DNA from: Mycetocola reblochoni REB411
GTDB lineage: Bacteria; Actinomycetota; Actinomycetes; Actinomycetales; Microbacteriaceae
Direction: 5' to 3'
Assembly: GCF_900163835.1 (NCBI RefSeq)
Contig: NZ_FUKR01000072.1
Span: forward strand, 1 to 64,000
DNA length: 64,000 nt
In this document: piece by piece, positions 1 to 64,000 of the stretch
Position numbering within the stretch: the first letter of the stretch is position 1
Layout: each line of letters starts with the position of its first letter
Made by a program: the position numbers and the translations under genes
The notes under the pieces: generated by a model
Database searches by the model: none
What the model saw: the letters and a program-made list of their open reading frames with translations, nothing else
What the model was told of the DNA's origin: nothing

Positions 1-2
1 AC

Positions 3-647
3 CCCGAACCCTCCCCCGCGGCCGGCAAACCCTCCGGCATCGACCCCGCCACGGCCGTCCCGGCCGAGAGCGGTGGACCGGTCCGCGGAGACGACGGGCT
101 GCTCCGGACACCGTGGGCCGGAACCGACCCGCTGATGCGCGAGTACTACGACACAGAGTGGGGCTCCCCCGTCCGCACCGAGCAGGGCCTGTTCGAGCGG
201 CTGAGCCTGGAGGCGTTCCAGTCCGGACTGTCCTGGGCGACGATCCTGCGCAAGCGCGAGGCGTTCCGCGCCGCGTTCCACGGGTTCGACGTGGACGCCG
301 TCGCAGCCTTCGGCGACGCCGACGTCGAGCGGCTGCTGCAGGACGCCGGCATCGTCCGCAACAGGGCGAAGATCGTCGCGACGATCGGGAACGCCCGCGC
401 GACGGCCGCCCTGCGCCCCGAGGGTGGCCTTCCCGCGCTCATCTGGTCGCACCGCCCCGAGGTCCCGCTGCGTCCGCGCACCGTGGACGAGGTGCCGACC
501 TCGACCCCCGAGTCGGTCGCCCTCGCCGCCGCGCTCCGCGCGCGGGGGTTCCGCTTCGTCGGCCCCACGACGATGTTCGCGCTCATGGAGGCGACGGGCG
601 TCGTCGACACCCGCCTCGTCGGCAGCCACCGCCGCGGCACGGACTGA
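3..647 (+). CDS. tag: DNA-3-methyladenine glycosylase I (5'-partial)
   Basis: This base-excision-repair enzyme removes 3-methyladenine from alkylated DNA. The frame is open to the window edge and has no start codon before an internal ATG at 135. Family sequence (PWAGTDPLMREYYDTEWG) lies across that ATG, so the true start is upstream of the window. The core motifs LEAFQSGLSWATILRKRE (with the catalytic-type Glu), LVQDAGI-like LLQDAGIVRNRAKI and RGFRFVGPTTMFALMEATG are present. The first visible ~35 codons are a Pro/Ala/Gly-rich linker not usual for Tag, so the protein may carry an N-terminal extension. E. coli Tag binds zinc through Cys4, His17, His175 and Cys179; the matching places here read Thr, Tyr and non-ligand residues, and the C-terminal Cys cluster is missing. 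Family assignment is firm; the start is unknown. Confidence 0.9.
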   Translation, partial: PEPSPAAGKPSGIDPATAVPAESGGPVRGDDGLLRTPWAGTDPLMREYYDTEWGSPVRTEQGLFERLSLEAFQSGLSWATILRKREAFRAAFHGFDVDAVAAFGDADVERLLQDAGIVRNRAKIVATIGNARATAALRPEGGLPALIWSHRPEVPLRPRTVDEVPTSTPESVALAAALRARGFRFVGPTTMFALMEATGVVDTRLVGSHRRGTD

Positions 648-676
648 CCGGACACCCGACGGCAGCCGGGACGAGA

Positions 677-712
677 CGTCGGCGCCCCTCCGCGAACGGA
701 GGGGCGCCGACG
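677..712. terminator. Bidirectional terminator hairpin between tag and the DUF4190 gene
   Basis: A perfect 15-bp stem (677-691 pairs with 698-712) has a 6-nt GCGAAC loop. It lies in the gap between two convergent genes, so it can end transcription from both sides. There is no long T-run, which is common for GC-rich actinobacterial terminators. Confidence 0.8.
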
Positions 713-731
713 ATGCGAACCGGTCAGCGGA

Positions 732-1166
732 TCAGGACTCGTAGCTGCCGTACTCGTACATGAAGTTCGGGTCGTTCATGACCTGGTCCATCGCGGTGCC
801 GATCGCGGCGAAGAACACGAGGGCGAAGATCAGGCCGACCAGGATGAAGACACCGCCGACGACGATCCCGGCGATCGCCAGGCCGCGGCCCGTCTCCCCC
901 GTCTTGCGGATCTGCCCGAGCGCGACGGCGCCCATGATGATGCCGAGCAGGCTCGCGCCGACGAAGGGGGCGATCAGCGAGAAGATCGCGAGCAGGCTGG
1001 TCTTGCCCTGCCGGCTCTCGGGGACGAAGCCGTCCGGCGTGGAGCCACCGACCGGAGGCGCCGTGTACACGGGCTCACCGTAGGGGGCGGGGGCGGACGG
1101 AGCGGTCTGACCGTAGGCGGGGGTGGGCTCGTTCGGCGTGCTGGGGGTGTTCTCCGGTGTGCTCAT
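732..1166 (-). CDS. DUF4190-type membrane protein
   Basis: This 144-aa protein has a Pro/Ser/Ala/Tyr-rich cytoplasmic N-terminus (residues ~1-50, with repeated PAYGQ/PYGEP motifs). Two hydrophobic segments follow (about 55-85 and 93-125), separated by the short polar hairpin GQIRKTGETGRG. That layout matches DUF4190 proteins of actinobacteria, whose function is unknown. The C-terminus is acidic and Tyr-rich. The start ATG has GAGGAG-like sequence just upstream on the minus strand. It is followed by glyQS in the same direction only 31 bp behind its own start, but no shared function is suggested. Confidence 0.75.
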   Translation of the reverse strand: MSTPENTPSTPNEPTPAYGQTAPSAPAPYGEPVYTAPPVGGSTPDGFVPESRQGKTSLLAIFSLIAPFVGASLLGIIMGAVALGQIRKTGETGRGLAIAGIVVGGVFILVGLIFALVFFAAIGTAMDQVMNDPNFMYEYGSYES

Positions 1167-1197
1167 CTGGCACTCCTCTCGGTGTCGATCGGTGGGG

Positions 1198-2580
<1,383 letters not shown>

Positions 2581-2771
2581 GGTTCTCCAAGGAATACAAC
2601 GACGAGCAGGCCGGCTGCCAGGCTCCCGGCAAGTCTAGCGAGTAGCCGTGGGCGGGCCAGTCCCCCCGCTCTCCGTCCCACACCTTCTCCTCACAGCATC
2701 GATAGGAACGGCACAGAAAAGCTCCCTACGGTTGAAGCATCAAGCGAATCCCCCGATACCGAGGAGCCCCC

Positions 2772-3275
2772 ATGCAGAACCGACCCGCCATCCGCACCGC
2801 CGGAGCACTCGCCGGACTCGCCCTGATGGGGGCGCTCGCCGGGTGCAGCACGACAGCCGCCGACACGGACAGCCAGAGCAGCGGGGCCGCGGCCGGCGGA
2901 AGCGCAGCGGCGACCACCTCGCCCTCGAGCGAGTCGTCGGCGAGCACGGAGAGCACGGACACGGGCTCCGCCGACGGCGCCTACACCGACGGCAGCTACA
3001 CGGCGACGGGAAGCTACCAGTCGCCGGGAGGGCAGGAGAGCGTCGAGGTGACGCTCACCATCGCCGACGACACGGTCACGGCCGTCGAGGTCGTCGGCGA
3101 CACCGACAACGCCAACTCCACGCGGTACCAGTCCGAGTTCATCGGCGGGATCAGCGACGTCGTCGTCGGGGTGCCCGTCGACGAGCTCCAGGTCGACAAG
3201 GTCGCCGGGTCCTCACTCACCAGCGGCGGTTTCAACGAGGCGCTCGAGACGATCAAGGCCGATGCCGCGGCCTGA
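2772..3275 (+). CDS. FMN-binding domain lipoprotein
   Basis: This 167-aa exported protein has a lipobox LAGC (lipidated Cys25), a long Ser/Thr/Ala-rich linker (26-70) and a C-terminal FMN_bind domain (about 70-165). In this family FMN is attached covalently to a Thr/Ser in an SGAT-like motif; here the matching stretch is AGSSLTSGGF, so Ser would replace the usual Thr. The domain would sit outside the membrane and carry electrons. It overlaps the apbE gene by 14 bp, and ApbE is the enzyme that attaches FMN. The RBS GAGGAG (2761-2766) is 5 nt from the ATG. Confidence 0.88.
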   Translation: MQNRPAIRTAGALAGLALMGALAGCSTTAADTDSQSSGAAAGGSAAATTSPSSESSASTESTDTGSADGAYTDGSYTATGSYQSPGGQESVEVTLTIADDTVTAVEVVGDTDNANSTRYQSEFIGGISDVVVGVPVDELQVDKVAGSSLTSGGFNEALETIKADAAA

Positions 3276-4137
3276 GCACCGCTGGACGTTCGAGGCCATC
3301 GGTACGCACTGGACGTTGGAGAGCGACACCGCGTTCTCCGACGACGTCCGCACCGATGTCCTCGACGTCTGCGAGCGGTTCGACGCCGCCTGGTCGCGGT
3401 TCAGGGCCGACTCCGTCGTCAGCGGACTCGGCCGGGACGGCGGCGAGGCCACGATGCCGGCCGAGTCCTCCCGGCTGGCCGCGCTCTACCGCGACCTCGA
3501 ACGGGTCACCCAGGGTGCGATGACACCGCTGGTCGGCGTCCCGCTGAGCAGGCTCGGCTACGACGCCGGCTACCGGCTGCACCCGGACGGTCCGCCCGTC
3601 GCCGCGGCCCGCTGGGACGACGCCCTGCACTGGCAGGGCCGGGCGCTGCGGCTCGCCCGCGGTGAGATCCTGGACATCGGCGCCGCCGGCAAGGGGGAGC
3701 TCGTCGACCAGGTGACCGACGTCCTCCTCTCGGCGGGGCACCGCCGCTTCTGCGTGGACGGCAGCGGCGACCTGCGCGTGGTCGGCCATCGGGAGCAACC
3801 GCTCCGCATCGCCCTGGCCAAGCCCGGCGACGCCGGACTCGCCGTCGGTGTCGCCGAGCTCGCCTACGGCGCCCTGTGCGCGAGTGCGACGGACCGGCGC
3901 CGCTGGTCGGAAGGGCTGCACCATGTGCTCGACGGGCGGACGGGTACCCCCGTCACCGAGGTCCAGGCGAGCTGGGTCGTCGCCGAGAGCGCGATGATCG
4001 CCGACGCGATGGCGACCGCCCTGTTCCTCAGCCCTGCCGCGCCGCTCCGAGAGCTGGCAGAGTTCGAGTACGTCCGACTGTTCGTCAACGGGCAGGCGGA
4101 GACGTCCGCCGGCTTCCCCGGAAAGGTCCTCGCATGA
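3262..4137 (+). CDS. apbE: FAD:protein FMN transferase
   Basis: This 291-aa ApbE protein transfers FMN from FAD to a Thr/Ser of FMN_bind proteins, most likely the lipoprotein encoded just upstream. Motifs seen: N-terminal ERFDAAWSRFRADSVVS, central DIGAAGKGELVDQV, VDGSGDLRVVG, GRTGTPVTEV and the C-terminal AMIADAMATALFL. No signal peptide is visible, which suits flavinylation before or during export as in other Gram-positives. The start lies inside the end of the previous gene, so the two are translationally coupled. The stop overlaps an ATG (ATGA) that fits the start of the next gene but is in the wrong frame for it. Confidence 0.92.
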   Translation: MPRPEHRWTFEAIGTHWTLESDTAFSDDVRTDVLDVCERFDAAWSRFRADSVVSGLGRDGGEATMPAESSRLAALYRDLERVTQGAMTPLVGVPLSRLGYDAGYRLHPDGPPVAAARWDDALHWQGRALRLARGEILDIGAAGKGELVDQVTDVLLSAGHRRFCVDGSGDLRVVGHREQPLRIALAKPGDAGLAVGVAELAYGALCASATDRRRWSEGLHHVLDGRTGTPVTEVQASWVVAESAMIADAMATALFLSPAAPLRELAEFEYVRLFVNGQAETSAGFPGKVLA

Positions 4138-4191
4138 CAGCCCCCGCTGCCGCCCCCCCGCCGACTCGGCCCGCTCGCGCTCATCGACGCC

Positions 4192-5694
4192 GTGCCGATG
4201 CACCGTCTCGTCTCGGTGTCCCTGGCCGTGATCGGCGTGATCGCCGTCGTGTCCGCGGCCGTCGGCTCGCTCAGCTACTCGCCGCTCGCACTCGCCGTGT
4301 CGGCGACCGTCGGAGTCGGGGTCGCCGTCGCCGTCAACGCGGGCGCCGCCGCCCTGGCGCGCCGGAGCCCGCACCACGAGTCGGCGGTCATCACCGGCCT
4401 GATCGCGTTCTTCCTCGCCTGGCCGTCGCTGTCGCCGCTCGACCTCAGCGTCGTCGCCGGGCTCAGCGCCCTCGGCGTGGCATCCAAGTACCTGCTCGTC
4501 TGGCGGGGCCGCCAACTGGCCAACCCCGTCGTCGTGGCCGCCGTCGCACTGGGCCTCGCGGGGGTCTCGAGCGAGATCTGGTGGGTGGCGTCGGAGCCCC
4601 TGTTCCCCGCGGTGCTCGTGTTCAGCCTGCTGATCCTGCGCCGGACGAGGATGATGCTCCCGGGGCTGGTCTTCATCGTCGTCGCCCTGGCCGGCACCGT
4701 GCTCGGCAGCGTCTCCGGCGGGGCAGCCCTGCCCGACGCCCTCCTCGGCGCCCTCGTCTCGACGCCCATCCTGTTCCTGGCCGGCTTCATGCTGACGGAG
4801 CCGATCACCCTGGCGCCCCGGACGGCCCAGCGGGTCATCGTGGCCGTGGTCACCGGCGTGCTGTTCAGCGCTCCGCTGCTGCTGGCCAGCGTGCTGCATC
4901 TGCCCACCTCGCTCGGCCCGCTGACACTGTCCCCGGCGTTCGCACTGCTGGTCGGCAACCTGATCTCCTTCGCCTTCGGACCGCGGCGGGCGCTGCGGTT
5001 CACCGTGGCGGAGGTGGCGGAGGAGGCGCCGGCGGTGTGGTCGGTGTCGCTGCTGCCGGAGCAGCCCACGCGGTTCGAGCCGGGGCAGTACCTGGAGCTC
5101 AGCCTGCCGCACCGCCGCAGCGACAGCGGCGGCACCCGGCGCGTGTTCAGCATGACGACCGCGCCCGGCGCCGTCGAGGTGGGGCTCGGCGTGCGCGTCG
5201 ACGAGCCGGCGAGCACCTTCAAACGGGAGCTGAGGGCCCTGCAGCCGGGAGACCAGCTGAGCGCGACGCGGATCGGGGGCGACTTCGTCCCCCCGGCCGA
5301 TCCGCGCCAGGCGGTCCTGTACATCGCGGCGGGGATCGGCGTGACGCCGTTCCTGTCGCACCTGGCCGCGGAGCAGTCCGCGGGCGTCGACAGGGACAGG
5401 GTGCTCGTGTACCTGCTGAGGGATGGCGGGCCCATCCCGTTCCAGGACCGGCTCATGGCTGCGGGGATCCGGGTGATCGTCGTGGCACCGACCGTGCCCG
5501 ACGCGCTGCCGGAGGGGTGGAGCTACGCCGGGGCGTCACGCCTGACGGCCGACACCCTTCCGGCGCTCGTGCCGGACGTCGCGCACCGGCACTGCTTCAT
5601 CTCCGGCAGCCCCTCGGCCGTCGGCCAGCTCCGCCACGTCGTCCGGCGGGCGGGCGCGAGTCACGTGACCACGGACGCCTTCGCCGGGTACTGA
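4192..5694 (+). CDS. Membrane FNR-like oxidoreductase (NqrB/RnfD-like membrane part plus FAD/NAD domain), probably frameshifted at its 5' end
   Basis: The protein has ~500 aa. Residues ~1-270 form about 8-9 hydrophobic segments like the NqrB/RnfD flavin-bearing membrane subunits. Residues ~275-500 are a ferredoxin-NADP reductase module, with RFEPGQYLELSLP for FAD and YIAAGIGVTPFLSHL for NAD(P). It would pass electrons from NAD(P)H across the membrane to the flavinylated lipoprotein. The frame is open only from GTG 4192, which has no RBS. An ATG at 4134 with GGAAAGG upstream overlaps the apbE stop but lies in another frame. Removing one C from the C7 run at 4153-4159 would join it to this frame and give MTAPAAAPRRLGPLALIDAV. 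The gene is therefore either disrupted, phase-variable or affected by a sequencing error. Confidence 0.82.
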   Translation: MPMHRLVSVSLAVIGVIAVVSAAVGSLSYSPLALAVSATVGVGVAVAVNAGAAALARRSPHHESAVITGLIAFFLAWPSLSPLDLSVVAGLSALGVASKYLLVWRGRQLANPVVVAAVALGLAGVSSEIWWVASEPLFPAVLVFSLLILRRTRMMLPGLVFIVVALAGTVLGSVSGGAALPDALLGALVSTPILFLAGFMLTEPITLAPRTAQRVIVAVVTGVLFSAPLLLASVLHLPTSLGPLTLSPAFALLVGNLISFAFGPRRALRFTVAEVAEEAPAVWSVSLLPEQPTRFEPGQYLELSLPHRRSDSGGTRRVFSMTTAPGAVEVGLGVRVDEPASTFKRELRALQPGDQLSATRIGGDFVPPADPRQAVLYIAAGIGVTPFLSHLAAEQSAGVDRDRVLVYLLRDGGPIPFQDRLMAAGIRVIVVAPTVPDALPEGWSYAGASRLTADTLPALVPDVAHRHCFISGSPSAVGQLRHVVRRAGASHVTTDAFAGY

Positions 5695-5734
5695 CCCGGC
5701 GTAGCGGGCGCGCCGAGCCGGGCCCGGGGCGACC

Positions 5735-6307
5735 TCAGCGCAGCAGCAGGGCGCGCGCGTCGGCGACGGTGCGCTCCGCCTCCTCCGAGTTGATGCGCGC
5801 GAGCAGCATGGCCGCGAGGACGGCGGCCACGAGCAGCCGGGCCCGCACCGAGCGGTCGCCGTCGGACAGCGCGGGCAGTGCGGAGCCGAGCGCGGCGTAC
5901 ACGGCGTCGTGGAGCTCGCGCCGGTAGTCGTCGACGACGTGGCGCTGCACCTCGTCGTGGGCGGCGAGGCCCGCCGCGCTGTTGAGCAGCAGGCACCCCC
6001 TGTCGGCACCGGGCGCCCCGCCGACAGCCCGCGCGATCGCGTTGAGGTACTCGGCGAGCGCCGACGGATCGGCGGAGCTCCCGCTCAACCTCGCCAGCAG
6101 CGGGCCGACCACGTTCTCCCTGTAGTCGCGCACCGCGGCGTCGTAGAGCCCCCGCTTGCTGCCGAAGCTGTTGTAGATGCTCGACCGGTTCAGGCCGCAG
6201 GCGCGTTCGAGCTCGGGCAGGGAGACGGCGTCGAACCCGCGGTCCCAGAACAGCTCGCGGGCGGCACGGGCGACGACGGTGCGGTCGAATGCAGCGGTGC
6301 GGGCCAC
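5735..6307 (-). CDS. TetR family transcriptional regulator
   Basis: This 190-aa protein has an N-terminal helix-turn-helix (about 10-55: ARELFWDRGFDAVSLPELER, CGLNRSSIYNSFGSKRGLY) and an all-helical ligand-binding part with Cys-containing GCLLLNSAAGLA, typical of regulators responding to small electrophiles or quinones. It is divergent from the DUF1304 gene. The gap carries an 18-bp palindrome overlapping a TATACT box, so it probably represses its own promoter and the DUF1304/reductase pair. Confidence 0.88.
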   Translation of the reverse strand: MARTAAFDRTVVARAARELFWDRGFDAVSLPELERACGLNRSSIYNSFGSKRGLYDAAVRDYRENVVGPLLARLSGSSADPSALAEYLNAIARAVGGAPGADRGCLLLNSAAGLAAHDEVQRHVVDDYRRELHDAVYAALGSALPALSDGDRSVRARLLVAAVLAAMLLARINSEEAERTVADARALLLR

Positions 6308-6344
6308 GGTTCCTCCTGGACGGTTGCGTTTCCCCCAGCCTATA

Positions 6345-6362
6345 CTGAACCAACCAGTTCAG
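6345..6362. promoter_or_regulatory. TetR operator overlapping a promoter
   Basis: CTGAAC-6 nt-GTTCAG is a perfect inverted repeat in the gap between the TetR gene and DUF1304. A TATACT -10-like box (6341-6346) overlaps its left edge, with TGGACG (6317-6322) 18 bp upstream as a possible -35. Repressor bound here would block the rightward promoter. Confidence 0.7.
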
Positions 6363-6374
6363 AAAGGCTGCACC

Positions 6375-6764
6375 ATGGTCACCCTCACCGCCGTCCTCGC
6401 CCTGCTCGCCGCGGCCCTGCACGTCGCCATCTTCGTCATGGAGTCCGTGCTGTGGACGAGCCCCGGCGTCCGCGCACGCTTCGGCACCACGCCCGAGCAG
6501 GCCGAGGCGACCAGGGAGATGGCGCTCAACCAGGGCTACTACAACCTGTTCCTCGGCGTCATCGCCGCAGCCGGGGCGATCGCGCTCCTCACCGGAGCGG
6601 CGTCCGTCGGGACGGCGCTCGTCTACGCCGGCACCGGTTCGATGCTGCTCGCAGCCGTCGTCCTCGCCGCGACCTCGCCCGACAAGCGCAGGGCGGCCGT
6701 GACGCAGGGGCTGCTCCCGCTGCTCACCGTGATCGTCCTGAGCGCCACGCTCGCGATCAGCTGA
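6375..6764 (+). CDS. DUF1304 family membrane protein
   Basis: This 129-aa protein has four hydrophobic helices. Family motifs visible are HVAIFVMESVLWTSP near the first helix and the conserved NQGYYNLFL in the second. The biochemical function of DUF1304 is unknown; members often sit with TetR regulators and oxidoreductases, as here. The ATG at 6375 follows AGAAAGG at 8 nt. It is probably cotranscribed with the CurA-type reductase 58 bp downstream and controlled by the palindrome just upstream. Confidence 0.88.
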   Translation: MVTLTAVLALLAAALHVAIFVMESVLWTSPGVRARFGTTPEQAEATREMALNQGYYNLFLGVIAAAGAIALLTGAASVGTALVYAGTGSMLLAAVVLAATSPDKRRAAVTQGLLPLLTVIVLSATLAIS

Positions 6765-6822
6765 CCCGCGCGCCGAACCACCACCCACCCGCCCAGCCAG
6801 AGACTCCCGGAGGAACCCGACC

Positions 6823-7833
<1,011 letters not shown>

Positions 7834-7954
7834 ACCCTGTCGATGCGCCCCGCCCCGGGTGCCGCGCGACGGGGCGGGCGACACCGCCAGGCGGAGGGAC
7901 GGAACCGCGCCGGCCGCGACGGCCGCGACGGCGATGCCGTGGCACGATGAGGCG

Positions 7955-8374
7955 GTGACCACCCTTCCCGACATCGTCGTGTCCGCCCTGGCCCTGGTCA
8001 GAGGGCGCCGCGTCCTGCTGGTCACCGCCCGCGGCCGCGACGTGCTGTTCATGCCCGGCGGCAAGGTGGACCCCGGTGAGAGTGGTGCGGACGCCCTGCT
8101 CAGGGAGAGCAGGGAGGAGGTCGGGCTCATTCTCGACCCCGCGAGCGTCGCCGAGCTGTTCACCGTCCGCACCCAGGCCCACGGCGAGCCGGACGGACGC
8201 CAGGTCGCGATGACGCTCTACAGCGCGGCCCCGCTCGCCGGCACCCCCGGGGATCCGGTGCCCTCGGCCGAGGTCAGCGCCGTGCACTGGTGCTCGACGG
8301 CCGATGCGGTTCGCTGCCCTCCGGCCGGAGCCGCGGTCCTCGCGAGGCTGCACGCGCTCGACCTCATCGATTGA
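7955..8374 (+). CDS. NUDIX hydrolase
   Basis: This 139-aa protein hydrolyses a nucleoside diphosphate linked to another group; the substrate is not predictable. The full Nudix box GX5EX7REUXEEXGU is present at residues 36-58 (G36, E42, R50-E51, E54-E55, G57), with MPGG before it. I chose GTG 7955 because the protein aligns from TTLPDIVVSALALV onward, and CACGAT lies at a leaderless-mRNA spacing upstream. ATG 7934 in the same frame is an alternative adding 7 residues. The 3' end overlaps the convergent TetR gene by 11 bp. Confidence 0.88.
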   Translation: MTTLPDIVVSALALVRGRRVLLVTARGRDVLFMPGGKVDPGESGADALLRESREEVGLILDPASVAELFTVRTQAHGEPDGRQVAMTLYSAAPLAGTPGDPVPSAEVSAVHWCSTADAVRCPPAGAAVLARLHALDLID

Positions 8375-9005
8375 GCGGCCCGGGGCGGCCGACGAGGGCG
8401 GCCACGTCGGCCATGACCTGCGCGTAGCCGTCGGGCCCGAGGGCTTCTCCGCTGGCGTCGTCCGTGAGGATCGCCTGCATCGCGCCGGCCACGAGGTTCG
8501 TCGTCAGTGCGGCCTCCCGGGCGGCAGACCCGTGGTCCAGCCGACGCCGTCGCGGGTCGGCCTCGAGCCATCCGGTGAGGAGGGCCTCGAGCTGCGCCAT
8601 GATCGCCAGCAACGGCAGGCTGATCTGCGGACGGGTCTCGGGTTGCTCGCGAAGCAGCTCCATCCGGGCGCCGACGACCTCGCCGTGCGGCGCGAGATCC
8701 CCGAGCGAGGCCACGACGATTGCGAGCAGGGCGGCCGCATGATCCCCGTCTCCGACCCCAGAGGCGAGTATCGCCTCTGCCTGATCCGCAGGGATCATCT
8801 CGACGGGGATTCCGAAGATGGCCGCGTCCCGCGAGGGCATGTGGAGGAAGAAGGTGCTCCGCGCGATGTCGACGACATCACAGATCTCGGCCACGGTCAC
8901 ATTGCGGTAGCCGCGCTCCCTGGCGATCGCGACCGCCGCCAGCTGGATGCGCTGACTGAGCTCGTGACGCTTGCGCTCACGTCGGGGTGCGCGTTCCGTG
9001 CCCAT
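8364..9005 (-). CDS. TetR family transcriptional regulator
   Basis: This 213-aa protein has a basic N-terminus (RAPRRERKRHELSQRI), a helix-turn-helix at about 25-65 (VTVAEICDVVDIARSTFFLHMPSRDAAIFG) and a helical effector domain. Start ATG at 9005; a longer open frame upstream runs through the operator and is not used. It is divergent from the VWA surface-protein gene, and a large near-perfect palindrome starts 18 bp upstream of its start codon, suggesting autoregulation and possible control of the VWA gene. Confidence 0.87.
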   Translation of the reverse strand: MGTERAPRRERKRHELSQRIQLAAVAIARERGYRNVTVAEICDVVDIARSTFFLHMPSRDAAIFGIPVEMIPADQAEAILASGVGDGDHAAALLAIVVASLGDLAPHGEVVGARMELLREQPETRPQISLPLLAIMAQLEALLTGWLEADPRRRRLDHGSAAREAALTTNLVAGAMQAILTDDASGEALGPDGYAQVMADVAALVGRPGPLNR

Positions 9006-9022
9006 GACCCTATGATACCGAT

Positions 9023-9054
9023 ATGGACACCGTCCAATGTTGGATGGTGTCCAT
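9023..9054. promoter_or_regulatory. Large palindromic operator between TetR and VWA genes
   Basis: Two 15-bp arms, ATGGACACCGTCCAA (9023-9037) and TTGGATGGTGTCCAT (9040-9054), are reverse complements at 14 of 15 positions with a 2-bp centre. Each arm is itself partly symmetric (GGACACCGTCC, GGATGGTGTCC), which suits binding of two TetR dimers. It lies in the divergent gap, next to the TetR start. Confidence 0.8.
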
Positions 9055-9102
9055 TTTGGATCGCTGACACCCCCGTCTCCCGCATCGCAAGGACCCCCAC
9101 CC

Positions 9103-10398
9103 ATGCCCACCACCCGCAGAACAACCCGAACCACAGCACTCACAGGAATCCTCGCCGCCTGCCTCCTCGCCGGCGCGGCGACCCCCCTCGCGGCCGCACA
9201 GCCGCGCGACACGGCCGTCGACGAGGACTGCACCGCGGCCGGAGCGCTCGACCTTGCCGTCGTGCTCGACACCACCGGCTCGATGAGCAGCGCGATCTCC
9301 GCCGCCGGCACCACCGCCGTCGATCTCGCGACAACGGTGTCCTCCTCGGGCGGGCGCGTCGCGCTCGTCGACTACCGCGACGCGGGCGACTCCTGGACCT
9401 CACGGATCCGCACCGACTTCACCGCCGACGCCGCCACCTACGCGGCGGCCGTCGGGGAGATGTGGGCAGGCGAAGGCGGCGATATCCCCGAGGCGACCCT
9501 GTTTGCCCTCAACACCGCTCTGACCGAGCTGAGCTGGGACGACGATGCCGCCCGAGCGGTGATCGTCATCACGGACGCACCCTTCCACGACCCGGATCGG
9601 GCGGACCCCTCGCTGACCTCGTCGGGCGTCGCCGCAGCGCTGGCCGGGAGCGGGACCGCCGTGCACGCGCTTCTGACTGACCGCTCAGCGGACACGAGCG
9701 GCCAGTACTCCGCGCTCGCCTCCGCGACGGGCGGCTCCGTCACGACCCTTGGCGCCGCGGGCTCGACGATCGAGGAGCTGCTGGCCTCCCTCGTCGACGA
9801 CGTGGTCTCGCGCCCCTACGTCACCTTCACGCAGCCGTCCTACGCCTTCGAGGCGGGCACGGCCGGGGAGCTCCCCACCGTCAGCGGTGACGAGTGCCTC
9901 CCACTCGAGGGAGCGAGCTGGGCGTGGGAGTTCCTCGACGGCGACCCCGAGGTCAGCGGCGTGACGACGGAGACCGCGACGGCGAACTACGCGACGCCGG
10001 GCGACTACGCGGTCCGCGTGACGATCACGACGCGCGAGGGAAAGACCGCGACGGCGACCACCACGGTCCGCGTGACCGCACCGGTGACCCCCACCCCCGA
10101 GCCGACGCAGGCGCCGGAACCGACGTCCGAGCCCACCGAGACCGCCGGGCCCGCGCCGGAACCCGCCCAGACGGCCGGGCCGACACCCGAGCCGACTCGC
10201 ACAGCGTCGGAGACCGCCGCGCCGGCCGCCACGACGCCGACCGTCGCCCCGACGGAAGCGTCCGAGGCCGACGCACCCCCGACGCCCGCTCCCGAAAATC
10301 TCGCCAGCACCGGAACCACGGGCGTCATCGGCGGCGCCTTCGCGGTCGCGCTGCTCGCGGCGGGCGCGATCCTCGTCGGACGGCGGGCGCGCCGCTGA
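9103..10398 (+). CDS. Cell-wall-anchored von Willebrand factor A domain protein
   Basis: This 431-aa exported protein has a signal peptide (1-33, ending AAAQ), a VWA domain at about 48-250 with MIDAS motif DTTGSMS (56-62), then a PKD/Ig-like domain (about 245-325). A long Pro/Thr/Glu/Ala-rich wall-spanning stalk with PEPT/EPTQ repeats follows (about 327-395). It ends with LASTG (400-404), a hydrophobic helix and RRARR. LAxTG is the signal cut by class E sortases of high-GC Gram-positives. It likely binds protein or metal ligands at the surface; the partner is unknown. No sortase gene is in the window. ATG 9103 is preceded by AAGGA; an earlier in-frame start would lie in the operator. Confidence 0.86.
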   Translation: MPTTRRTTRTTALTGILAACLLAGAATPLAAAQPRDTAVDEDCTAAGALDLAVVLDTTGSMSSAISAAGTTAVDLATTVSSSGGRVALVDYRDAGDSWTSRIRTDFTADAATYAAAVGEMWAGEGGDIPEATLFALNTALTELSWDDDAARAVIVITDAPFHDPDRADPSLTSSGVAAALAGSGTAVHALLTDRSADTSGQYSALASATGGSVTTLGAAGSTIEELLASLVDDVVSRPYVTFTQPSYAFEAGTAGELPTVSGDECLPLEGASWAWEFLDGDPEVSGVTTETATANYATPGDYAVRVTITTREGKTATATTTVRVTAPVTPTPEPTQAPEPTSEPTETAGPAPEPAQTAGPTPEPTRTASETAAPAATTPTVAPTEASEADAPPTPAPENLASTGTTGVIGGAFAVALLAAGAILVGRRARR

Positions 10399-10412
10399 CA
10401 CCGGGCGACGGC

Positions 10413-10447
10413 GGGGAGGGGCGGACGGTCAAGACCGTCCCCTCCTC
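10413..10447 (+). terminator. Terminator hairpin after the VWA gene
   Basis: GGACGGTC (10423-10430) pairs with GACCGTCC (10433-10440), and the flanking G-rich and C-rich strands extend the stem with small bulges. It sits 25 bp after the VWA stop, before the start region of the next gene. Confidence 0.55.
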
Positions 10448-10518
10448 GCGGTCGCGGCCCCTGCCCGGCTCGACCCGGCTCCCTGCGAGCGCCCCGCTTC
10501 CGTCGATACGCTGACCGG

Positions 10519-11259
10519 GTGAGCACCCGCGAATTCCACTCTCACGGCCGCGTCCTCGCCTCCCACCGATCGGGGAGGGACGACGGCCCCGCCTTCGTCC
10601 TCGTGCACGGCATCGGCATGGGCCACGGCTACTGGTCGCCGCTGGCGGACGAGCTCGGCACGCTCGGGCCCGTGCACAGCATCGACCTGCCCGGCTTCGG
10701 CGACGCCCCCGAGCCGGACGAGCCGCTCGACATGGCCGGCAGCGGCGAGCTGCTCGCCGAGTTCATCGACGTCACCGGGCTCCGCGACGTCGTCCTCATC
10801 GGCCACTCGATGGGGACGGAGGTCGCCACCGAGGCCGCCGTCGCCCGACCGGATCTGCTCGACGCCCTCGTGCTGATCGCCCCGACCGTCAACGACGCCG
10901 AGCGCAGCATCGGGATGCAGACGCTGCGCATGCTGCAGGACCTGTGGAGCCCGCACCCGATGGTGCTCTGGTACGGCCTGGTGTACTACGTCAAGGCCGG
11001 ACCGCGCTGGTACCTGAAGAAGCTGCGCACGATGATGGCGCACCGCGTCGAGGAGCGCTACCCGTTCGTGCGCACGCCCACCCTGGTGATCCGCGGGCAG
11101 CACGACCCGGTCGCACCGCGCGACTGGGTGGAGCGGGTGGCGGCGGCGATCCCCGGCGCAGTCGCCGCGGAGGTCCCCGGGCGCGGCCACGAAACGATGA
11201 TCACCGGGCACCGCGAGGTCGCCGCCCAGATCCGCGCGCTCATCAGAGCGGCCGTGTGA
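10519..11259 (+). CDS. Alpha/beta-fold hydrolase
   Basis: This 246-aa cytoplasmic hydrolase has a full triad: nucleophile Ser97 in GHSMG, Asp196 (GQHDPV) and His224 (GRGHETM), plus the oxyanion motif HGIGMG at 30-35. A lid region of about residues 125-180 is Trp/Tyr-rich and probably sets substrate choice. The start is GTG with TACGCT ending 6 nt upstream, which looks like a leaderless promoter. Its stop is one base from the start of a second hydrolase, so the two form an operon. The substrate (ester, lactone or haloalkane) cannot be told. Confidence 0.87.
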   Translation: MSTREFHSHGRVLASHRSGRDDGPAFVLVHGIGMGHGYWSPLADELGTLGPVHSIDLPGFGDAPEPDEPLDMAGSGELLAEFIDVTGLRDVVLIGHSMGTEVATEAAVARPDLLDALVLIAPTVNDAERSIGMQTLRMLQDLWSPHPMVLWYGLVYYVKAGPRWYLKKLRTMMAHRVEERYPFVRTPTLVIRGQHDPVAPRDWVERVAAAIPGAVAAEVPGRGHETMITGHREVAAQIRALIRAAV

Positions 11260-11260
11260 G

Positions 11261-11968
11261 GTGATCCGCACGGCGTGGTGGACGGTCGTCGACCTCGTGG
11301 CGACGGCGCGGCTGCACCTGCGCGCTCTGCGGCTGCCCGTCGTGCCGCCGCACTGGTCGCGCGGCGACGAACGCCTGCCGGAGGTCGTGCTCGTGCCCGG
11401 CGTGTACGAGCAGTGGTGGTTCCTCCGCGACTACGCCGAGCTGCTCAACGCGGCGGGCTACCGCGTCCGGGTGGTGCACGGCCTCGGCTACAACCTGCGC
11501 GGCATCGTCGAGACGGCGGAACTGCTCGCCGCCGCCCTGCGCCGACGGACGGTCGCCGACGCGGGGATCCTCCTCGTCGGGCACTCCAAGGGCGGGCTCA
11601 TCGGCAAGCAGCTGCTGCGCCGCCGCGATCCGGAGCTACGGCTGCACGGTGTCGTCGCCGTGGCCACGCCCTTCGGCGGTTCGCGGCTGGCCCGGCAGGC
11701 GATCGACCCGCACCTGCGCGTGTTCAGCCCGCTCGACCCGACCATCGTCGAGCTCGGCATGGACGCCAGGCTGAACGAGAGCATCGTCTCGGTGTACGGC
11801 GTCTTCGACCCCGACATCCCCGACGGCAGCACGCTGAGCGACGCGACCAACGTGCCGGTCACCTCGACCGGCCACATGTCGATCCTCCTGGACGCGGAGG
11901 CGGCGCAGGCCGTGCTGGACGCGGTCCGCTCGCTCACGCCCGTGCGGGTCCCCGGCGCCGGGGCCTGA
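11261..11968 (+). CDS. Lipase-like alpha/beta hydrolase
   Basis: This 235-aa protein has the nucleophile elbow GHSKG with Ser109, LVPGVYEQWWF near the oxyanion loop (45-54) and ATPFGGS after the nucleophile strand, as in PGAP1/LipA-like triacylglycerol lipases. His in TSTGHMSILL is the likely catalytic His. There is no signal peptide; an N-terminal hydrophobic stretch may associate with membrane. It follows the upstream hydrolase after 1 bp (TGA-G-GTG), implying translational coupling and related lipid or ester turnover. Confidence 0.82.
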   Translation: MIRTAWWTVVDLVATARLHLRALRLPVVPPHWSRGDERLPEVVLVPGVYEQWWFLRDYAELLNAAGYRVRVVHGLGYNLRGIVETAELLAAALRRRTVADAGILLVGHSKGGLIGKQLLRRRDPELRLHGVVAVATPFGGSRLARQAIDPHLRVFSPLDPTIVELGMDARLNESIVSVYGVFDPDIPDGSTLSDATNVPVTSTGHMSILLDAEAAQAVLDAVRSLTPVRVPGAGA

Positions 11969-12060
11969 CGCGGAGCTACCGCTGCGCGGGCGTCGACGCT
12001 TAGAGTGAGCTGACCGTCCCCTCCTCCCCCGCTTCACGGCCGTCGCGAAAGACCGGACCC

Positions 12061-13818
12061 ATGCCCGTCCCCCGTTTGCGCACCACCCTGTCCGTCGTCG
12101 TCGCCGCGCTCGTCGCGGTCCCGCTCACCGCCGGGCCGCCCGCCCCGTCTCCGGCGGCGGCCGCCGTCGGCATCGGCTCCGGCTCCTCCGTGCAGTCCGC
12201 GACGGTGGTCCAGGCCGCGGCGGCTGGCGTCCGCGTCGCCACCGCGAAGACGCAGCCGTTCCGCACGGCCCCCGTCCCGACGCTCAAGGGCCACGTCCGT
12301 GCGGGCGCGACGATCACGCTCACGGCCGGCACCTGGTCCCCCGCGGCGACGCTCTCCTACCGCTGGCAGCGGAACGGGAAGACGATCAGCGGCGCGACGG
12401 GCAGGAGCTACACGCTCACCGCCGCGGACATCGGCGCGAGGATCACGGCGAGCGTCACCGGCTCGGCATCGGGTCGGACGACGACGACGCGGACGAGCGC
12501 CGCGACGGTCGCGGCCGGCGCCCAGCACTTCGGCACGGCGGGGGCGCCGACGATCAGCGGGACGACGCGCTCGGGCTCGGTCCTCACGGCCAGGCCGGGG
12601 GGCTGGTCCCCCGCCCCTGGCGGCGTGGCCTACCGGTGGCTGCGCGACGGAACCGCCATCCCCAAGGCGACGGGAACGAGCTATCGCCTGACGGCGGCCG
12701 ACATCGGCCGCCGCATCACCGTCGAGACGACGGCGACGCGTCAGCACTTCCGCACCACGACGACCCGGAGCGCCGCGACCCCGGCGATCACGCCCACACG
12801 GTTCACGGCCGCGCCCGTGCCGACGGTCAGCGGGACGGCCCGGGTCGGCTCGACGCTGACGGCGAAGGCGGGCACGTGGACCCCGTCGCCGACGCTCGGG
12901 TACCAGTGGCTGCGGAACGGGGCCGCCATCCCGAAGGCGACGACGGCGAGCTACACCGCGTCGGCCGCCGACGTCTCCGCCCGGCTCAGCGTCCGCGTGA
13001 CCGCGAGCCGGAGCGGCCACGAGACGACATCGAGCACGAGCGCCGCCGGCTCGCCGGTCGCCGCGCTGACCTTCGCCTCCCCACCAACTCCGACCGTGTC
13101 TGGCAGCGCCGCCGTCAGGTCGAAGCTGACCGCGAAGGCGGGGTCCTGGCCGTCCTCCCCGAGCCTCGGGTACCAGTGGCTGCGCGGCGGCTCCGCCATC
13201 CGCGGAGCGACCTCGGCGTCCTACACCCTGACCAGGGCCGACCGCGCCGCGACGATCACCGTCCGGGTGACCGCGACGAAGCCCGGCTACACCACCGCGA
13301 GCAGGGCCTCCGCCGGGGTGGCCGTCCCCTCCGGCGTGCAGTCGCAGATGGCTTACCTGACCAAGCACTGGAACAACTACAACACCGGCACCTGGGGCAA
13401 CCTGAACAGCATCGGGGGCGACTGCGCCAACTTCGTCAGCCAGGGCCTCATCGCCCGCGGCTGGGAGATGACGCCCGAGTGGTACAGCCGCAACCGGTCG
13501 GCGACGCGCAGCTCGTCGTGGGGCTACGTCCCGGCCATGGACGCGTGGCTGGCGAAGAACGCCAAAAAGACCGGGGCCGTCAGGCTCAGCTCCTCGCAGC
13601 GGAACAAGCTCAAGGTCGGCGACATCGGCATGTTCGACTGGAACGGCAACGGCGTCCCCGACCACACCATGACCGTCTCCAAGGTCACGACCGTCAACGG
13701 CAAGCGGAAGGTCTACTTCGTCGGCCACAACGTCGACAACCGCTACCGCGACCTCGACTACGTCTCGCCCTCCTGGCCCCGGACGGCGGTGTGGTTCTGG
13801 TCGCTCCCGCCCGAGTGA
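12061..13818 (+). CDS. Secreted protein with four Ig-like repeats and a C-terminal cysteine amidase domain
   Basis: The 585-aa protein has a signal peptide (1-34). Four tandem ~90-residue Ig-like repeats span about 65-425, each with the pattern P-x-ISGTxRxGSxLTAxxGxW, YxWLRxGxAIxxAT, SYxLTxADxGxxIxVxVTA. A C-terminal domain (about 430-585) resembles Amidase_6/CHAP-like cysteine amidases: GGDCANFVSQGLIARG with Cys455 and DHTMTV with His535. It would cleave peptide or amide bonds at the cell surface or outside, possibly peptidoglycan stem peptides, with the repeats binding the wall. The next gene's GTG overlaps its stop. The four repeats are a recombination target for length variation. Confidence 0.84.
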   Translation: MPVPRLRTTLSVVVAALVAVPLTAGPPAPSPAAAAVGIGSGSSVQSATVVQAAAAGVRVATAKTQPFRTAPVPTLKGHVRAGATITLTAGTWSPAATLSYRWQRNGKTISGATGRSYTLTAADIGARITASVTGSASGRTTTTRTSAATVAAGAQHFGTAGAPTISGTTRSGSVLTARPGGWSPAPGGVAYRWLRDGTAIPKATGTSYRLTAADIGRRITVETTATRQHFRTTTTRSAATPAITPTRFTAAPVPTVSGTARVGSTLTAKAGTWTPSPTLGYQWLRNGAAIPKATTASYTASAADVSARLSVRVTASRSGHETTSSTSAAGSPVAALTFASPPTPTVSGSAAVRSKLTAKAGSWPSSPSLGYQWLRGGSAIRGATSASYTLTRADRAATITVRVTATKPGYTTASRASAGVAVPSGVQSQMAYLTKHWNNYNTGTWGNLNSIGGDCANFVSQGLIARGWEMTPEWYSRNRSATRSSSWGYVPAMDAWLAKNAKKTGAVRLSSSQRNKLKVGDIGMFDWNGNGVPDHTMTVSKVTTVNGKRKVYFVGHNVDNRYRDLDYVSPSWPRTAVWFWSLPPE

Positions 13819-14729
13819 GCGCTCGGACGGCCCCCTCCTCGCTGCTCGTCGTCCTCGCGGTCGTGAGCGTCCAGTTCGGCAACGCGGCATCGGGGTCGTT
13901 CTTCGATCTCGCGGGCCCGCTGGGCGCGGCGGCGCTCCGGCTCACGCTCGGCGCGACGATCCTCGTCGTGCTGGTCCGGCCGCGCATCGCGTCGTGGGAT
14001 CGCGGGACCTGGCTGGGCGCGATCGCGCTGGGGGCCGGCCTGGCGGGGATGAACACCTCCATCTACCTGGCCATCGATCGCATCCCGATCGGCGTCGCGG
14101 TCACGGTCGAGCTGCTCGGCCCTCTCGCGGTCGCCGCCGCGGGAATCCGGCGCACGGTCGACGGCCTCTGGGTGCTCGTCGCGCTGTGCGGCGTCGTGCT
14201 GCTCGGTGCCACCGCCGGGGGCGGAGCCTCGTCGCTCGGGCTGCTGTTCGCCTGCGGTGCGGCGGCGTTCTGGGCGCTGTACATCGTCGCGGCGTCCCGC
14301 CTCGGGCCGCGGGCGGCCGGCTTCGACGGCATCGCCGTGGCGATGGTCGTCGCGGCGGTTCTGAGCGCGCCCCTCGGCTGGCCGCAGGCCCTGCCGGCGG
14401 TGGTGGCGCGACCGTGGCTGCTGCTGGTGTTCGCGGCGATCGCCCTCGCGACCTCCGCGGTGCCGTACGCCCTCGAGTTCGCCGCGCTGCGCCGGATGAG
14501 CCCGCGAGTGTTCGGGGTCCTCTCCAGCCTGGGCCCGGCGATGGCCGCGGTGGCCGGGCTCGTCGTCCTCGGCCAGCGGCTCGACGCCGTGCAGCTGGCG
14601 GCGATCGCCCTCGTCGTCGTCGCGAGCGTCGGCGTCATGGCGACCGCGCGCCCGCGGCGGTCGGGCAGGGGCGGGGCCGACGGGGGCGGGTCGACGAGTC
14701 GAGAGCCGACGTCAGGGGGTCGGCGCTAG
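13815..14729 (+). CDS. EamA/RhtA-type permease
   Basis: This 304-aa inner membrane protein has ten hydrophobic helices arranged as two EamA halves (about 5-140 and 145-285). Typical features are NTSIYLAIDRIPIGVAVTVELLGPL and the second-half SAVPYALEFAALRRMSPRVFGVLSSLGPA, which match RhtA-like threonine/homoserine or drug/metabolite exporters. The C-terminus is a Gly/Arg/Ser-rich tail. GTG 13815 overlaps the stop of the upstream amidase gene (GTGA). Substrate not known. Confidence 0.86.
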   Translation: MSARTAPSSLLVVLAVVSVQFGNAASGSFFDLAGPLGAAALRLTLGATILVVLVRPRIASWDRGTWLGAIALGAGLAGMNTSIYLAIDRIPIGVAVTVELLGPLAVAAAGIRRTVDGLWVLVALCGVVLLGATAGGGASSLGLLFACGAAAFWALYIVAASRLGPRAAGFDGIAVAMVVAAVLSAPLGWPQALPAVVARPWLLLVFAAIALATSAVPYALEFAALRRMSPRVFGVLSSLGPAMAAVAGLVVLGQRLDAVQLAAIALVVVASVGVMATARPRRSGRGGADGGGSTSREPTSGGRR

Positions 14730-14738
14730 CCTGAAGGG

Positions 14739-15476
14739 GTGCCGCCCTCCCGCGACGACGAGCCCATGTTCTCCCGCCTTCCCCTCCTCGCTGTGGAGGA
14801 GTCGCCGGAGAACCCGATGCCCCGCGGGGCCTGGCCCGCCACCGTCGCCCCGGTCCGCGCCCTGCTCGACGACGGGCTGCCGCTCGGGGCGGCCACGGTG
14901 CTCGTGGGCGACAACGGCGCGGGCAAGTCGACGATCGTGGAGGGCATCGCCATGGCGTACGGCCTGAACGCGGAGGGCGGCTCGACCGGGGCGATGCACC
15001 GTTCGCGCGAGAGCGAGTCGCCCCTGGCCGACCACCTGCTGCTCCGCCGGGGCCCCGGCGCCTCGCGCGCGGGCTTCTTCCTCAGGGCCGAGACCATGCA
15101 CGGCTTCTACAGCTACCTGGAGGAGGCGCGAATCGGCAGTGCCCTGCACGAGCGCAGCCACGGCGAGTCCTTCCTCGACCTGGTCGTCGAGCGCTCGCGC
15201 ATCCGCGGCCTCTGGGTTTTCGACGAGCCGGAGTCGGCACTGTCCTTGCCCGGCTGCCTCGCCCTGATCGGCCTGCTGCGCGACCTCGTCGCCGGCGGCT
15301 CGCAGGTGATCATGGCGACGCACTCACCCGTGCTCGCGGCCCTTCCCGGCGCCGATCTGCTCGAGCTCGGCGAGTGGGGGACGCGGCGCAGCGACTACGA
15401 CTCGCTCGACCTGGTGCGCGGCTGGCGCGGGTTCCTCGACGATCCCCGCCGCTACCTGCGGCATCTGGACGGCTGA
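14739..15476 (+). CDS. AAA family ATPase (ABC-type, OLD/RecF-like)
   Basis: This 245-aa cytoplasmic ATPase has Walker A GDNGAGKST (about 57-65), a signature-like ERSHGESFL, Walker B LWVFDEPESALS and an H-loop MATHSPVL. It lacks membrane partners and the Q-loop context of transporters. Short stand-alone proteins of this type are often annotated as AAA family ATPase and may act in DNA repair or defence; no toxin or nuclease partner is seen next to it. The GTG start follows GAAGGG directly. Confidence 0.85.
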   Translation: MPPSRDDEPMFSRLPLLAVEESPENPMPRGAWPATVAPVRALLDDGLPLGAATVLVGDNGAGKSTIVEGIAMAYGLNAEGGSTGAMHRSRESESPLADHLLLRRGPGASRAGFFLRAETMHGFYSYLEEARIGSALHERSHGESFLDLVVERSRIRGLWVFDEPESALSLPGCLALIGLLRDLVAGGSQVIMATHSPVLAALPGADLLELGEWGTRRSDYDSLDLVRGWRGFLDDPRRYLRHLDG

Positions 15477-15546
15477 TCCCTGGGGGGGCCGACCGGTGCG
15501 GCGTTGCCGCGCCCGGCGAGAAGAACGACTTTTTTATCCATCATCG

Positions 15547-15558
15547 ATCCTATACGAT
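15547..15558. promoter_or_regulatory. Putative GntR operator upstream of pdxA-like/tct genes
   Basis: ATCCTATACGAT is palindromic except for one mismatched pair and overlaps a TATACG box 35 bp before the PdxA-family start. FadR-type GntR regulators of catabolic genes often bind ATxGTATACxAT-like sites. It differs by one base from the perfect palindrome at 43453-43464. The regulator is probably the GntR gene just after the TctCBA operon (inference). Confidence 0.55.
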
Positions 15559-15592
15559 TGCCGACAAGCGAGCCCGTACGAAGGAGTATGAG

Positions 15593-16627
15593 ATGCCCCA
15601 GAGCACCACTGCAGACCCCGCGACCGCCGTCGCACGCCCCCGCGTCGCCGTCACGCTCGGCGACCCGGCCGGAGTCGGCCCCGAGCTGGCCGTCCGCCTC
15701 CTCGCCGTCGACTCCAACCGGGCCGCCGCCGACATCATCGTCGTCGCCACCCGCGCCGAGCTGGACCGCGCGCAGGCCGAGGCCGGCGTCACCGTCCCCG
15801 TGAGCGACGACGGCGCGCCAGGGACCGTGCGCCTCGTCGACGGACTCGACGAGCCCGGCGACGACGTGCCACTGCGCGAGGTGAGCGAGGCCGCCGGCCG
15901 TGTCACGCTCAGCCGGCTCGAGCGCGCCCTCGACCTGGCGCGCGCCGGCGAGGTCGAGGCGATCGTGTTCGCCCCGCTCAACAAGACCAGCCTCCACCTG
16001 GCCGGCATGCACGAGGAGGACGAGCTGCGCTGGTTCGCCCGCGAGCTCGGCCACGACGGCGTCACGAGCGAGCTCAACATCCTCGGCCAGCTGTGGACCG
16101 CCCGCGTCACCTCGCACATCCCGCACGGCGAGGTCGCCCCGCACATCACCACCGACGCGGTCACCCGCTCGCTCGGCCTGCTGCACGAGGTGCTGCGCGA
16201 CACCGGGATCTCGCAGCCGCGCATCGGCGTCGCCGCCCTCAACCCGCACAACGGCGAGAACGGGCTGTTCGGCCGCCAGGAGATCGACGAGATCGCCCCC
16301 GCCGTCGAGGCCGCCGCCGCCCGAGGCTGGAACGTGCGCGGACCGTTCCCCGCCGACACGATCTTCCTGCGGCGCGACGAGTTCGACGGCATCCTGACGA
16401 TGTACCACGACCAGGGCCAGATCGCCATGAAGCTGCTCGGCTTCGACGGCGGCGTGACCGTCCAGGGCGGCCTCCCCGTGCTCATCGCCACCCCCGCGCA
16501 CGGCACGGCCTTCGACCTGGTCGGGACCGGCCGCGCGGCACTGACCTCCACACAGAACGCCTTCGACATCGCGGCCAGCGTCGCCGCCAGCCGGGTCGCC
16601 GCGCCCGCAGCCGGCACAGGGGCCTGA
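15593..16627 (+). CDS. PdxA-family dehydrogenase (4-phospho-threonate/4-hydroxythreonine-phosphate type)
   Basis: This 344-aa NAD-dependent oxidative decarboxylase is of the PdxA family. Motifs: N-terminal VTLGDPAGVGPEL, metal-binding His in SHIPHGEVAPHI, LNPHNGENGLFG, and YHDQGQIAMKLLGFDGGV with a further His ligand, then TPAHGTAFDLVGTG. It sits with a tripartite tricarboxylate transporter rather than vitamin B6 genes, so a catabolic role (PdxA2-like D-threonate phosphate, or TphB-like diol dehydrogenase) is likelier than pyridoxal synthesis. No DUF1537 kinase partner is present in the window. ATG 15593 has AAGGAG 6 nt upstream; an ATG at 15588 is in another frame. Confidence 0.88.
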   Translation: MPQSTTADPATAVARPRVAVTLGDPAGVGPELAVRLLAVDSNRAAADIIVVATRAELDRAQAEAGVTVPVSDDGAPGTVRLVDGLDEPGDDVPLREVSEAAGRVTLSRLERALDLARAGEVEAIVFAPLNKTSLHLAGMHEEDELRWFARELGHDGVTSELNILGQLWTARVTSHIPHGEVAPHITTDAVTRSLGLLHEVLRDTGISQPRIGVAALNPHNGENGLFGRQEIDEIAPAVEAAAARGWNVRGPFPADTIFLRRDEFDGILTMYHDQGQIAMKLLGFDGGVTVQGGLPVLIATPAHGTAFDLVGTGRAALTSTQNAFDIAASVAASRVAAPAAGTGA

Positions 16628-16878
16628 GCCGAGGGGCCGGCAGGACACCGTCGTCCGTCCGGCCCCGCACGCGGCACCTCGCCACCCCTGCGCCGTGCCG
16701 CCGGGCGCACCCGCGCGCGACCCGCGCGCCCCGATCCGGCGCCACACACCGCCACGCACGACAACGCACCACCGCAGACTCCGCACCACACACCGCGCAC
16801 GCCCGCATCCGCGGACGCGCACTGCCGCTCGCACCGGAGAACGGACTCCGGCGCGACCCCGTGAGGAAAGGAAGGACG

Positions 16879-17856
16879 ATGTTGTCCTTAAGAAAGAAGA
16901 TGGGCGTCACCGCCGCATCGCTGACGGGCCTGCTCGCCCTCAGCTCGTGCTCGGTGCTCGACGCCCAGGCCACCGTCCCAGAAGACTGGACGCCGCGCGG
17001 CGCCGTCAAGATCACCGTCGCCTTCGCGCCGGGCGGCGGCTCCGACCGCTCCGCCAGGGCGCTCGCGCAGGCACTCAACGAGGAGGACCTCGGCTTCAAC
17101 GCCAACGTCGAGAACAAGGACGGCGGCTCCGGGGCCGTCGGCTGGTCGTCGTTCCTCGGCGAGGAGGGCAACGGCAACTCGCTCCTGGTCGCCGAGGGTG
17201 CCATCAACATCCTGCCGATCCTCTACGACGTCGAATTCGAGTACACCGACTTCACCCCCATCGCCCTGTTCGCCGAGGACTCCCGCGTCGTCGTCGCCCC
17301 GGCCGACTCGCCGTTCGAGGACTGCAACGACCTCATCGACGCCGCGAGGACCGACCGCGTGCTCGCCGGGGTCAGCGGGCTCACCGGCGCCGACGCGATC
17401 GTGCGCACCGCGCTGGAGCAGGCGGGCGGCGTCGAGTTCGACGCCGTGCCGTTCTCCTCCTCCGGCGAGGTCGTCACGGCGCTGCTGTCCGGCAACGTCG
17501 ACTACGCCCCCGTCGCCGCCTCCGTCGCCGCGCCCCAGATCGAGGCAGGCGAGTTCACTGCCCTGTGCAGCATGACCGCTGAGCGCTACGACGACCCGGT
17601 GCTCGCCGACGTGGAGACCGCCAGGGAGCAGGGCATCGACGCGACCGTGTCGCTCTGGCGCGGCTTCTTCGCGGCGGGCGGCATCGACGAGGTGCAGCGC
17701 CAGTACTGGATCGACGCCGCCAAGCGCGCCATCGACAGCGGCAGCTTCGACCAGTACATCGAGCAGGACATGCTCGTTCCCACGGAGCTCTACGGCGACG
17801 ACTTCGCCGACTACCTCGCCGAGTACCAGAAGGAGATGGAGGCGATCTTCTCATGA
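16879..17856 (+). CDS. tctC: Tripartite tricarboxylate transporter substrate-binding protein TctC
   Basis: This 325-aa lipoprotein (lipobox LSSC) has the Bug/TctC fold. Signature parts are ITVAFAPGGGSDRSARALAQAL near the N-terminus and GVSGLTGADAIVRTALEQAGG with VPFSSSGEVVTALLSGNVDYA. It binds a carboxylate outside the membrane and hands it to TctAB. Its stop overlaps tctB by 4 bp. The ~250-bp gap before it, after the PdxA-family gene, holds no gene and is Cys/His-codon-rich in all frames by composition only. RBS AGGAAAGGAAGG precedes the ATG. Confidence 0.92.
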   Translation: MLSLRKKMGVTAASLTGLLALSSCSVLDAQATVPEDWTPRGAVKITVAFAPGGGSDRSARALAQALNEEDLGFNANVENKDGGSGAVGWSSFLGEEGNGNSLLVAEGAINILPILYDVEFEYTDFTPIALFAEDSRVVVAPADSPFEDCNDLIDAARTDRVLAGVSGLTGADAIVRTALEQAGGVEFDAVPFSSSGEVVTALLSGNVDYAPVAASVAAPQIEAGEFTALCSMTAERYDDPVLADVETAREQGIDATVSLWRGFFAAGGIDEVQRQYWIDAAKRAIDSGSFDQYIEQDMLVPTELYGDDFADYLAEYQKEMEAIFS

Positions 17857-18398
17857 CCGCCACGCCCCCCACCACGACGGCCAGGGCCCCGCGCCGCACC
17901 GTCCTCATCGCCTACGGCGTGCTCATCGCGATCGGCGCGGCCTTCGCCGTCGGTGCCGCCGTGTCCTACCCGCTGCTCCTGGAGAACAGCCAGGTCGGCC
18001 CCGGGCTGATGCCGCTGGTCGCCGGCAGCGCGCTCGTGCTCGTCGGCCTGCTTCTCGTCCGTCAGGAGCTCACGACCGGCTCCGTGCTCGAGGGCGACGG
18101 CGCCGCCGTCGACACCTCGGGCGAGGACATTGCCAAGCGACGCAGGACCCACCGCAAGCTGCTCAGCGTCATGGGCCTCACCGTCGTCGCCGCGGCACTC
18201 ATCCCCGTGCTCGGCCTGCTTCCGGTGATGAGCATGCTCGTGTTCGTGCTCTCCGTGTTCGTCGAGCGCCGCCCCTGGTGGCAGGCGCTCCTCGTGGCGA
18301 TCGCCGCCTTCGTCGTGGCGTACGTCATCTTCGTGGCGGTCCTGATGACCCCGCTGCCCTTCGGCATCTTCAACCCCGACGTCTGGAGCCGACTGTGA
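17853..18398 (+). CDS. tctB: Tripartite tricarboxylate transporter small membrane subunit TctB
   Basis: This 181-aa protein has four hydrophobic helices with a charged loop in the middle (about 85-105: DTSGEDIAKRRRTHRK), the usual TctB plan, and the family-typical LLPVMSMLVFVLSVFVERRPWW. It partners TctA in the symporter. It overlaps both neighbours by 4 bp (ATGA before, GTGA after), so the three transport genes are translationally coupled. Confidence 0.9.
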   Translation: MTATPPTTTARAPRRTVLIAYGVLIAIGAAFAVGAAVSYPLLLENSQVGPGLMPLVAGSALVLVGLLLVRQELTTGSVLEGDGAAVDTSGEDIAKRRRTHRKLLSVMGLTVVAAALIPVLGLLPVMSMLVFVLSVFVERRPWWQALLVAIAAFVVAYVIFVAVLMTPLPFGIFNPDVWSRL

Positions 18399-20080
18399 TC
18401 GACAACCTCGTCCTCGGCTTCCAGAACGCCTTCACGCCGGAGAACCTGCTCTGGTGCTTCATCGGTGTGCTGCTCGGCACCATCATCGGCATCCTCCCCG
18501 GCCTCGGCTCGTCGACGGGTGTCGCCATCCTCATCCCCGTCACCCTCGCCTTCGACCCGCTGACCGCGCTCATCATGCTCGCCGGCATCTACCACGGCTC
18601 CCAGTTCGGGGCCACGATCACGGCGATCCTCATCGCGACCCCCGGGGAGGCGTCATCCGTGGTGTCGACCCTGGACGGCTACCAGATGGCGAGGAAGGGC
18701 CGAGCGGGGCCCGCGCTGGCGATCTCCGCGCTCGGCTCGTTCACCGCGGCGATGATCTCGCTCGTCGCCCTCATGGCCGTCGCGCCCGTGTTCGCCAGCG
18801 TCGCGCTCACCTTCGGCCCGCCGGAGATGCTCGCGGTGATGATCCTCGGCCTGTCGACGATCGTCGTGTTCGCCAGCCGCAACGTCCTCATCGGCGTCGC
18901 GATGGGCCTCGGCGGACTGCTGCTGGCCACGGTCGGCGTCGACGTCGGCTCGGGCACCGCCCGCTTCGCCTTCGGCCAGGTCGAGCTGTACTCCGGCATC
19001 CCCTTCGTCGAGGTCATGATCGGGCTCTTTGCCCTCGGCGAGCTGCTCAACCAGTTGCACCAGGGGGCCGTCAAGCCGATCAGGGCGCGCTTCCGCGACC
19101 TGATCCTGACAAAGGAGGACCTGCGCCGCTCCGTCCCGTCCACGCTGAGGGGCACGCTCATCGGCTTCGTCGTGGGCATCCTCCCCGGCGCCGGGTCGAC
19201 GCTGGCCTCGTTCATGGCCTACGGGGCGGAGAAGAAGTTCTCCAAGAACCGCGACCAGCTGGGCACCGGCGCGATCGAGGGCGTCGTCGCCCCCGATGCG
19301 GCGACGAACTCCTCGGCGAACATGAACTTCGTCCCCACCCTGACGCTCGGCGTCCCCGGCGGCGCGACGACGGCGGTGCTGCTCGGCGCGTTCCTGATGT
19401 ACGGGATCCAGCCGGGGCCGCTGCTGTTCGAGAACCAGCCGGGGCTGGTCTGGGGCCTGCTGGTGTCGTTCTTCATCGGCAACGTGATCCTGCTCGTGCT
19501 CAACCTGCCGATGGCCCCGGTGTTCGCCCAGGTGCTGCGCGTGCCGTACAGCTACCTGTACCCGCTCATCATCTTCACGAGCATCGTCGGTGCCTACACG
19601 GTGGCCAACAACTCCTTCTCGGTGTGGATCGTGCTCATCTTCGGCGTCATCGGCTACGCGATGAAGCGGCTCAACCTGCCGATGGCCCCGCTCGTGCTCG
19701 GCCTGGTCATCGGACCGCTGCTGGAGAAGTCGCTCGTGCAGACCTCGGCGCTCGGCGACGGCAACATCGGCATCGTCTTCGAGAGCCCGATCGCGCTGGT
19801 CATCCTCGGCCTGGCCGTGCTGATGGTCTTCGGCGGTCGCTTCCAGAAGAAGCTGACGCAGTCGGTGATGGGCGGCCGCAAGGGCGGCAAGGGCGGAACG
19901 CGCAACGGTTCCGCCTTCGTCACGGAGACCAGCTCGGTCGAGGCCGTCGGCGAGCTGGCCGACGAGATCCGGGCCGACGAGCGGGCCGCGGCCGCCGCGG
20001 CCAGGGACTCCCGTCCGGACCGCCGCGGCGACGGCCCGAGCGGCCGGGGAGGAGGGACCCCTCCCCCCGACGGAGACTGA
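18395..20080 (+). CDS. tctA: Tripartite tricarboxylate transporter large permease TctA
   Basis: The 561-aa permease has about 12 helices. Conserved TctA motifs are LLGTIIGILPGLGSSTG near the N-terminus (GxLPGLG), IYHGSQFGATITAILIATPGE, and in the second half VGILPGAGSTLASFMAYGAEK and TLTLGVPGGATTAVLLGA. The last ~65 residues are a charged Gly/Arg/Pro-rich cytoplasmic tail not usual in TctA. The GTG start overlaps the tctB stop. A strong terminator follows 17 bp after its stop, separating it from the GntR gene. Confidence 0.93.
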   Translation: MIDNLVLGFQNAFTPENLLWCFIGVLLGTIIGILPGLGSSTGVAILIPVTLAFDPLTALIMLAGIYHGSQFGATITAILIATPGEASSVVSTLDGYQMARKGRAGPALAISALGSFTAAMISLVALMAVAPVFASVALTFGPPEMLAVMILGLSTIVVFASRNVLIGVAMGLGGLLLATVGVDVGSGTARFAFGQVELYSGIPFVEVMIGLFALGELLNQLHQGAVKPIRARFRDLILTKEDLRRSVPSTLRGTLIGFVVGILPGAGSTLASFMAYGAEKKFSKNRDQLGTGAIEGVVAPDAATNSSANMNFVPTLTLGVPGGATTAVLLGAFLMYGIQPGPLLFENQPGLVWGLLVSFFIGNVILLVLNLPMAPVFAQVLRVPYSYLYPLIIFTSIVGAYTVANNSFSVWIVLIFGVIGYAMKRLNLPMAPLVLGLVIGPLLEKSLVQTSALGDGNIGIVFESPIALVILGLAVLMVFGGRFQKKLTQSVMGGRKGGKGGTRNGSAFVTETSSVEAVGELADEIRADERAAAAAARDSRPDRRGDGPSGRGGGTPPPDGD

Positions 20081-20096
20081 GCCGCCTCCGTCCCTC

Positions 20097-20138
20097 GCGC
20101 GGCGCCCCCGGACCCTCCGGGGGCGCCGCGCCCGTTTT
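20097..20138 (+). terminator. Rho-independent terminator after tctA
   Basis: A perfect 16-bp GC stem (20097-20112 with 20116-20131), with a CCC loop, is followed shortly by TTTT (20135-20138). One of the clearest intrinsic terminators in the window. Confidence 0.9.
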
Positions 20139-20159
20139 CCGCCGAGATCGAGGACCACC

Positions 20160-20930
20160 ATGACCACGACCCCCGCATCCGTCCCGCCCGTCCCGCGCCG
20201 GGAGCCCGCCGTCGTCGAGATCGACAGGAAGGCGCTGAGGGATCACGTCTCCGAGCTGATCCTCGAGCTGCTGCTCCGCGGCGAGTTCGCCCCCGGCGAG
20301 CGCCTGGGCATCGAGAACCTGGCGAGGCGGATCAACGTCTCCCCCACCCCGGTCAGGGAGGCGCTCGTCCAGCTGGAACGGACGAAGCTGATCACCAGGG
20401 AGGCGCTGAAGGGCTACCGCGTCGCGCCTCCGTTGGACGCCACGCAGATGAGCCAGCTCTCCGCCGCCCGGCTCATGCTCGAGACGGAGGCGGTCCGGCT
20501 GGCGACGCCTCTCGGCGCCGAGGGCGTGGAGCGCCTCCGTGCGGCGCAGCGTCGGCACGCCGAGGCGGGGGCCGGAATCATCGAGCGCGGGGAGGCGGCG
20601 ATCGGCGACGCGGAGCTGACCGGGCACTACTTCGCCTGCGACACCGCGTTCCACCGGGTCTTCATCGAGTCATGCGGGAACCCGTTCATCGTCGAGATGA
20701 CCGATGCGCTCGGCGCGCAGCTGCACCGCATGCGCCAGACCGTGTCGCACGGCGTCACCGACGTCGCCGAGGCGATCGCCGAGCACGCAGCGATGGCCGA
20801 GGCGATCGCGTCCGGCGACCCGGACGCGGCATCGGCTGCCGTGCGCGCCCATCTGCTCCGCGTCCAGGACCGCGCGCTCCGTGCCGCTGGACCGCTCGGA
20901 TCACCCGGCCCGCCTTCATGCACGCATTGA
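20160..20930 (+). CDS. GntR family regulator, FadR/FCD subfamily
   Basis: This 256-aa protein has an N-terminal winged helix (about 25-95: SELILELLLRGEFAPGERLGIENLARRINVSPTPVREALVQLE) and a C-terminal FCD ligand-binding domain (about 105-235) with HY/D-x-A-FHRVFIESCGN, as in metal-dependent FCD domains. It directly follows the tctCBA operon beyond its terminator and is the best candidate to control that operon through the site at 15547. Its own stop lies inside the palindrome upstream of the next GntR gene. Confidence 0.88.
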   Translation: MTTTPASVPPVPRREPAVVEIDRKALRDHVSELILELLLRGEFAPGERLGIENLARRINVSPTPVREALVQLERTKLITREALKGYRVAPPLDATQMSQLSAARLMLETEAVRLATPLGAEGVERLRAAQRRHAEAGAGIIERGEAAIGDAELTGHYFACDTAFHRVFIESCGNPFIVEMTDALGAQLHRMRQTVSHGVTDVAEAIAEHAAMAEAIASGDPDAASAAVRAHLLRVQDRALRAAGPLGSPGPPSCTH

Positions 20931-20941
20931 TGCATGCATCA
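20928..20941. promoter_or_regulatory. Palindromic operator and leaderless promoter of the second GntR gene
   Basis: TGATGCATGCATCA is a perfect 14-bp palindrome. It is followed at once by TACACT (20944-20949), a -10-like box 6 nt from the GTG start at 20956, so the transcript is probably leaderless and repression by occlusion is easy. The first three bases are the stop codon of the upstream gene. Confidence 0.72.
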
Positions 20942-20955
20942 GCTACACTGACGGA

Positions 20956-21630
20956 GTGACACCACCAAACAGCACCCTCCCCTGGGAGCGCCTCACCGAG
21001 CGCAGCCCCCTCGCCGCCCGCATCGCGGCGCACACCGCACAGGCCATCATCGAACGACGACACCGAGAGGGCGAGCTCATCACCGAGTCCGAGCTCGCCG
21101 ACGCCAACGGCGCCAGCCGCACCCCCGCGCGGGAGGCGATGGTCCAGCTCGAGACCTGGGGCCTCGTCCGCCTCGCGCCCAAGAAGGGCGCCATCGTGAC
21201 GGCCGTCACCCCGGAGGAGCGGCGCGATCTGCTCGCCGTGCGCACGCTGTTCGAGGCGAACGTCCGGCCCGACGCGGCCACGGCCGACGCCCTCGCCGAG
21301 GCCCTCGCCGCCAACCTCGAGCGCCAGGAGAGCGCCCTCACCCGCTCCGACCTGCTCGACTTCGCCGGCGCCGACCACGGGTTCCACTCGCTGCTCATCC
21401 AGTCCAGCGGCAACAGCGTGACCATGGAGATCCTCGACCGGCTCGGTCCGCGCCTGGCCCGGCTCACCTACCAGGTGATCGCCGAGCACCCCGAGCGCAT
21501 CGCGGTGTTCCTCAGCGAGCACCGCGTCCTCGCGCGGCACCTCGCCGACGCGGACCGCGAGCACTACGCCGAGCTCGTCCGCGCTCACATCAGCGCCGGC
21601 CACGCCGACGCCGTGACGGTCGCCCCGTGA
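20956..21630 (+). CDS. GntR family regulator, FadR/FCD subfamily
   Basis: This 224-aa protein has a winged helix (about 18-80: AQAIIERRHREGELITESELADANGASRTPAREAMVQLETWGLV) and an FCD domain with DHGFHSLLIQSSGNS and the His-rich C-terminal part. The GTG start is taken from the leaderless -10 spacing; upstream in-frame sequence belongs to the previous gene's region. It overlaps the MFS transporter gene by 4 bp (GTGA), so it likely regulates that transporter and itself through the adjacent palindrome. It is a different branch from its upstream neighbour (low similarity by eye). Confidence 0.88.
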   Translation: MTPPNSTLPWERLTERSPLAARIAAHTAQAIIERRHREGELITESELADANGASRTPAREAMVQLETWGLVRLAPKKGAIVTAVTPEERRDLLAVRTLFEANVRPDAATADALAEALAANLERQESALTRSDLLDFAGADHGFHSLLIQSSGNSVTMEILDRLGPRLARLTYQVIAEHPERIAVFLSEHRVLARHLADADREHYAELVRAHISAGHADAVTVAP

Positions 21631-22844
21631 GCGCCCGCGACGCCGCAGCGATGAGCGCACGCGCCCGCAGCAGGGCCTGGCTGCTGCCCGTCCCTGCCAT
21701 GTTCAACCTGGCCTACGGCGGCAACCACTTCACCCCGCTGCTCCACCTGTACGAGCAGGCCGGCGGCTACACCCCGTGGCAGGCCAACCTGCTCCTCGGC
21801 ATGTACGTCGGCGGGCTCATCCCCGGACTGCTCCTGGCCGCGGCGATCTCCGACAAGCACGGGCGCAAGCCCGTCCTCGTCGCGGGGACCGTCATCGCGC
21901 TGGTCGGCAGCACCATGCTCGCGGCGGGTCTGCACACCTTCGTGCTGCTCTGCGTCGGCCGCGTCCTCGCGGGGATCGGCGTCGGCGTGGCCATGTCGGT
22001 CGGCACCAGCTGGATCAAGGAGCTCTCCTCCGCCCCCTTCGACCCGGACGCCCCGGCCAGCGCCGGCGCCAGGCGCCCCTCGATGACGCTGACCTTCGGC
22101 TTCGGGCTCGGCGCGGCCGTCAGCGGCAGCCTCGCCCAGTGGGGTCCGGTGCCGACGGTCATGCCCTACCTCGTCCACATCGGCTTCAGCATCGTCGGTC
22201 TGGCCCTGCTGATCCGCGCCCCCGAGTCGCTGCCGACGGAGCGCAGGGCGACCGGCGACTGGTGGCGCGACCTCCGGGTGCCCTCCACCGCGCACCGGAA
22301 GTTCCTCGGCGTCGTGCTCCCCGCCGCCCCCTGGGTGTTCGCGGCCGCCGGCGTGGCCTACGCCGTCATGCCCGCGCTCGTCGAGGACCAGCTCGGCGAC
22401 GGCACGACCGTGTACGCGACGGGGCTGACCGTGCTCACGCTCGGTGTGGGCGCCGCCGTGCAGAACCTCGTGCCCTGGATCAACCGGGTCACGGGGAACC
22501 GCGCCGTCGTGGTCGGGCTCGTCCTCATGACGGCGGGGATGGCGTTGTCCGAGTACAGCGCCGTCGTCACCGTTCCCGCTCTCTCCCTCGCGGTGGCCGT
22601 GCTGCTCGGGATGGCGTACGGCGTGCTCATCGTCGCCGGGCTGATCATCGTCCAGCGGATCGCCACGCCCCAGGACCTGGCCGGGCTGACGGGTGTGTAC
22701 TACTCACTCAGCTACACCGGGTTCCTGCTGCCGACGGTGCTGAGCGCACTCGTGCCCGTCCTTGCCTACCCGGTGTCGCTGACCATCGTGACCGGGGTCT
22801 GCGCCCTGTCCCTGCTGCTGGTGATGCGCAACCTGCGCCGCTGA
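21627..22844 (+). CDS. MFS transporter
   Basis: The 405-aa protein has 12 hydrophobic helices, the loop 2-3 motif AISDKHGRKPVLVAG (MFS motif A) and GRVLAGIGVGVAMSVGTSWIKE in helix 4. The central loop is short. Drug-efflux or sugar-ester type by general look; the substrate cannot be told. It is cotranscribed with the GntR gene whose stop it overlaps, and therefore is probably induced by that regulator's effector. Confidence 0.86.
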   Translation: MSARDAAAMSARARSRAWLLPVPAMFNLAYGGNHFTPLLHLYEQAGGYTPWQANLLLGMYVGGLIPGLLLAAAISDKHGRKPVLVAGTVIALVGSTMLAAGLHTFVLLCVGRVLAGIGVGVAMSVGTSWIKELSSAPFDPDAPASAGARRPSMTLTFGFGLGAAVSGSLAQWGPVPTVMPYLVHIGFSIVGLALLIRAPESLPTERRATGDWWRDLRVPSTAHRKFLGVVLPAAPWVFAAAGVAYAVMPALVEDQLGDGTTVYATGLTVLTLGVGAAVQNLVPWINRVTGNRAVVVGLVLMTAGMALSEYSAVVTVPALSLAVAVLLGMAYGVLIVAGLIIVQRIATPQDLAGLTGVYYSLSYTGFLLPTVLSALVPVLAYPVSLTIVTGVCALSLLLVMRNLRR

Positions 22845-22918
22845 TCGCCAACCGGACCTGACCGGCCACGGACGGGCTCGGGCGTCGGGCGTCCGGCGGA
22901 CCGACGCGGCCACGGGGC

Positions 22919-23941
22919 TCAGGCCGGGGCGATCTGCCGGATCGCCTCGGCCATCGTCCCGGCGATCTCGGCGGTCTCGGCGAGGGTGTGCAGCGGCGAC
23001 TCGCGCAGGCCGCTGGCGACGAAGGACGCGAGCGCGGTGGCCTGCCAGGACAGACCGAGGTGGCCGTCCCTGCCGCTGTCGTCGACCCAGCGCACCGGCT
23101 CGTCGAGCTCCGGCCCGCTGAGCGTCAGCGTGGTCGGCGTGTAGAACAGCTCGCCCGTCTCGATGCGCGCCTGCGACCCCGCGATGAACGCGCGCGAGGG
23201 CGACGCCGCCGCCAGGCTGGTCGTCAGGGTCGACTGGCGCCCCTCACCGTGGTCGAGCACGAGCGTCGCCGTCGCGTCCACCCCCGTGCCCGTTCCCGTG
23301 CCGACGGCCGTGAGGGCGCGGGGCGCGCCGAACACCATCGAGTCGAACTGCACCGCGTACACCCCGAGGTCGAGCACGGCACCGCCGGCCAGCTCCGGCC
23401 GATAGAGCCTCCCGTTCGGGTCGAAGGGGATGAGCTGCCCGTGGTCGGCGACGACCGTGACCGGGTCGCCGAGCAGCCCCTCCCGCAGGACGGCGCGCAG
23501 CACCGCGGCCTGCGGCAGGTAGCGCGACCACATCGCCTCCATGAGGAACACCCCGGCCTCGGCGGCCGCGGCGGCGAGCAGCCGGACGTCCTCCGCGGTC
23601 GTCGCCATCGGCTTCTCGATGAGGACGTGCTTGCCCGCGGCGATGGCGAGCAGCCCCAGCTCCCTGTGCTCGCTGTGCGGCGCGGCGACGTACACGACGT
23701 CGACCTCGGGGTCCTCGACGAGCTCGCGGTAGGAGCCGTAGGCCGACTCGATCCCGTGCTCGGCGGCGAAGCGCTGCGCCCGGTCGAGCGATCGGGAGCC
23801 GACGGCGACGGGGCGCTGCACCGTGTGCCGAAGGGAGCGGACGAAGGCGGCGGCGATCCCGCCGGGCGCGAGGATTCCCCAGCGCAGCGCGGGCTCGCCG
23901 GCATCGGTCTCGAAGCGGGGGTCGGAGGGCAGGGATCGCAC
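22919..23941 (-). CDS. Gfo/Idh/MocA family oxidoreductase
   Basis: This 340-aa NAD(P)-dependent enzyme has an N-terminal Rossmann fold (RWGILAPGGIAAAFVRSL), the family's AGKHVLIEKPMATTAED (EKP motif, catalytic Lys) and LMEAMWSRYLP, followed by the C-terminal alpha/beta domain. It resembles dihydrodiol/D-xylose dehydrogenases. I chose GTG 23941 because GAAGGAG lies 5 nt upstream; starts further up add 27 residues with no family similarity. Convergent with the MFS gene. Confidence 0.88.
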   Translation of the reverse strand: MRSLPSDPRFETDAGEPALRWGILAPGGIAAAFVRSLRHTVQRPVAVGSRSLDRAQRFAAEHGIESAYGSYRELVEDPEVDVVYVAAPHSEHRELGLLAIAAGKHVLIEKPMATTAEDVRLLAAAAAEAGVFLMEAMWSRYLPQAAVLRAVLREGLLGDPVTVVADHGQLIPFDPNGRLYRPELAGGAVLDLGVYAVQFDSMVFGAPRALTAVGTGTGTGVDATATLVLDHGEGRQSTLTTSLAAASPSRAFIAGSQARIETGELFYTPTTLTLSGPELDEPVRWVDDSGRDGHLGLSWQATALASFVASGLRESPLHTLAETAEIAGTMAEAIRQIAPA

Positions 23942-24072
23942 GGGGTCTCCTTCGATCGGGCGGTCGGTCCCAGTCAACCGCATCGGGGACCGCGCACGCG
24001 AGCGTCCCGCGGGTCCCGTCACGCCGGGTCGCCGTCCTTGTCCGTCAGGGTGCGATCTGCCAGCCTGGGGGC

Positions 24073-24855
24073 ATGGCTGCTACTGACACCACCATCGCCC
24101 GCGCCCTCCGGCTCAAGGAGCTGCACGAGGCACCAGAGATCCTCCGCGTCGTCAACGTCTGGGACGCGATCAGCGCCGCGACGGTCGCCGCGACGCCCGG
24201 CACCGAGGCCATCGCCACGGCCGGCCACTCCATCGCCGCGAGCCACGGCTACCCCGACGGAGGGATGCCGCTCGACGTCGCCCTCGCCGGCATCAAGACG
24301 ATCGTCGACGCCGTGGAGCTGCCGGTCACGGCCGACCTCGACGACGGCTACGACAGCCCGGGTGAGACCGTGCGCCGGGCGATCGGACTCGGCGTCGTCG
24401 GCGCGAACGTCGAGGACAGGCTCCGCCCGTTCGACGAGTCAGTCGAGCGGGTGCGCGCCATCGTCGCCGCGGCCGAGGCCGAAGGCGTCGCGTTCCAGCT
24501 CAACGCCAGGACCGACGCCATCGTGCGCGGCGGCGACCGGCCGATCGGCGAGAGCATCGACGACGCGATCGCGCGGGGCAGGGCGTTCCTGGACGCGGGC
24601 GCCTCGCTCGTGTTCGTGCCCGGCGCCATCGACCGCTCCACCGTGGAGCCGCTCGTCGCCGGACTCGGCGAGGGGAAGCTCTCCGTGATCGGGCTTCCGG
24701 GCGCGCTGACCGCCGCGGAGTTCCAGCAGCTGGGCGTCGCCCGCGTGTCCTACGGCCCGCTGACCCAGCGCGTGGCGCTGCGCGCGCTTCGCGACCTCGC
24801 CACGGACCTCTACGGCTCCGGCGTCATCCCCGAGGACACCCCCGAGCTGAACTGA
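24073..24855 (+). CDS. Isocitrate lyase/PEP mutase family protein
   Basis: This 260-aa (beta/alpha)8 enzyme has NVWDAISAATVAA, the metal-binding TADLDDGYDS and VGANVEDRL in place of the KKCGH motif of isocitrate lyase, and NARTDAIVRGG. That pattern matches the stand-alone group including oxaloacetate decarboxylases, carboxyvinyl-carboxyphosphonate mutase-like and 2-methylisocitrate-like lyases. It cleaves or forms a C-C or C-P bond next to an oxoacid; the exact substrate is open. The GTCCTTGTC... region before it also borders the divergent MocA gene. Confidence 0.86.
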   Translation: MAATDTTIARALRLKELHEAPEILRVVNVWDAISAATVAATPGTEAIATAGHSIAASHGYPDGGMPLDVALAGIKTIVDAVELPVTADLDDGYDSPGETVRRAIGLGVVGANVEDRLRPFDESVERVRAIVAAAEAEGVAFQLNARTDAIVRGGDRPIGESIDDAIARGRAFLDAGASLVFVPGAIDRSTVEPLVAGLGEGKLSVIGLPGALTAAEFQQLGVARVSYGPLTQRVALRALRDLATDLYGSGVIPEDTPELN

Positions 24856-24871
24856 CCCGGCCGTCCGCCCG

Positions 24872-24909
24872 CGACGGGGTGCCGCTCCACACGGAGCGGC
24901 ACCCCGTCG
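24872..24909. terminator. Bidirectional terminator
   Basis: A perfect 17-bp stem (24872-24888 with 24893-24909) with an ACAC loop lies between the stop of the PEP-mutase-family gene and the stop of the convergent Rho_N-like gene. It can serve both. Confidence 0.88.
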
Positions 24910-25176
24910 TCAGTGGGAGCGCAGCTCCTCGATGAGCTCGTCCTTGCGCTTGCCGGAGTAGCCGGTCAGCCCGAGCTCCTTCGCCCTGCGGCGCAGCTCC
25001 GGCACGGTCCACTGCTCATAGGACCCCGCCTCCCCTCCGCGCTCGGCGACGCGGGATCGGCCGTCCCTCGCGGCCGCGTTGGCGATGCGGGCGGCCTTCT
25101 CCTCGGAGGCGCCCTCACGGCGGAGCGCGTCGTACAGCTCCGGGTCCTTCACGGACGGGCTCTGTCGTCTCGGCAT
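24910..25176 (-). CDS. Small Rho N-terminal/SAP-like domain protein (DUF7218-like)
   Basis: This 88-aa protein has an N-terminal half (about 8-45: KDPELYDALRREGASEEKAARIANAAA) as in small actinobacterial DUF7218 proteins. The C-terminal helix-extended-helix WTVPELRRRAKELGLTGYSGKRKDELIEELR is the Rho_N/SAP fold that binds nucleic acid. It probably binds DNA or RNA; a role in stress is often suggested for such proteins but is not shown here. The stop abuts the terminator hairpin. Confidence 0.83.
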   Translation of the reverse strand: MPRRQSPSVKDPELYDALRREGASEEKAARIANAAARDGRSRVAERGGEAGSYEQWTVPELRRRAKELGLTGYSGKRKDELIEELRSH

Positions 25177-25290
25177 GTCTCGCCCTCCTCTGACGGTCGG
25201 GGACGACCGGCGCGACGGGCCGTCCGTTCGTGTGCGCCACGCTACGCCGAGACGGGGCGGACCGCGACCCCGCGTCCGCCCGTCCGCTGC

Positions 25291-25893
25291 TCAGATCCAG
25301 CCGCGCTCGCGCGCCTCGATGGCCGCCTGCTGGCGGGTGCGCAGGTGCAGCTTGCCGAGGATCGACGACACGTGGTTGCGGACCGTCCCCGGCGACAGGT
25401 GCAGGGTGGAGGCGATCTGGGCGATCGTCTCGCCCCCTGCGCCGGCGCGGAGCACGTCGAGCTCCCTGTCGGTCAGGGGGCTGCGCTCGTCGGCGAGGGC
25501 GTCCGCGGCCACCTCCGGGTCGATGTAGCGGCGGCCCCCGGCGACCTGACGGATCACCTCGGCGACGTCCTGCGCCCTCCGCGACTTGGGCATGAAGCCG
25601 TGCACCCCCGCGGCCAGCGCGCGGCGGAGCACCCCCGGCCTGGCGTGCCGCGTGACGGCGACGATCCGCGTCGCCACGGTCCGCCGCAGCACGGCGGCGG
25701 CGTCGACGCCGTCCATCCCCGGCATCTCCACGTCGAAGAGGCAGACGTCGGGGGTCAGGCGCGTGGCCACCTCGACCGCCTCGGCGCCGTCACGGCACTC
25801 GGCGATCACGTCGATGTCCGGCTCGAGCCGCAGCAGCGCGGCGAGCGCCGTGCGGATCATGTCCTCGTCGTCGGCGATGAGCACCCGGATCAC
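25291..25893 (-). CDS. LuxR/NarL-type response regulator (DesR-like)
   Basis: This 200-aa protein has a receiver domain with acidic pocket Asp8-Asp9, phosphoacceptor Asp54 (CLFDVEMPG), Thr81 and Lys103. A C-terminal LuxR helix-turn-helix follows (about 138-195: SPLTDRELDVLRAGAGGETIAQIASTLHLSPGTVRNHVSSILGKL). It overlaps the upstream kinase gene by 4 bp. The likely binding site is the palindrome at 27167-27182 between the kinase and the small export protein. Confidence 0.92.
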   Translation of the reverse strand: MIRVLIADDEDMIRTALAALLRLEPDIDVIAECRDGAEAVEVATRLTPDVCLFDVEMPGMDGVDAAAVLRRTVATRIVAVTRHARPGVLRRALAAGVHGFMPKSRRAQDVAEVIRQVAGGRRYIDPEVAADALADERSPLTDRELDVLRAGAGGETIAQIASTLHLSPGTVRNHVSSILGKLHLRTRQQAAIEARERGWI

Positions 25894-27149
25894 GCTGCCC
25901 CCTCCGCACCGCGGGGGACCCGGGCCTCGAGGACGAACGTCCCGTCGCCCCCGCCTGTCGAGAGGTGGCCGCGGGCTTCCCCCACCCTGCTCGCCATGCC
26001 GGGGATGCCGCTTCCCTCGCGACGAGCGGCGCCGTCCCGGGCCGGGGCGCCGTCGTGACCGCCCACACGCACGTCCCCGTCCCCGTCGTCCTCGGCAGTC
26101 TCCGCGTCGTTGACCGCGCGGAACAGCCAGTCGTCGCCGTCCCGGCGCAGCTCCAGGGCCGCGGTCCGGCCGCCGCCGTGCTTGAGGATGTTCGTCGTGC
26201 TCTCGCGGACGACCGGGCCGAGCACCTCCCCCGGGGCGCCGCGCGCCTCCCCGTCGACGCGGACCGTGACGGCGATGCCCGCCGCGGTCAGCAGGTCGGC
26301 GGCGTTGGCCAGCTCGTCGGGCAGAGGCACCCCCCTGAACCGCGTCGCCAGGTCCCTTGTCCCCGCGCGCGCCTCGTCGACGGAGCGCTGCGCCGCGCGG
26401 AGCTGATCACGGGCGGCCGCGGCGTCCTGACCGATGAGCCGCTCCGCGAGCTCCAGCTGGAGCGCGATGACCTGCAGGTGGTGCCCCTGAAGATCGTGCA
26501 CGTCACTGGCCATGCGCAGACGCTCCTGGGTGGCCGCGAGCCGGGACTCGGCGTGCCTGGCCGAGTCGAGCGCCCTGACGATGTCCCACCACCAGAACAT
26601 GCTCACGACCGTGGCGGGGAGCAGCATGGCGAACGCGATCATCGCCAGCCACCCGGGCAGCGCCAGAACGGGAACGCCCTCGAGCAGGCGGTCGAACTCG
26701 ACCCAGGCGACGAGCACGATCACGACGGTCCACAGCGCCGTCACCCGGCCACGGACGCCGCGCGGCCAGGGCAGGATGCAGACGGGGACGGCGACGAGGG
26801 AGCAGGCGAGGGTCACGCTGAGCGCCCCCCAGCCGGCCGCGACGGCGGCAAGCGCGCCGATGAGCGTCCACGCCGTGGTCCGCGACCAGCGCAGGGCGAC
26901 CCGCTCTCCGGGAGGCATCCGCCAGTAGTGGGTGCCGAGCACGCTGAGCGCCACCAGCCAGACGACGGCCCCCACGGCGTACAGCACGACCCTGGCCGGG
27001 TCCGCCTGCGGCCGGAACAGCGTCAGGCCCCAGGCGAGGAGCACCATGACGGAGACGACCATGGCCGAGCCGAAGGTGTACCACCACGTCGCGACCACGC
27101 CCCTTCCTGTCGGCGGGACGGTCTCAGTCAGGGGGGTCGTGACGCTCAC
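25890..27149 (-). CDS. Sensor histidine kinase (DesK-like)
   Basis: This 419-aa membrane kinase has four to five N-terminal helices (about 15-165) and a HisKA_3 dimerisation helix with phospho-His in ASDVHDLQGHHLQVIALQ. The HATPase_c domain has N-box VVRESTTNILKHGGG and G-box GSGIPGMASRVGEARG, with an acidic insertion (DAETAEDDGDGDVRVGG) between N- and G-boxes. I chose GTG 27149: it follows TAGGGT at leaderless spacing, and an ATG or GTG further upstream would run through the palindrome. DesK-like kinases sense membrane state. The pair is divergent from the small multidrug-export-like gene. Confidence 0.88.
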   Translation of the reverse strand: MSVTTPLTETVPPTGRGVVATWWYTFGSAMVVSVMVLLAWGLTLFRPQADPARVVLYAVGAVVWLVALSVLGTHYWRMPPGERVALRWSRTTAWTLIGALAAVAAGWGALSVTLACSLVAVPVCILPWPRGVRGRVTALWTVVIVLVAWVEFDRLLEGVPVLALPGWLAMIAFAMLLPATVVSMFWWWDIVRALDSARHAESRLAATQERLRMASDVHDLQGHHLQVIALQLELAERLIGQDAAAARDQLRAAQRSVDEARAGTRDLATRFRGVPLPDELANAADLLTAAGIAVTVRVDGEARGAPGEVLGPVVRESTTNILKHGGGRTAALELRRDGDDWLFRAVNDAETAEDDGDGDVRVGGHDGAPARDGAARREGSGIPGMASRVGEARGHLSTGGGDGTFVLEARVPRGAEGAA

Positions 27150-27166
27150 GACGCCCACCCTACGGC

Positions 27167-27182
27167 CATGACAGATGTCATG
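27167..27182. promoter_or_regulatory. Response-regulator binding site in the divergent promoter
   Basis: CATGACA-GA-TGTCATG has perfect 7-bp arms. It lies just upstream of the kinase gene's -10-like box and ~190 bp before the export-protein gene, the usual layout for autoregulated NarL/DesR-type systems. Confidence 0.68.
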
Positions 27183-27374
27183 GCCTCGCCCGCCGATGCT
27201 CCCGCCGAGCGGTGACACCGGGGCACTGCCGCCGGAGCGCGGTCCGCGGTGGACTGGACACCGTCGCCGCCGATGGGGCCACCGCCCCTCCGGGCATCCC
27301 GGCCCCGGCGACGGGCGCGATCCCCTCGGACAGCGATCCGCCCCTCCGACCGTCCGCAGCGAAAGGCCCACGCC

Positions 27375-27878
27375 ATGTCGAACGCCCTCACCGATCTGAT
27401 CGTCAACTTCCAGGAGCTCGTCGCCCAGGTCCCCGACCCCGTCCAGCCGCTCATCGTCGCGCTCGCCGGCGCCGTGCCGTTCATCGAGGGCGAGGGCTCC
27501 GCCTCGATCGGCATCATCGGGGGGATCCACCCCGTCGTCGCCGCCGTCGCCGGGATCGTCGGGAACTTCCTCTGCGTGGCGGTCGTCGTGCTGATCGGTT
27601 CGAGGGTGCGCAGCGCCGTGACCACACGGAGGGGCGGCGGCACGGCGGAGACCTCGCCCCGTCGTGAGAAGTTCCAGCGCGCCTTCACCCGTTACGGGGT
27701 CCCCGGCGTGAGCCTGCTCGGGCCGCTCCTGCTGCCCACGCAGTTCACGGCCGTCATGCTCAGCGGCGCCGGCGTGAGCACACGGCGCGTGCTGCTCTGG
27801 CAGGGTGTGGCGATCGTCATGTGGACGACGCTGTTCACCCTCATCCTCACCGGCGTGCTGCGGTTCGCCGGCGCCTGA
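27375..27878 (+). CDS. Putative small multidrug export protein (PF06695-like)
   Basis: This 167-aa membrane protein has hydrophobic segments at about 20-45, 48-78, 105-130 and 135-165. The pattern AGAVPFIEGEGSASIGI near the N-terminus and LLGPLLLPTQFTAVMLSGAGVS is typical of the Sm_multidrug_ex family, distantly related to DedA/SNARE-associated proteins. Substrate and mechanism are unknown. It is divergent from the DesKR-like pair across a palindrome, so membrane stress may induce it. ATG 27375 follows GAAAGG. Confidence 0.8.
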   Translation: MSNALTDLIVNFQELVAQVPDPVQPLIVALAGAVPFIEGEGSASIGIIGGIHPVVAAVAGIVGNFLCVAVVVLIGSRVRSAVTTRRGGGTAETSPRREKFQRAFTRYGVPGVSLLGPLLLPTQFTAVMLSGAGVSTRRVLLWQGVAIVMWTTLFTLILTGVLRFAGA

Positions 27879-27880
27879 TC

Positions 27881-27949
27881 CGGCGGGACGCGAGCGGGCG
27901 GCGGGGCGCGAGCGGGCGGCGGGGCGCGAGCGGGCGGCGGGGCGCGAGC
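27881..27949. repeat. 18-bp tandem repeat array
   Basis: Three perfect copies of GGGCGGCGGGGCGCGAGC (27896-27913, 27914-27931, 27932-27949) are preceded by a 15-bp degenerate copy at 27881-27895 (one G to A change). It begins 3 bp after the stop of the export-protein gene and lies in the 132-bp gap before a convergent gene. No gene reads through it. Confidence 0.9.
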
Positions 27950-28010
27950 GGCGCCCGGCCGTCATCGTTTCGCCGCCGCCCGACGACGGGCGGCAGCGGG
28001 TGGACGGCGA

Positions 28011-28595
28011 TCAGCGCTCGACGCTGAGGACCTCCCCCGACGCCGCATCGACGAGAACGTCGCTCGTACGCAGGGCCTCGCCCTCGCGGATGTCGACCTC
28101 CCACCGGACGGTGCCGTTCTCCTCGTCGAGGGCCGCGCCGTCGACGGTGCCCTCGACCTCGGCCCTGGCGGCGTCGACCGCCTCGACCAGGCCGATCCCC
28201 GCGGCGTCGATCTCGGCCCTGTCGTCCGCGTCGAGGGTGTCCTCGTCGCCCTGGCCGAGGACCTCGGTGCCGTCGGAGGACACCCGGACCTCGGTGCTGC
28301 GGTCCCCGGAGACGACGAGGACCTGCCACTCGGAGGAGCCCTCCTCCCAGTCGAGCTCCCAGGCACGCGAGCCGTCGACCGCCCCCTCGGCCGCGGCGAC
28401 CACGGCCGCGATGTCGTCCGTCGCCGGCTGGGCGGCCGCGGTCCCGGCGGGGGAGGCGCTCGCGCTCGGCGCCGCGGTCCCCGTCGCGCCTGCCCCGGCC
28501 GGGGACTCGGCCGCCGGGTCGCCCGAGCAGGCGCTCAGGGCAAGGGCGGAGCCGAGGGCGAGGACGAGGGCGGGGCGCAGACGTGTCGTTTCCAT
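28011..28595 (-). CDS. PepSY domain lipoprotein
   Basis: This 194-aa exported protein has a signal peptide with lipobox LSAC and an Ala/Ser/Pro-rich linker. Two PepSY-like units follow (about 65-125 and 130-192) with EVRVSSDGTEVLGQ and LVEAVDAARAEVEGTVDGAALDEENGTVRWEVDI, ending DAASGEVLSVE. PepSY domains inhibit peptidases or act as small extracytoplasmic sensors. ATG 28595 is chosen; ATG 28604, adding MRR, is possible. Convergent with the export-protein gene across the 18-bp repeat. Confidence 0.85.
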   Translation of the reverse strand: METTRLRPALVLALGSALALSACSGDPAAESPAGAGATGTAAPSASASPAGTAAAQPATDDIAAVVAAAEGAVDGSRAWELDWEEGSSEWQVLVVSGDRSTEVRVSSDGTEVLGQGDEDTLDADDRAEIDAAGIGLVEAVDAARAEVEGTVDGAALDEENGTVRWEVDIREGEALRTSDVLVDAASGEVLSVER

Positions 28596-28683
28596 GCGCC
28601 TCATTGTCCCGGCCGCGCCGGCCGGCCGACAAGGCTCAGCGGCCGCCGCACAGCGAATCCTGCGGCGGGGAGCCAACGCCGAG

Positions 28684-28714
28684 CGCCCGGCCCGTGGTCG
28701 TCACGGGCCGGGCG
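28684..28714 (-). terminator. Terminator after the GH49 gene
   Basis: A 13-bp perfect stem (28684-28696 with 28702-28714) with a GTCGT loop lies 59 bp past the dextranase stop on the minus strand and ahead of the PepSY gene. Confidence 0.8.
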
Positions 28715-28772
28715 TCGGTCACGCCGCTGCGGGCGGGCGGTCAGCTGTTCGCCACGCGGTCGTCCGCGGCTC

Positions 28773-31700
28773 TCACTCGGTGCCGTCCGCGGGCACCGCG
28801 CCGTTCCGGCGGCGCCGCGCGATCAGCGCGAACCCGGCGACGCCGAGCAGCAGCGCGGCGAGCAGTGCCGCCACGGCCGCATCCGTTCCGGTGCGGGCCA
28901 GATCGTCGGCGGAGGCTGCGGCGGGAGAGGCGGTTCCGTCGGCGTCACCGGAGCCGGCCGTCGCCTCGGATCCGTCGGAACCGGTGGCGGAATCGGAGCC
29001 GTCGGAGTCGGAACCGGCCGAGGCGTCCGCGCCGGAGCCCGAGCCGTCCGCACCGGAGCCCGCCGAGCCCGAGCCGTCCGCGCCCGAGCCCGAGCCGTCC
29101 GTGTCGCTGCCGCCCGTCGGCGGCTCCGTCTCGCCCGGCTCCGGCTCCTCGGGCGTCACCGCGGCGAGCGCGAGGAACGGAACGACGACCGGGCCGGCCG
29201 TGTAGTCCATGACCTCTGACTGCTCGCGGTCACCGGAGATGATGTCGATCGCGTTCGCGTCGTCGGTGACCGTGTCCCTGGCCTCGTTGGCGTCCGTCCA
29301 GTCACCGGCGCCCCCGCCGAAGCGGAACGGCCCGACGAAGTCGGGGCAGCCCTCGCCCGCGGCGCAGGAGGTGCTGTAGACCGGGCGGACGCCGCCGACG
29401 CCCTCGCCCTCCTCCGCACCGCTGAGCATGGACACCTGGTACTCGGCGGTGGCCAGGTCGACCCCCTCGAACACCTCGTCGTCGACCGAGGCGATGATCG
29501 TCCCCGCGGGGAGGACGGTGAGTGCGGCGTCCCCGACGCGCTCCTGCTCGGCGTCGTACACGCCGGTGCCGAAGCGGGCGTCGGCGTAGCGCCCGTCGGC
29601 GACGATCGCGTGGGACCACTCGCCGTCGCCGGACATGTTCGTCCCCGGCAGCAGCGGTGTCGACGCGGCCGACTCATCGGCCGCACGGAGCAGACCCGAG
29701 CGCGCGGCGGGAGCGGGAGCGGGCTCCTCCCCCGCGGCGTCGCGCAGGTAGACGTTCACCCTCTGGGTGCTCATCCCGTCGCCGCCCCAGGGGTTCGCGA
29801 TCGTCCCCTCCGTCGTCACGACGAAGCGCGCGGTGCCCTCGTCGTCGTAGACGTCGAAGCCCGTCAGGTCGAGGCTGCCGGGGTTGAAGGCGCTGTTCGT
29901 CGGGTAGGTGTAGTCGCCCTGGCCCACGTCGTCTCCGCTCGGGTCGGTCAGGTGGCCGAGGCGCGAGCCGAGCGCCGTCACGGTGCGCCGCTCCACGGCG
30001 ATGCCGTCATCGGCCGAGCGCGCCGTCACGACGAGACGGTTGGTGATCTCCGGCAGGGTCACCGCCGCGGTGAAGGAGCCGTCGACGAGCTCGGCCTCCG
30101 TCGCCTGCCCGTTCACCGACACCGTGACCCGTGCCGCGTCGCTGGTGCCGCGCAGCGTGAGCGAGCGCGAGTCGGCGATGGACCCGTCGGCCGGGCCGTC
30201 GAGCGTGAGGCTCGGGGCCTGTCCGGTGGGCGCATCGTCGCCCGTGGCGTTCCAGCTGTCCCAGGTGTCCGCGTCGAAGTCGAGCCGGCCGAGCTCGGTG
30301 CTCGCCCAGTTGTCACCGGCCTTAAGGATGGTCTCGCCGCCGACGCGGTAGTTGTTCAGCAGCAGGCCGTTGCCCTCGGTCATCTCGTCGCCGAGCGTCA
30401 CCCGCTCCCCGGCGCTGTTGGTGAACGTCGAGAACTTGCTCGCCTGCGAGGAGGGGTCCAGGTCGTTCCACTCGTCGATGTCGAGTCCGTCGATGGTGAT
30501 GTTCTCGGTGTTCGCCATCGCGAACAGCCGCACGGCGCAGTTGACCTTGCCCTCGACCCTGGTGTCGGTGAACGTCATGTTCCGCACGGTCTGGGTCGGG
30601 TCGGCGCGGTCCGTGGCCGACATGTCCTCCCAGTGCGTGGAGGAGTTGAAGACGCAGGTGTTGTACTTGACGTCCTTCCAGTACATCCGGTTGTGGATGA
30701 CGTCGGTGTTCGTCACGGAGACGCCGTCGATCTCGCGCGGGCCCCAGCCCCACTGCACGACGGGACCGTTCTCGTTCTTCCAGATCACGGTGTTCTGGAT
30801 CTGCACGTCGTCGTGGTACATCTTCAGGACGTCGTCGTTGGCGTGGAAGAAGGTGTCGGACATCCGGCCGCCGGGGTACAGCTCGATGCCGTCCGTCTGC
30901 CAGTACCAGCTGCCGACCTGCTTGTAGTCGTCGACGGTCATGGTGAAGTCAGTGACAAGGACCTCGCCGATGTCGTCGTGCTGGTAGACGACGAAGGAGT
31001 GGTACGGAGGGTTCGCGATGGTCACGCCCTGCAGTTCCAGCTGCTGGGCGTCGTCGGAGGACTCGAACTGCAGCATCTTCACGCAGTCGGAGTGGCAGTT
31101 CTCGTTGACGTTGTGCTCGTAGCCGTTCGTGGTGTCGGGCTCGTAGACGTACTGCTCGCCGGAGAGCACGCCGAGGCCGGTGACCTTGTAGTGCGGCTGG
31201 GTGTTGTCGGCGAAGCGGAATGCGCCCTTCACGTAGGCGCCGGGAGCCAGGTACACCCAGCGCACGTTCGCCGGGAGGACCGCGTGGTAGTCGGACCCCA
31301 TGTCGTACACGCCTGGCTCGAAGTAGATGATCTCCTCGCTGATGTCGTTGAGGTCGTTCACGCGCCCCTCGGCGGGCCGGTGGATGCTGCCGTCGGCCTC
31401 CGTGGGGATGGTGCGCTCCGTCTCGGCCTGGTCGGGGGCGGCGTTGGCGAACACCATGAGGGAGTTGCGCGGCTCGGTGTGCACGGCCCTGTTGCCCTCG
31501 GCCTCGGTCGTGAGCAAACCGCTGGCGTCGCTCATGTCGTTGTAGGCCGTGAACAGCTGCGGGTCGAACTCGACGGAGAAGCGGTAGCCGCCCTCGCTGT
31601 AGGGAACGGTGACGCGCACCGTGGTGTCGTCGACGAGCTCCGTGTGCAGGCCGAGGTCGGTCGGCCTGATCGTCACCTGGTCGACAGAGTCGATCGTCTG

Positions 31701-32120
31701 GCCGGTCGTGAGCGAGACGTCGACGGTCGCGTCGGCGCTGTACTCGAAGCTCGACCAGCTCATCGAGAGCCCGGCGTCGGCGGCGAACTCGGCGCCGTCC
31801 TGCTCCGTGTAGCCGATCTTGCCGTTGCCCGAGCGCGGAACGCTGAGGTAGACGAAGGAGTCGTTCCCCGCGGCGGGGTCGGCCGCGCTGGCGACGGAGG
31901 CGGAGTAGAACGGCGACTGCCTGACCTGGTCGTCGGCGATCGGGCCGGTCGTGGCGATCGCGTTGTCGTGGCCCCAGGTGGTGGGCGCCTCGTCGGCGGC
32001 GGCCGCGGGTGCGGATGCTGCCGCGGTGCCGAGCGAGCCGAAGACGAGGGCGGCCAGCGCGGCGAGCGCGACCCCTCCTCGTCGGCGGCGCTGAGCCGGG
32101 CGGGCGGAGAGTGCGGTCAT
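28773..32120 (-). CDS. Cell-wall-anchored GH49 dextranase with glucodextranase-type B and C domains
   Basis: The 1115-aa secreted enzyme cuts alpha-1,6 links of dextran. A signal peptide (1-42) precedes the N-terminal beta-sandwich and right-handed beta-helix of GH49. Catalytic Asp residues are seen as TDG (Asp410) and NDD (Asp429, Asp430); the 19/20 spacing equals Asp376, 395 and 396 of Penicillium dextranase. After ~residue 655 comes a bacterial Ig/glucodextranase-B-like unit (LTLDGPADGSI). A glucodextranase C-like domain follows (about 740-985: HLTDPSGDDVGQGDYTYPTN), usual in GH15 enzymes rather than GH49. Then come a Gly/Ser/Asp repeat stalk, LARTG (1074-1078), a hydrophobic helix and RRRR. 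It is followed downstream by a terminator and preceded by the GH13/ABC operon on the same strand. Confidence 0.9.
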   Translation of the reverse strand: MTALSARPAQRRRRGGVALAALAALVFGSLGTAAASAPAAAADEAPTTWGHDNAIATTGPIADDQVRQSPFYSASVASAADPAAGNDSFVYLSVPRSGNGKIGYTEQDGAEFAADAGLSMSWSSFEYSADATVDVSLTTGQTIDSVDQVTIRPTDLGLHTELVDDTTVRVTVPYSEGGYRFSVEFDPQLFTAYNDMSDASGLLTTEAEGNRAVHTEPRNSLMVFANAAPDQAETERTIPTEADGSIHRPAEGRVNDLNDISEEIIYFEPGVYDMGSDYHAVLPANVRWVYLAPGAYVKGAFRFADNTQPHYKVTGLGVLSGEQYVYEPDTTNGYEHNVNENCHSDCVKMLQFESSDDAQQLELQGVTIANPPYHSFVVYQHDDIGEVLVTDFTMTVDDYKQVGSWYWQTDGIELYPGGRMSDTFFHANDDVLKMYHDDVQIQNTVIWKNENGPVVQWGWGPREIDGVSVTNTDVIHNRMYWKDVKYNTCVFNSSTHWEDMSATDRADPTQTVRNMTFTDTRVEGKVNCAVRLFAMANTENITIDGLDIDEWNDLDPSSQASKFSTFTNSAGERVTLGDEMTEGNGLLLNNYRVGGETILKAGDNWASTELGRLDFDADTWDSWNATGDDAPTGQAPSLTLDGPADGSIADSRSLTLRGTSDAARVTVSVNGQATEAELVDGSFTAAVTLPEITNRLVVTARSADDGIAVERRTVTALGSRLGHLTDPSGDDVGQGDYTYPTNSAFNPGSLDLTGFDVYDDEGTARFVVTTEGTIANPWGGDGMSTQRVNVYLRDAAGEEPAPAPAARSGLLRAADESAASTPLLPGTNMSGDGEWSHAIVADGRYADARFGTGVYDAEQERVGDAALTVLPAGTIIASVDDEVFEGVDLATAEYQVSMLSGAEEGEGVGGVRPVYSTSCAAGEGCPDFVGPFRFGGGAGDWTDANEARDTVTDDANAIDIISGDREQSEVMDYTAGPVVVPFLALAAVTPEEPEPGETEPPTGGSDTDGSGSGADGSGSAGSGADGSGSGADASAGSDSDGSDSATGSDGSEATAGSGDADGTASPAAASADDLARTGTDAAVAALLAALLLGVAGFALIARRRRNGAVPADGTE

Positions 32121-32180
32121 TGTCGTGTCCCTTCAGAACGTCGTTGTCGTGAGACGGGAGTGGTGATCGTCGTGGGTGGA

Positions 32181-32217
32181 CGGCGCGGCCGGGGGATCAC
32201 CGTCCCCGGCCGCGCCG
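32181..32217 (-). terminator. Terminator after the GH13 gene
   Basis: A 14-bp perfect stem (32181-32194 with 32204-32217) with a 9-nt loop begins just past the GH13 stop. It separates the ABC-GH13 operon from the GH49 gene, which therefore likely has its own promoter in the ~60-bp stretch that follows. Confidence 0.85.
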
Positions 32218-32223
32218 GTGCGG

Positions 32224-33936
32224 TCAGACCGCGAGGACGCGTGCCTCCCACGGGCGCAGGCGCGCCGCGCCGTCGTCCGGGTAGTTGGCCAGGACCTGGC
32301 TCGCGCCGGCCCAGTCCGCGGGCAGCTCCGCGTCGACGCCCGCCCCGGACAGGTTGGCGACGACGAGCAGCCGCTCGTCGCCGAGCCGCCGCTCGAAGGC
32401 GAACACGGCCGGATCGCCGGCGTCGACCCGGGTGAAGTCGCCGCGCGCGACGACGGGGTTCTCGTGCCGGAGCGCGACGAGGCGACGGTAGTGGTTGAAC
32501 ACCGAGCCCTCGTCGTCGTACTGCGCGGCCGCGTTCAGCCACGAGTGGTTGGGGTTGACGCCGATCCACGGGGCTCCGGTGCTGAACCCGGCCTGCTCGC
32601 CCGCGTCCCACTGCACGGGCGTGCGGGCGTTGTCCCGTCCGCCGCGCCGGATGCGCTCGAGGGTCTGCTCAGCGGTCAGGCCCAGCTCGGCGGAGCGGGC
32701 ACGGAAGTTGAGGCTCTCCACGTCGCGGATGGCGTCCAGGTCGTCGAAGGAGCCGTTGGTCATGCCGATCTCCTCGCCCTGGTAGATATAGGGCGTTCCC
32801 CGCTGCAGGTGAAGCATGGTCGCCAGCGCCGTGGCCGACTCGCGCCAGAACTCACCATCGTCGCCGAAGCGCGACACCGCGCGCGGCTGGTCGTGGTTCG
32901 ACAGGTACAGGCTGTTCCAGCCGGTCTCGCCGAGGGCCTCCTGCCAGCCGGAGAGCGAGTCGGCGAGCGCACCGGGCTCCAGCGGAACGGGCTGGAACTT
33001 GTTGCCGTCGTGGTCGAGGCCGACGTGCTCGAACTGGAACACCATGTTGAGCTCGCGCCTGGCCGGGTCCGTCGTCAGCAGGGCCTCGTCCACGTCGACG
33101 CCGGGCATCTCGCCGACGGTGATGAGCGGGCGGCGGCCGTCGAAGACCTCTCGGCGCATCTCCTGCAGGTACTCGTGCAGCCGGGGGCCGTGGGCGTAGT
33201 GGGGGAAGCCGTCGCCCCTGCCGGTCCGGGGGTCCGGCTCGGCGTCGGGCAGCGCGGTGTCCTTGGAGATGAGGTTGATCACGTCCATCCGGAAGCCGTC
33301 GACGCCGCGGTCGAGCCACCAGCGCATCATGGAGTAGACCGCGCGGCGCACCTCCGGGTTCTCCCAGTTGAGGTCGGGCTGCTTCGGGTCGAACAGGTGC
33401 AGGTAGTACTGCCCCGTCTCCTCGTCGAGCGTCCAGGTGGGTCCGGAGAAGAACGACTCCCAGTTGGTCGGCTCCGCGCCGGGCTCACCCGGCGTGCTGC
33501 CCGGCCGGGCGTCGCGCCACCAGTACCAGTCGCGCTTGGGGTTGTCGATGGAGGAGCGGGACTCCCTGAACCAGGGGTGCTCGTCCGAGGTGTGGTTGAC
33601 GACGAGGTCCATGACCAGGCGCATGCCGCGCGAGTGCAGCTCGGCGATGAGCTCGTCGATGTCGGCGAGCGTGCCGAACACCGGGTCGACGTCCTGGTAG
33701 TCGCTGATGTCGTAGCCCGCGTCGGCCTGCGGGGAGGTGTACACCGGCGAGAGCCAGACCACGTCCACGCCGAGGCGCTGCAGGTGGTCGACCTTGCCGA
33801 TGATGCCCCTGATGTCGCCGACGCCGTCGCCGTCGGAGTCGGCGAAGCTGCGCGGGTACACCTGGTAGACGACGGCGGAGGTCCACCAGTCGTCGTCGGT
33901 CGGGGCGGCGAGGGGGGCGAGGGCGGTGTCGGTCAT
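32224..33936 (-). CDS. GH13 alpha-1,6-glucosidase (oligo-1,6-glucosidase/dextran glucosidase type)
   Basis: This 570-aa cytoplasmic enzyme hydrolyses isomalto-oligosaccharides to glucose. It has the full GH13 set: DLVVNHTSDEH (region I), GFRMDVIN with nucleophile Asp218, TVGEMPG with acid Glu276 and SNHDQPR with Asp349. Val219 after the nucleophile is the residue reported in alpha-1,6-specific members, where alpha-1,4 enzymes carry Ala or Thr. No signal peptide. The start overlaps the permease stop (ATGA). It is the last gene of the operon; the GH49 enzyme supplies its substrate through the ABC transporter. Confidence 0.92.
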   Translation of the reverse strand: MTDTALAPLAAPTDDDWWTSAVVYQVYPRSFADSDGDGVGDIRGIIGKVDHLQRLGVDVVWLSPVYTSPQADAGYDISDYQDVDPVFGTLADIDELIAELHSRGMRLVMDLVVNHTSDEHPWFRESRSSIDNPKRDWYWWRDARPGSTPGEPGAEPTNWESFFSGPTWTLDEETGQYYLHLFDPKQPDLNWENPEVRRAVYSMMRWWLDRGVDGFRMDVINLISKDTALPDAEPDPRTGRGDGFPHYAHGPRLHEYLQEMRREVFDGRRPLITVGEMPGVDVDEALLTTDPARRELNMVFQFEHVGLDHDGNKFQPVPLEPGALADSLSGWQEALGETGWNSLYLSNHDQPRAVSRFGDDGEFWRESATALATMLHLQRGTPYIYQGEEIGMTNGSFDDLDAIRDVESLNFRARSAELGLTAEQTLERIRRGGRDNARTPVQWDAGEQAGFSTGAPWIGVNPNHSWLNAAAQYDDEGSVFNHYRRLVALRHENPVVARGDFTRVDAGDPAVFAFERRLGDERLLVVANLSGAGVDAELPADWAGASQVLANYPDDGAARLRPWEARVLAV

Positions 33937-34856
33937 TTGACGGCTCCGAGGTTGACTCCGCGCATGAGGGTGCGCTGGAAGAGAAGGAAGAAGATCAGGG
34001 CGGGCAGGATGCCTGCCAGGGATGCGGCCGCGAGCGAGGTCGGGTCGCTGGTGTACTGGCCGCTCAGCGCGCCGAGGGCGACGGAGACGGTCTGGTTGTC
34101 CGCGCTCGGCAGCAGCACGAGCGGGAGGAAGAAGTCGTTCCACGTCCAGATGAAGAAGAACGTGATGAGCACGGCGAGCGTGGGCCGGGTCAGGGGGAAC
34201 ACGATCCGGGTGAGGATCTGGAACCGCGATGCCCCGTCGATGCGGGCGGCCTCGAGGACCTCCGGAGGGAACGCCCCGAGGATCGAGGCGAGCATGTAGG
34301 TGCCGAAGGCGCTCTGCAGGACGGACAGGATGATGATCACCCCGAGCTGAGTGTCGTACAGGCCCAGCTCCCTGGTGAGGATGAACAGCGGGTAGACCAG
34401 CGCCTCCTGGGGGATCGTGAAGGCGAGCATGAAGATCGCGAGGATCCACACGCGGCCCTTGACCCGGCCGATGCCGATGGCGAAGGCGCTGACGAGGCTG
34501 ATCGCCGCGGCGATGAGCGCGACACTTCCGCTGATGACGACGCTGTTGACGAGCTTCTGGTTGAAGTCGACGCTCTGCCAGAACGCGACGAGCGCACTGA
34601 AGTCGAGTGTCGTCGGCAGCGAGGTCGGGCCGGTCTGCAGGTACTCCTCCGCCGGCTTGAAGGCGTTGATGAGCGCGAGCCAGAACGGGAACAGCATGAG
34701 CAGCGCGCACACCGCCATGACGACGAGCACGACCCAGCCGCTGACGCCCCGGCGGCTGCGGCTGCCCCTGCGCTTCTTCGGGCGCGGCACGGGTGCGCCG
34801 GTCGCCGGAGGCAGCAGCGCGCTCTCCGGCGCGCGGCCCGGCTTGATGACGGTCAT
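33933..34856 (-). CDS. Carbohydrate ABC transporter permease, MalG type
   Basis: This 307-aa inner membrane protein has six helices, a basic Arg/Lys-rich N-terminus (KKRRGSRSRRG) and the EAA loop EAARIDGASRFQILTRIVFPLTRP that docks on an ATPase. It pairs with the MalF-type gene upstream and overlaps both neighbours by 4 bp. No ATPase is encoded in the locus; as in many actinobacteria a shared MsiK-type ATPase elsewhere probably powers it (inference). Confidence 0.93.
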   Translation of the reverse strand: MTVIKPGRAPESALLPPATGAPVPRPKKRRGSRSRRGVSGWVVLVVMAVCALLMLFPFWLALINAFKPAEEYLQTGPTSLPTTLDFSALVAFWQSVDFNQKLVNSVVISGSVALIAAAISLVSAFAIGIGRVKGRVWILAIFMLAFTIPQEALVYPLFILTRELGLYDTQLGVIIILSVLQSAFGTYMLASILGAFPPEVLEAARIDGASRFQILTRIVFPLTRPTLAVLITFFFIWTWNDFFLPLVLLPSADNQTVSVALGALSGQYTSDPTSLAAASLAGILPALIFFLLFQRTLMRGVNLGAVK

Positions 34857-35788
34857 TTCTCGAACCCTTCCGTGTTCCGGGTCTGGAACAGCAGCAATCC
34901 GACCGCGATGACGGTGATGACCAGGGCCAGCACGGTGGCGACGGCCGCTCCGTACCCGACCTGGGAGGTGGTGAAGAAGCTGGAGAAGGAGAAGTACGAC
35001 GGAACCATGGTGCTCGTTCCCGGCCCTCCCTTGGTCAGCACGAAGATAGGGGCGAAGACCTTGAGCGCCGCGACGGAGGTCGTGATGATGACGACGGCGA
35101 TCTCCGGCCGCAGCTGGTTGAGGGTGATCATGCGGAACCGCGTCATCCAGCCGGCGCCGTCCAGCTCGGCGGCCTCGTACAGCGCCGGGTCGACGCGGGA
35201 CAGGCCGGCCATGAACAGCACGACCGTGTAGCCGATCTGCAGCCAGATGAGGACGTTGACGACCGCCCAGATCGCGGTGTCGGAGTCGCCGAGCCAGTTC
35301 TGCCTCAGGGCTCCGAGGCCGATGCTGTCGAGGATGCTGTTCCCGACGCCGTACTCGGGCTGGTAGATCCACTTCCACAGCACGCCGGCCACCGCGATGG
35401 GCAGGATCTGGGGCAGGTAGAACATGGCCCGCATGATGCTGGACACACGGGTGCCGAAGCGCGGGGCGATGAAGTCGAACAGCACGGCCGCGACGAAGAC
35501 GCCGAGGGCCGTGGGGATGATCGCCATCGCGAAGATGAAGACGATGCTGTTCACGAACGACGCCCAGAAGGTGGGGTCGGCCGCGAGCCTGGCGTAGTTG
35601 TCCAGCCCGATGAACACCGGTGTGCCGACGCCGCGGTACTGCGTGAGGCTGAGGTAGATGTTCATCCCGAACGGGATGAGGACGACGGCCGCGAATCCGA
35701 TGGCCCCGGGGATCAGGTACGCCCAGTACCCCCCGGCCGGTTCGAGTCGCGAGCGACGCCGCGGCGGTGCGGTGGCTGCTGAGGTCAT
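34853..35788 (-). CDS. Carbohydrate ABC transporter permease, MalF type
   Basis: This 311-aa protein has six helices with the MalF-class EAA loop EAAELDGAGWMTRFRMITLNQLRPE and a periplasm-facing P-loop region around the NPS-like sequence. ATG 35788 is the only good start, but the AGGAGA Shine-Dalgarno is ~13 nt away, separated by GCAGCAGCAT, which would make translation weak. It follows the binding-protein gene after a strong hairpin, which suggests lower permease than binding-protein expression. Confidence 0.9.
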   Translation of the reverse strand: MTSAATAPPRRRSRLEPAGGYWAYLIPGAIGFAAVVLIPFGMNIYLSLTQYRGVGTPVFIGLDNYARLAADPTFWASFVNSIVFIFAMAIIPTALGVFVAAVLFDFIAPRFGTRVSSIMRAMFYLPQILPIAVAGVLWKWIYQPEYGVGNSILDSIGLGALRQNWLGDSDTAIWAVVNVLIWLQIGYTVVLFMAGLSRVDPALYEAAELDGAGWMTRFRMITLNQLRPEIAVVIITTSVAALKVFAPIFVLTKGGPGTSTMVPSYFSFSSFFTTSQVGYGAAVATVLALVITVIAVGLLLFQTRNTEGFEK

Positions 35789-35813
35789 GATGCTGCTGCT
35801 TTCTCCTGCCAGG

Positions 35814-35845
35814 GGCGGGCGGCGGCGCATTCGCCGCCGCCCGCC
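35814..35845 (-). terminator. Intra-operon attenuator hairpin
   Basis: A 14-bp perfect GC stem (35814-35827 with 35832-35845) with a CATT loop lies in the 66-bp gap between the binding-protein stop and the MalF start. It can partly stop transcription or protect the 3' end of the binding-protein mRNA. Confidence 0.8.
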
Positions 35846-35854
35846 GTCGGATCG

Positions 35855-37156
35855 CTACTTTCCGGTGTCGGTGCGGCCCTGGTCGTAGGCGTTCTTGATC
35901 GCCTCGACGGCCTGCTCCGGCGTCTTCGTGCCCTGGACGAGCTCGGTGTTGTTCTGGATGAGGACGTCGTTCAGTCCGGGGACGGGCCAGTCCGGGTATC
36001 CGGCGAGGCCGCCGTCAGCGCTGTCCTGCAGCTTCTGGAACTCGCCGAGGACGAGCTGGCCGACGGGCGAGGTGATCGCGTCGAGGTCGGCGGCGACGGG
36101 CACCTGGCCTTCCTCACCGAGCAGGTTCTGCACCTCTTCGCTCATCGTGATGTCGATGAAGTCGTAGGCGAGCTCCTTGTTGGAGGCCTTCTCGGGGACG
36201 ACCCAGAGGTTTCCGCCCGAGCCGGGCGTGAGGTCGCTTCCGGGGAACAGGAACTGGTCGAACTCGAAGTCGTCGATGCCGTCGACGAAGGGCCCGGCCC
36301 ACCAGGTACCGGAGAAGAACAGCGGGTAGGTGCCCGCGGTGAACGCGTTTCCGGCGTCCTGCGCGGGGATGCCGGTCGAGTCGGAGCTGATGTAGCCCTT
36401 CTCGGTCCACTCGGCGACCTTGTCGGCGGCGAACTCCCAGGCGTCCCAGTCGACCTCGCCGTTGAACTGCTGGTAGGCGGCGACGGAGTCCTCGTCCATC
36501 TTCTGCAGCGCGAGGGCGTACAGCAGGTGGGGGCCGGGGTAGTCGGCGGAGCCGAGGGCGAGGGGGGTCACGCCGTTGTCGACGAAGGTCTGCATGACGT
36601 CCTCGAGCTCGTCGAGGTTCGTCGGGACGCTGAGGTCGTACTTCTCGAAGCTGTCCTTGTTGAACCACATCGGCACGTACTCGCCGTAGTTGGTCACGCC
36701 GTAGCGCTGGCCGGAGCCCATGAGGCCGTTCTCGTAGAGGCCGACGTCCTGGACGGAGCCGTCGACGTCCCAGCCGCGCTCGGCGGCGACGTCGGTGAGG
36801 TCGGTGAGCAGGCCCGCCTGCGAGACGAGGCCGGCGGTGGCGTTGCCCTTGAGGTACTCGAGCACGTCGGGGGCGTCGTCCGAGTCGAGCAGGAGCTGAC
36901 CCGACTGCTGCATCTGCTCGTAGGTCTTGAGCTCGAACTCGACGGTGACGTCGGGGTGCTTCTCCTCGAAGATCTCGATGGCGCGGTTCCAGCCGGTCGA
37001 CAGTGCCGACTCGTCGTTCTCCCACCACCAGACCTTCAGCGTGTCGCCGCTCTCGGCCTCCCCCTGGCCTGCGGACGAGCAGCTGCTCATCCCGAGTGCG
37101 ACGAGAGCTGTGGCTGCGACAGCGACCCCCACCTTCGTCCTCCGGTTGCTGAACAC
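35855..37156 (-). CDS. Sugar ABC transporter substrate-binding lipoprotein (family 1)
   Basis: The 433-aa lipoprotein (lipobox MSSC) has LKVWWWENDESALSTGWNRAIEIFEEKHPDVTVEF, PDVLEYLKGNATAGLVSQ, GVTNYGEYVPMWFNKDSFEK and a Trp-rich GTWWAGPF sugar-binding wall. It likely binds isomalto-oligosaccharides made by the GH49 enzyme (inference from context). The GTG start has a near-perfect AGGAGG 5 nt upstream. It is the first gene of the dextran transport operon and divergent from the ROK regulator. Confidence 0.93.
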   Translation of the reverse strand: MFSNRRTKVGVAVAATALVALGMSSCSSAGQGEAESGDTLKVWWWENDESALSTGWNRAIEIFEEKHPDVTVEFELKTYEQMQQSGQLLLDSDDAPDVLEYLKGNATAGLVSQAGLLTDLTDVAAERGWDVDGSVQDVGLYENGLMGSGQRYGVTNYGEYVPMWFNKDSFEKYDLSVPTNLDELEDVMQTFVDNGVTPLALGSADYPGPHLLYALALQKMDEDSVAAYQQFNGEVDWDAWEFAADKVAEWTEKGYISSDSTGIPAQDAGNAFTAGTYPLFFSGTWWAGPFVDGIDDFEFDQFLFPGSDLTPGSGGNLWVVPEKASNKELAYDFIDITMSEEVQNLLGEEGQVPVAADLDAITSPVGQLVLGEFQKLQDSADGGLAGYPDWPVPGLNDVLIQNNTELVQGTKTPEQAVEAIKNAYDQGRTDTGK

Positions 37157-37202
37157 GTTGACCTCCTATGGTCCTTGGCGCGTGCCCCTCGTTGGACACG
37201 CA

Positions 37203-37225
37203 ATTATGTTTACCGCAAACGTATT
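37203..37225. promoter_or_regulatory. ROK operator in the dextran locus divergent promoter
   Basis: ATTATGTTT-ACCGC-AAACGTATT is an imperfect inverted repeat (7 of 9 positions) in an AT-rich island, 47 bp before the binding-protein start and 75 bp before the ROK start. NagC/Mlc/XylR-type ROK repressors bind AT-rich palindromes of this build. It is the best candidate for control of the locus. Confidence 0.65.
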
Positions 37226-37299
37226 AGACGGTCAAGACGACGCTTTGCTAGGCTCACCCCAGTTCATTTCATACATAACGAGCAAAATGCGGGGGTGCC

Positions 37300-38466
37300 A
37301 TGGCGAGCACGCGCGACCGGGCCTGGGACTCGGACGCCGGGGCAGCTCTCCCCGTCGCGATCGAGGTGCTCCGGCGGGGCCCCATCTCCCGCGCCGAGAT
37401 CGGCCGCAGGCTCGGCCTCTCGCACGCCTCGCTCAGCAGGCTGAGCACGCCGCTCATCGAGAGGGGGGTGCTCGTCGACGTCGGCGAGCAGAGCAGCGGA
37501 CGGGTCGGGCGCCCCTCCCGCCTCCTCGACGTTGACGCGTCCTCGCACCACTTCCTCGGCGTCAAGGTCCGCGAGAGCGAGATCGTCGCCGCCGTCACCG
37601 ACCTGCGCGGCGACGTCGTCGACAGCCTCACCGTCCCCACCGGCGAGCGCACGCCGGAGGCCATCGCCACGCACATCGCCGGCGTCTACGCGACGCTGTC
37701 GGCCGACCACCCCATCACCGGCATCGGCATCGGCGTCGGCGCCGCCGTCCGCGACAGGCGCACCGTGGTCAGCGCCGGATTCCTCGGCTGGGCCGAGGTT
37801 CCGCTCGCCGACCTCATCGAGCGGGAGACGGGGATCCCCACCCTCGTCGAGAACGACGTCGTCGCCCTGTGCGAGTACGAGGGCTGGTTCGGGACGGCCA
37901 ACCACGACGACCGCTTCGCCGTGGTCACGCTCGGAATCGGCACCGGCTTCGGGCTCGTCCTCGGCGGCGAGCCGATCGTCAACGACGACTACGGCCTCGG
38001 CCTGGTCGGCCACTGGCCGATGGACCCGTCCGGGCCGCTCTGCCCCCGCGGCCACCGCGGCTGCGCCGCCGCGCTGCTCAACTCCGACGCCATCAGCCGC
38101 TACGCGACGGAGGCGCTCGGCCGCCCGATCGGCTTCGACGAGGTGCTGGACATGGCCGAGGCCGGCGAGCCGGTGGCCGAACGCATCGTGCGCGATGCCG
38201 CCCGCGGCCTCGGCGTCCTCCTCGCCGGCATCTGCAACCTCGTCCTCCCCGAGCGCATCATCATCGCCGGGGAGGGGGTCCGCGTCGCCGAGATCGGCCA
38301 CGACACCCTGCTCGAGAGCATCCGGTCACTGAGGGACGAGCGCGCCTCGACACCGCCGATCAGCTTCTCGACGGGAACGAACGTCGAGTGGGCGCGCGGC
38401 GCGGCCGTCCTCGCCATCCAGACCTTCGCCCTCGGCCGCTCCGCCGCGGACGCCGCGGGAGCGTGA
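37300..38466 (+). CDS. ROK family transcriptional regulator
   Basis: The 388-aa protein has an N-terminal winged helix (about 18-65: LRRGPISRAEIGRRLGLSHASLSRLSTPLIERGVL) and a C-terminal ROK domain. It keeps GIGTGFGLVLGG, the nucleotide-loop and CPRGHRGCAAALL, close to the CxCGxxGCxE zinc motif but with the first Cys-x-Cys changed to Cys-Pro-Arg-Gly-His-x-Gly-Cys. It is divergent from the ABC operon and likely represses it until glucose or isomaltose-type sugars bind. Confidence 0.9.
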   Translation: MASTRDRAWDSDAGAALPVAIEVLRRGPISRAEIGRRLGLSHASLSRLSTPLIERGVLVDVGEQSSGRVGRPSRLLDVDASSHHFLGVKVRESEIVAAVTDLRGDVVDSLTVPTGERTPEAIATHIAGVYATLSADHPITGIGIGVGAAVRDRRTVVSAGFLGWAEVPLADLIERETGIPTLVENDVVALCEYEGWFGTANHDDRFAVVTLGIGTGFGLVLGGEPIVNDDYGLGLVGHWPMDPSGPLCPRGHRGCAAALLNSDAISRYATEALGRPIGFDEVLDMAEAGEPVAERIVRDAARGLGVLLAGICNLVLPERIIIAGEGVRVAEIGHDTLLESIRSLRDERASTPPISFSTGTNVEWARGAAVLAIQTFALGRSAADAAGA

Positions 38467-38605
38467 GCCGCCCGGCCTTGCTCCGCCCACTCTCCTGAGT
38501 AAGCTCATGAACAGGGACTCGCACGGATGACGCCGCGGTCCACCACGACCAGCAACCGGTCCCCGACGCCGCCCGTGCCCCGGACGACAGGGAAGAGGGA
38601 AGCTC

Positions 38606-40411
38606 GTGTACTACAGCAGCGGCAACTACGAGGCATTTGCACGTCCGCGCAAACCAGAGGGCGTCGACACGAAGACGGCGTGGTTCGTCGGCGCCGGCCT
38701 GACCTCGATGGCATCGGCCGTGTTCATGATCAGGGACGGGCAGCTCCCCGGCGACCGCATCACCATCCTCGAGCGACTCGAGCTGCCCGGAGGGGCGCTC
38801 GACGGCATCAAGAAGCCGAAGAAGGGCTTCGTGATCCGCGGGGGCCGCGAGATGGAGGACCACATGGAGTGCCTGTGGGACCTGTTCCGCACCATCCCCT
38901 CCCTCGAGGTCGACGGCTCCGTGCTCGACGAGTTCTCCTGGCTCAACAAGGACGACCCCAACTACTCGCTCACGCGCGTGACCCACCGGCAGGGCATCGA
39001 CGCCGAGACGAACAACGAGTTCGGCCTGAGCGAGAAGGCGCAGAAGGAGATGGTCCGCGTCTTCCTCGCCTCGCGCGAGGAGATGGAGAACAAGCGGATC
39101 GACGAGGTGTTCGGCGAGGAGTTCCTCGCCAGCAACTTCTGGCTGTACTGGCGGACGATGTTCGCGTTCGAGACCTGGCACTCCGCGCTGGAGATGAAGC
39201 TGTACCTGCACCGTTTCGTCCACCACATCGGCGGACTGCCCGACCTGTCGGCCCTCAAGTTCACGAAGTACAACCAGTACGAGTCCCTCGTCCTGCCCAT
39301 GTACCGCTGGCTGCTCGACCAGGGAGTGACGTTCGAGTTCTCGACCGAGGTCACCGACATCGACTTCCGCTTCGACGGCGAGCGGTCGCAGGCCACCCGC
39401 ATCCACTGGGTCAGGGACGGCGTCGAGGGCGGCGTCGACCTGGGGGAGGACGACCTCGTCCTGACCACGATCGGCTCCCTCACCGAGAACTCGGTCGACG
39501 GGGACCACCACCACCCGGCGCGGCTCGACGAGGGCCCGGCGCCGGCCTGGGACCTCTGGCGCCGCATCGCGGCGAAGAGCCCCGCGTTCGGGCGCCCGGA
39601 CGTCTTCGCCTCCGACATCCCCAAGACCAAGTGGGAGTCGGCGACGGTGACGACCATCGGCCCGGAGATCCCCGCCTACATCGAGAAGATCGCCAAGCGC
39701 GACCCGTTCGCGGGGAAGGTGGTCACCGGCGGGATCGTCACGGCCAAGGACTCGTCCTGGCTGCTCAGCTGGACGGTCAACCGCCAGCCGCACTTCAAGG
39801 CTCAGTCGCCCGACGAGATCGTCGTCTGGGTGTACGCGCTGTTCAGCGACGTCCCCGGCGACTACACCGGCAAGACGATCCAGGAGTCCACGGGCGAGGA
39901 GATCACCCAGGAGTGGCTGTACCACCTCGGCGTCCCCGTGGAGGACATCCCCCGACTGGCCGCGGAGGGCGCGCGCACCGTGCCGGTGATGATGCCCTAC
40001 GTCACCTCGTTCTTCATGCCGCGCCAGGCCGGCGACCGTCCGGCGGTCGTCCCGGAGGGAGCGGTCAACTACGCGTTCATCGGGCAGTTCGCCGAGACCA
40101 CGCGCGACACGATCTTCACCACCGAGTACTCGGTCCGCACAGGGATGGAGGCCGCATACCAGCTGCTCGGGATCGACCGCGGCGTTCCCGAGGTGTTCAA
40201 CTCCACCTACGACCTGCGCTTCCTGCTCGCAGCGACGTCACGGTTGCGCGACGGAGAGGCCGTGGCGCTTCCGGGGCCGGGCTTCGTCGGCAACCGGCTC
40301 ATCCGACACCTCGACCACACCCAGATCGGCCAGCTGCTGACCGACTTCGGTCTCGTGCCCGAGCTGGGGAGCACGCGCACGCGCGCGAGGGAGGACGACG
40401 CGGTCTCCTGA
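38606..40411 (+). CDS. ohyA: Oleate hydratase (myosin-cross-reactive antigen family)
   Basis: This 601-aa FAD enzyme adds water to the cis-9 double bond of oleic acid to give 10-hydroxystearate, a step in detoxifying unsaturated fatty acids. It has an N-terminal FAD-binding FVGAGLTSMASAVFMIRDG, the family-defining RGGREMEDHMECLWDLF with the catalytic Glu, KYNQYESLVLPMYRWL, and the late GAVNYAFIGQFAETTRDTIFTTEYSVRTGMEAAYQLL-type region shared by all members. The GTG start has GAGGGAAGC upstream. It stands alone; promoter elements are not clear in the 139-bp gap. Confidence 0.95.
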   Translation: MYYSSGNYEAFARPRKPEGVDTKTAWFVGAGLTSMASAVFMIRDGQLPGDRITILERLELPGGALDGIKKPKKGFVIRGGREMEDHMECLWDLFRTIPSLEVDGSVLDEFSWLNKDDPNYSLTRVTHRQGIDAETNNEFGLSEKAQKEMVRVFLASREEMENKRIDEVFGEEFLASNFWLYWRTMFAFETWHSALEMKLYLHRFVHHIGGLPDLSALKFTKYNQYESLVLPMYRWLLDQGVTFEFSTEVTDIDFRFDGERSQATRIHWVRDGVEGGVDLGEDDLVLTTIGSLTENSVDGDHHHPARLDEGPAPAWDLWRRIAAKSPAFGRPDVFASDIPKTKWESATVTTIGPEIPAYIEKIAKRDPFAGKVVTGGIVTAKDSSWLLSWTVNRQPHFKAQSPDEIVVWVYALFSDVPGDYTGKTIQESTGEEITQEWLYHLGVPVEDIPRLAAEGARTVPVMMPYVTSFFMPRQAGDRPAVVPEGAVNYAFIGQFAETTRDTIFTTEYSVRTGMEAAYQLLGIDRGVPEVFNSTYDLRFLLAATSRLRDGEAVALPGPGFVGNRLIRHLDHTQIGQLLTDFGLVPELGSTRTRAREDDAVS

Positions 40412-40496
40412 CCGCGGGGGGTCGAGGCGGATGGCGGATGGCTCGACGGGCCGGTCCGCCCCGCCCGTGACGCCGCGCCTTTCACACCCCGGGGCT

Positions 40497-40516
40497 CCGG
40501 AGCTCAGGAGCTCCGG
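40497..40516. terminator. Hairpin between ohyA and the DUF1801 gene
   Basis: CCGGAGCTC-AG-GAGCTCCGG is a perfect 9-bp inverted repeat, the true loop being larger when folded. It lies 86 bp after the ohyA stop, between convergent genes. Confidence 0.5.
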
Positions 40517-40556
40517 GCGTACGATTCCGGGCTGCGGGCGTATGGTTCCGGGCTGC
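40515..40556. repeat. Two tandem copies of a 21-bp unit
   Basis: GGGCGTACGATTCCGGGCTGC and the next copy GGGCGTATGGTTCCGGGCTGC differ at two positions and are followed by a third partial copy (GGTTCCGGCTC). It is located at the 3' end of the DUF1801 gene, outside coding sequence. Confidence 0.75.
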
Positions 40557-40565
40557 GGTTCCGGC

Positions 40566-40961
40566 TCAGGGACGGGATGACCGCGCGGATCGCGCCGCCT
40601 CGTTGCGTGCGACGGCCGCCCGCACGAGACCGCGCAGCGCGGCGGCGTTCAGCGCATCGCCCTCGAACAGTTCGTAGGAGCGCCGCTGCGAGCCGCCCAG
40701 CTCGCCGTTGAACACGCCCTCGGGGTCGGGGAGCGAGGCACCGTACAGGAAGCCGAGCTTCACCTTGCGCGAGAACAGCCCGCCGACGACGAGGATGCCG
40801 TCGAGCTCCCAGGTGGGGGCGCCCCTCCACTTCCAGTCCTCGGTGATCCGGTCGTCGGCCGCGGGGATCACCGCACGCGCCTCGGCGAGAACGGCGCCCC
40901 TCCAGTCCGGGTGATCCGCGATGAGGCGATCGATGCTCCCTCTGGCGTCCACGCTGCCCAC
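40566..40961 (-). CDS. DUF1801 domain protein
   Basis: This 131-aa cytoplasmic protein of the YdhG/DUF1801 fold has KWRGAPTWELDGILVVGGLFSRKVKLGFLYG and a basic C-terminal helix. The family is thought to bind small ligands; no activity is established. GTG 40961 follows GGGAGAACA. The C-terminal Ser/Arg-rich tail borders the 21-bp repeat. Confidence 0.82.
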   Translation of the reverse strand: MGSVDARGSIDRLIADHPDWRGAVLAEARAVIPAADDRITEDWKWRGAPTWELDGILVVGGLFSRKVKLGFLYGASLPDPEGVFNGELGGSQRRSYELFEGDALNAAALRGLVRAAVARNEAARSARSSRP

Positions 40962-41027
40962 TGTTCTCCCGACCGGGGCCGGACCTCGGCCGCCTCAGCC
41001 CCATTGTGCACCCGGCGGGGTCACGGC

Positions 41028-41954
41028 TCAGTCCGCGCCTGCGAGCGCCGACGGCAGACGGTACACCCGCACCGCGTTCCCTGCGAACGCCCTGCGCTGC
41101 TCCGACTCCGACCAGCCCTCGGCGATCTCCAGGAACCCGCCCATGATCTGGCGGTAGCTCCCGGTCAGGCCGTCGACGGGGAAGTTGCTGGCGAACATGA
41201 TCCGGTCGGGGCCGAACACCTCGGCCGTCGTCTCCACGATCTCCCGGTTGTTCTCGACCGACCAGGGAACACCGGGCAGGCCGATCCCCGAGATCTTGAT
41301 CGTCACGTTGTCGAACGCGGCCACCCGCACGAGGGCTCGGCGCCAGCCCGCGATGCCTTCACTACTGCGGTCCGAGGGCAGAAAGGTGTGGTTGATGGCG
41401 ATCGCCGTGTCGGGAAAGTCGGCGGCGAGGCGCACGGCCTGGTCGACGTGCCACCAGGCGGTCTGCAGCTCGAAGTCGAGCCCGTACCTCGTCAGCAGCG
41501 CGTACCCCCGACGCCAGGACGGGTCGTCGAGCAGGTTCGGGTTCGCGGCGGCCTCCGCCGCGGAGGCCGCCTGCCCCGGCTTGTTGCGCACAGCCCGGAC
41601 GAGAGGGCGCTCGGCGAGCTGTTCGAGCACGCCCTCGACGCGCTCGTCCCTGAGTACGGCGTGCGCGACGGCGGCGCTGGGCAGTCCGTAGCGCTCGGCG
41701 ACCCCGGCCGTCCAGTCCATCTCGCCGACCGGGTCGTCGAGCTCCCACTCGGTCTCCATCGTCACCGTGCCGACCAGGTTGAGTCCCTCCGCATCGCGCA
41801 GCAGGTCCGGAGGGAGGTAGCTGCGCTTGATCGACTCGTAGTCGCCGTAGCGGAACGGGATGCGCGCATCGGGGCGCAGCCACGGCTGGCGACCCTCCTC
41901 CGGCGTCCAGAAGTGGTGGTGGGCGTCGACGATCGGCCCGGCGTAGCGGGTCAT
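41028..41954 (-). CDS. Amidohydrolase family 2 (fuconolactonase-like)
   Basis: This 308-aa TIM-barrel metal-dependent hydrolase has N-terminal IVDAHHHFW (HxH-type metal site), INHTFLPSD, KISGIGLPG and the late MFASNFPVDGL with the catalytic Asp. This group includes L-fucono-1,5-lactonase and 2-pyrone-4,6-dicarboxylate lactonase. With an ACS-type MFS transporter overlapping its start by 4 bp, it may hydrolyse a sugar-acid lactone that the transporter imports (inference). Confidence 0.88.
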   Translation of the reverse strand: MTRYAGPIVDAHHHFWTPEEGRQPWLRPDARIPFRYGDYESIKRSYLPPDLLRDAEGLNLVGTVTMETEWELDDPVGEMDWTAGVAERYGLPSAAVAHAVLRDERVEGVLEQLAERPLVRAVRNKPGQAASAAEAAANPNLLDDPSWRRGYALLTRYGLDFELQTAWWHVDQAVRLAADFPDTAIAINHTFLPSDRSSEGIAGWRRALVRVAAFDNVTIKISGIGLPGVPWSVENNREIVETTAEVFGPDRIMFASNFPVDGLTGSYRQIMGGFLEIAEGWSESEQRRAFAGNAVRVYRLPSALAGAD

Positions 41955-43276
41955 GCCCGCACCCCGGTCGCGGAGGGGGCCTCCATCGCGAGCGGACGGT
42001 TGAAGTTGATCAGCATCGACCCGACCAGGTACACGGCACCGGCGACGGCGAGGAACAGGAAGGAGCCCGCGTAGGACCCGCCCGAGGCGGCGATCGCGTA
42101 GCCCATGACGACGGGCGCGATGCCGCCGCCGACGCTCGAAGCGACGTTCATGACGCCACCGACGACGCCGACCTGCTTCTTCGGCGCGAGCCAGGCCGGG
42201 AACGCCCAGTAGATCCCGCCGAACTGGACGAAGAACACGGCGAGCCCGAGTGCGACGATCGCAACGTAGCCGTTGCTGATCGCAGGAAGCGCGAGGATCG
42301 AGGCCACCGTCCCGATGCCGGAGATGGCGAGGATCGTCTTCATCACCGAGTTGTAGTTCGTCGTCCGCGCCCGGAAGGTGTCGGTCGCGGTGCCGGCCAC
42401 GAGCTGGCCGAGAACGCCCATCCCGTAGACGGCGAACGTCCCCCAGCCGAGCCCGGCGAGGTCGAACCCCATCGCGCTGGACAGGTACGACGGCGTCCAC
42501 GAGATGATGCCCCACCACACGGTCGCCCAGCCCAGGCGTCCGAGCATGAGCGACCAGAAGCTCGTGGACCTCAGGTAGGAGGCGACACGGGGAAGCGGGC
42601 CCGACGCGGCCTCGTCGGCGACGTCGGCGTCGCTGCGGATGTGCGCGAGCTCCGCCTCGTTCACGCGGGGGTGCTCCTCGGGGGTGTCCCTGAGGTACAT
42701 CGCGTACACGACGGCGGTGACGATGGTCAGCGCGCCGGTGATGATGAACGCCCAGCGCCACCCGCCCGTCCAGCCGATCAGCGCCGTGACGATGATGCCT
42801 CCGACGGCGGAGCCGAACGGCCCGGCGGCGTCGACGAAGGTGGCTCCGCGCGCCCGCTCACGGGAGGGCAGCCACCGGGAGTTCAGCTTGGCCGCGGCCG
42901 GGAACACGGGCGCCTCGGTCGCGCCGAGCCCGAGCCGGGTCCCCGTGAGGAAGATCCCGTTCATGGCGAGACCGCCGAGCAGCTGGAACCCGCCCCACAC
43001 CGCTCCGGCCCAGCCGACGATCCGCCGCGGGCCGAAGCGGTCGAGCAGCCAGCCGCCGGGGATCTGGAACAGCATGTAGGTCCAGAAGAAGGAGCCGAGC
43101 AGCCAGCCCTGCATCTCCGGGCCGAGGTCGAACTCCTCGCTGATGAAGGGCATGGCGATCGACAGGGTCGCCCTGTCGATGAAGTTCAGCAGCACGAGGA
43201 TCCAGAGGATCCCGAAGATCTGCAGGCGGACGCGTGTGCGCTTGCCGCCGGTGGCGGCCGTGGGCGATCCGGTCAT
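41951..43276 (-). CDS. MFS transporter, ACS (anion:cation symporter) type
   Basis: The 441-aa protein has 12 helices. Family features are LNFIDRATLSIAMPFISEEFDL in helix 1, WLLDRFGPRRIVG (motif A), RLGLGATEAPVFPAAAKLNSRWLP and GGWRWAFIITG, as in hexuronate/galactonate/4-hydroxyphenylacetate carriers. It likely imports an organic anion. The gene forms an operon with the amidohydrolase, and the perfect palindrome at 43453 lies upstream. Confidence 0.9.
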   Translation of the reverse strand: MTGSPTAATGGKRTRVRLQIFGILWILVLLNFIDRATLSIAMPFISEEFDLGPEMQGWLLGSFFWTYMLFQIPGGWLLDRFGPRRIVGWAGAVWGGFQLLGGLAMNGIFLTGTRLGLGATEAPVFPAAAKLNSRWLPSRERARGATFVDAAGPFGSAVGGIIVTALIGWTGGWRWAFIITGALTIVTAVVYAMYLRDTPEEHPRVNEAELAHIRSDADVADEAASGPLPRVASYLRSTSFWSLMLGRLGWATVWWGIISWTPSYLSSAMGFDLAGLGWGTFAVYGMGVLGQLVAGTATDTFRARTTNYNSVMKTILAISGIGTVASILALPAISNGYVAIVALGLAVFFVQFGGIYWAFPAWLAPKKQVGVVGGVMNVASSVGGGIAPVVMGYAIAASGGSYAGSFLFLAVAGAVYLVGSMLINFNRPLAMEAPSATGVRA

Positions 43277-43452
43277 GGTTCGCTGACTCCTTTGTCGGTG
43301 GTGCGGTACGGCAGTGGTCAGAGCTCGGGGCGTGCGGGCGCTCCGTCGGGACGCGGGGTCAGCGTCCCTCGGGTCGGACGCGGGCTGTTCGGGGGCGCGC
43401 GGGGGTCATTGTCACTCCATCGTGGGTCGGACCGGCTCTCTCCAGTGCCTAG

Positions 43453-43464
43453 ATCCTATAGGAT
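43453..43464. promoter_or_regulatory. Perfect GntR-type palindrome upstream of the MFS-amidohydrolase operon
   Basis: ATCCTATAGGAT is a perfect 12-bp palindrome ~177 bp before the MFS start. It resembles the site at 15547 and FCD-GntR operators. The neighbouring GntR gene at 43683 is the likely binder. The 406-bp non-coding stretch (43277-43682) holds this site, an adjacent TGTTGACA -35-like sequence on the minus strand, and the heptamer array. Confidence 0.68.
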
Positions 43465-43529
43465 GGACGACGTAAGCATCGCTGTCAACAGTGCACCGGC
43501 CCGGTGCCGTTCGCGATCAACACTCGACG

Positions 43530-43613
43530 CCAGCGGCCAGCAGCCAGCAGCCAGCGGCCCGCAGCCAGCGGCCCGCAGCCAGCAGCCAGCAGCCAGCAGC
43601 CAGCAGCCAGCGA
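43530..43613. repeat. Heptanucleotide tandem repeat (12 units)
   Basis: Twelve consecutive 7-bp units of consensus CCAGCAG run without a break. Units are CCAGCGG, CCAGCAG x2, CCAGCGG, CCCGCAG, CCAGCGG, CCCGCAG, CCAGCAG x4, CCAGCGA. The array lies 69 bp after the 3' end of the GntR gene and upstream of the MFS promoter region. A 7-bp period shifts the frame at each unit, so it does not code; it should be slippage-prone. Confidence 0.95.
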
Positions 43614-43682
43614 GAAGGGTCCGCCCGAGCCGCCGTCAGAACAGGCTGCCCCCTCGGGCCACACGCGGGAGCGGCCCCACGA

Positions 43683-44372
43683 CTAGAGCTCGGCGATGAC
43701 GCTGCGATCCGCCGTGGCCCTGTCCCGCGCGTTCGTCAGGTGCGCGGCCATCTCGCGCTCGGCCGCCTCCGCGTCGCCGGCGCGGATCGCATCGAGGATG
43801 CGGCCGTGCTCGAGCGCGGCGAACTGGATGTCCGAGCCGCCGAGCGCCCCGAACAGCCGGAAGCGCTGGACGTGCCCGCCGAGCGCCTCGAACGCCGCGG
43901 CGAGGAAACGATTGCCCGTGTTCGTCGCGATCAGCTGGTGGAAGCGGGCGTCGGCCTCCCAGAACAGGTGGAAGTCGCGCGACCCGTCGTAGGCGTCGAG
44001 CGCCTCGACCGCGGCGGTCAGCTCGGCGAGGAAGGCGTCGGAGAGGGCCTGGCTCGCCAGAGCAGCACAGCGCGGCTCGATGGTCACGCGCGCCTCCATG
44101 AGGTTCGCGAGCTCCTCGACGGTCGACAGCGGCGCCGCGCGGTAGCCGCGATGCGCCGTCCGGCTCACCAGCCCCGTCGACTCCAGCCGTGCCAGCGCCT
44201 CACGGATCGGCGTGTGCGAGACGGCGAATTCCTTCGCGAGGCCGTCGATGATGATCGACGAACCCGCGGCGATGGTGCCCTCGATGAGCCGCCGTTCCAG
44301 GATCGTGTAGACCTCGTCCGCCAGGGAGGAACGTCGGGGGATGGCCGCCAGCAGCCTGTCGTCTACGTTCAT
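43683..44372 (-). CDS. GntR family regulator, FadR/FCD subfamily
   Basis: This 229-aa protein has a winged helix (about 15-80: ADEVYTILERRLIEGTIAAGSSIIIDGLAKEFAVSHTPIREALARLESTGLV) and an FCD domain with Asp/His ligands (EADARFHQLIATNTGN). It lies between the MFS-amidohydrolase operon and the GMC-ABC operon on the same strand, with 156 bp and a hairpin before it, so it is a separate transcript. Likely target: the palindrome at 43453. Confidence 0.9.
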   Translation of the reverse strand: MNVDDRLLAAIPRRSSLADEVYTILERRLIEGTIAAGSSIIIDGLAKEFAVSHTPIREALARLESTGLVSRTAHRGYRAAPLSTVEELANLMEARVTIEPRCAALASQALSDAFLAELTAAVEALDAYDGSRDFHLFWEADARFHQLIATNTGNRFLAAAFEALGGHVQRFRLFGALGGSDIQFAALEHGRILDAIRAGDAEAAEREMAAHLTNARDRATADRSVIAEL

Positions 44373-44489
44373 CCCGCATTCCTCCGGCGTTCGGTTCCGG
44401 TCTCCAGATTAGAGGGAAGCGGCTCGGAGAACACCATGCCGGCGCCCGTCGGGCGCGAGGGGGCCGACGGGCCGACCGCGGAGGACCGG

Positions 44490-44510
44490 CCCCGACCGCC
44501 GGGGTCGGGG
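44490..44510 (-). terminator. Terminator after the GMC gene
   Basis: CCCCGACC (44490-44497) pairs with GGTCGGGG (44503-44510), and CCGG on each side extends the stem past one bulged A. It lies just past the GMC stop on the minus strand. Confidence 0.7.
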
Positions 44511-44528
44511 ACCGGCCGGAGGCGACGC

Positions 44529-46070
44529 TCAGCCCGCGGCGTCCTCGACGACGAGCTCCGCCGCCCTCTCGGCGAGCGCCATGATCGTGCCGACGGGGTT
44601 GAGCGCCGTCAGAGTCGGGAACGCCGAGGCGTCGGCGACCCGAAGGCCGGCCACGCCCCGCACCCGCAGGCGCGAGTCGAGCACCGCGAGGGGGTCGTCG
44701 TCGGCCCCCATCCGCGCGGTGCACGAGACGTGGTAGACGGTCTGATGCGTGCGGCGCAGCACCTCCGAGAGCTCCTCGTCCCCGGTCACCTCCGGCCCGG
44801 GGAAGACCTCGCGCACCAAGTGGGACGCGAACGGCTCCTGCCCGGCGACGCGGCGGGCCAGCCGGACGCCCTCGACGAGCATGCGCTCGTCCCTGCCCTC
44901 CGGATCGGTGAAGGAGCGGTAGTCGATGCGCGGCGCGACGTCGGCGTCGGGCGAGGTGATCCAGACCCGCCCCCTGCTGCGCGGTTTCGCCACGTTCGGG
45001 GCGAAGGACACGTTGTTCGCCGGGATCGTCGCCCCGTCGTTCTCGGCGTGCACGGTCCAGGAGTGCAGCGGGATGTGGGTGGATACGTCGGGCGTGCTCG
45101 TCGACTCGTCCAGCTGGACGACGTAGCCGGCGTCCCAGCCGGTGGCGCACACCTCCGAGCGCTCCCCGGCCGCCTCCCAGACGATGAGCCCCTCCGCGTG
45201 GTCCTGCAGGTTCTCCCCCACGCCGGGCAGGTCGACGACGGTCGTCACGCCCGCGGCCGCGAGGACCCCGGCCGGTCCGACTCCCGACCGCATCAGCAGC
45301 GCGGGCGAGTCGATCGCCCCGCAGCACACGATGACCTCGCGCGCCGCACGGAGCTCGCGCTCCACGCCGTCGCCGTCGCGCACGACCGCGCCGACGGCTG
45401 CGCCGTCCTCGATCAGGAGCCTCTGCACCACGGCACGCAGGGCCAGCGTCAGCCCGTCACGGTCCGGCTGCGAGCGCAGGTAGCTCCACGACGCCGAGGA
45501 GCGCTGGTTGCTCTCTGGCTCGTAGCCGATCTCGAAGAAGCCCGCGCCGTCGGCGAACTCCCCGTCGTTCCAGCTCTCGCGCAGCGGCAGGCCGAGGGCC
45601 GTCGACGCCGCGCTCACCGCGTCGGCGACGTACGGGTTCCTGTCGGCCGGCGCCACGGGCCCGCTGCGGGCGAGCAGCCGGTCGAAGCAGGCGCCGACCG
45701 TGTCGAGGTCCCAGCCCTCGACGCCGAGCTCGGCCCACTCCTCGAGGTCGCCCCGCAGCGGACGCCAGGTGATCATCGTGTTCGCGGTGGAGCAGCCGCC
45801 GAGGATGCGCAGACGCGCCTGGCGGATGTGCGAGTTGCCCCTCGGGTTGGGCTCGCTGCGGTAGTCCAGGTCGTACTCGCCCTCGAGCATCTCCGACCAG
45901 CGCCGGATGGTGTTCGCCCTGGGCTCGTCGGCGTCGCTCGGCCCGGCCTCGACCAGCAGAACGCGGGCCCCGGCCGTCTCGCTCAGCCGGGCCGCCACGA
46001 TGCAGCCGGCCGTGCCGCCGCCGAGGACGAGGTAGTCGCAGTCAGCCTCGGCCGTCGTCGTCTCGCCCAT
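44529..46070 (-). CDS. GMC family FAD oxidoreductase (choline dehydrogenase-like)
   Basis: This 513-aa enzyme oxidises a primary or secondary alcohol to an aldehyde or ketone. Motifs: FAD-binding YLVLGGGTAGCIVAARLSE, GGCSTANTMITWR, signature CGAIDSPALLMRSGVGPAGVLAAAG, and catalytic His in VYHVSCTARMG with Asn in ALNPVGTIMAL. It starts 1 bp after the ABC ATPase stop, so it is cotranscribed with a sulfonate/nitrate-type transporter, an unusual pairing. The imported compound therefore probably carries or gains a hydroxyl group (inference). Confidence 0.92.
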   Translation of the reverse strand: MGETTTAEADCDYLVLGGGTAGCIVAARLSETAGARVLLVEAGPSDADEPRANTIRRWSEMLEGEYDLDYRSEPNPRGNSHIRQARLRILGGCSTANTMITWRPLRGDLEEWAELGVEGWDLDTVGACFDRLLARSGPVAPADRNPYVADAVSAASTALGLPLRESWNDGEFADGAGFFEIGYEPESNQRSSASWSYLRSQPDRDGLTLALRAVVQRLLIEDGAAVGAVVRDGDGVERELRAAREVIVCCGAIDSPALLMRSGVGPAGVLAAAGVTTVVDLPGVGENLQDHAEGLIVWEAAGERSEVCATGWDAGYVVQLDESTSTPDVSTHIPLHSWTVHAENDGATIPANNVSFAPNVAKPRSRGRVWITSPDADVAPRIDYRSFTDPEGRDERMLVEGVRLARRVAGQEPFASHLVREVFPGPEVTGDEELSEVLRRTHQTVYHVSCTARMGADDDPLAVLDSRLRVRGVAGLRVADASAFPTLTALNPVGTIMALAERAAELVVEDAAG

Positions 46071-46071
46071 G

Positions 46072-46845
46072 TCAGCCCCGGTGGATGAGGTCGAGGATGT
46101 CGCGGTAGTACTCCCTGAACGCGTCGTTGCCGATCACGTCGGGGGTGCGCGGGCGGGGCAGCTCGATCGCGTACTCCGCGGCCACCTTGCCCGGTCGCGG
46201 CGTCATCGCCACCACGCGGTCGGAGAGGAACACGGCCTCCTCGATGTCGTGCGTGATGAGCATCACGGTCATGCGGTTGCGCTCCCAGACCTGGGTGAGC
46301 AGTTCCTGCATCGTGCGCCGGGTGAGGGCGTCGAGGGCCCCGAACGGCTCGTCCATGAGCAGCACGCTCGGGCCGTACGCGAGCGAGCGGGCCAGCGCCA
46401 CGCGCTGCTGCATGCCGCCGGAGAGCTGGGCGGGGTAGGCCTGCTCGAAGCCGGTCAGCCCGACCTGCGCCAGGGCCTCCCTCGCCCGCTCCACCCGGTC
46501 GCGTTTGCTCAGTCCCTGCTCGCCGTCGAGGGCGAAGACGACGTTGTCGAGCGCGGACAGCCAGGGCAGCAGCGTCGCCTGCTGGAACACGACGCCCCTG
46601 TCCCTGCCCGGGCCGAGGATCTCCGCTCCCGCGATGCTCGCCGACCCCGTGGTCGGGGCCTCGAGCCCGGCGATGATCGAGAGCAGCGTGCTCTTGCCGC
46701 AGCCGGACGCCCCGACCACCGAGACGAACTCCCTGTCCCCGAGGACGAGGTCGACGTCGGTCAGCGCGGTGACCTCGCCGAACTGCTTGGACACGCCGGC
46801 CACGGTGACGCGGGGCTGACGGGTGAGGGTTTCTGTCGAGCTCAT
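46072..46845 (-). CDS. ABC transporter ATP-binding protein (SsuB/TauB/NrtD type)
   Basis: This 257-aa ATPase has Walker [11 protein letters not shown]-loop FQQATLLPW, signature LSGGMQQR, Walker [13 protein letters not shown] and H-loop ITHDIEE. The sequence type is that of taurine/sulfonate/nitrate uptake systems. It overlaps the permease gene by 4 bp and abuts the GMC gene. Confidence 0.94.
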
Positions 46846-47681
46846 GAGCGCCCCTTCAGGTAGCGGAAGAACTGCCGGCCGAGGGCCCGCATGATCTGGT
46901 CGAAGACGAGGCCGAGCAGGCCGAGGACGATGACGTAGCCGATGATGAGGTCGGTCTCGAGGAAGCGCTGCGCCTGCGTGATGCGGTAGCCCATGCCCTC
47001 GGTCGCCGCGACGAGCTCGGCGACGACGAGCCAGGTCCACGCCCAGCCGAGCGTGATGCGCAGCGAGTCCCAGATCTGCGGGAGCGCAGAGGGGAACACG
47101 ATCCGCACCAGGATCTGCACCCGGTTGAGGCCGAGCGTCGCGCCGAGGTTGCGGTACGCCAGCGGCACCCGCCTGACCGCGTCGGCGAACATCAGCACCT
47201 GCTGGAAGAAGGTGCCCAGGAAGATGATGAGGAACTTCTGCGGGTCGTCGATCCCGACCCAGAGCACCGTCAGCGGGACGAATGCCACCACGGGCATGTA
47301 TCGGATGAAGTCCATGATCGGCTCGATCGCGGCCTCGATCCGGGGGACGGCTCCGCAGAGGACGCCGATCGGGATCGCCAGCGCGCTGGCCAGCAGGTAG
47401 CCGACCATGACGCGGTACGTGCTCACGGCCGCGTCCGACCACAGCTGCCCGTTCCCGGCCTGCTCGACGAGCTTCTCGACCACGCTCGCCGGCGAGGGGA
47501 GGAACAGCGGCTGGACGAGTCCCGTCGCCGTGACGGCGGTCCACAGCACGAGGAACGTGACGAAGGCGATCACCGCCGTCGTGATGTACTGGCGCCGGGT
47601 CAGCACGGTGAGCACCGGCTTGCGCCTGGCCCCGGCCGTCCGCCGTGCGGGGGCGGCCGGGGCGCTGGTCTGAGTCGTCAT
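46842..47681 (-). CDS. ABC transporter permease (SsuC/TauC type)
   Basis: This 279-aa membrane protein has six helices, a basic N-terminus and the coupling loop ATLGLNRVQILVRIVFPSALPQIWDSLRI. ELVAATEGMGYRITQAQRF matches the SsuC/TauC/NrtB group. AAGGA lies 6 nt before the ATG. It comes after the binding-protein gene in the same operon. Confidence 0.93.
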   Translation of the reverse strand: MTTQTSAPAAPARRTAGARRKPVLTVLTRRQYITTAVIAFVTFLVLWTAVTATGLVQPLFLPSPASVVEKLVEQAGNGQLWSDAAVSTYRVMVGYLLASALAIPIGVLCGAVPRIEAAIEPIMDFIRYMPVVAFVPLTVLWVGIDDPQKFLIIFLGTFFQQVLMFADAVRRVPLAYRNLGATLGLNRVQILVRIVFPSALPQIWDSLRITLGWAWTWLVVAELVAATEGMGYRITQAQRFLETDLIIGYVIVLGLLGLVFDQIMRALGRQFFRYLKGRS

Positions 47682-47711
47682 GGGGTTCCTTGGCCTTCGG
47701 GATGGGTGGGG

Positions 47712-48725
47712 TTACTTGCTTCCGCCGACGAAGCTCGGGTCGACGATGCTGTCCAGGTCGGTGCCACCCTCGAGGATGCCGATCTCGGAGCCGATGTCCT
47801 GGACGCTCGGCAGCACGGTCGTCAGGTAGTGGCCGCTGAGCTCCTCGGCGTTGTCCTCCAGGCCGAAGTAGGTGACGCCGTCGAACGCGGTGTCCAGCGA
47901 GGCCTTGTCGCTGCCGATGGCCTCGGCGATGATGCCCCTGGCCTCGTCGGTGTCGGAGTTGTAGTAGTCGATGGACGGGCCCCAGGCGTCGACGACCTTC
48001 TGCACGGTGTCGCCGTTGTCCTTGAGGTAGTCGTTGTCGACGACGAGGACGTCGCTGATGAGGCCCTCGTTCTCGGCGGCGGTGTAGATCGGCTCGAAGT
48101 TGCCGTCCGCCGCACGGGCCTCGGAGATGTACGGCTCGTAGGTCACGGCGACGGGGACCGATCCGCCGAGCAGCGCGGTGGCCGCCTCGGACGGGTCCAT
48201 CGGTACCGGGGTGATGTCGTCCAGGCTGAGGCCGTTCTCCTTGAGCGCGTAGCCGAGCAGCAGGTTGCTGACCGACCCCTCCTCGAAGGCGATCTTGGTT
48301 CCCGCGAGGTCGGCGACGTCGGTGACGCTGCCGTCGCTGAGGATGGCGTCGGCCTGGAGCGAGGCGTCCAGCAGCAGGACGATGCTGACGTCGAGGCCCT
48401 GCTCGATGAACTGCAGCGCCGTGTGGCTGGCGACGTTGGCGACCTGGATGCGGTCGGCGGCGAAGGCGGCCGTCATGTCGGCGTCGTTCATGAAGTTGGT
48501 GATGGTGACGTCGACGCCGGCGTCCTCGAAGTAGCCCTTCTCCTCGGCGACGTACCAGGGGCCGTAGCCGAGCCAGGGCTGGATGCCCATGCCGATGCTG
48601 GAGGCATCGGCGTTGCCGCCCGCGCTCGGGGTGGAGGAGGAGCAGGCGCTCGTGGCGATGAGGACGGCGCTGGCGGCGATGAGCCCTGCGGTGCGGGCGA
48701 TCGTGGTCGGGGTCGTTCGGGTCAT
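47712..48725 (-). CDS. ABC transporter substrate-binding lipoprotein (NMT1/SsuA-like)
   Basis: The 337-aa lipoprotein (lipobox TSAC) has two-lobed NMT1/SsuA-like features: IQPWLGYGPWYVAEEKGYFEDAGVDVTITNF, ADRIQVANVASHTALQFIEQGLDVSIVLLLD, DLAGTKIAFEEGSVSNLLLGYAL and VAVTYEPYISEA. Such proteins bind sulfonates, nitrate, pyrimidines or amines; the Trp/Tyr-rich start (PWLGYGPWY) suits an aromatic or amine ligand. It is the first gene of the ABC-GMC operon, divergent from the YtcJ-type amidohydrolase. Confidence 0.92.
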   Translation of the reverse strand: MTRTTPTTIARTAGLIAASAVLIATSACSSSTPSAGGNADASSIGMGIQPWLGYGPWYVAEEKGYFEDAGVDVTITNFMNDADMTAAFAADRIQVANVASHTALQFIEQGLDVSIVLLLDASLQADAILSDGSVTDVADLAGTKIAFEEGSVSNLLLGYALKENGLSLDDITPVPMDPSEAATALLGGSVPVAVTYEPYISEARAADGNFEPIYTAAENEGLISDVLVVDNDYLKDNGDTVQKVVDAWGPSIDYYNSDTDEARGIIAEAIGSDKASLDTAFDGVTYFGLEDNAEELSGHYLTTVLPSVQDIGSEIGILEGGTDLDSIVDPSFVGGSK

Positions 48726-48851
48726 GGCGGGGGTCCTTCCAGGACGGGTGCTGGGTGGAACGTGGTTGTCCCAGAATCTGCACCGCCGCGGGGCGAAGCA
48801 AATAACGAGACTCGAATTCTACGATCGATTTTGGAGATGCAATTGCAGCGC

Positions 48852-48864
48852 AATATCGCCGAAA
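48852..48864. promoter_or_regulatory. Shared 13-bp motif, copy 1 (putative LysR site)
   Basis: AATATCGCCGAAA lies in an AT-rich island (about 48797-48880) of the divergent gap between the ABC operon and the YtcJ gene. Its exact reverse complement recurs at 51660-51672 upstream of the LysR gene and the monooxygenase operon. TGCAATTGCA, a perfect palindrome, lies just beside it at 48838-48847. Confidence 0.6.
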
Positions 48865-48935
48865 TCTATTTGAAACACGGGCGCTGGATCGTGGAATCGG
48901 AACCGGCCGACCGCGCCGGTCAGAACGGAGCCCCC

Positions 48936-50603
48936 GTGCCCGCCACCCTCTTCCGCAACGGACTGCTGTACCTCGGCGCGGGGCGCGTCGCGCGCGGCTC
49001 ACTGCTCGTCGTCGACGACCGCATCGCGGAGGTGACCCTCGACCCGGAGGACACCGGCGCCGCCGCGAGCGCCGGCCCCGGGACGGCTCCTCCGCCCGGC
49101 GCCCGCGTGATCGACATCGGCGCGGGCACCCTGCTGCCCGGCTTCCAGGACGCGCACGCGCACCCGGTCCTGGCGGGGACGCACCTGCTCGCGATCGACC
49201 TCACCCCCGTGCACGACCGGAGTGCCTACCTCGACCTCGTCGCCGCCGCCGCCGCCGCCGACCCCGACGCGACCACCCTCACCGGAGGGGGCTGGTTCGG
49301 CGACGTCTTCGACGGCGGCTTCCCCCGCGCGACCGAGCTGGACGAGGCCGTCACCGACCGGCCGGTCATCCTCAGCAGCCACGACGCGCACGGGGTCTGG
49401 GTGAACAGTGCCGCGCTGCGGGCGGCAGGCATCGACGCCTCGACGCCGGACCCCGACGGCGGCCGGATCCTGCGGGACGCCGACGGGACGCCGAGCGGGA
49501 CGCTGCTGGAGGCGGCCGTCGGGCTCGTCGCCGGCCTGATCCCGCCGCCGACCCCCGAGCTGCTCCCCCGCGCCCTCGCCGCCGCCCAGCGCCGCCTGCA
49601 CGCGGTCGGCGTCACCGCCTGGCAGGACGCCGCGGTCGGCGAGTCCGACCTCGGGCCCGACGTGCTGCCCGCCTACGAGGCGCTCGACGCCTCGGGTGAG
49701 CTGACCGCCTCCGTCCGCCTCGCGCTGTGGTGGGACAGGGGCAGGGGGCTCGAGCAGATCGACGACTTCCTCGCCACCCGGGACCGACTCGCCGGCAGCG
49801 AGCGCCTGGACGCGGGGGCCGTCAAGGTCATGGTGGACGGCATGGTGGAGAACCACACGGCGGGGATGCTCGCCCCGCTCGGCGGAACCGACGACGACAG
49901 GGGCATCACCTTCATCGCCCCCGACGACCTCGCACGCCTGACCACCGCGCTGGACGCCGCCGGGTTCCAGGTGCACTTCCACGCCTGCGGCGACGCAGCC
50001 GTGCGCAGCTGCCTCGACGCCGTCCAGGCCGCCGTCGCCGCGAACGGCCCCCTCGGCAACCGACACCACATCGCCCACCTCGACGTCGTCGCACCCGAGG
50101 ACGTCCCCCGTTTCGCCGCGCTCGACGTCACCGCCAACGTGACGGGACTCTGGGCGCGCACCGACGAGGAGATCGTCACCCGCAAGCTGCCTCTGCTCGG
50201 CCCCGAGCGCGAGCGCCAGCACTTCCCGTTCGGCTCCCTTCACCGCGCCGGAGCCCGGATCGTCGGGGGGAGCGACTGGCCTGTGACGGACCCGAACCCG
50301 CTGTGGTCGGTCGCGACCGCGGTGACCCGGACGGGCGTCGCCGCTGACCCGCACGCCATCGGGGAGGAGGTGTTCCGCACCCCACTTCTGGCCGAGGAGG
50401 CGCTGCCGCTCGGCGTGGCCCTCGACGCCTACCTGTCGGAGGCCGCGCGCATCAACGGGCGGGAACACGTCAGCGGTCGTCTCGAGGAGGGGGCCGTCGC
50501 CGACCTCGTGCTCCTCGACGCGGACGTGAGCAGCGTCGACGCCGTCGCGGACGCGGGCGTGCGGTTGACGATGGTCGGCGGCCGCGTCGTCCACGAGGGC
50601 TGA
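48936..50603 (+). CDS. YtcJ-type amidohydrolase
   Basis: This 555-aa metal-dependent hydrolase is of the Amidohydro_3 group, which includes N-substituted formamide deformylase and imidazolonepropionase-like enzymes. Metal and catalytic motifs: GFQDAHAHPVLAG (HxH), VKVMVDGMVENHTAGML, HFHACGDAAV, RHHIAHLDV and GSDWPVTDPNPL. It probably removes an acyl or formyl group from an amide nitrogen. GTG 48936 with GGAG 5 nt upstream is chosen; ATG 48837 in frame would lie inside the regulatory island. Divergent from the ABC operon, convergent with the LysR gene. Confidence 0.88.
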   Translation: MPATLFRNGLLYLGAGRVARGSLLVVDDRIAEVTLDPEDTGAAASAGPGTAPPPGARVIDIGAGTLLPGFQDAHAHPVLAGTHLLAIDLTPVHDRSAYLDLVAAAAAADPDATTLTGGGWFGDVFDGGFPRATELDEAVTDRPVILSSHDAHGVWVNSAALRAAGIDASTPDPDGGRILRDADGTPSGTLLEAAVGLVAGLIPPPTPELLPRALAAAQRRLHAVGVTAWQDAAVGESDLGPDVLPAYEALDASGELTASVRLALWWDRGRGLEQIDDFLATRDRLAGSERLDAGAVKVMVDGMVENHTAGMLAPLGGTDDDRGITFIAPDDLARLTTALDAAGFQVHFHACGDAAVRSCLDAVQAAVAANGPLGNRHHIAHLDVVAPEDVPRFAALDVTANVTGLWARTDEEIVTRKLPLLGPERERQHFPFGSLHRAGARIVGGSDWPVTDPNPLWSVATAVTRTGVAADPHAIGEEVFRTPLLAEEALPLGVALDAYLSEAARINGREHVSGRLEEGAVADLVLLDADVSSVDAVADAGVRLTMVGGRVVHEG

Positions 50604-50685
50604 ACCGGCCGGGGTGCGGGCGAAGAAGACACGACCGGACCGGCGACACGGGTCCCTGAGGACCCCGACGACCCGCGGCCGCGGC

Positions 50686-51636
50686 TCAGAGCGCGGTGTG
50701 CGCAGTGGCGACGCCGTCGACGGCGAGCGCCGCAGCGGTGCGCCGGCACTGCTCGGCAAACAGCTTCGCCTTCGACGTCGGCTCCTCCGTCCGCCGCTGC
50801 GACGCCAGCACCAGGCGCAGCGGCGGGATCGCATCGCGCAGCCGGAGCCGGTGCAGCTGCGCCCCGGAGTAGGTCGAGGCGACCTTGGGCTGCTGGTTGA
50901 GCAGGGTGAAGCCGTGGCCGCTGGCGACCATGGCGCGCACGGCCTCGAAGCTCGCGAAGCGGTAGCGCACGAGCGGGCGCACGCCCGCACGGCTGAACCA
51001 CTGCAGGAAGTAGTCCCGGCTGACCGGCATGTCCAGGAGCACCATCGGCTCCTCGGCGAGCTCGGCCAGGCTCACCTCCTCGCGCGCGGCGAGCGGGTGG
51101 TCGACGCTGACGGCGGCGTACAGCGGAACCTCCGCGAGCACCTCCTGCTCGACCTCCGGCCCCAGGCCCAGGTCGTAGCTCAGCGCCAGCTCGATCGACT
51201 GCTCCGCCAGCGCGGGCCCCACCATGTCGGCGCTCATCTCGGCGACGTCCACCTGCAGCTCGGGGTGCTCGTCGGCGAGCGCGCTGATGATCGGCGGCAG
51301 GTAGAACGGGGCGAGGGTGCGGAAGCAGCCGATGCTGATCCGTCCGGCGGTGTTCTCCGGGCGCAGCACGCTGACGGCGTCGTCGACGGAGCTGAGGATG
51401 CCGCGCGCCCTGGCCAGGAAGTCGGCACCGGCGGCGGTCAGCTGGAGGCCCTTCGCCCTGCGCCGGATGAGCAGCTGGACGCCGACGCTCGCCTCGAGGT
51501 TGGAGATCGCGGTCGACACGGCCGACTGGGCGACGAACAGCTCGTCGGCGGCCCAGGTCATGCTCGCGTTCTCCGCCGCGGCGACGAAGTACCGCAGCTG
51601 GGTGAGGGAAATGTCGTTCCGGCCGGGGGTGCGCAT
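50686..51636 (-). CDS. LysR family transcriptional regulator
   Basis: The 316-aa protein has an N-terminal winged helix (about 9-68: SLTQLRYFVAAAENASMTWAADELFVAQSAVSTAISNLEASVG) and a two-lobed effector domain. It is divergent from the flavin monooxygenase operon and next to the YtcJ gene. The 13-bp motif found in both promoter regions suggests it controls the monooxygenase operon, YtcJ and the ABC-GMC operon together (inference). Confidence 0.92.
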   Translation of the reverse strand: MRTPGRNDISLTQLRYFVAAAENASMTWAADELFVAQSAVSTAISNLEASVGVQLLIRRRAKGLQLTAAGADFLARARGILSSVDDAVSVLRPENTAGRISIGCFRTLAPFYLPPIISALADEHPELQVDVAEMSADMVGPALAEQSIELALSYDLGLGPEVEQEVLAEVPLYAAVSVDHPLAAREEVSLAELAEEPMVLLDMPVSRDYFLQWFSRAGVRPLVRYRFASFEAVRAMVASGHGFTLLNQQPKVASTYSGAQLHRLRLRDAIPPLRLVLASQRRTEEPTSKAKLFAEQCRRTAAALAVDGVATAHTAL

Positions 51637-51659
51637 CGGATCTCCGTATTTCGAATGTG

Positions 51660-51672
51660 TTTCGGCGATATT
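51660..51672. promoter_or_regulatory. Shared 13-bp motif, copy 2 (putative LysR site)
   Basis: TTTCGGCGATATT lies 24 bp upstream of the LysR start and is the exact reverse complement of 48852-48864. The gap (51637-51798) is AT-rich and also holds ATTCGAAT, as expected for a LysR-controlled divergent promoter. Confidence 0.6.
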
Positions 51673-51798
51673 TATCGCGCTTTACATCAGATTATCCGAT
51701 ACCGAATGTCGCCTCCGACTATTTGCTTTGCCCCCGGCGCGCTCCCGACACTCGAAGGGTTCCCCCCAGGCACCCCACGGAAAGCAGCAGGCCCGACC

Positions 51799-53145
51799 AT
51801 GACAGCTCCGTCCTCCCCCACCGCCCCCGACCGTCCCGCGGCGGACGCCGTCGAGCGCCTGCCCGAGCGCACCGAGGTCGTCGTCGTCGGCGGAGGCCAG
51901 GCCGGCGTGGCGATGAGCGAGCACCTCGCCTCCCGTGGCATCGCGCACGTCGTGCTCGAGCGCGACCGCATCGCCGAGGCGTGGCGCACCCGCCGCTGGG
52001 ACAGCCTCGTGGCGAACGGACCTGCCTGGCACGACCGCTTCCCCGGCATGCCGATCCCCGGCGCGGGCCCCGACGACTTCGTCGCGAAGGACGACGTCGC
52101 CGCGTACTTCACCGCCTACGTCGAAGAGTTCGGCCTGCCCGTCGTCACCGGCGTCGAGGTGCTCCGCGTCACGCGCAACGCCGAGGGTCCCGGCTTCACC
52201 GTGGCCACCAGCGCCGGCACCGTCGAGGCGCGCTACGTCGTCGCCGCGACCGGGCCGTTCCAGGTGCCGGTGATCCCCGCGCTGATCCCCGCCGACGGCC
52301 CGGTCGCACAGCTGCACTCGCACGACTACCGCAACCCCGGCCAGCTCGCCCCCGGGGGCATCCTCGTCGTCGGCGCCGGGTCGTCCGGGGTGCAGATCGC
52401 GGCGGAGCTGCGCGCGGCCGGCCGCGAGGTCGCCCTCTCCGTCGGCCCGCACGACCGGCCGCCGCGCCGCTACCGCGACCGCGACTTCGTCTGGTGGCTC
52501 GGCGTGCTCAACAAGTGGGACGCGGCCACCCCGCCCGTCGGGGCCTCCCACGTCACCATCGCGGTCAGCGGTGCCGACGGCGGCCGCACCGTCGACTTCC
52601 GGGAGCTCGCCGACGCGGGGATCACCCTGCTCGGCCGCACGACCGGCTACCGCGACGGCGTGGTGACCGTCGCGGACGACCTGCGCCGCACCATCGCGCG
52701 CGGCGACGAGAACTATCTGTCACTGCTGCGCGAGGCCGACGCCTATGTGGAGCGCAACGGCCTCGACCTGCCGGAGGAGCCCGAGGCCCACCTCATCGGA
52801 GCCGACCCGGCCTGCGTCGCCGAGCCGCTGTCCGAACTCGACCTCGCCGCCGCCGGCATCACGACCGTGATCTGGGCGACCGGCTACACGGTCGACTACA
52901 GCTGGCTGGAGGCGGACGCGTTCACACCCGACGGCAGGCCCGACCACCTGCGCGGCGTCTCACGCGAGCCGGGCGTGTACTTCCTCGGCCTGCCGTGGCA
53001 GTCCCGCCGCGGGTCCAGCTTCATCTGGGGCGTGTGGCACGACGCCAAGCACATCGCCGAGCACATCGCGACGCAGCGCTCCTACCTGGACTACCGCCCC
53101 TCGACCGCGGGACTCACGACCGCAGGACTGGAGACACGAGCATGA
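51799..53145 (+). CDS. Flavin-containing monooxygenase (YUCCA/CzcO-like)
   Basis: This 448-aa NADPH/FAD enzyme has an N-terminal GxGxxG (VVVGGGQAGVAMSEHLASRG), ATGPFQVP, the NADPH-binding GILVVGAGSSGVQIAAELRAAG and the late ATGYTVDYSW. The Baeyer-Villiger FxGxxxHxxxW fingerprint is only partly matched, around LHSHDYRNP, as in CzcO/YUCCA-like proteins. It probably hydroxylates a nitrogen or inserts oxygen into the substrate. It is the first gene of a five-gene operon whose members overlap by 4-8 bp. ATG 51799 is the start with protein-family similarity right after it. Confidence 0.9.
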   Translation: MTAPSSPTAPDRPAADAVERLPERTEVVVVGGGQAGVAMSEHLASRGIAHVVLERDRIAEAWRTRRWDSLVANGPAWHDRFPGMPIPGAGPDDFVAKDDVAAYFTAYVEEFGLPVVTGVEVLRVTRNAEGPGFTVATSAGTVEARYVVAATGPFQVPVIPALIPADGPVAQLHSHDYRNPGQLAPGGILVVGAGSSGVQIAAELRAAGREVALSVGPHDRPPRRYRDRDFVWWLGVLNKWDAATPPVGASHVTIAVSGADGGRTVDFRELADAGITLLGRTTGYRDGVVTVADDLRRTIARGDENYLSLLREADAYVERNGLDLPEEPEAHLIGADPACVAEPLSELDLAAAGITTVIWATGYTVDYSWLEADAFTPDGRPDHLRGVSREPGVYFLGLPWQSRRGSSFIWGVWHDAKHIAEHIATQRSYLDYRPSTAGLTTAGLETRA

Positions 53146-53579
53146 CGACGCACACCCGCATCCGGCCGTTCAACACGGCGGAGACGTACCCCGAGCAGAA
53201 CCTCAGCAACGACCTGTGCCAGGCCGTCGTCGCGGGAGGGGTCGTGTACCTGCGCGGCCAGATCGGCCAGGACCTGGACACGAGGGAGAGCGTCGGCATC
53301 GGCGACGTGGAGGCCCAGGCGGAGAAGGCCATGGCCAACATCGACATGCTGCTGCGCGAGTCCGGCTCCCGGCTCGCCGACGTCGTCAAGGTCGTCGTGT
53401 ACCTGACCGACATCCGCTACCGCGAACCGGTGTACCGCGTGATGGGGCGCTGGCTGGAGGGCGTGTTCCCCGTCTCCACCGGACTCGTCGTGCAGGCGCT
53501 GGCGCGGCCGGAGTGGCTCGTCGAGATCGACGCGACCGCCGTCATCAGCGACGGCGCCGACGGGGAGGACGCCCGATGA
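53142..53579 (+). CDS. RidA family protein lacking the catalytic Arg
   Basis: This 145-aa trimeric YjgF/RidA fold protein has GGVVYLRGQIGQDL, QAEKAMANIDMLLRESGSRLADVVKVVVYLTDI and a C-terminal PEWLVEIDATAVI. RidA deaminases use Arg in the (A)RVEIE strand; here that place is Leu, so classic 2-aminoacrylate deaminase activity is unlikely. It falls nearer the Rid4-7 type groups, which often occur in catabolic operons. It overlaps the monooxygenase and DUF1028 genes by 4 bp each. Confidence 0.9.
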   Translation: MTTHTRIRPFNTAETYPEQNLSNDLCQAVVAGGVVYLRGQIGQDLDTRESVGIGDVEAQAEKAMANIDMLLRESGSRLADVVKVVVYLTDIRYREPVYRVMGRWLEGVFPVSTGLVVQALARPEWLVEIDATAVISDGADGEDAR

Positions 53580-54244
53580 CCGTCTCGCTCACCGCCAGGG
53601 ACGAGGACGGCTCCTTCGGCATCGTCATCGCCTCGTCGAGCCCCGCCGTGGCCTCCCGCTGCGCCTGGCTGCGCGCGGGCGTCGGCGCCTCCGCCACGCA
53701 GAACGTCACCAACCCCTCCCTCGGACCGGCCGTGCTCGACGCGCTCGCCGCGGGTGCCGACGCGGCCGGGGCCGTCGCCCTGGCGATCGGCGACGACGAG
53801 CACGCCGCGTTCCGCCAGCTGACCGCGGTCGGCGTCGCGGGCGACGCGGCCGTGCACTCTGGCTCCCGCTCGCTCGGCGTCAACGGTGACGCCGTCGGCA
53901 ACGGTTGCGTCGCCGCGGGCAACCTGCTCGCGAACGACGGGGTCCTGCCCGCCATGCGCGACGCCTTCCTCAGCGCCGACGGCACGCTCGAGACCCGACT
54001 GCTAACCGCCCTCCGCGCGGCGCTCGCTGCGGGCGGCGAGGCCGGCGAGCTGCGCTCCGCAGGGCTGCTCGTCGTCGCGGATGCCCCGTGGAACGTCACC
54101 GACCTGCGCGTCGACGACCACGACTCCCCCGTCACCGAGCTCGCCCGGCTGCTGGAACTGTGGCTCCCGCAGAAGGACGCCTACCTCACCCGCGCCCTCT
54201 CCCCCGAGGCGGCGCCGTCCTACGGGGTCCCCGGCGATGAGTGA
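53576..54244 (+). CDS. DUF1028 family protein
   Basis: This 222-aa protein of the DUF1028 (PF06267) family has MTVSLTARDEDGSFGIVIASSSPAVASRCAWLRAGVGASATQ, TNPSLGPAVLDAL, NGDAVGNGCVAAGNLLAN and RSAGLLVVADAPWN. The fold is related to Ntn hydrolases, but catalysis has not been established. Family members often sit with RidA-like proteins and peptidases in amino-compound catabolism, as here. It overlaps the M20 gene by 8 bp. Confidence 0.9.
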   Translation: MTVSLTARDEDGSFGIVIASSSPAVASRCAWLRAGVGASATQNVTNPSLGPAVLDALAAGADAAGAVALAIGDDEHAAFRQLTAVGVAGDAAVHSGSRSLGVNGDAVGNGCVAAGNLLANDGVLPAMRDAFLSADGTLETRLLTALRAALAAGGEAGELRSAGLLVVADAPWNVTDLRVDDHDSPVTELARLLELWLPQKDAYLTRALSPEAAPSYGVPGDE

Positions 54245-55520
54245 CGCCGCCGCCCCGCCGGCCGACGGGTCGCAGCGCGACCGCCTGCTCGCGGCCGCCC
54301 GCGACGCGGTCGCGGCGAACGAGGACCGCGTCGTCGCGCTCAGCCGCGCCCTGCACGCCGAGCCGGAGACCGCCTGGCAGGAGCACAGGGCCGTCGAGGC
54401 GATCACGGCGGTGCTGTCGTCGGCCGGGTTCTCCGTCGAGCGCGGGACCGCAGAGCTGGAGACGGCGTTCGTCGCGAGCACCGGTCACGGGGAACGGACC
54501 GTCGCACTGGTGGCCGAGTACGACGCGCTGCCTGGCCTCGGCCACGCCTGCGGGCACAACCTCATCGCCGCGAGCGCGGTGGGGGCCGCCCTCGCGCTCG
54601 CCCCGCTCGCCGACGAGCTCGGCCTCACGGTGCGCGTCTACGGCACCCCGGCGGAGGAGGGCGGAGGGGGCAAGATCCTGATGCTCGACGCCGGCGTGTT
54701 CGACGACGTCGACGCCGCGCTCATGGTGCACCCCGGCCCGAACGACTCCGGCTACGCCAGGCCCCGGGCGGTCGCGCATGTCGATGTGGAGTACACCGGT
54801 GCGGAGGCGCACGCGGCGGCCTACCCCGAGCGCGGCGTCAACGCGGCGGACGCCGCCCTCATCGCCCAGGTCGCGATCGGGCTGCTCCGCCAGCAGCTGC
54901 CCGACGGCGTCCGCGTGCACGGCATCGTGCGCGAGGCGGGGACCGCCCCCAACGCGATCCCCGGCCGCGCGCGGGCGAGCTGGTACGTCCGCGCGTCGAC
55001 GCTCGCCGAGCTGGACGCGCTGTTCCCCCGCGTGACCGCGTGCTTCGAGGCCGGAGCGCTCGCCACCGGCTGCACGGTGCGGATCACCGAGACCAGCGGA
55101 CGGTACTCCGAGTTCCGCAACGACGAGGCGCTGCTGGCCGACTTCGCCGCGCACGCCGCTGCGCTCGGCCGCGACATGGACCTGGCGGAGCGGCACGCGG
55201 GCGGCATGAACACCGCCTCGACCGACATGGGCAACGTCTCGCTGCGCGTCCGCGCGATCCACCCGTACCTGAGCATCGGCACGTCGACGGCGAGCAACCA
55301 CCAGGCCGCCTTCGCGGAGGCGGCGGGCACGCCCGAGGCCGAGCGCGCCGCGCTCGACGGCGCCGTGGCGCTCGCCCAGACCGTCATCGACGACGCCGTC
55401 CGCGCGGCGAGCGGAACGGTGCCGGCCGCACCGACATCGACGACACTGGAGCCGAGGACGCCGGCACAGACGACGACACCAACACCAGACCCCGCATCGA
55501 CACCGAGGAGCACCCCATGA
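54237..55520 (+). CDS. M20 family metallo-amidohydrolase (AbgB/IAA-conjugate hydrolase-like)
   Basis: This 427-aa zinc or manganese amidohydrolase has metal ligands in AEYDALPGLGHACGHN, PAEEGGGGK and, late, SNHQAAF, and a dimerisation domain starting HVDVEYTGAEAHAAAYPERG. The AbgB-like group cleaves p-aminobenzoyl-glutamate or N-acyl amino acids. The last ~40 residues are a Thr/Pro-rich tail (TTLEPRTPAQTTTPTPD) absent from relatives, possibly from 3' drift. It overlaps the aldehyde dehydrogenase gene by 4 bp. Confidence 0.9.
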   Translation: MSDAAAPPADGSQRDRLLAAARDAVAANEDRVVALSRALHAEPETAWQEHRAVEAITAVLSSAGFSVERGTAELETAFVASTGHGERTVALVAEYDALPGLGHACGHNLIAASAVGAALALAPLADELGLTVRVYGTPAEEGGGGKILMLDAGVFDDVDAALMVHPGPNDSGYARPRAVAHVDVEYTGAEAHAAAYPERGVNAADAALIAQVAIGLLRQQLPDGVRVHGIVREAGTAPNAIPGRARASWYVRASTLAELDALFPRVTACFEAGALATGCTVRITETSGRYSEFRNDEALLADFAAHAAALGRDMDLAERHAGGMNTASTDMGNVSLRVRAIHPYLSIGTSTASNHQAAFAEAAGTPEAERAALDGAVALAQTVIDDAVRAASGTVPAAPTSTTLEPRTPAQTTTPTPDPASTPRSTP

Positions 55521-56995
55521 CGGCAGCCGACTGGCACGCCCGCGCGGCCGCGATCACGCCGCGGACCGAGCTGTTCATCGACGGGGGGTTCCAGCCGGCC
55601 GCGAGCGGAGAGCGCTTCGACACTGTCGACCCCGCCACGGGCAGGGTCATCGCCGCGGTCGCGCGCGGGGACGCCGAGGACGTCGACCGGGCCGTCCGCG
55701 CCGCGCGCCGCGCGTTCGAGCGCGGCGACTGGTCCCTGGCGGCCCCGGCCGAGCGCAAGCGCGTGCTGCTCGCCGTCGCGGACGGCATCCGATCCCACGC
55801 CGACGAGCTGGCGCTGCTGGACAGCATCGACGGCGGCAAGCTGATCACCGCGACACGTCAGGTCGACGTCCCCGGCAGCGCCGCGATCCTGCAGTGGTAC
55901 GCGGAGGCGACCGACAAGCTGTACGGCCAGGTCGCCCCCGTCGCCTCGCCGGACCTGGCCATCATCACGCGGGAGCCGCTCGGCGTGGTCGGGGCCGTCG
56001 TGCCCTGGAACTACCCGCTGGAGACGGCGATCTGGAAGATCGCCCCCGCGCTGGCCGCGGGCAACAGCGTCGTGCTGAAGCCGGCGGAGGAGAGCCCGCT
56101 GTCGGCGCTGCGCCTGGCAGAGATCGCCTCGGCCGCCGGGCTGCCCGACGGCGTGCTCAACGTCGTCACCGGCTTCGGCGTCGAGGCCGGCGCCGCCCTC
56201 GGCCTGCACCCCGACGTCGACGTGATCGCCTTCACCGGCTCGACCGCGGTCGGCTCGCGGTTCCTCGAGTACGCCTCGCGGGGCAGTATCCGGCCCGTCT
56301 GGCTGGAGTGCGGCGGCAAGAGCGCCAACCTCGTCTTCGACGACGCGGACGACCTCGACGCCGTCGCCGACGCCGTCATCGGCGGCATCTTCGGCTGCGC
56401 GGGACAGGTCTGCTCGGCGAACTCGCGTCTGCTCGTCCAGCGCGGCATCCTCGACGGGCTCACCGAGCGCGTCCTGGAGCGCGCCGCGGCGCTCACCGTC
56501 GGCGACCCGCTCGACGAGGCCACCCGGATGGGCCCCCTCGTCAGCGCCAGGCAGCGCGACCGGGTCGCCGCCCACATCGCCTCCGGCAGGGACGAGGCCG
56601 AGCTGCTCCTCGGCGGCGACGCACTGCCGGGCGACGGCTTCTTCCTGGCCCCCACCGTGTTCGGCTCCGTGCCCGACGACGCCCGCATCATGCGCGAGGA
56701 GATCTTCGGGCCTGTGCTGGCGATCGCCGCCTTCGACACCGAGGAGGAGGCCGTCGCGCGCGCGAACGCGAGCGAGTACGGGCTGGCCGCGAGCGTGTTC
56801 ACCTCGAGCATCCGCCGCGCCCAGCGCGTCGCCCCCGCCCTGCGCGCGGGCACGGTGTCGGTGAACACCGTCGACGCGCTCGACGTCACGACGCCGTTCG
56901 GCGGGGTGAAGCAGTCCGGCTTCGGCCGTGACCTGTCGCTGCACGCGCTCGACAACTACACGGCGCTGAAGACCACCTGGTTCGCGGGCGCGTAG
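55517..56995 (+). CDS. NAD(P)-dependent aldehyde dehydrogenase
   Basis: The 492-aa enzyme oxidises an aldehyde to an acid. Catalytic residues: Cys299 in GQVCSANSR and Glu264 in LECGGKSAN; cofactor part VVPWNYPLE and FTGSTAVGS; C-terminal TVDALDVTTPFGGVKQSGFG. Closest by look to betaine-aldehyde/aminobutyraldehyde dehydrogenases (PuuC/BetB). As the last gene of the monooxygenase operon it would take the aldehyde released when an N- or C-oxidised intermediate breaks down (inference). GAGGAG precedes the ATG. Confidence 0.93.
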   Translation: MTAADWHARAAAITPRTELFIDGGFQPAASGERFDTVDPATGRVIAAVARGDAEDVDRAVRAARRAFERGDWSLAAPAERKRVLLAVADGIRSHADELALLDSIDGGKLITATRQVDVPGSAAILQWYAEATDKLYGQVAPVASPDLAIITREPLGVVGAVVPWNYPLETAIWKIAPALAAGNSVVLKPAEESPLSALRLAEIASAAGLPDGVLNVVTGFGVEAGAALGLHPDVDVIAFTGSTAVGSRFLEYASRGSIRPVWLECGGKSANLVFDDADDLDAVADAVIGGIFGCAGQVCSANSRLLVQRGILDGLTERVLERAAALTVGDPLDEATRMGPLVSARQRDRVAAHIASGRDEAELLLGGDALPGDGFFLAPTVFGSVPDDARIMREEIFGPVLAIAAFDTEEEAVARANASEYGLAASVFTSSIRRAQRVAPALRAGTVSVNTVDALDVTTPFGGVKQSGFGRDLSLHALDNYTALKTTWFAGA

Positions 56996-57023
56996 CGGAT
57001 GCGGGCCGCCGGCAGGGCGCCGC

Positions 57024-58208
57024 TCAGCCGGCGGCCGAGCGGCGGTGGTGCGCCAGGGAGAACTCCTCGTGCACCCCGGCGCTCGCCCCCTGGACCGCCA
57101 GCTCCGCCGCCATCCGCCCGTAGGCGGGGGCGAGCTTGAAGCCGTTGCCCGACATCCCGCTCGCGACGACGATCCTCCCGTCGGCGAGCGTGTCGATGAC
57201 GGGCCGGTGGTCGCGCGTCTCGGCGTCCGGGTGCACCGACCAGCGCACCGGCTCGGCGTCGAGCGAGGGGAACATCTCTCTCGCCCGCTCCCCCATCCAG
57301 CGCAGCTGCGCCCGGCTGAGCTCGCGCGGCGCCTCGTCGACCGTCGCCGGGTGGCCGAGCTCCAGCCCCTCCGCGTCCAGGTGCGGCGAGACCTTGACGC
57401 TGTAGCCGTCGATGCTGGGCGCGCCGAAGGCGTGGACACCGCCGAGGTCACGCATGAAGCCGGGGAAGCGGTCGGGCATGAACGCGGCGATGTCGCGGGG
57501 GATGAACCAGCTGAGGCCGTACAGGGTGACGACCATGAGATCGGACAGCTCCGGAAGCAGCTGGGCCGTCCACGCCCCCGCCGTGACGATGACGCGTCCC
57601 GCGCGGACCACCCCGTCCGTCGTCACGATCGTGACGGTGTCGTCGGCGGGGTCGATGGCCGTGACGGTCGTGTTGTGGCGGACGCGGGCGCCGCCGGCGA
57701 GCGCCTGCTCCACGGCGGTGTAGACGGCGGCCTCCGGACGGAGCGCGCCGCCGAGCACGTCGAGCAGGCCGGCGTCGTCGTCCTCGACGTGGAACTGCGG
57801 GTACTCGCGGCGCAGCTGCTCGGCGTCGAGCTCCCGGAACGGCAGAGCGTGGTCGTCGATGGCCGCGCGGGTCGCGGCCACGTCGGGGTGGCCCGAGGGG
57901 GCGACGCTGAGCACGCCGGAGGGCAGCAGCAGCGGCCGGCCGGAGAGGCGGCCGAGCTCCGTCCAGGCGTCCCGCGACTCCAGCAGCGCCGGGGTGAACA
58001 GCCGCCCCTCCTTCGCGGCGGCGCGAAACAGCCGGGACTCACCGCTGAAGGCGCCGTGGCTGTGCACGCCGCCGAACTGCTCGATGCCGAGGGCCCTGAC
58101 GGGCGAGCCGTCCGGGCGGCGCATGCGGCTCAGCCGCCAGAGCGCCATCGCGCCCATCGTCCCGACGCCAACGACGGCGACGTCGACCTCCTCGATGACC
58201 GCGCTCAT
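57024..58208 (-). CDS. FAD-dependent amine oxidase-like enzyme (SolA/monomeric sarcosine oxidase family)
   Basis: This 394-aa flavoprotein of the DAO family has N-terminal VAVVGVGTMGAMALWRLS, LGIEQFGGVHSHGAFSGESRLFR, MSGNGFKLAPAYGRM near the C-terminus and HPDAETRDHRPVID. In SolA and monomeric sarcosine oxidase a Cys before TPDEHFIID holds FAD covalently; here the place reads VRWSVHPD with no Cys, so FAD is probably non-covalent. It should oxidise a secondary or primary amine to an aldehyde plus ammonia or amine. It overlaps the ornithine-cyclodeaminase-like gene by 4 bp. Confidence 0.88.
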   Translation of the reverse strand: MSAVIEEVDVAVVGVGTMGAMALWRLSRMRRPDGSPVRALGIEQFGGVHSHGAFSGESRLFRAAAKEGRLFTPALLESRDAWTELGRLSGRPLLLPSGVLSVAPSGHPDVAATRAAIDDHALPFRELDAEQLRREYPQFHVEDDDAGLLDVLGGALRPEAAVYTAVEQALAGGARVRHNTTVTAIDPADDTVTIVTTDGVVRAGRVIVTAGAWTAQLLPELSDLMVVTLYGLSWFIPRDIAAFMPDRFPGFMRDLGGVHAFGAPSIDGYSVKVSPHLDAEGLELGHPATVDEAPRELSRAQLRWMGERAREMFPSLDAEPVRWSVHPDAETRDHRPVIDTLADGRIVVASGMSGNGFKLAPAYGRMAAELAVQGASAGVHEEFSLAHHRRSAAG

Positions 58209-59383
58209 GCCAGCACCGGCCTCTCCCAGAGGTTGAGCACGGTGCCGATGCCCGCCTCGACCGCCCTGCGGTACACCGCGGTCCCCCACGCCACGTCCTC
58301 CACCGGCATGCCGCCGACGGACAGGATCACGATCTCGTCGTCGTCACGCCTGCCGGGCCTGGCGCCCGCGACGATGTCGGCGAGGTCCTCGACGTCGTCG
58401 CGGTCGAGCACCCCCTCCCCCACGAGGTCGAAGAACTTGCAGCCGATGATGGGGATCTCGCTGTGGGCCGGGGCGGGCAGCTCCTCCGCCCACGCCTCGT
58501 AGAGCCCGCGGTTGTCGACGACCTTGCGCACCTCGGGCGCGCACAGGGCGTCGTCGATGTTGCACGCCGAGGGCATGCTGAGGAAGGCGCCGGGACGCAG
58601 CCACTCGCGGCGCACGGTCGGGTAGCTCCCCGCGTCGCCCTGCCCGCCGGAGGTGCAGAAGGTGACGATGTCGCCCGCCCTGACGACCTCCTCGATCGTG
58701 TCGACGACGCGCACGGCGGTGATCTGCGGGTGCTCCTCGGCGATCCACGCGGTGAAGGCCGTAAGGCCGGCCGCGCTCCGTCCCTTGACGACGACCGTGT
58801 CGATCCCCGGCCGCGCGACGACGAAGGCGCTCAGCGAGGTGCGCGCCATGACGCCGGGGCCGACGATGCCGACCGTGCGGGCGTCCGCCCTGGCCAGGTG
58901 GCGAGCGCCGACGCCGGGGACCGCCCCGGTGCGGTACGCGGAGAGCAGGTTGGCCGACATGAACGCCAGCGGCGCCCCGGTGTCGGTGTCGGTGAGCGTG
59001 AACATGAGGATGGAGCGCGGCAGCCCCTTCGTCCTGTTGTCGATGTTGGAGCCGTACCACTTGACGCCCGCGGTGCGGAAGGAGCCGCCGAGGTACGCGG
59101 GCATGGCCATGAAGCGGCGGTCGTCGGTGTTGGCTGGCATCTCGGGGAACGGGGAATCGTCGGGGAACACGACCATCGCGCCGTGGGAGTTGTTGTTGCT
59201 CCCCGCCATCCGGTAGTCGCCGCTGTGCAGCAGCCGGAACATGTCCTCCATCGTGTCGACGCAGGCGGCCATGTCGGTCACCCCCGCGGCGACCATGTCG
59301 GGTTCGGAGAGGTAGCGGAAGTCGATCCGCGTCGACGGGGTGGCGGTGGCGGCCTCCGCCGTGCCGGGGGATGTCTGGCTCAT
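58205..59383 (-). CDS. Ornithine cyclodeaminase/mu-crystallin family protein
   Basis: This 392-aa NAD(P)-binding protein has FRTAGVKWYGSNIDNR, LLSAYRTGAVPGVGARHLAR, TVGIVGPGVMARTSLSAFVVA (Rossmann GxGxxA) and FCTSGGQGDAGSYPTVRREWLRPGAFL. It is longer than typical cyclodeaminases (~330). A similar protein type is called tyramine oxidase subunit B in some annotations, usually beside a SolA-like flavoprotein as here, but I cannot confirm that. It is the first gene of the pair, divergent from a TetR gene. Confidence 0.87.
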   Translation of the reverse strand: MSQTSPGTAEAATATPSTRIDFRYLSEPDMVAAGVTDMAACVDTMEDMFRLLHSGDYRMAGSNNNSHGAMVVFPDDSPFPEMPANTDDRRFMAMPAYLGGSFRTAGVKWYGSNIDNRTKGLPRSILMFTLTDTDTGAPLAFMSANLLSAYRTGAVPGVGARHLARADARTVGIVGPGVMARTSLSAFVVARPGIDTVVVKGRSAAGLTAFTAWIAEEHPQITAVRVVDTIEEVVRAGDIVTFCTSGGQGDAGSYPTVRREWLRPGAFLSMPSACNIDDALCAPEVRKVVDNRGLYEAWAEELPAPAHSEIPIIGCKFFDLVGEGVLDRDDVEDLADIVAGARPGRRDDDEIVILSVGGMPVEDVAWGTAVYRRAVEAGIGTVLNLWERPVLA

Positions 59384-59480
59384 TCGTGCTCCGATCCGCG
59401 TCGTCGTGTCCCGGCGGCGTGGCCTCCGGGCGGGGTCGCACCCCGTCCCTCAATTTGTACAGTCGTCCGATTTCGGTGCG

Positions 59481-59491
59481 ACGACGGTCGT
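59481..59491. promoter_or_regulatory. Possible TetR operator
   Basis: ACGAC-G-GTCGT is a perfect short inverted repeat in the 153-bp divergent gap between the cyclodeaminase-like and TetR genes, 46 bp before the TetR start. In GC-rich DNA such a short repeat can occur by chance. Confidence 0.35.
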
Positions 59492-59536
59492 GTTTCCATC
59501 GCGTATCGGCGTCGCACGGAACGGTAGCGTTGCCGC

Positions 59537-60148
59537 ATGACCCCCACGACGAGCCCTCCGCCGACTCGGACGGCGCAGGCCAAACCCGCCTACGGCGAGG
59601 CGAGGGGCGAGCTCATCGGCGCGACCGTCCGCGTCGTCGCCCGCCGCGGCATGCGCGGGCTGTCCCACCGCTCGGTCGCGGCCGAGGCCGGTGTCGCCCA
59701 CGGGCTCATCGGCCACTACTTCGGCTCGACGACGGCCCTGCTCGCGGCGACCCTCGACGCCGTGCTGGAGCGGAGCCTCGTCGTCGACCCGGTGGCCCTC
59801 CTGCTGCGCGAGCCGCCCGCGAGCGGGGCGGAGCTGACCTCCTGGATTCGCGACGTGCAGGAGATCCAGGTCTTCGAGTACGAGGTGCACCTCGCCGCAC
59901 GGCGCGAGCAGGAGCTGCGGCCGCTCTCGGAGCGGCTGTACCGCGGCTACGCCGAGTTCGCCGCGCGTGCCTACGAGCAGGCGGGGTACCTCCGGCCGGA
60001 CGACGCCGTCCTCGACGCGGTGACCGCGGCCATCGACGGGATCGTGCTGCAGAGCGTCACCTTCCGCGACACCGACGACCCCCGGCTGCAGCGGGCGATG
60101 CTCGCCATCAGGGACGTCGTGCGGGACGGGGCCGTGCGCGCGGACTGA
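59537..60148 (+). CDS. TetR family regulator
   Basis: This 203-aa protein has an N-terminal helix-turn-helix (about 25-65: ATVRVVARRGMRGLSHRSVAAEAGVAHGLIGHYFGSTTALL) and a helical C-terminal domain resembling BetI-like regulators of amine catabolism. It is divergent from the cyclodeaminase/amine oxidase pair and likely represses it, with the amine or its aldehyde as inducer (inference). Confidence 0.88.
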   Translation: MTPTTSPPPTRTAQAKPAYGEARGELIGATVRVVARRGMRGLSHRSVAAEAGVAHGLIGHYFGSTTALLAATLDAVLERSLVVDPVALLLREPPASGAELTSWIRDVQEIQVFEYEVHLAARREQELRPLSERLYRGYAEFAARAYEQAGYLRPDDAVLDAVTAAIDGIVLQSVTFRDTDDPRLQRAMLAIRDVVRDGAVRAD

Positions 60149-60196
60149 CGCCGTGCGGCAGCCGGTTCTCCGCGGAACCCCGGGCCCGCGACGGCC

Positions 60197-60712
60197 TCAG
60201 CCGTGCGCGAGCACCTCGAGAAGAACCACCGCGATCCCCACCGCGCTCTCGGCGAGGAGCACGAGCAGTCGCCTGCCGGGTGACAGGGTCGTCCGCCTGA
60301 GCGCCGAGCGCGCGACGACCGCGAGGGCGACGATGAGCGTGATCGTGCTCACCCTGAACGCCACATCGAGGTCCCAGCCGACCAGCACGGACCCGGCGAA
60401 GAAGATGATCGGAACGGTGATCGCCCGCAGCGCCCCGAAGGAGGTGCGCATCATCAGCCTCAGCTCGGCACGCGTCGGCAGCGCCTCGTGGGCGCTGGTG
60501 TGCGACACGATGTCGGCCACGAAGATCGCCAGCAATGTCCCCGCCACGGTGATGGCGAGGGTGGCGGCGGCCTCGGTCGCGGCCAGGTGGTCGCCGTGAG
60601 AGGCGAGCGAGAGCGTCACCGCCAGAGTGGTGAAGATGAGGTAGATGCGCTCCTTCAGCACCGCTGCGCGTTCCGCGCGGTCCTCGGGCTCCGGTGCCCT
60701 CAGGGATGTCAT
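60197..60712 (-). CDS. Hypothetical membrane protein
   Basis: This 171-aa protein has four to five hydrophobic segments (about 22-45, 50-72, 92-115, 118-138, 145-168) and a charged N-terminus (APEPEDRAERAAVLKER). I do not recognise the family. Helix 2 region ITVAGTLLAIFVADIVSHTSAHEALP contains several His and Asp residues within or next to the membrane. It is monocistronic, convergent with TetR. Confidence 0.65.
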   Translation of the reverse strand: MTSLRAPEPEDRAERAAVLKERIYLIFTTLAVTLSLASHGDHLAATEAAATLAITVAGTLLAIFVADIVSHTSAHEALPTRAELRLMMRTSFGALRAITVPIIFFAGSVLVGWDLDVAFRVSTITLIVALAVVARSALRRTTLSPGRRLLVLLAESAVGIAVVLLEVLAHG

Positions 60713-60829
60713 GGTCCCAGCGTATGACCGCGCCCGCGGCGGCCGGGCGCACGCCGCGGGCCCCGGCCGGCCGTACCGCCGGAGTGCGCCGCCGGGACGG
60801 CCGGCGCACCGCCCGATCAGTGCCGCCGG

Positions 60830-61861
60830 TCAGTGCCGCCGGGCGCCGTCCTCCGCGCCCTCGTCCTCGTCCTCGTCCTGGACACAGCCATCGACCGGCC
60901 CGGCGCCGCGCGTCTTCATCAGGCTCGCCACCGTCGCCACCGCGATCGTCGCCCCGATGAACAGCAGCGAGAACCAGATCGGGATCTCCGGCGCCCACTC
61001 GACCGCCCTGCCGCCGTTGATGAACGGCAGTTCGTTGACGTGCAGCGCGTGGAACAGCAGCTTCACGCCGATGAACGCGAGGATCACGGCGAGGCCCTGC
61101 GCCAGGTAGACGAGGCGCTCGAGCAGACCGCCGATGAGGAAGAACAGCTGACGCAGGCCCATCAGTGCGAAGGCGTTGGCGGTGAACACGATGTACGCCT
61201 CGCTGGTCAGGCCGTAGATCGCGGGGATCGAGTCGACGGCGAACGCCAGGTCGATGAAGCCGATCGCGATGATGGTCAGCAGCATCGGCGTGACGAAGCG
61301 CTTGCCGTCGAGCTTCACGGTGAGCCGGTCGCCGTGGTAGTCGTCGGTGACAGGGAGGTGGCGCTTGACGAAGCGCATGAGGGCCGAGTCGGCCGGGTCG
61401 GACTCGTGGTTGGAGAAGGCCTGACGCCAGGCGAGGAAGAGCAGCAGGGCGCCGAAGACGTAGAAGATCCAGGACAGGTTCTCGATGAGCGTCGCACCGA
61501 TCGCGATGAAGCCCCCGCGCAGGATCAGCGCGATGACGATGCCGATCATCAGCACCTTCTGCTGGTAGGCCTTCGGCACGGCGAAGCCAGTCATGACGAT
61601 GAGGAAGACGAAGAGGTTGTCGACGGAGAGGGCCTTCTCGGTGAGGTAGCCGGCGAAGTACTCCCCGCCGTAGCCCCAGCCGGAGACGACGCCGATGCCG
61701 ACGCCGAACAGCAGGGCGAGGCTGATGTAGAAGACGGACCAGCGCGCGGACTCGGCGATGGTCGGCTCGTGGGGCTTGCGGACGTGGACGAAGAACTCGT
61801 AGACGAAGAACGCGATCGTCACGGCGATCGTGATCAGCCAGACGAGGGGGGTGACCTGCAT
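60830..61861 (-). CDS. TerC/Alx family membrane protein (probable manganese exporter)
   Basis: The 343-aa inner membrane protein has about nine helices. Characteristic acidic intramembrane motifs are ALSVDNLFVFLIVMTGFAVP and its repeat FIDLAFAVDSIPAIYGLTSEAYIVFTAN, both with the SVDN/AVDS Asp that binds metal. The C-terminus is acidic (QDEDEDEGAEDG). Members such as Alx and MeeF/MeeY handle Mn2+ export or metallation of secreted enzymes. A yybP-ykoY manganese riboswitch directly precedes it. ATG 61861 follows TTGGAG at 7 nt. Confidence 0.93.
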   Translation of the reverse strand: MQVTPLVWLITIAVTIAFFVYEFFVHVRKPHEPTIAESARWSVFYISLALLFGVGIGVVSGWGYGGEYFAGYLTEKALSVDNLFVFLIVMTGFAVPKAYQQKVLMIGIVIALILRGGFIAIGATLIENLSWIFYVFGALLLFLAWRQAFSNHESDPADSALMRFVKRHLPVTDDYHGDRLTVKLDGKRFVTPMLLTIIAIGFIDLAFAVDSIPAIYGLTSEAYIVFTANAFALMGLRQLFFLIGGLLERLVYLAQGLAVILAFIGVKLLFHALHVNELPFINGGRAVEWAPEIPIWFSLLFIGATIAVATVASLMKTRGAGPVDGCVQDEDEDEGAEDGARRH

Positions 61862-61893
61862 GGGTGCTCCAAGGGGTAGGCGTGCGGATGACG

Positions 61894-61990
61894 CCAAGGT
61901 CTCCTCCACCCCGCTGACGGGACCGGCGACCCGGGAATGCAGCGATGCATCCGTACTGACGGGACGTCGACGTGGGAGTACTCCCCTTGA
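61894..61990 (-). ncRNA. yybP-ykoY manganese riboswitch
   Basis: In the minus-strand mRNA the leader begins CAAGGGGAGTA and ends GGAGACCTTGG about 97 nt later. These are the conserved 5' (AAGGGGAGUA) and 3' (GAGACCUU) parts of the yybP-ykoY aptamer, with CAAGG (61985-61989) pairing to CCTTG (61895-61899) as P1. Between them are two GC-rich arms (around CCCGTCAG and CCGGTCCCGTCAGCGGG). The CCCCUUG just before the terC start (61870-61876) can pair instead with the aptamer's 5' CAAGGGG, covering the Shine-Dalgarno UUGGAG. Mn2+ binding should then release translation. Confidence 0.85.
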
Positions 61991-62009
61991 ACGGAGTCAG
62001 CTTACACGC

Positions 62010-62195
62010 TCACCGCGTCGGCGGCGGCAGCGGAGGGGGCTCCTGGGAGATGCCCCTCAGCTCGGGGAGGATCTCGTCGTACAGCGCCTCGACCTCGCCT
62101 CGCTCGTTCTCGACGAGCAGGACGAAGCCGTCGAAGCCGTCTTCGGCCGCCTTCGTCGCCAGCTGCGCGATGATGTGTCCGCTGGGTCCCTGCAC
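62010..62195 (-). CDS. Small hypothetical protein
   Basis: This 61-aa protein has a helical core (IIAQLATKAAEDGFDGFVLLVENERGEVEALYDEILPELRG) and a Pro-rich tail (PPPLPPP). GTG 62195 has GGAGGA 5 nt upstream on the minus strand, which decides the start; longer in-frame readings run through Arg/Ala-rich sequence with no sign of coding. It is located just upstream of the riboswitch-terC unit on the same strand. I do not recognise the family. Confidence 0.5.
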   Translation of the reverse strand: MQGPSGHIIAQLATKAAEDGFDGFVLLVENERGEVEALYDEILPELRGISQEPPPLPPPTR

Positions 62196-62431
62196 GATGT
62201 CCTCCCCGGCCACGCGTCGGAGTCCGCTCCCGATCGCGGTTCGACGGTCGTCGGCCGCGAGCGACCGACGACACGCCGGAGCGTTCCGCGTCGATCGCAC
62301 GGCTCCGGCCCTCACCCGCTCCGGATGCCTGAGGCAACTCTGACCCACCACGAGGGGGTTCGGGACAGGATGACGCCGGTTGACGTCACACGGTGCCACG
62401 CGACGTCATGAGCCCGCGCCAGGCGGCCTCC

Positions 62432-63970
62432 TCAGCGGAGGGAAATGCCGGGCGCCGCAGGCGCTCCGGTCGCGCGCCGGCGCCGGGGCCGGGGGAGCAG
62501 TCCGGCCACCGCCGCCGCCAGCAACGCTGCGGCGCCGCCGACGATGAGGGTGACGGAGAACCCCGCCATGGTCGGAACCGCGTGGTCACCGAGCTGGGTG
62601 GTCAGCCCGGCGAGCACCGCACCGATGACGGCGGAGGCGATGCTCGTCCCGACGGAGCGCACGAGCGTGTTGAAGGCGTTCGCCGCCGCCGTCTCCTGCT
62701 CGGGCACCGCACCCATGATCAGCAGGGGGATCGCACCGTAGGCCAGGCCGACGCCGGAGCTGATCACGATCACGGCCGCCATGAGGCCCACGGCCGATCC
62801 GGCCAGCGGCAGTGCGAGCCCGTACCCGGCGGCGACGACGAGCGCTCCGGAGACGAGCGTCGTCTTCGGCCCGCGCGCGGCCGTCAGGCGGGCGCCGAGC
62901 GGCGAGACGATCATCATGGCGAGCCCGCCCGGCACCAGCCACAGCGCCATCTGGAGCATCGACTGGCCGAGCCCGTGTCCTGTCGAGACGGGAAGCTGGA
63001 GAAGTTGCGGCACGGTGAGCGACTGAGCGTACATCGCGAAGCCGAGCAGCACCGAGGCGATGTTGGTGACCGCCACCTGACGCGTGCCGAGCGTGCTGAG
63101 CCGCACCAGGGGGCTCGCGGAGCGCAGCTGCTGGATGGCCCAGAGCACGCCGAGCAGCGCGGTCATCGCCCCCAGCCCGATGACGCGCTCGCCTGTCCAG
63201 CCCCATGCGGCTCCCTTCGAGACGAGGACGAGCCCGCACAGCAGCGTTCCCGCCAGCAGCGCGGCCCCGAGCGCGTCGAACCGTTCACCCGGTCGCGGGG
63301 CACGCCTGACCGGGGGGACGAGCACGAGCACGCCGACGAGGGCGACAGCCGCCAGCGCCGCGAACACCAGGAACATGGCGCGCCAGCTGCCGAACTCCGC
63401 GATGCCCGCGGCGAGCGGCAGCGCGACGGCGCCGCCGACGCCCATCGAGGCGCTCATCGTGGCGACGGCCGAGCCGACCCTCTCCCGCGGCAGCACCTGA
63501 CGGAGCAGGCTGATACCGAGCGGGATGACGCCCATGCGAAGCCCCTGGACGGCGCGACCCGCGACCATCATCGGCAGCCCGCCGGCGAGAGCGCAGAGCA
63601 CGGAGCCGATGATGAGGGGGACGAGGCTCGCCACGATCAGGGGCCGCGTGCCGTACATGTCCCCGAGGCGCCCGGCGACGGGGACGCTCACCGCCGAGGC
63701 GAGCAGCGTCGCGGTCACCGCCCACGCGGTCTCGTCCGCGGGTGAGCCGAGGATCACGGGCAGCTGCCCGATCAGGGGGACGATGAGCGTCTGCATGCCC
63801 GCGGCGATGATGCCGGTCAGGGCGAGGACCGCCACGATGGCCGCCGGCGGTCGGCGACGGTCGCGGGGGCGTGTGCGGGTCGCGCCGCGCGGGGGAAGAC
63901 CGATCTCGGGGAGGCCTCCCGGGGCGGCGGGGATTCCGGGGGCGGCGTCGGTCGCCTGCGGTGATGGCAT
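62432..63970 (-). CDS. MFS multidrug efflux transporter, DHA2 (14-TM) type
   Basis: The 512-aa protein has about 14 helices. Features: AWAVTATLLASAVSVPVAGRLGDMYGTRPLIV (motif A), GRAVQGLRMGVIPLGISLLRQ (motif B-like), SASMGVGGAVALPLAAGIAEFGSWRAMF (motif C, marking antiporters) and SSGVGLAYGAIPLLIMGAVP. It exports drugs or toxic compounds in exchange for protons. AAGGA lies 6 nt before the ATG. No regulator is visible on this side; it may lie beyond the window. The 236-bp gap at 62196-62431 holds no gene I can support. Confidence 0.9.
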   Translation of the reverse strand: MPSPQATDAAPGIPAAPGGLPEIGLPPRGATRTRPRDRRRPPAAIVAVLALTGIIAAGMQTLIVPLIGQLPVILGSPADETAWAVTATLLASAVSVPVAGRLGDMYGTRPLIVASLVPLIIGSVLCALAGGLPMMVAGRAVQGLRMGVIPLGISLLRQVLPRERVGSAVATMSASMGVGGAVALPLAAGIAEFGSWRAMFLVFAALAAVALVGVLVLVPPVRRAPRPGERFDALGAALLAGTLLCGLVLVSKGAAWGWTGERVIGLGAMTALLGVLWAIQQLRSASPLVRLSTLGTRQVAVTNIASVLLGFAMYAQSLTVPQLLQLPVSTGHGLGQSMLQMALWLVPGGLAMMIVSPLGARLTAARGPKTTLVSGALVVAAGYGLALPLAGSAVGLMAAVIVISSGVGLAYGAIPLLIMGAVPEQETAAANAFNTLVRSVGTSIASAVIGAVLAGLTTQLGDHAVPTMAGFSVTLIVGGAAALLAAAVAGLLPRPRRRRATGAPAAPGISLR

Positions 63971-64000
63971 GGGGGGTCCTTCTGCTCGGATCGGCTGGTC

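Follow-up and report, generated by a model that had tools for sequence, protein, structure and literature searches.

The window analysed here, the first 64,000 nucleotides of contig NZ_FUKR01000072.1 of Mycetocola reblochoni REB411, carries on its minus strand the gene terC (60830–61861; ATG at 61861–61859), which encodes a 343-amino-acid membrane protein of the TerC/Alx family. The product matches the Pfam family TerC (E 1.5e-47) and, at 355.2 bits against a cut-off of 246.4, the NCBIfam model TIGR03718, ‘R_switched_Alx’. Directly 5′ of terC, on the same strand, lies an aptamer of the yybP-ykoY (Mn2+ riboswitch) class, whose letters from 61992 to 61894 run GUUCAAGGGGAGUACUCCC...CCCGUCAGUACGG...GUGGAGGAGACCUUGG; it is followed in the 3′ direction by a small GGCG/CGCC hairpin, the stretch CCCCUUGGAG, five bases and the AUG. 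The Shine–Dalgarno sequence of terC, GGAG at 61870–61867 as read from the letters, stands 5 bases before the ATG and is invariant across 53 aligned leaders, a selected set. An alternative in-frame start farther upstream, at a GTG or TTG within the aptamer (a 359-amino-acid reading), was considered and dropped because the frame is broken in relatives such as L006. A database contig titled Vibrio cholerae (WNZI01000043.1, locus L158) encodes a TerC 81% identical to that of the window and like the Arthrobacter proteins listed; it is probably a product of contamination or mislabelling.

The sequence TAAGCT at 62004–61999 is probably the −10 box of terC, to judge from the conserved spacing of a TANNNT motif: of 175 distinct upstream sequences, 162 have such a motif 14–21 bases 5′ of GGGAGT, as compared with 5.6% in shuffles that preserve base composition only. 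A −10 box in this position would have the transcript begin at about 61992, at the first bases of helix P1.1, whose 5′ strand would therefore be the very start of the mRNA. A 129-amino-acid open frame without a Pfam match (62399–62010, minus strand) ends just before this promoter.

The aptamer itself can be laid out helix by helix. The switch helix P1.1, identified by sequence and by covariation, joins UCAAGG (61990–61985) to CCUUGG (61899–61894). Next comes loop L1, with GGAGUA (61984–61979) on its 5′ side and GAGA (61903–61900) on its 3′ side; the motif GGGAGTA is present in 179 of 180 aptamers, and the 3′ side is GAGA in 153 and AAGA in 27 of the 180. Helix P1.2 (61978–61904), in which CUCC (61978–61975) pairs with GGAG (61907–61904), encloses P3 and P4. 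Loop L3, GUCAGUAC at 61960–61953, contains an adenosine (A61957) that matches the Mn2+-contacting adenosine of known members (A41 of L. lactis, A48 of X. oryzae), described in PMC6754395 as the invariable Mn2+ contact within UCA41AU43UC and ACA48U49ACU, respectively. By a loose pattern count, GUCA or GUCG is found in L3 of all 180 aptamers; the form GUCA-N-UAC retains the adenosine, and the E. coli alx equivalent is GUCAUUAC. We considered whether the L3 loop (GUCANUAC) might be a metal-site variant and dropped the idea because L. lactis (UCAAUUC) and E. coli alx share the same short type. Visual inspection of the window and its close relatives revealed no evident P2 hairpin in the stretch that links P1.2 to P3. 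Beyond the aptamer, the spacer hairpin P5 (61895–61879; GGCG 61895–61892 with CGCC 61882–61879) overlaps the last two bases of P1.1; among the 53 selected leaders, 93.4% of its cells are paired and two of its four pairs show double changes.

The sequence-only reading of this DNA had assigned the leader to the yybP-ykoY class and had put forward an Rfam RF00080 covariance search as the check, with the lack of a match to count against it. Taken literally, that check went against the assignment, since RF00080 gave no match in the window, either at its gathering score or at E values up to 10, and none elsewhere in the M. reblochoni REB411 genome. The test is unsound, however, because established members fail it as well: in E. 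coli, the mntP leader reaches 41.6 bits where the cut-off demands 45, and alx is unlisted up to E 1. Across 148 Actinomycetes genomes no sequence scored above the cut-off. Genome annotation that relies on RF00080 as it stands in Rfam 15 will miss real members.

Because RF00080 is insensitive, we built a covariance model, R1, from six related actinobacterial terC leaders, including that of the window and excluding E. coli alx. They had been collected by a plain DNA search of 99 genomes, of which 12 gave a match; in seven of these 12, including the window's own genome, the match precedes a terC. The window, being one of the six model-building sequences, scores 96.4 bits. In E. coli, R1 recovers the leader of alx (34.7 bits, E 8e-8) and returns no match to mntP at E values up to 5. 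Within the order, 168 of 396 genomes have an R1 match. The model also matches eight actinobacterial leaders that RF00080 detects weakly, at 28–42 bits; the genes behind these presumably include ones for UPF0016-like, MntP-like and CaCA-like proteins, to go by the look of their sequences. Six of the 14 weak RF00080 loci (L023, L025, L026, L027, L029 and L030) lack the aptamer motifs and were set aside as apparent chance matches in coding sequence.

For covariation we used 102 R1 matches (100 distinct) from 100 sources, comprising 85 measured terC leaders, seven leaders before another gene, two second terC copies (L117 and L118) and eight canonical actinobacterial leaders without a terC match; L119 and L120 lie outside this set. 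(L117 and L118 each carry a pair of aptamers spaced about 1.1 kb from one another, and each aptamer is followed by a terC copy of its own.) Standard pairs fill 93.9% of pair cells, and double changes occur at 23 of 27 pairs. In an alignment fitted to the tested structure, which favours this result, there are 596 double-change cells as compared with 185 in shuffles and a maximum of 72 with the structure slid along the sequences, and the covariation score is 0.607 as compared with 0.211 in shuffles and no more than 0.105 in the slid controls. All five helices covary over the 100 distinct sequences. P1.2 (helix 2 of the alignment) has 91.4% of its cells paired and double changes at four of five pairs; P1.1 covaries strongly across the order, as illustrated by two of its pairs, one of which is GC in 48 and CG in 41 sequences and the other GC in 53 and AU in 44. 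The match of R1 to alx, the covariation of the helices, the L3 adenosine and the ‘R_switched_Alx’ gene together bear out the class assignment: by homology and structure, 61992–61894 is a yybP-ykoY-class aptamer that the current Rfam model misses.

The 5′ strand of P1.1 has a second potential partner. The strand CCCCUUGGA at 61876–61868 is complementary to 61991–61983, such that CAAGGGG (61989–61983) can form seven pairs with CCCCUUG (61876–61870), extended by U61990–G61869 and U61991–A61868 to nine. The nine-pair helix covers GGA, the first three bases of the Shine–Dalgarno GGAG. The coordinates, the seven-pair alternative helix and its extension by the G–U and one more pair had all been given exactly by the sequence-only reading. 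A base-shuffle test on this helix in the window alone, with shuffles that preserve base composition only, returned p ~0.01. The predicted minimum-energy fold of 62000–61850 includes the helix; the overall folding stability of that segment is no better than that of shuffled sequence (z 0.32).

To follow the competing helix in relatives, we used 89 close-relative terC leaders chosen regardless of pairing. (These derive from 90 sources, namely the window, 79 of 80 loci and 10 others, which yielded 92 matches, with nothing from L200; three of these were second matches and were set aside, and the pairs L005/L152 and L036/L138 look like duplicate sequences from two collections.) At least seven contiguous pairs with the 5′ strand are available in 48 of the 89, the window included, as compared with 0.7 expected from shuffles (again matched in base composition only), although the 48 are related by descent and so are not independent. 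The remaining 41, many of them from Microbacterium, Agreia and Plantibacter, are without a seven-pair competing helix. For the 3′ strand of P1.1, a partner of this kind exists in just two of the 89 (7.8 expected). Among 59 distant terC leaders of the order the pattern is reversed: the 5′ strand has a partner in one (0.5 expected) and the 3′ strand in 40 (3.3 expected). These distant leaders (for example L053, L059, L067 and L071) resemble that of the window in aptamer, gene family and promoter spacing but differ in that the P1.1 3′ strand, CCUCCGGU, faces ACCGGAGG of the Shine–Dalgarno region with at least seven pairs, whereas the window uses the 5′ strand. From these opposite pairing patterns, both designs appear to set P1.1 against occlusion of the ribosome site, through opposite strands. 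The second terC of the window's own genome (L002), 52–55% identical to the first and preceded by an aptamer of 41 bits, has the 3′ strand as its better competitor (E3 −13.0, p 0.05; E5 −9.4, p 0.75). The expression platform of the window's leader thus seems, from these comparisons, to be a conserved, lineage-specific and side-swapped one that hides the ribosome site. We propose more tentatively, at somewhat below even odds, that two lineages share this Mn2+ aptamer on terC and have swapped the switching strand of P1.1: most of the order would use the 3′ strand as an anti-Shine–Dalgarno, and the window's clade (Arthrobacter, Pseudarthrobacter, Cryobacterium, Herbiconiux and others) roughly the first nine bases of the mRNA, with both arrangements present on the two terC genes of the window's genome.

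Covariation was also sought in the competing helix itself and none was found; its pairs are nearly invariant in 53 selected leaders. These were aligned from 63 distinct leaders picked by pairing energies, after ten without a CCCUUGG-like stretch (L125, L141, L146, L167, L171, L183, L185, L192, L194 and L196) had been dropped by eye, and because the rows were selected, counts on this alignment are not used as chance tests. One leader, L042, alone changes all three elements: its 5′ strand reads CGAGGGG for CAAGGGG, the P1.1 partner CCUCG and the competing strand CCCCUC, and six pairs are kept.

Constrained folding bears on whether the switch would free the ribosome site. In all 48 leaders the competing state has a lower energy than the P1.1 state, as a default OFF state would need. 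In the window, the mean unpaired value of the Shine–Dalgarno is 0.34 in the P1.1 state and 0.09 in the competing state. Across the leaders, however, just 15 of 48 have a Shine–Dalgarno that opens further in the P1.1 state, and the mean difference is −0.07, on energies that omit Mn2+ and loop docking. The suggestion that aptamer folding frees the terC ribosome site is thus supported in part: the competing helix at that site is conserved, and the release of the Shine–Dalgarno in forced folds holds for the window but fails in most relatives.

Taken together, the computations establish that the leader contains an aptamer with these helices, that this aptamer is akin to the E. coli alx element and that the competing sequence is conserved. 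On our preferred reading, the terC mRNA would open with a yybP-ykoY aptamer, and the 5′ strand of its weak switch helix, P1.1, would consist of the very first bases. Mn2+, the probable ligand, would join L1 to L3 and thereby hold P1.1 closed (61990–61985 with 61899–61894); without Mn2+, the same 5′ strand would shift to its downstream complementary copy (61876–61868), burying the terC Shine–Dalgarno. Given that P1.1 and the competing helix share a strand, Mn2+ would switch terC translation on, and TerC would move Mn2+ out of the cell or supply it to exported enzymes. That control is exerted on translation, and in this direction, is suggested by the anatomy of the leader and by analogy with the translationally controlled alx. 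We give this Mn2+-ON switch as a whole, with the 5′ strand of P1.1 as competitor, a probability of roughly two in three.

The rival that survives best, and to which we assign a distinctly smaller but real share, is that the aptamer senses Mn2+ while CCCCUUGGAG is a mere extended ribosome site kept by descent, with regulation achieved otherwise, for example through invasion of the last P1.1 pairs by P5, through Rho access or through mRNA stability. The invariance of the competing helix speaks for it, as do the double changes in P5, which overlaps P1.1 (again in the selected set), and the forced folds, which do not clearly free the Shine–Dalgarno. Yet the CCC and UU that precede GGAG are unneeded for a Shine–Dalgarno and agree with the P1.1 5′ strand much more often than shuffles do, and L042 altered the 5′ strand, its P1.1 partner and the competing strand together. 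An improbable variant is that a yybP-ykoY-type aptamer has drifted to another divalent metal: PMC7266159 expects yybP variants of altered metal specificity to be common, and the window's element scores below RF00080 reporting, but its L1 and L3 motifs are the same as those of E. coli alx, the L3 adenosine is kept, and TerC/Alx proteins have been linked to Mn (PMC10550928). That the leader is no riboswitch, and merely resembles one by chance within GC-rich DNA, would accommodate the negative RF00080 search and the ordinary folding energy but is contradicted by the covariation, the wide conservation and the alx match, and we regard it as very nearly excluded.

The Mn2+-ON switch reading would place terC in these bacteria under probable Mn2+ control, as for E. 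coli alx and B. subtilis meeY. Leaders of the Mn2+-riboswitch type are widespread in this actinobacterial order, where the current Rfam model has passed them over, and the two expression platforms, with competition by the 5′ or the 3′ strand of P1.1 on related terC genes, form a natural pair that offers a clean test of how a switching strand evolves. The aptamer also stands before other genes. In seven loci of the window's family (L037, L039, L041, L043, L046, L084 and L085) it precedes a protein of about 270–295 amino acids with a conserved ARYDYLLQTADP...DAFARLTP; two members gave no Pfam match and one gave no NCBIfam match, and its gene may be a target new to the Mn2+ riboswitch class. The window's genome encodes a 42% identical relative (L203, G000:C36:20916-21449), and the GGGAGTA motif is absent from the locus as fetched. 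The same genome contains a further aptamer match (L204, G000:C32:51820-51937; 29.8 bits, E 3e-4), with GAAGGGGAGUAGUUCC and GUCGACACAC, ahead of a 482-amino-acid membrane protein weakly like calcium/sodium antiporters. Two Microbacterium genomes have a second, divergent aptamer (L172:1152-1247 and L188:1152-1247, minus strand) near the terC leader (1367–1464, plus strand).

Measured against the RF00080 family, the window's leader has P1.1, L1 (GGGGAGUA), P1.2, P3 with a GUCA loop L3, the GAGACCUU end and a metal-homeostasis gene downstream; it differs in scoring under the model's reporting level, in a P1.2 that starts with CUCC (GGAGUAC rather than GGAGUAG) and in a P2 that is not evident by eye. 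Corynebacterium glutamicum belongs to a different order from that of the window. Its terC (cg2157), like that of the window, is an actinobacterial terC behind a yybP-ykoY leader, which scored 49.13 bits with RF00080 in the release then used and was observed as a leader RNA (PMC3890552). In the literature searched, mostly non-subscription papers with most matches judged from the listing alone, we found no description of a 5′-strand platform or of this leader in these bacteria. The leader of E. coli alx (PRE) has the same L3 type, is matched by R1 and likewise controls a TerC/Alx-family gene, with regulation at translation (PMC3874183); it is described there in terms of hairpins C, D and S and of pausing-dependent folding, and competition by the 5′ strand as in the window is absent from the parts of that account consulted here. 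In the yybP Mn2+ riboswitch of L. lactis, P1.1 is the switch helix and is stabilized by Mn2+, but control differs from that proposed for the window in being transcriptional antitermination, with a terminator that overlaps P1.1 as the competitor (PMC11087558). A yybP-ykoY leader also precedes the terC-family gene meeY of B. subtilis (PMC10550928), and together with cg2157 and the very name of the NCBIfam model this makes such leaders before terC-family genes an established theme.
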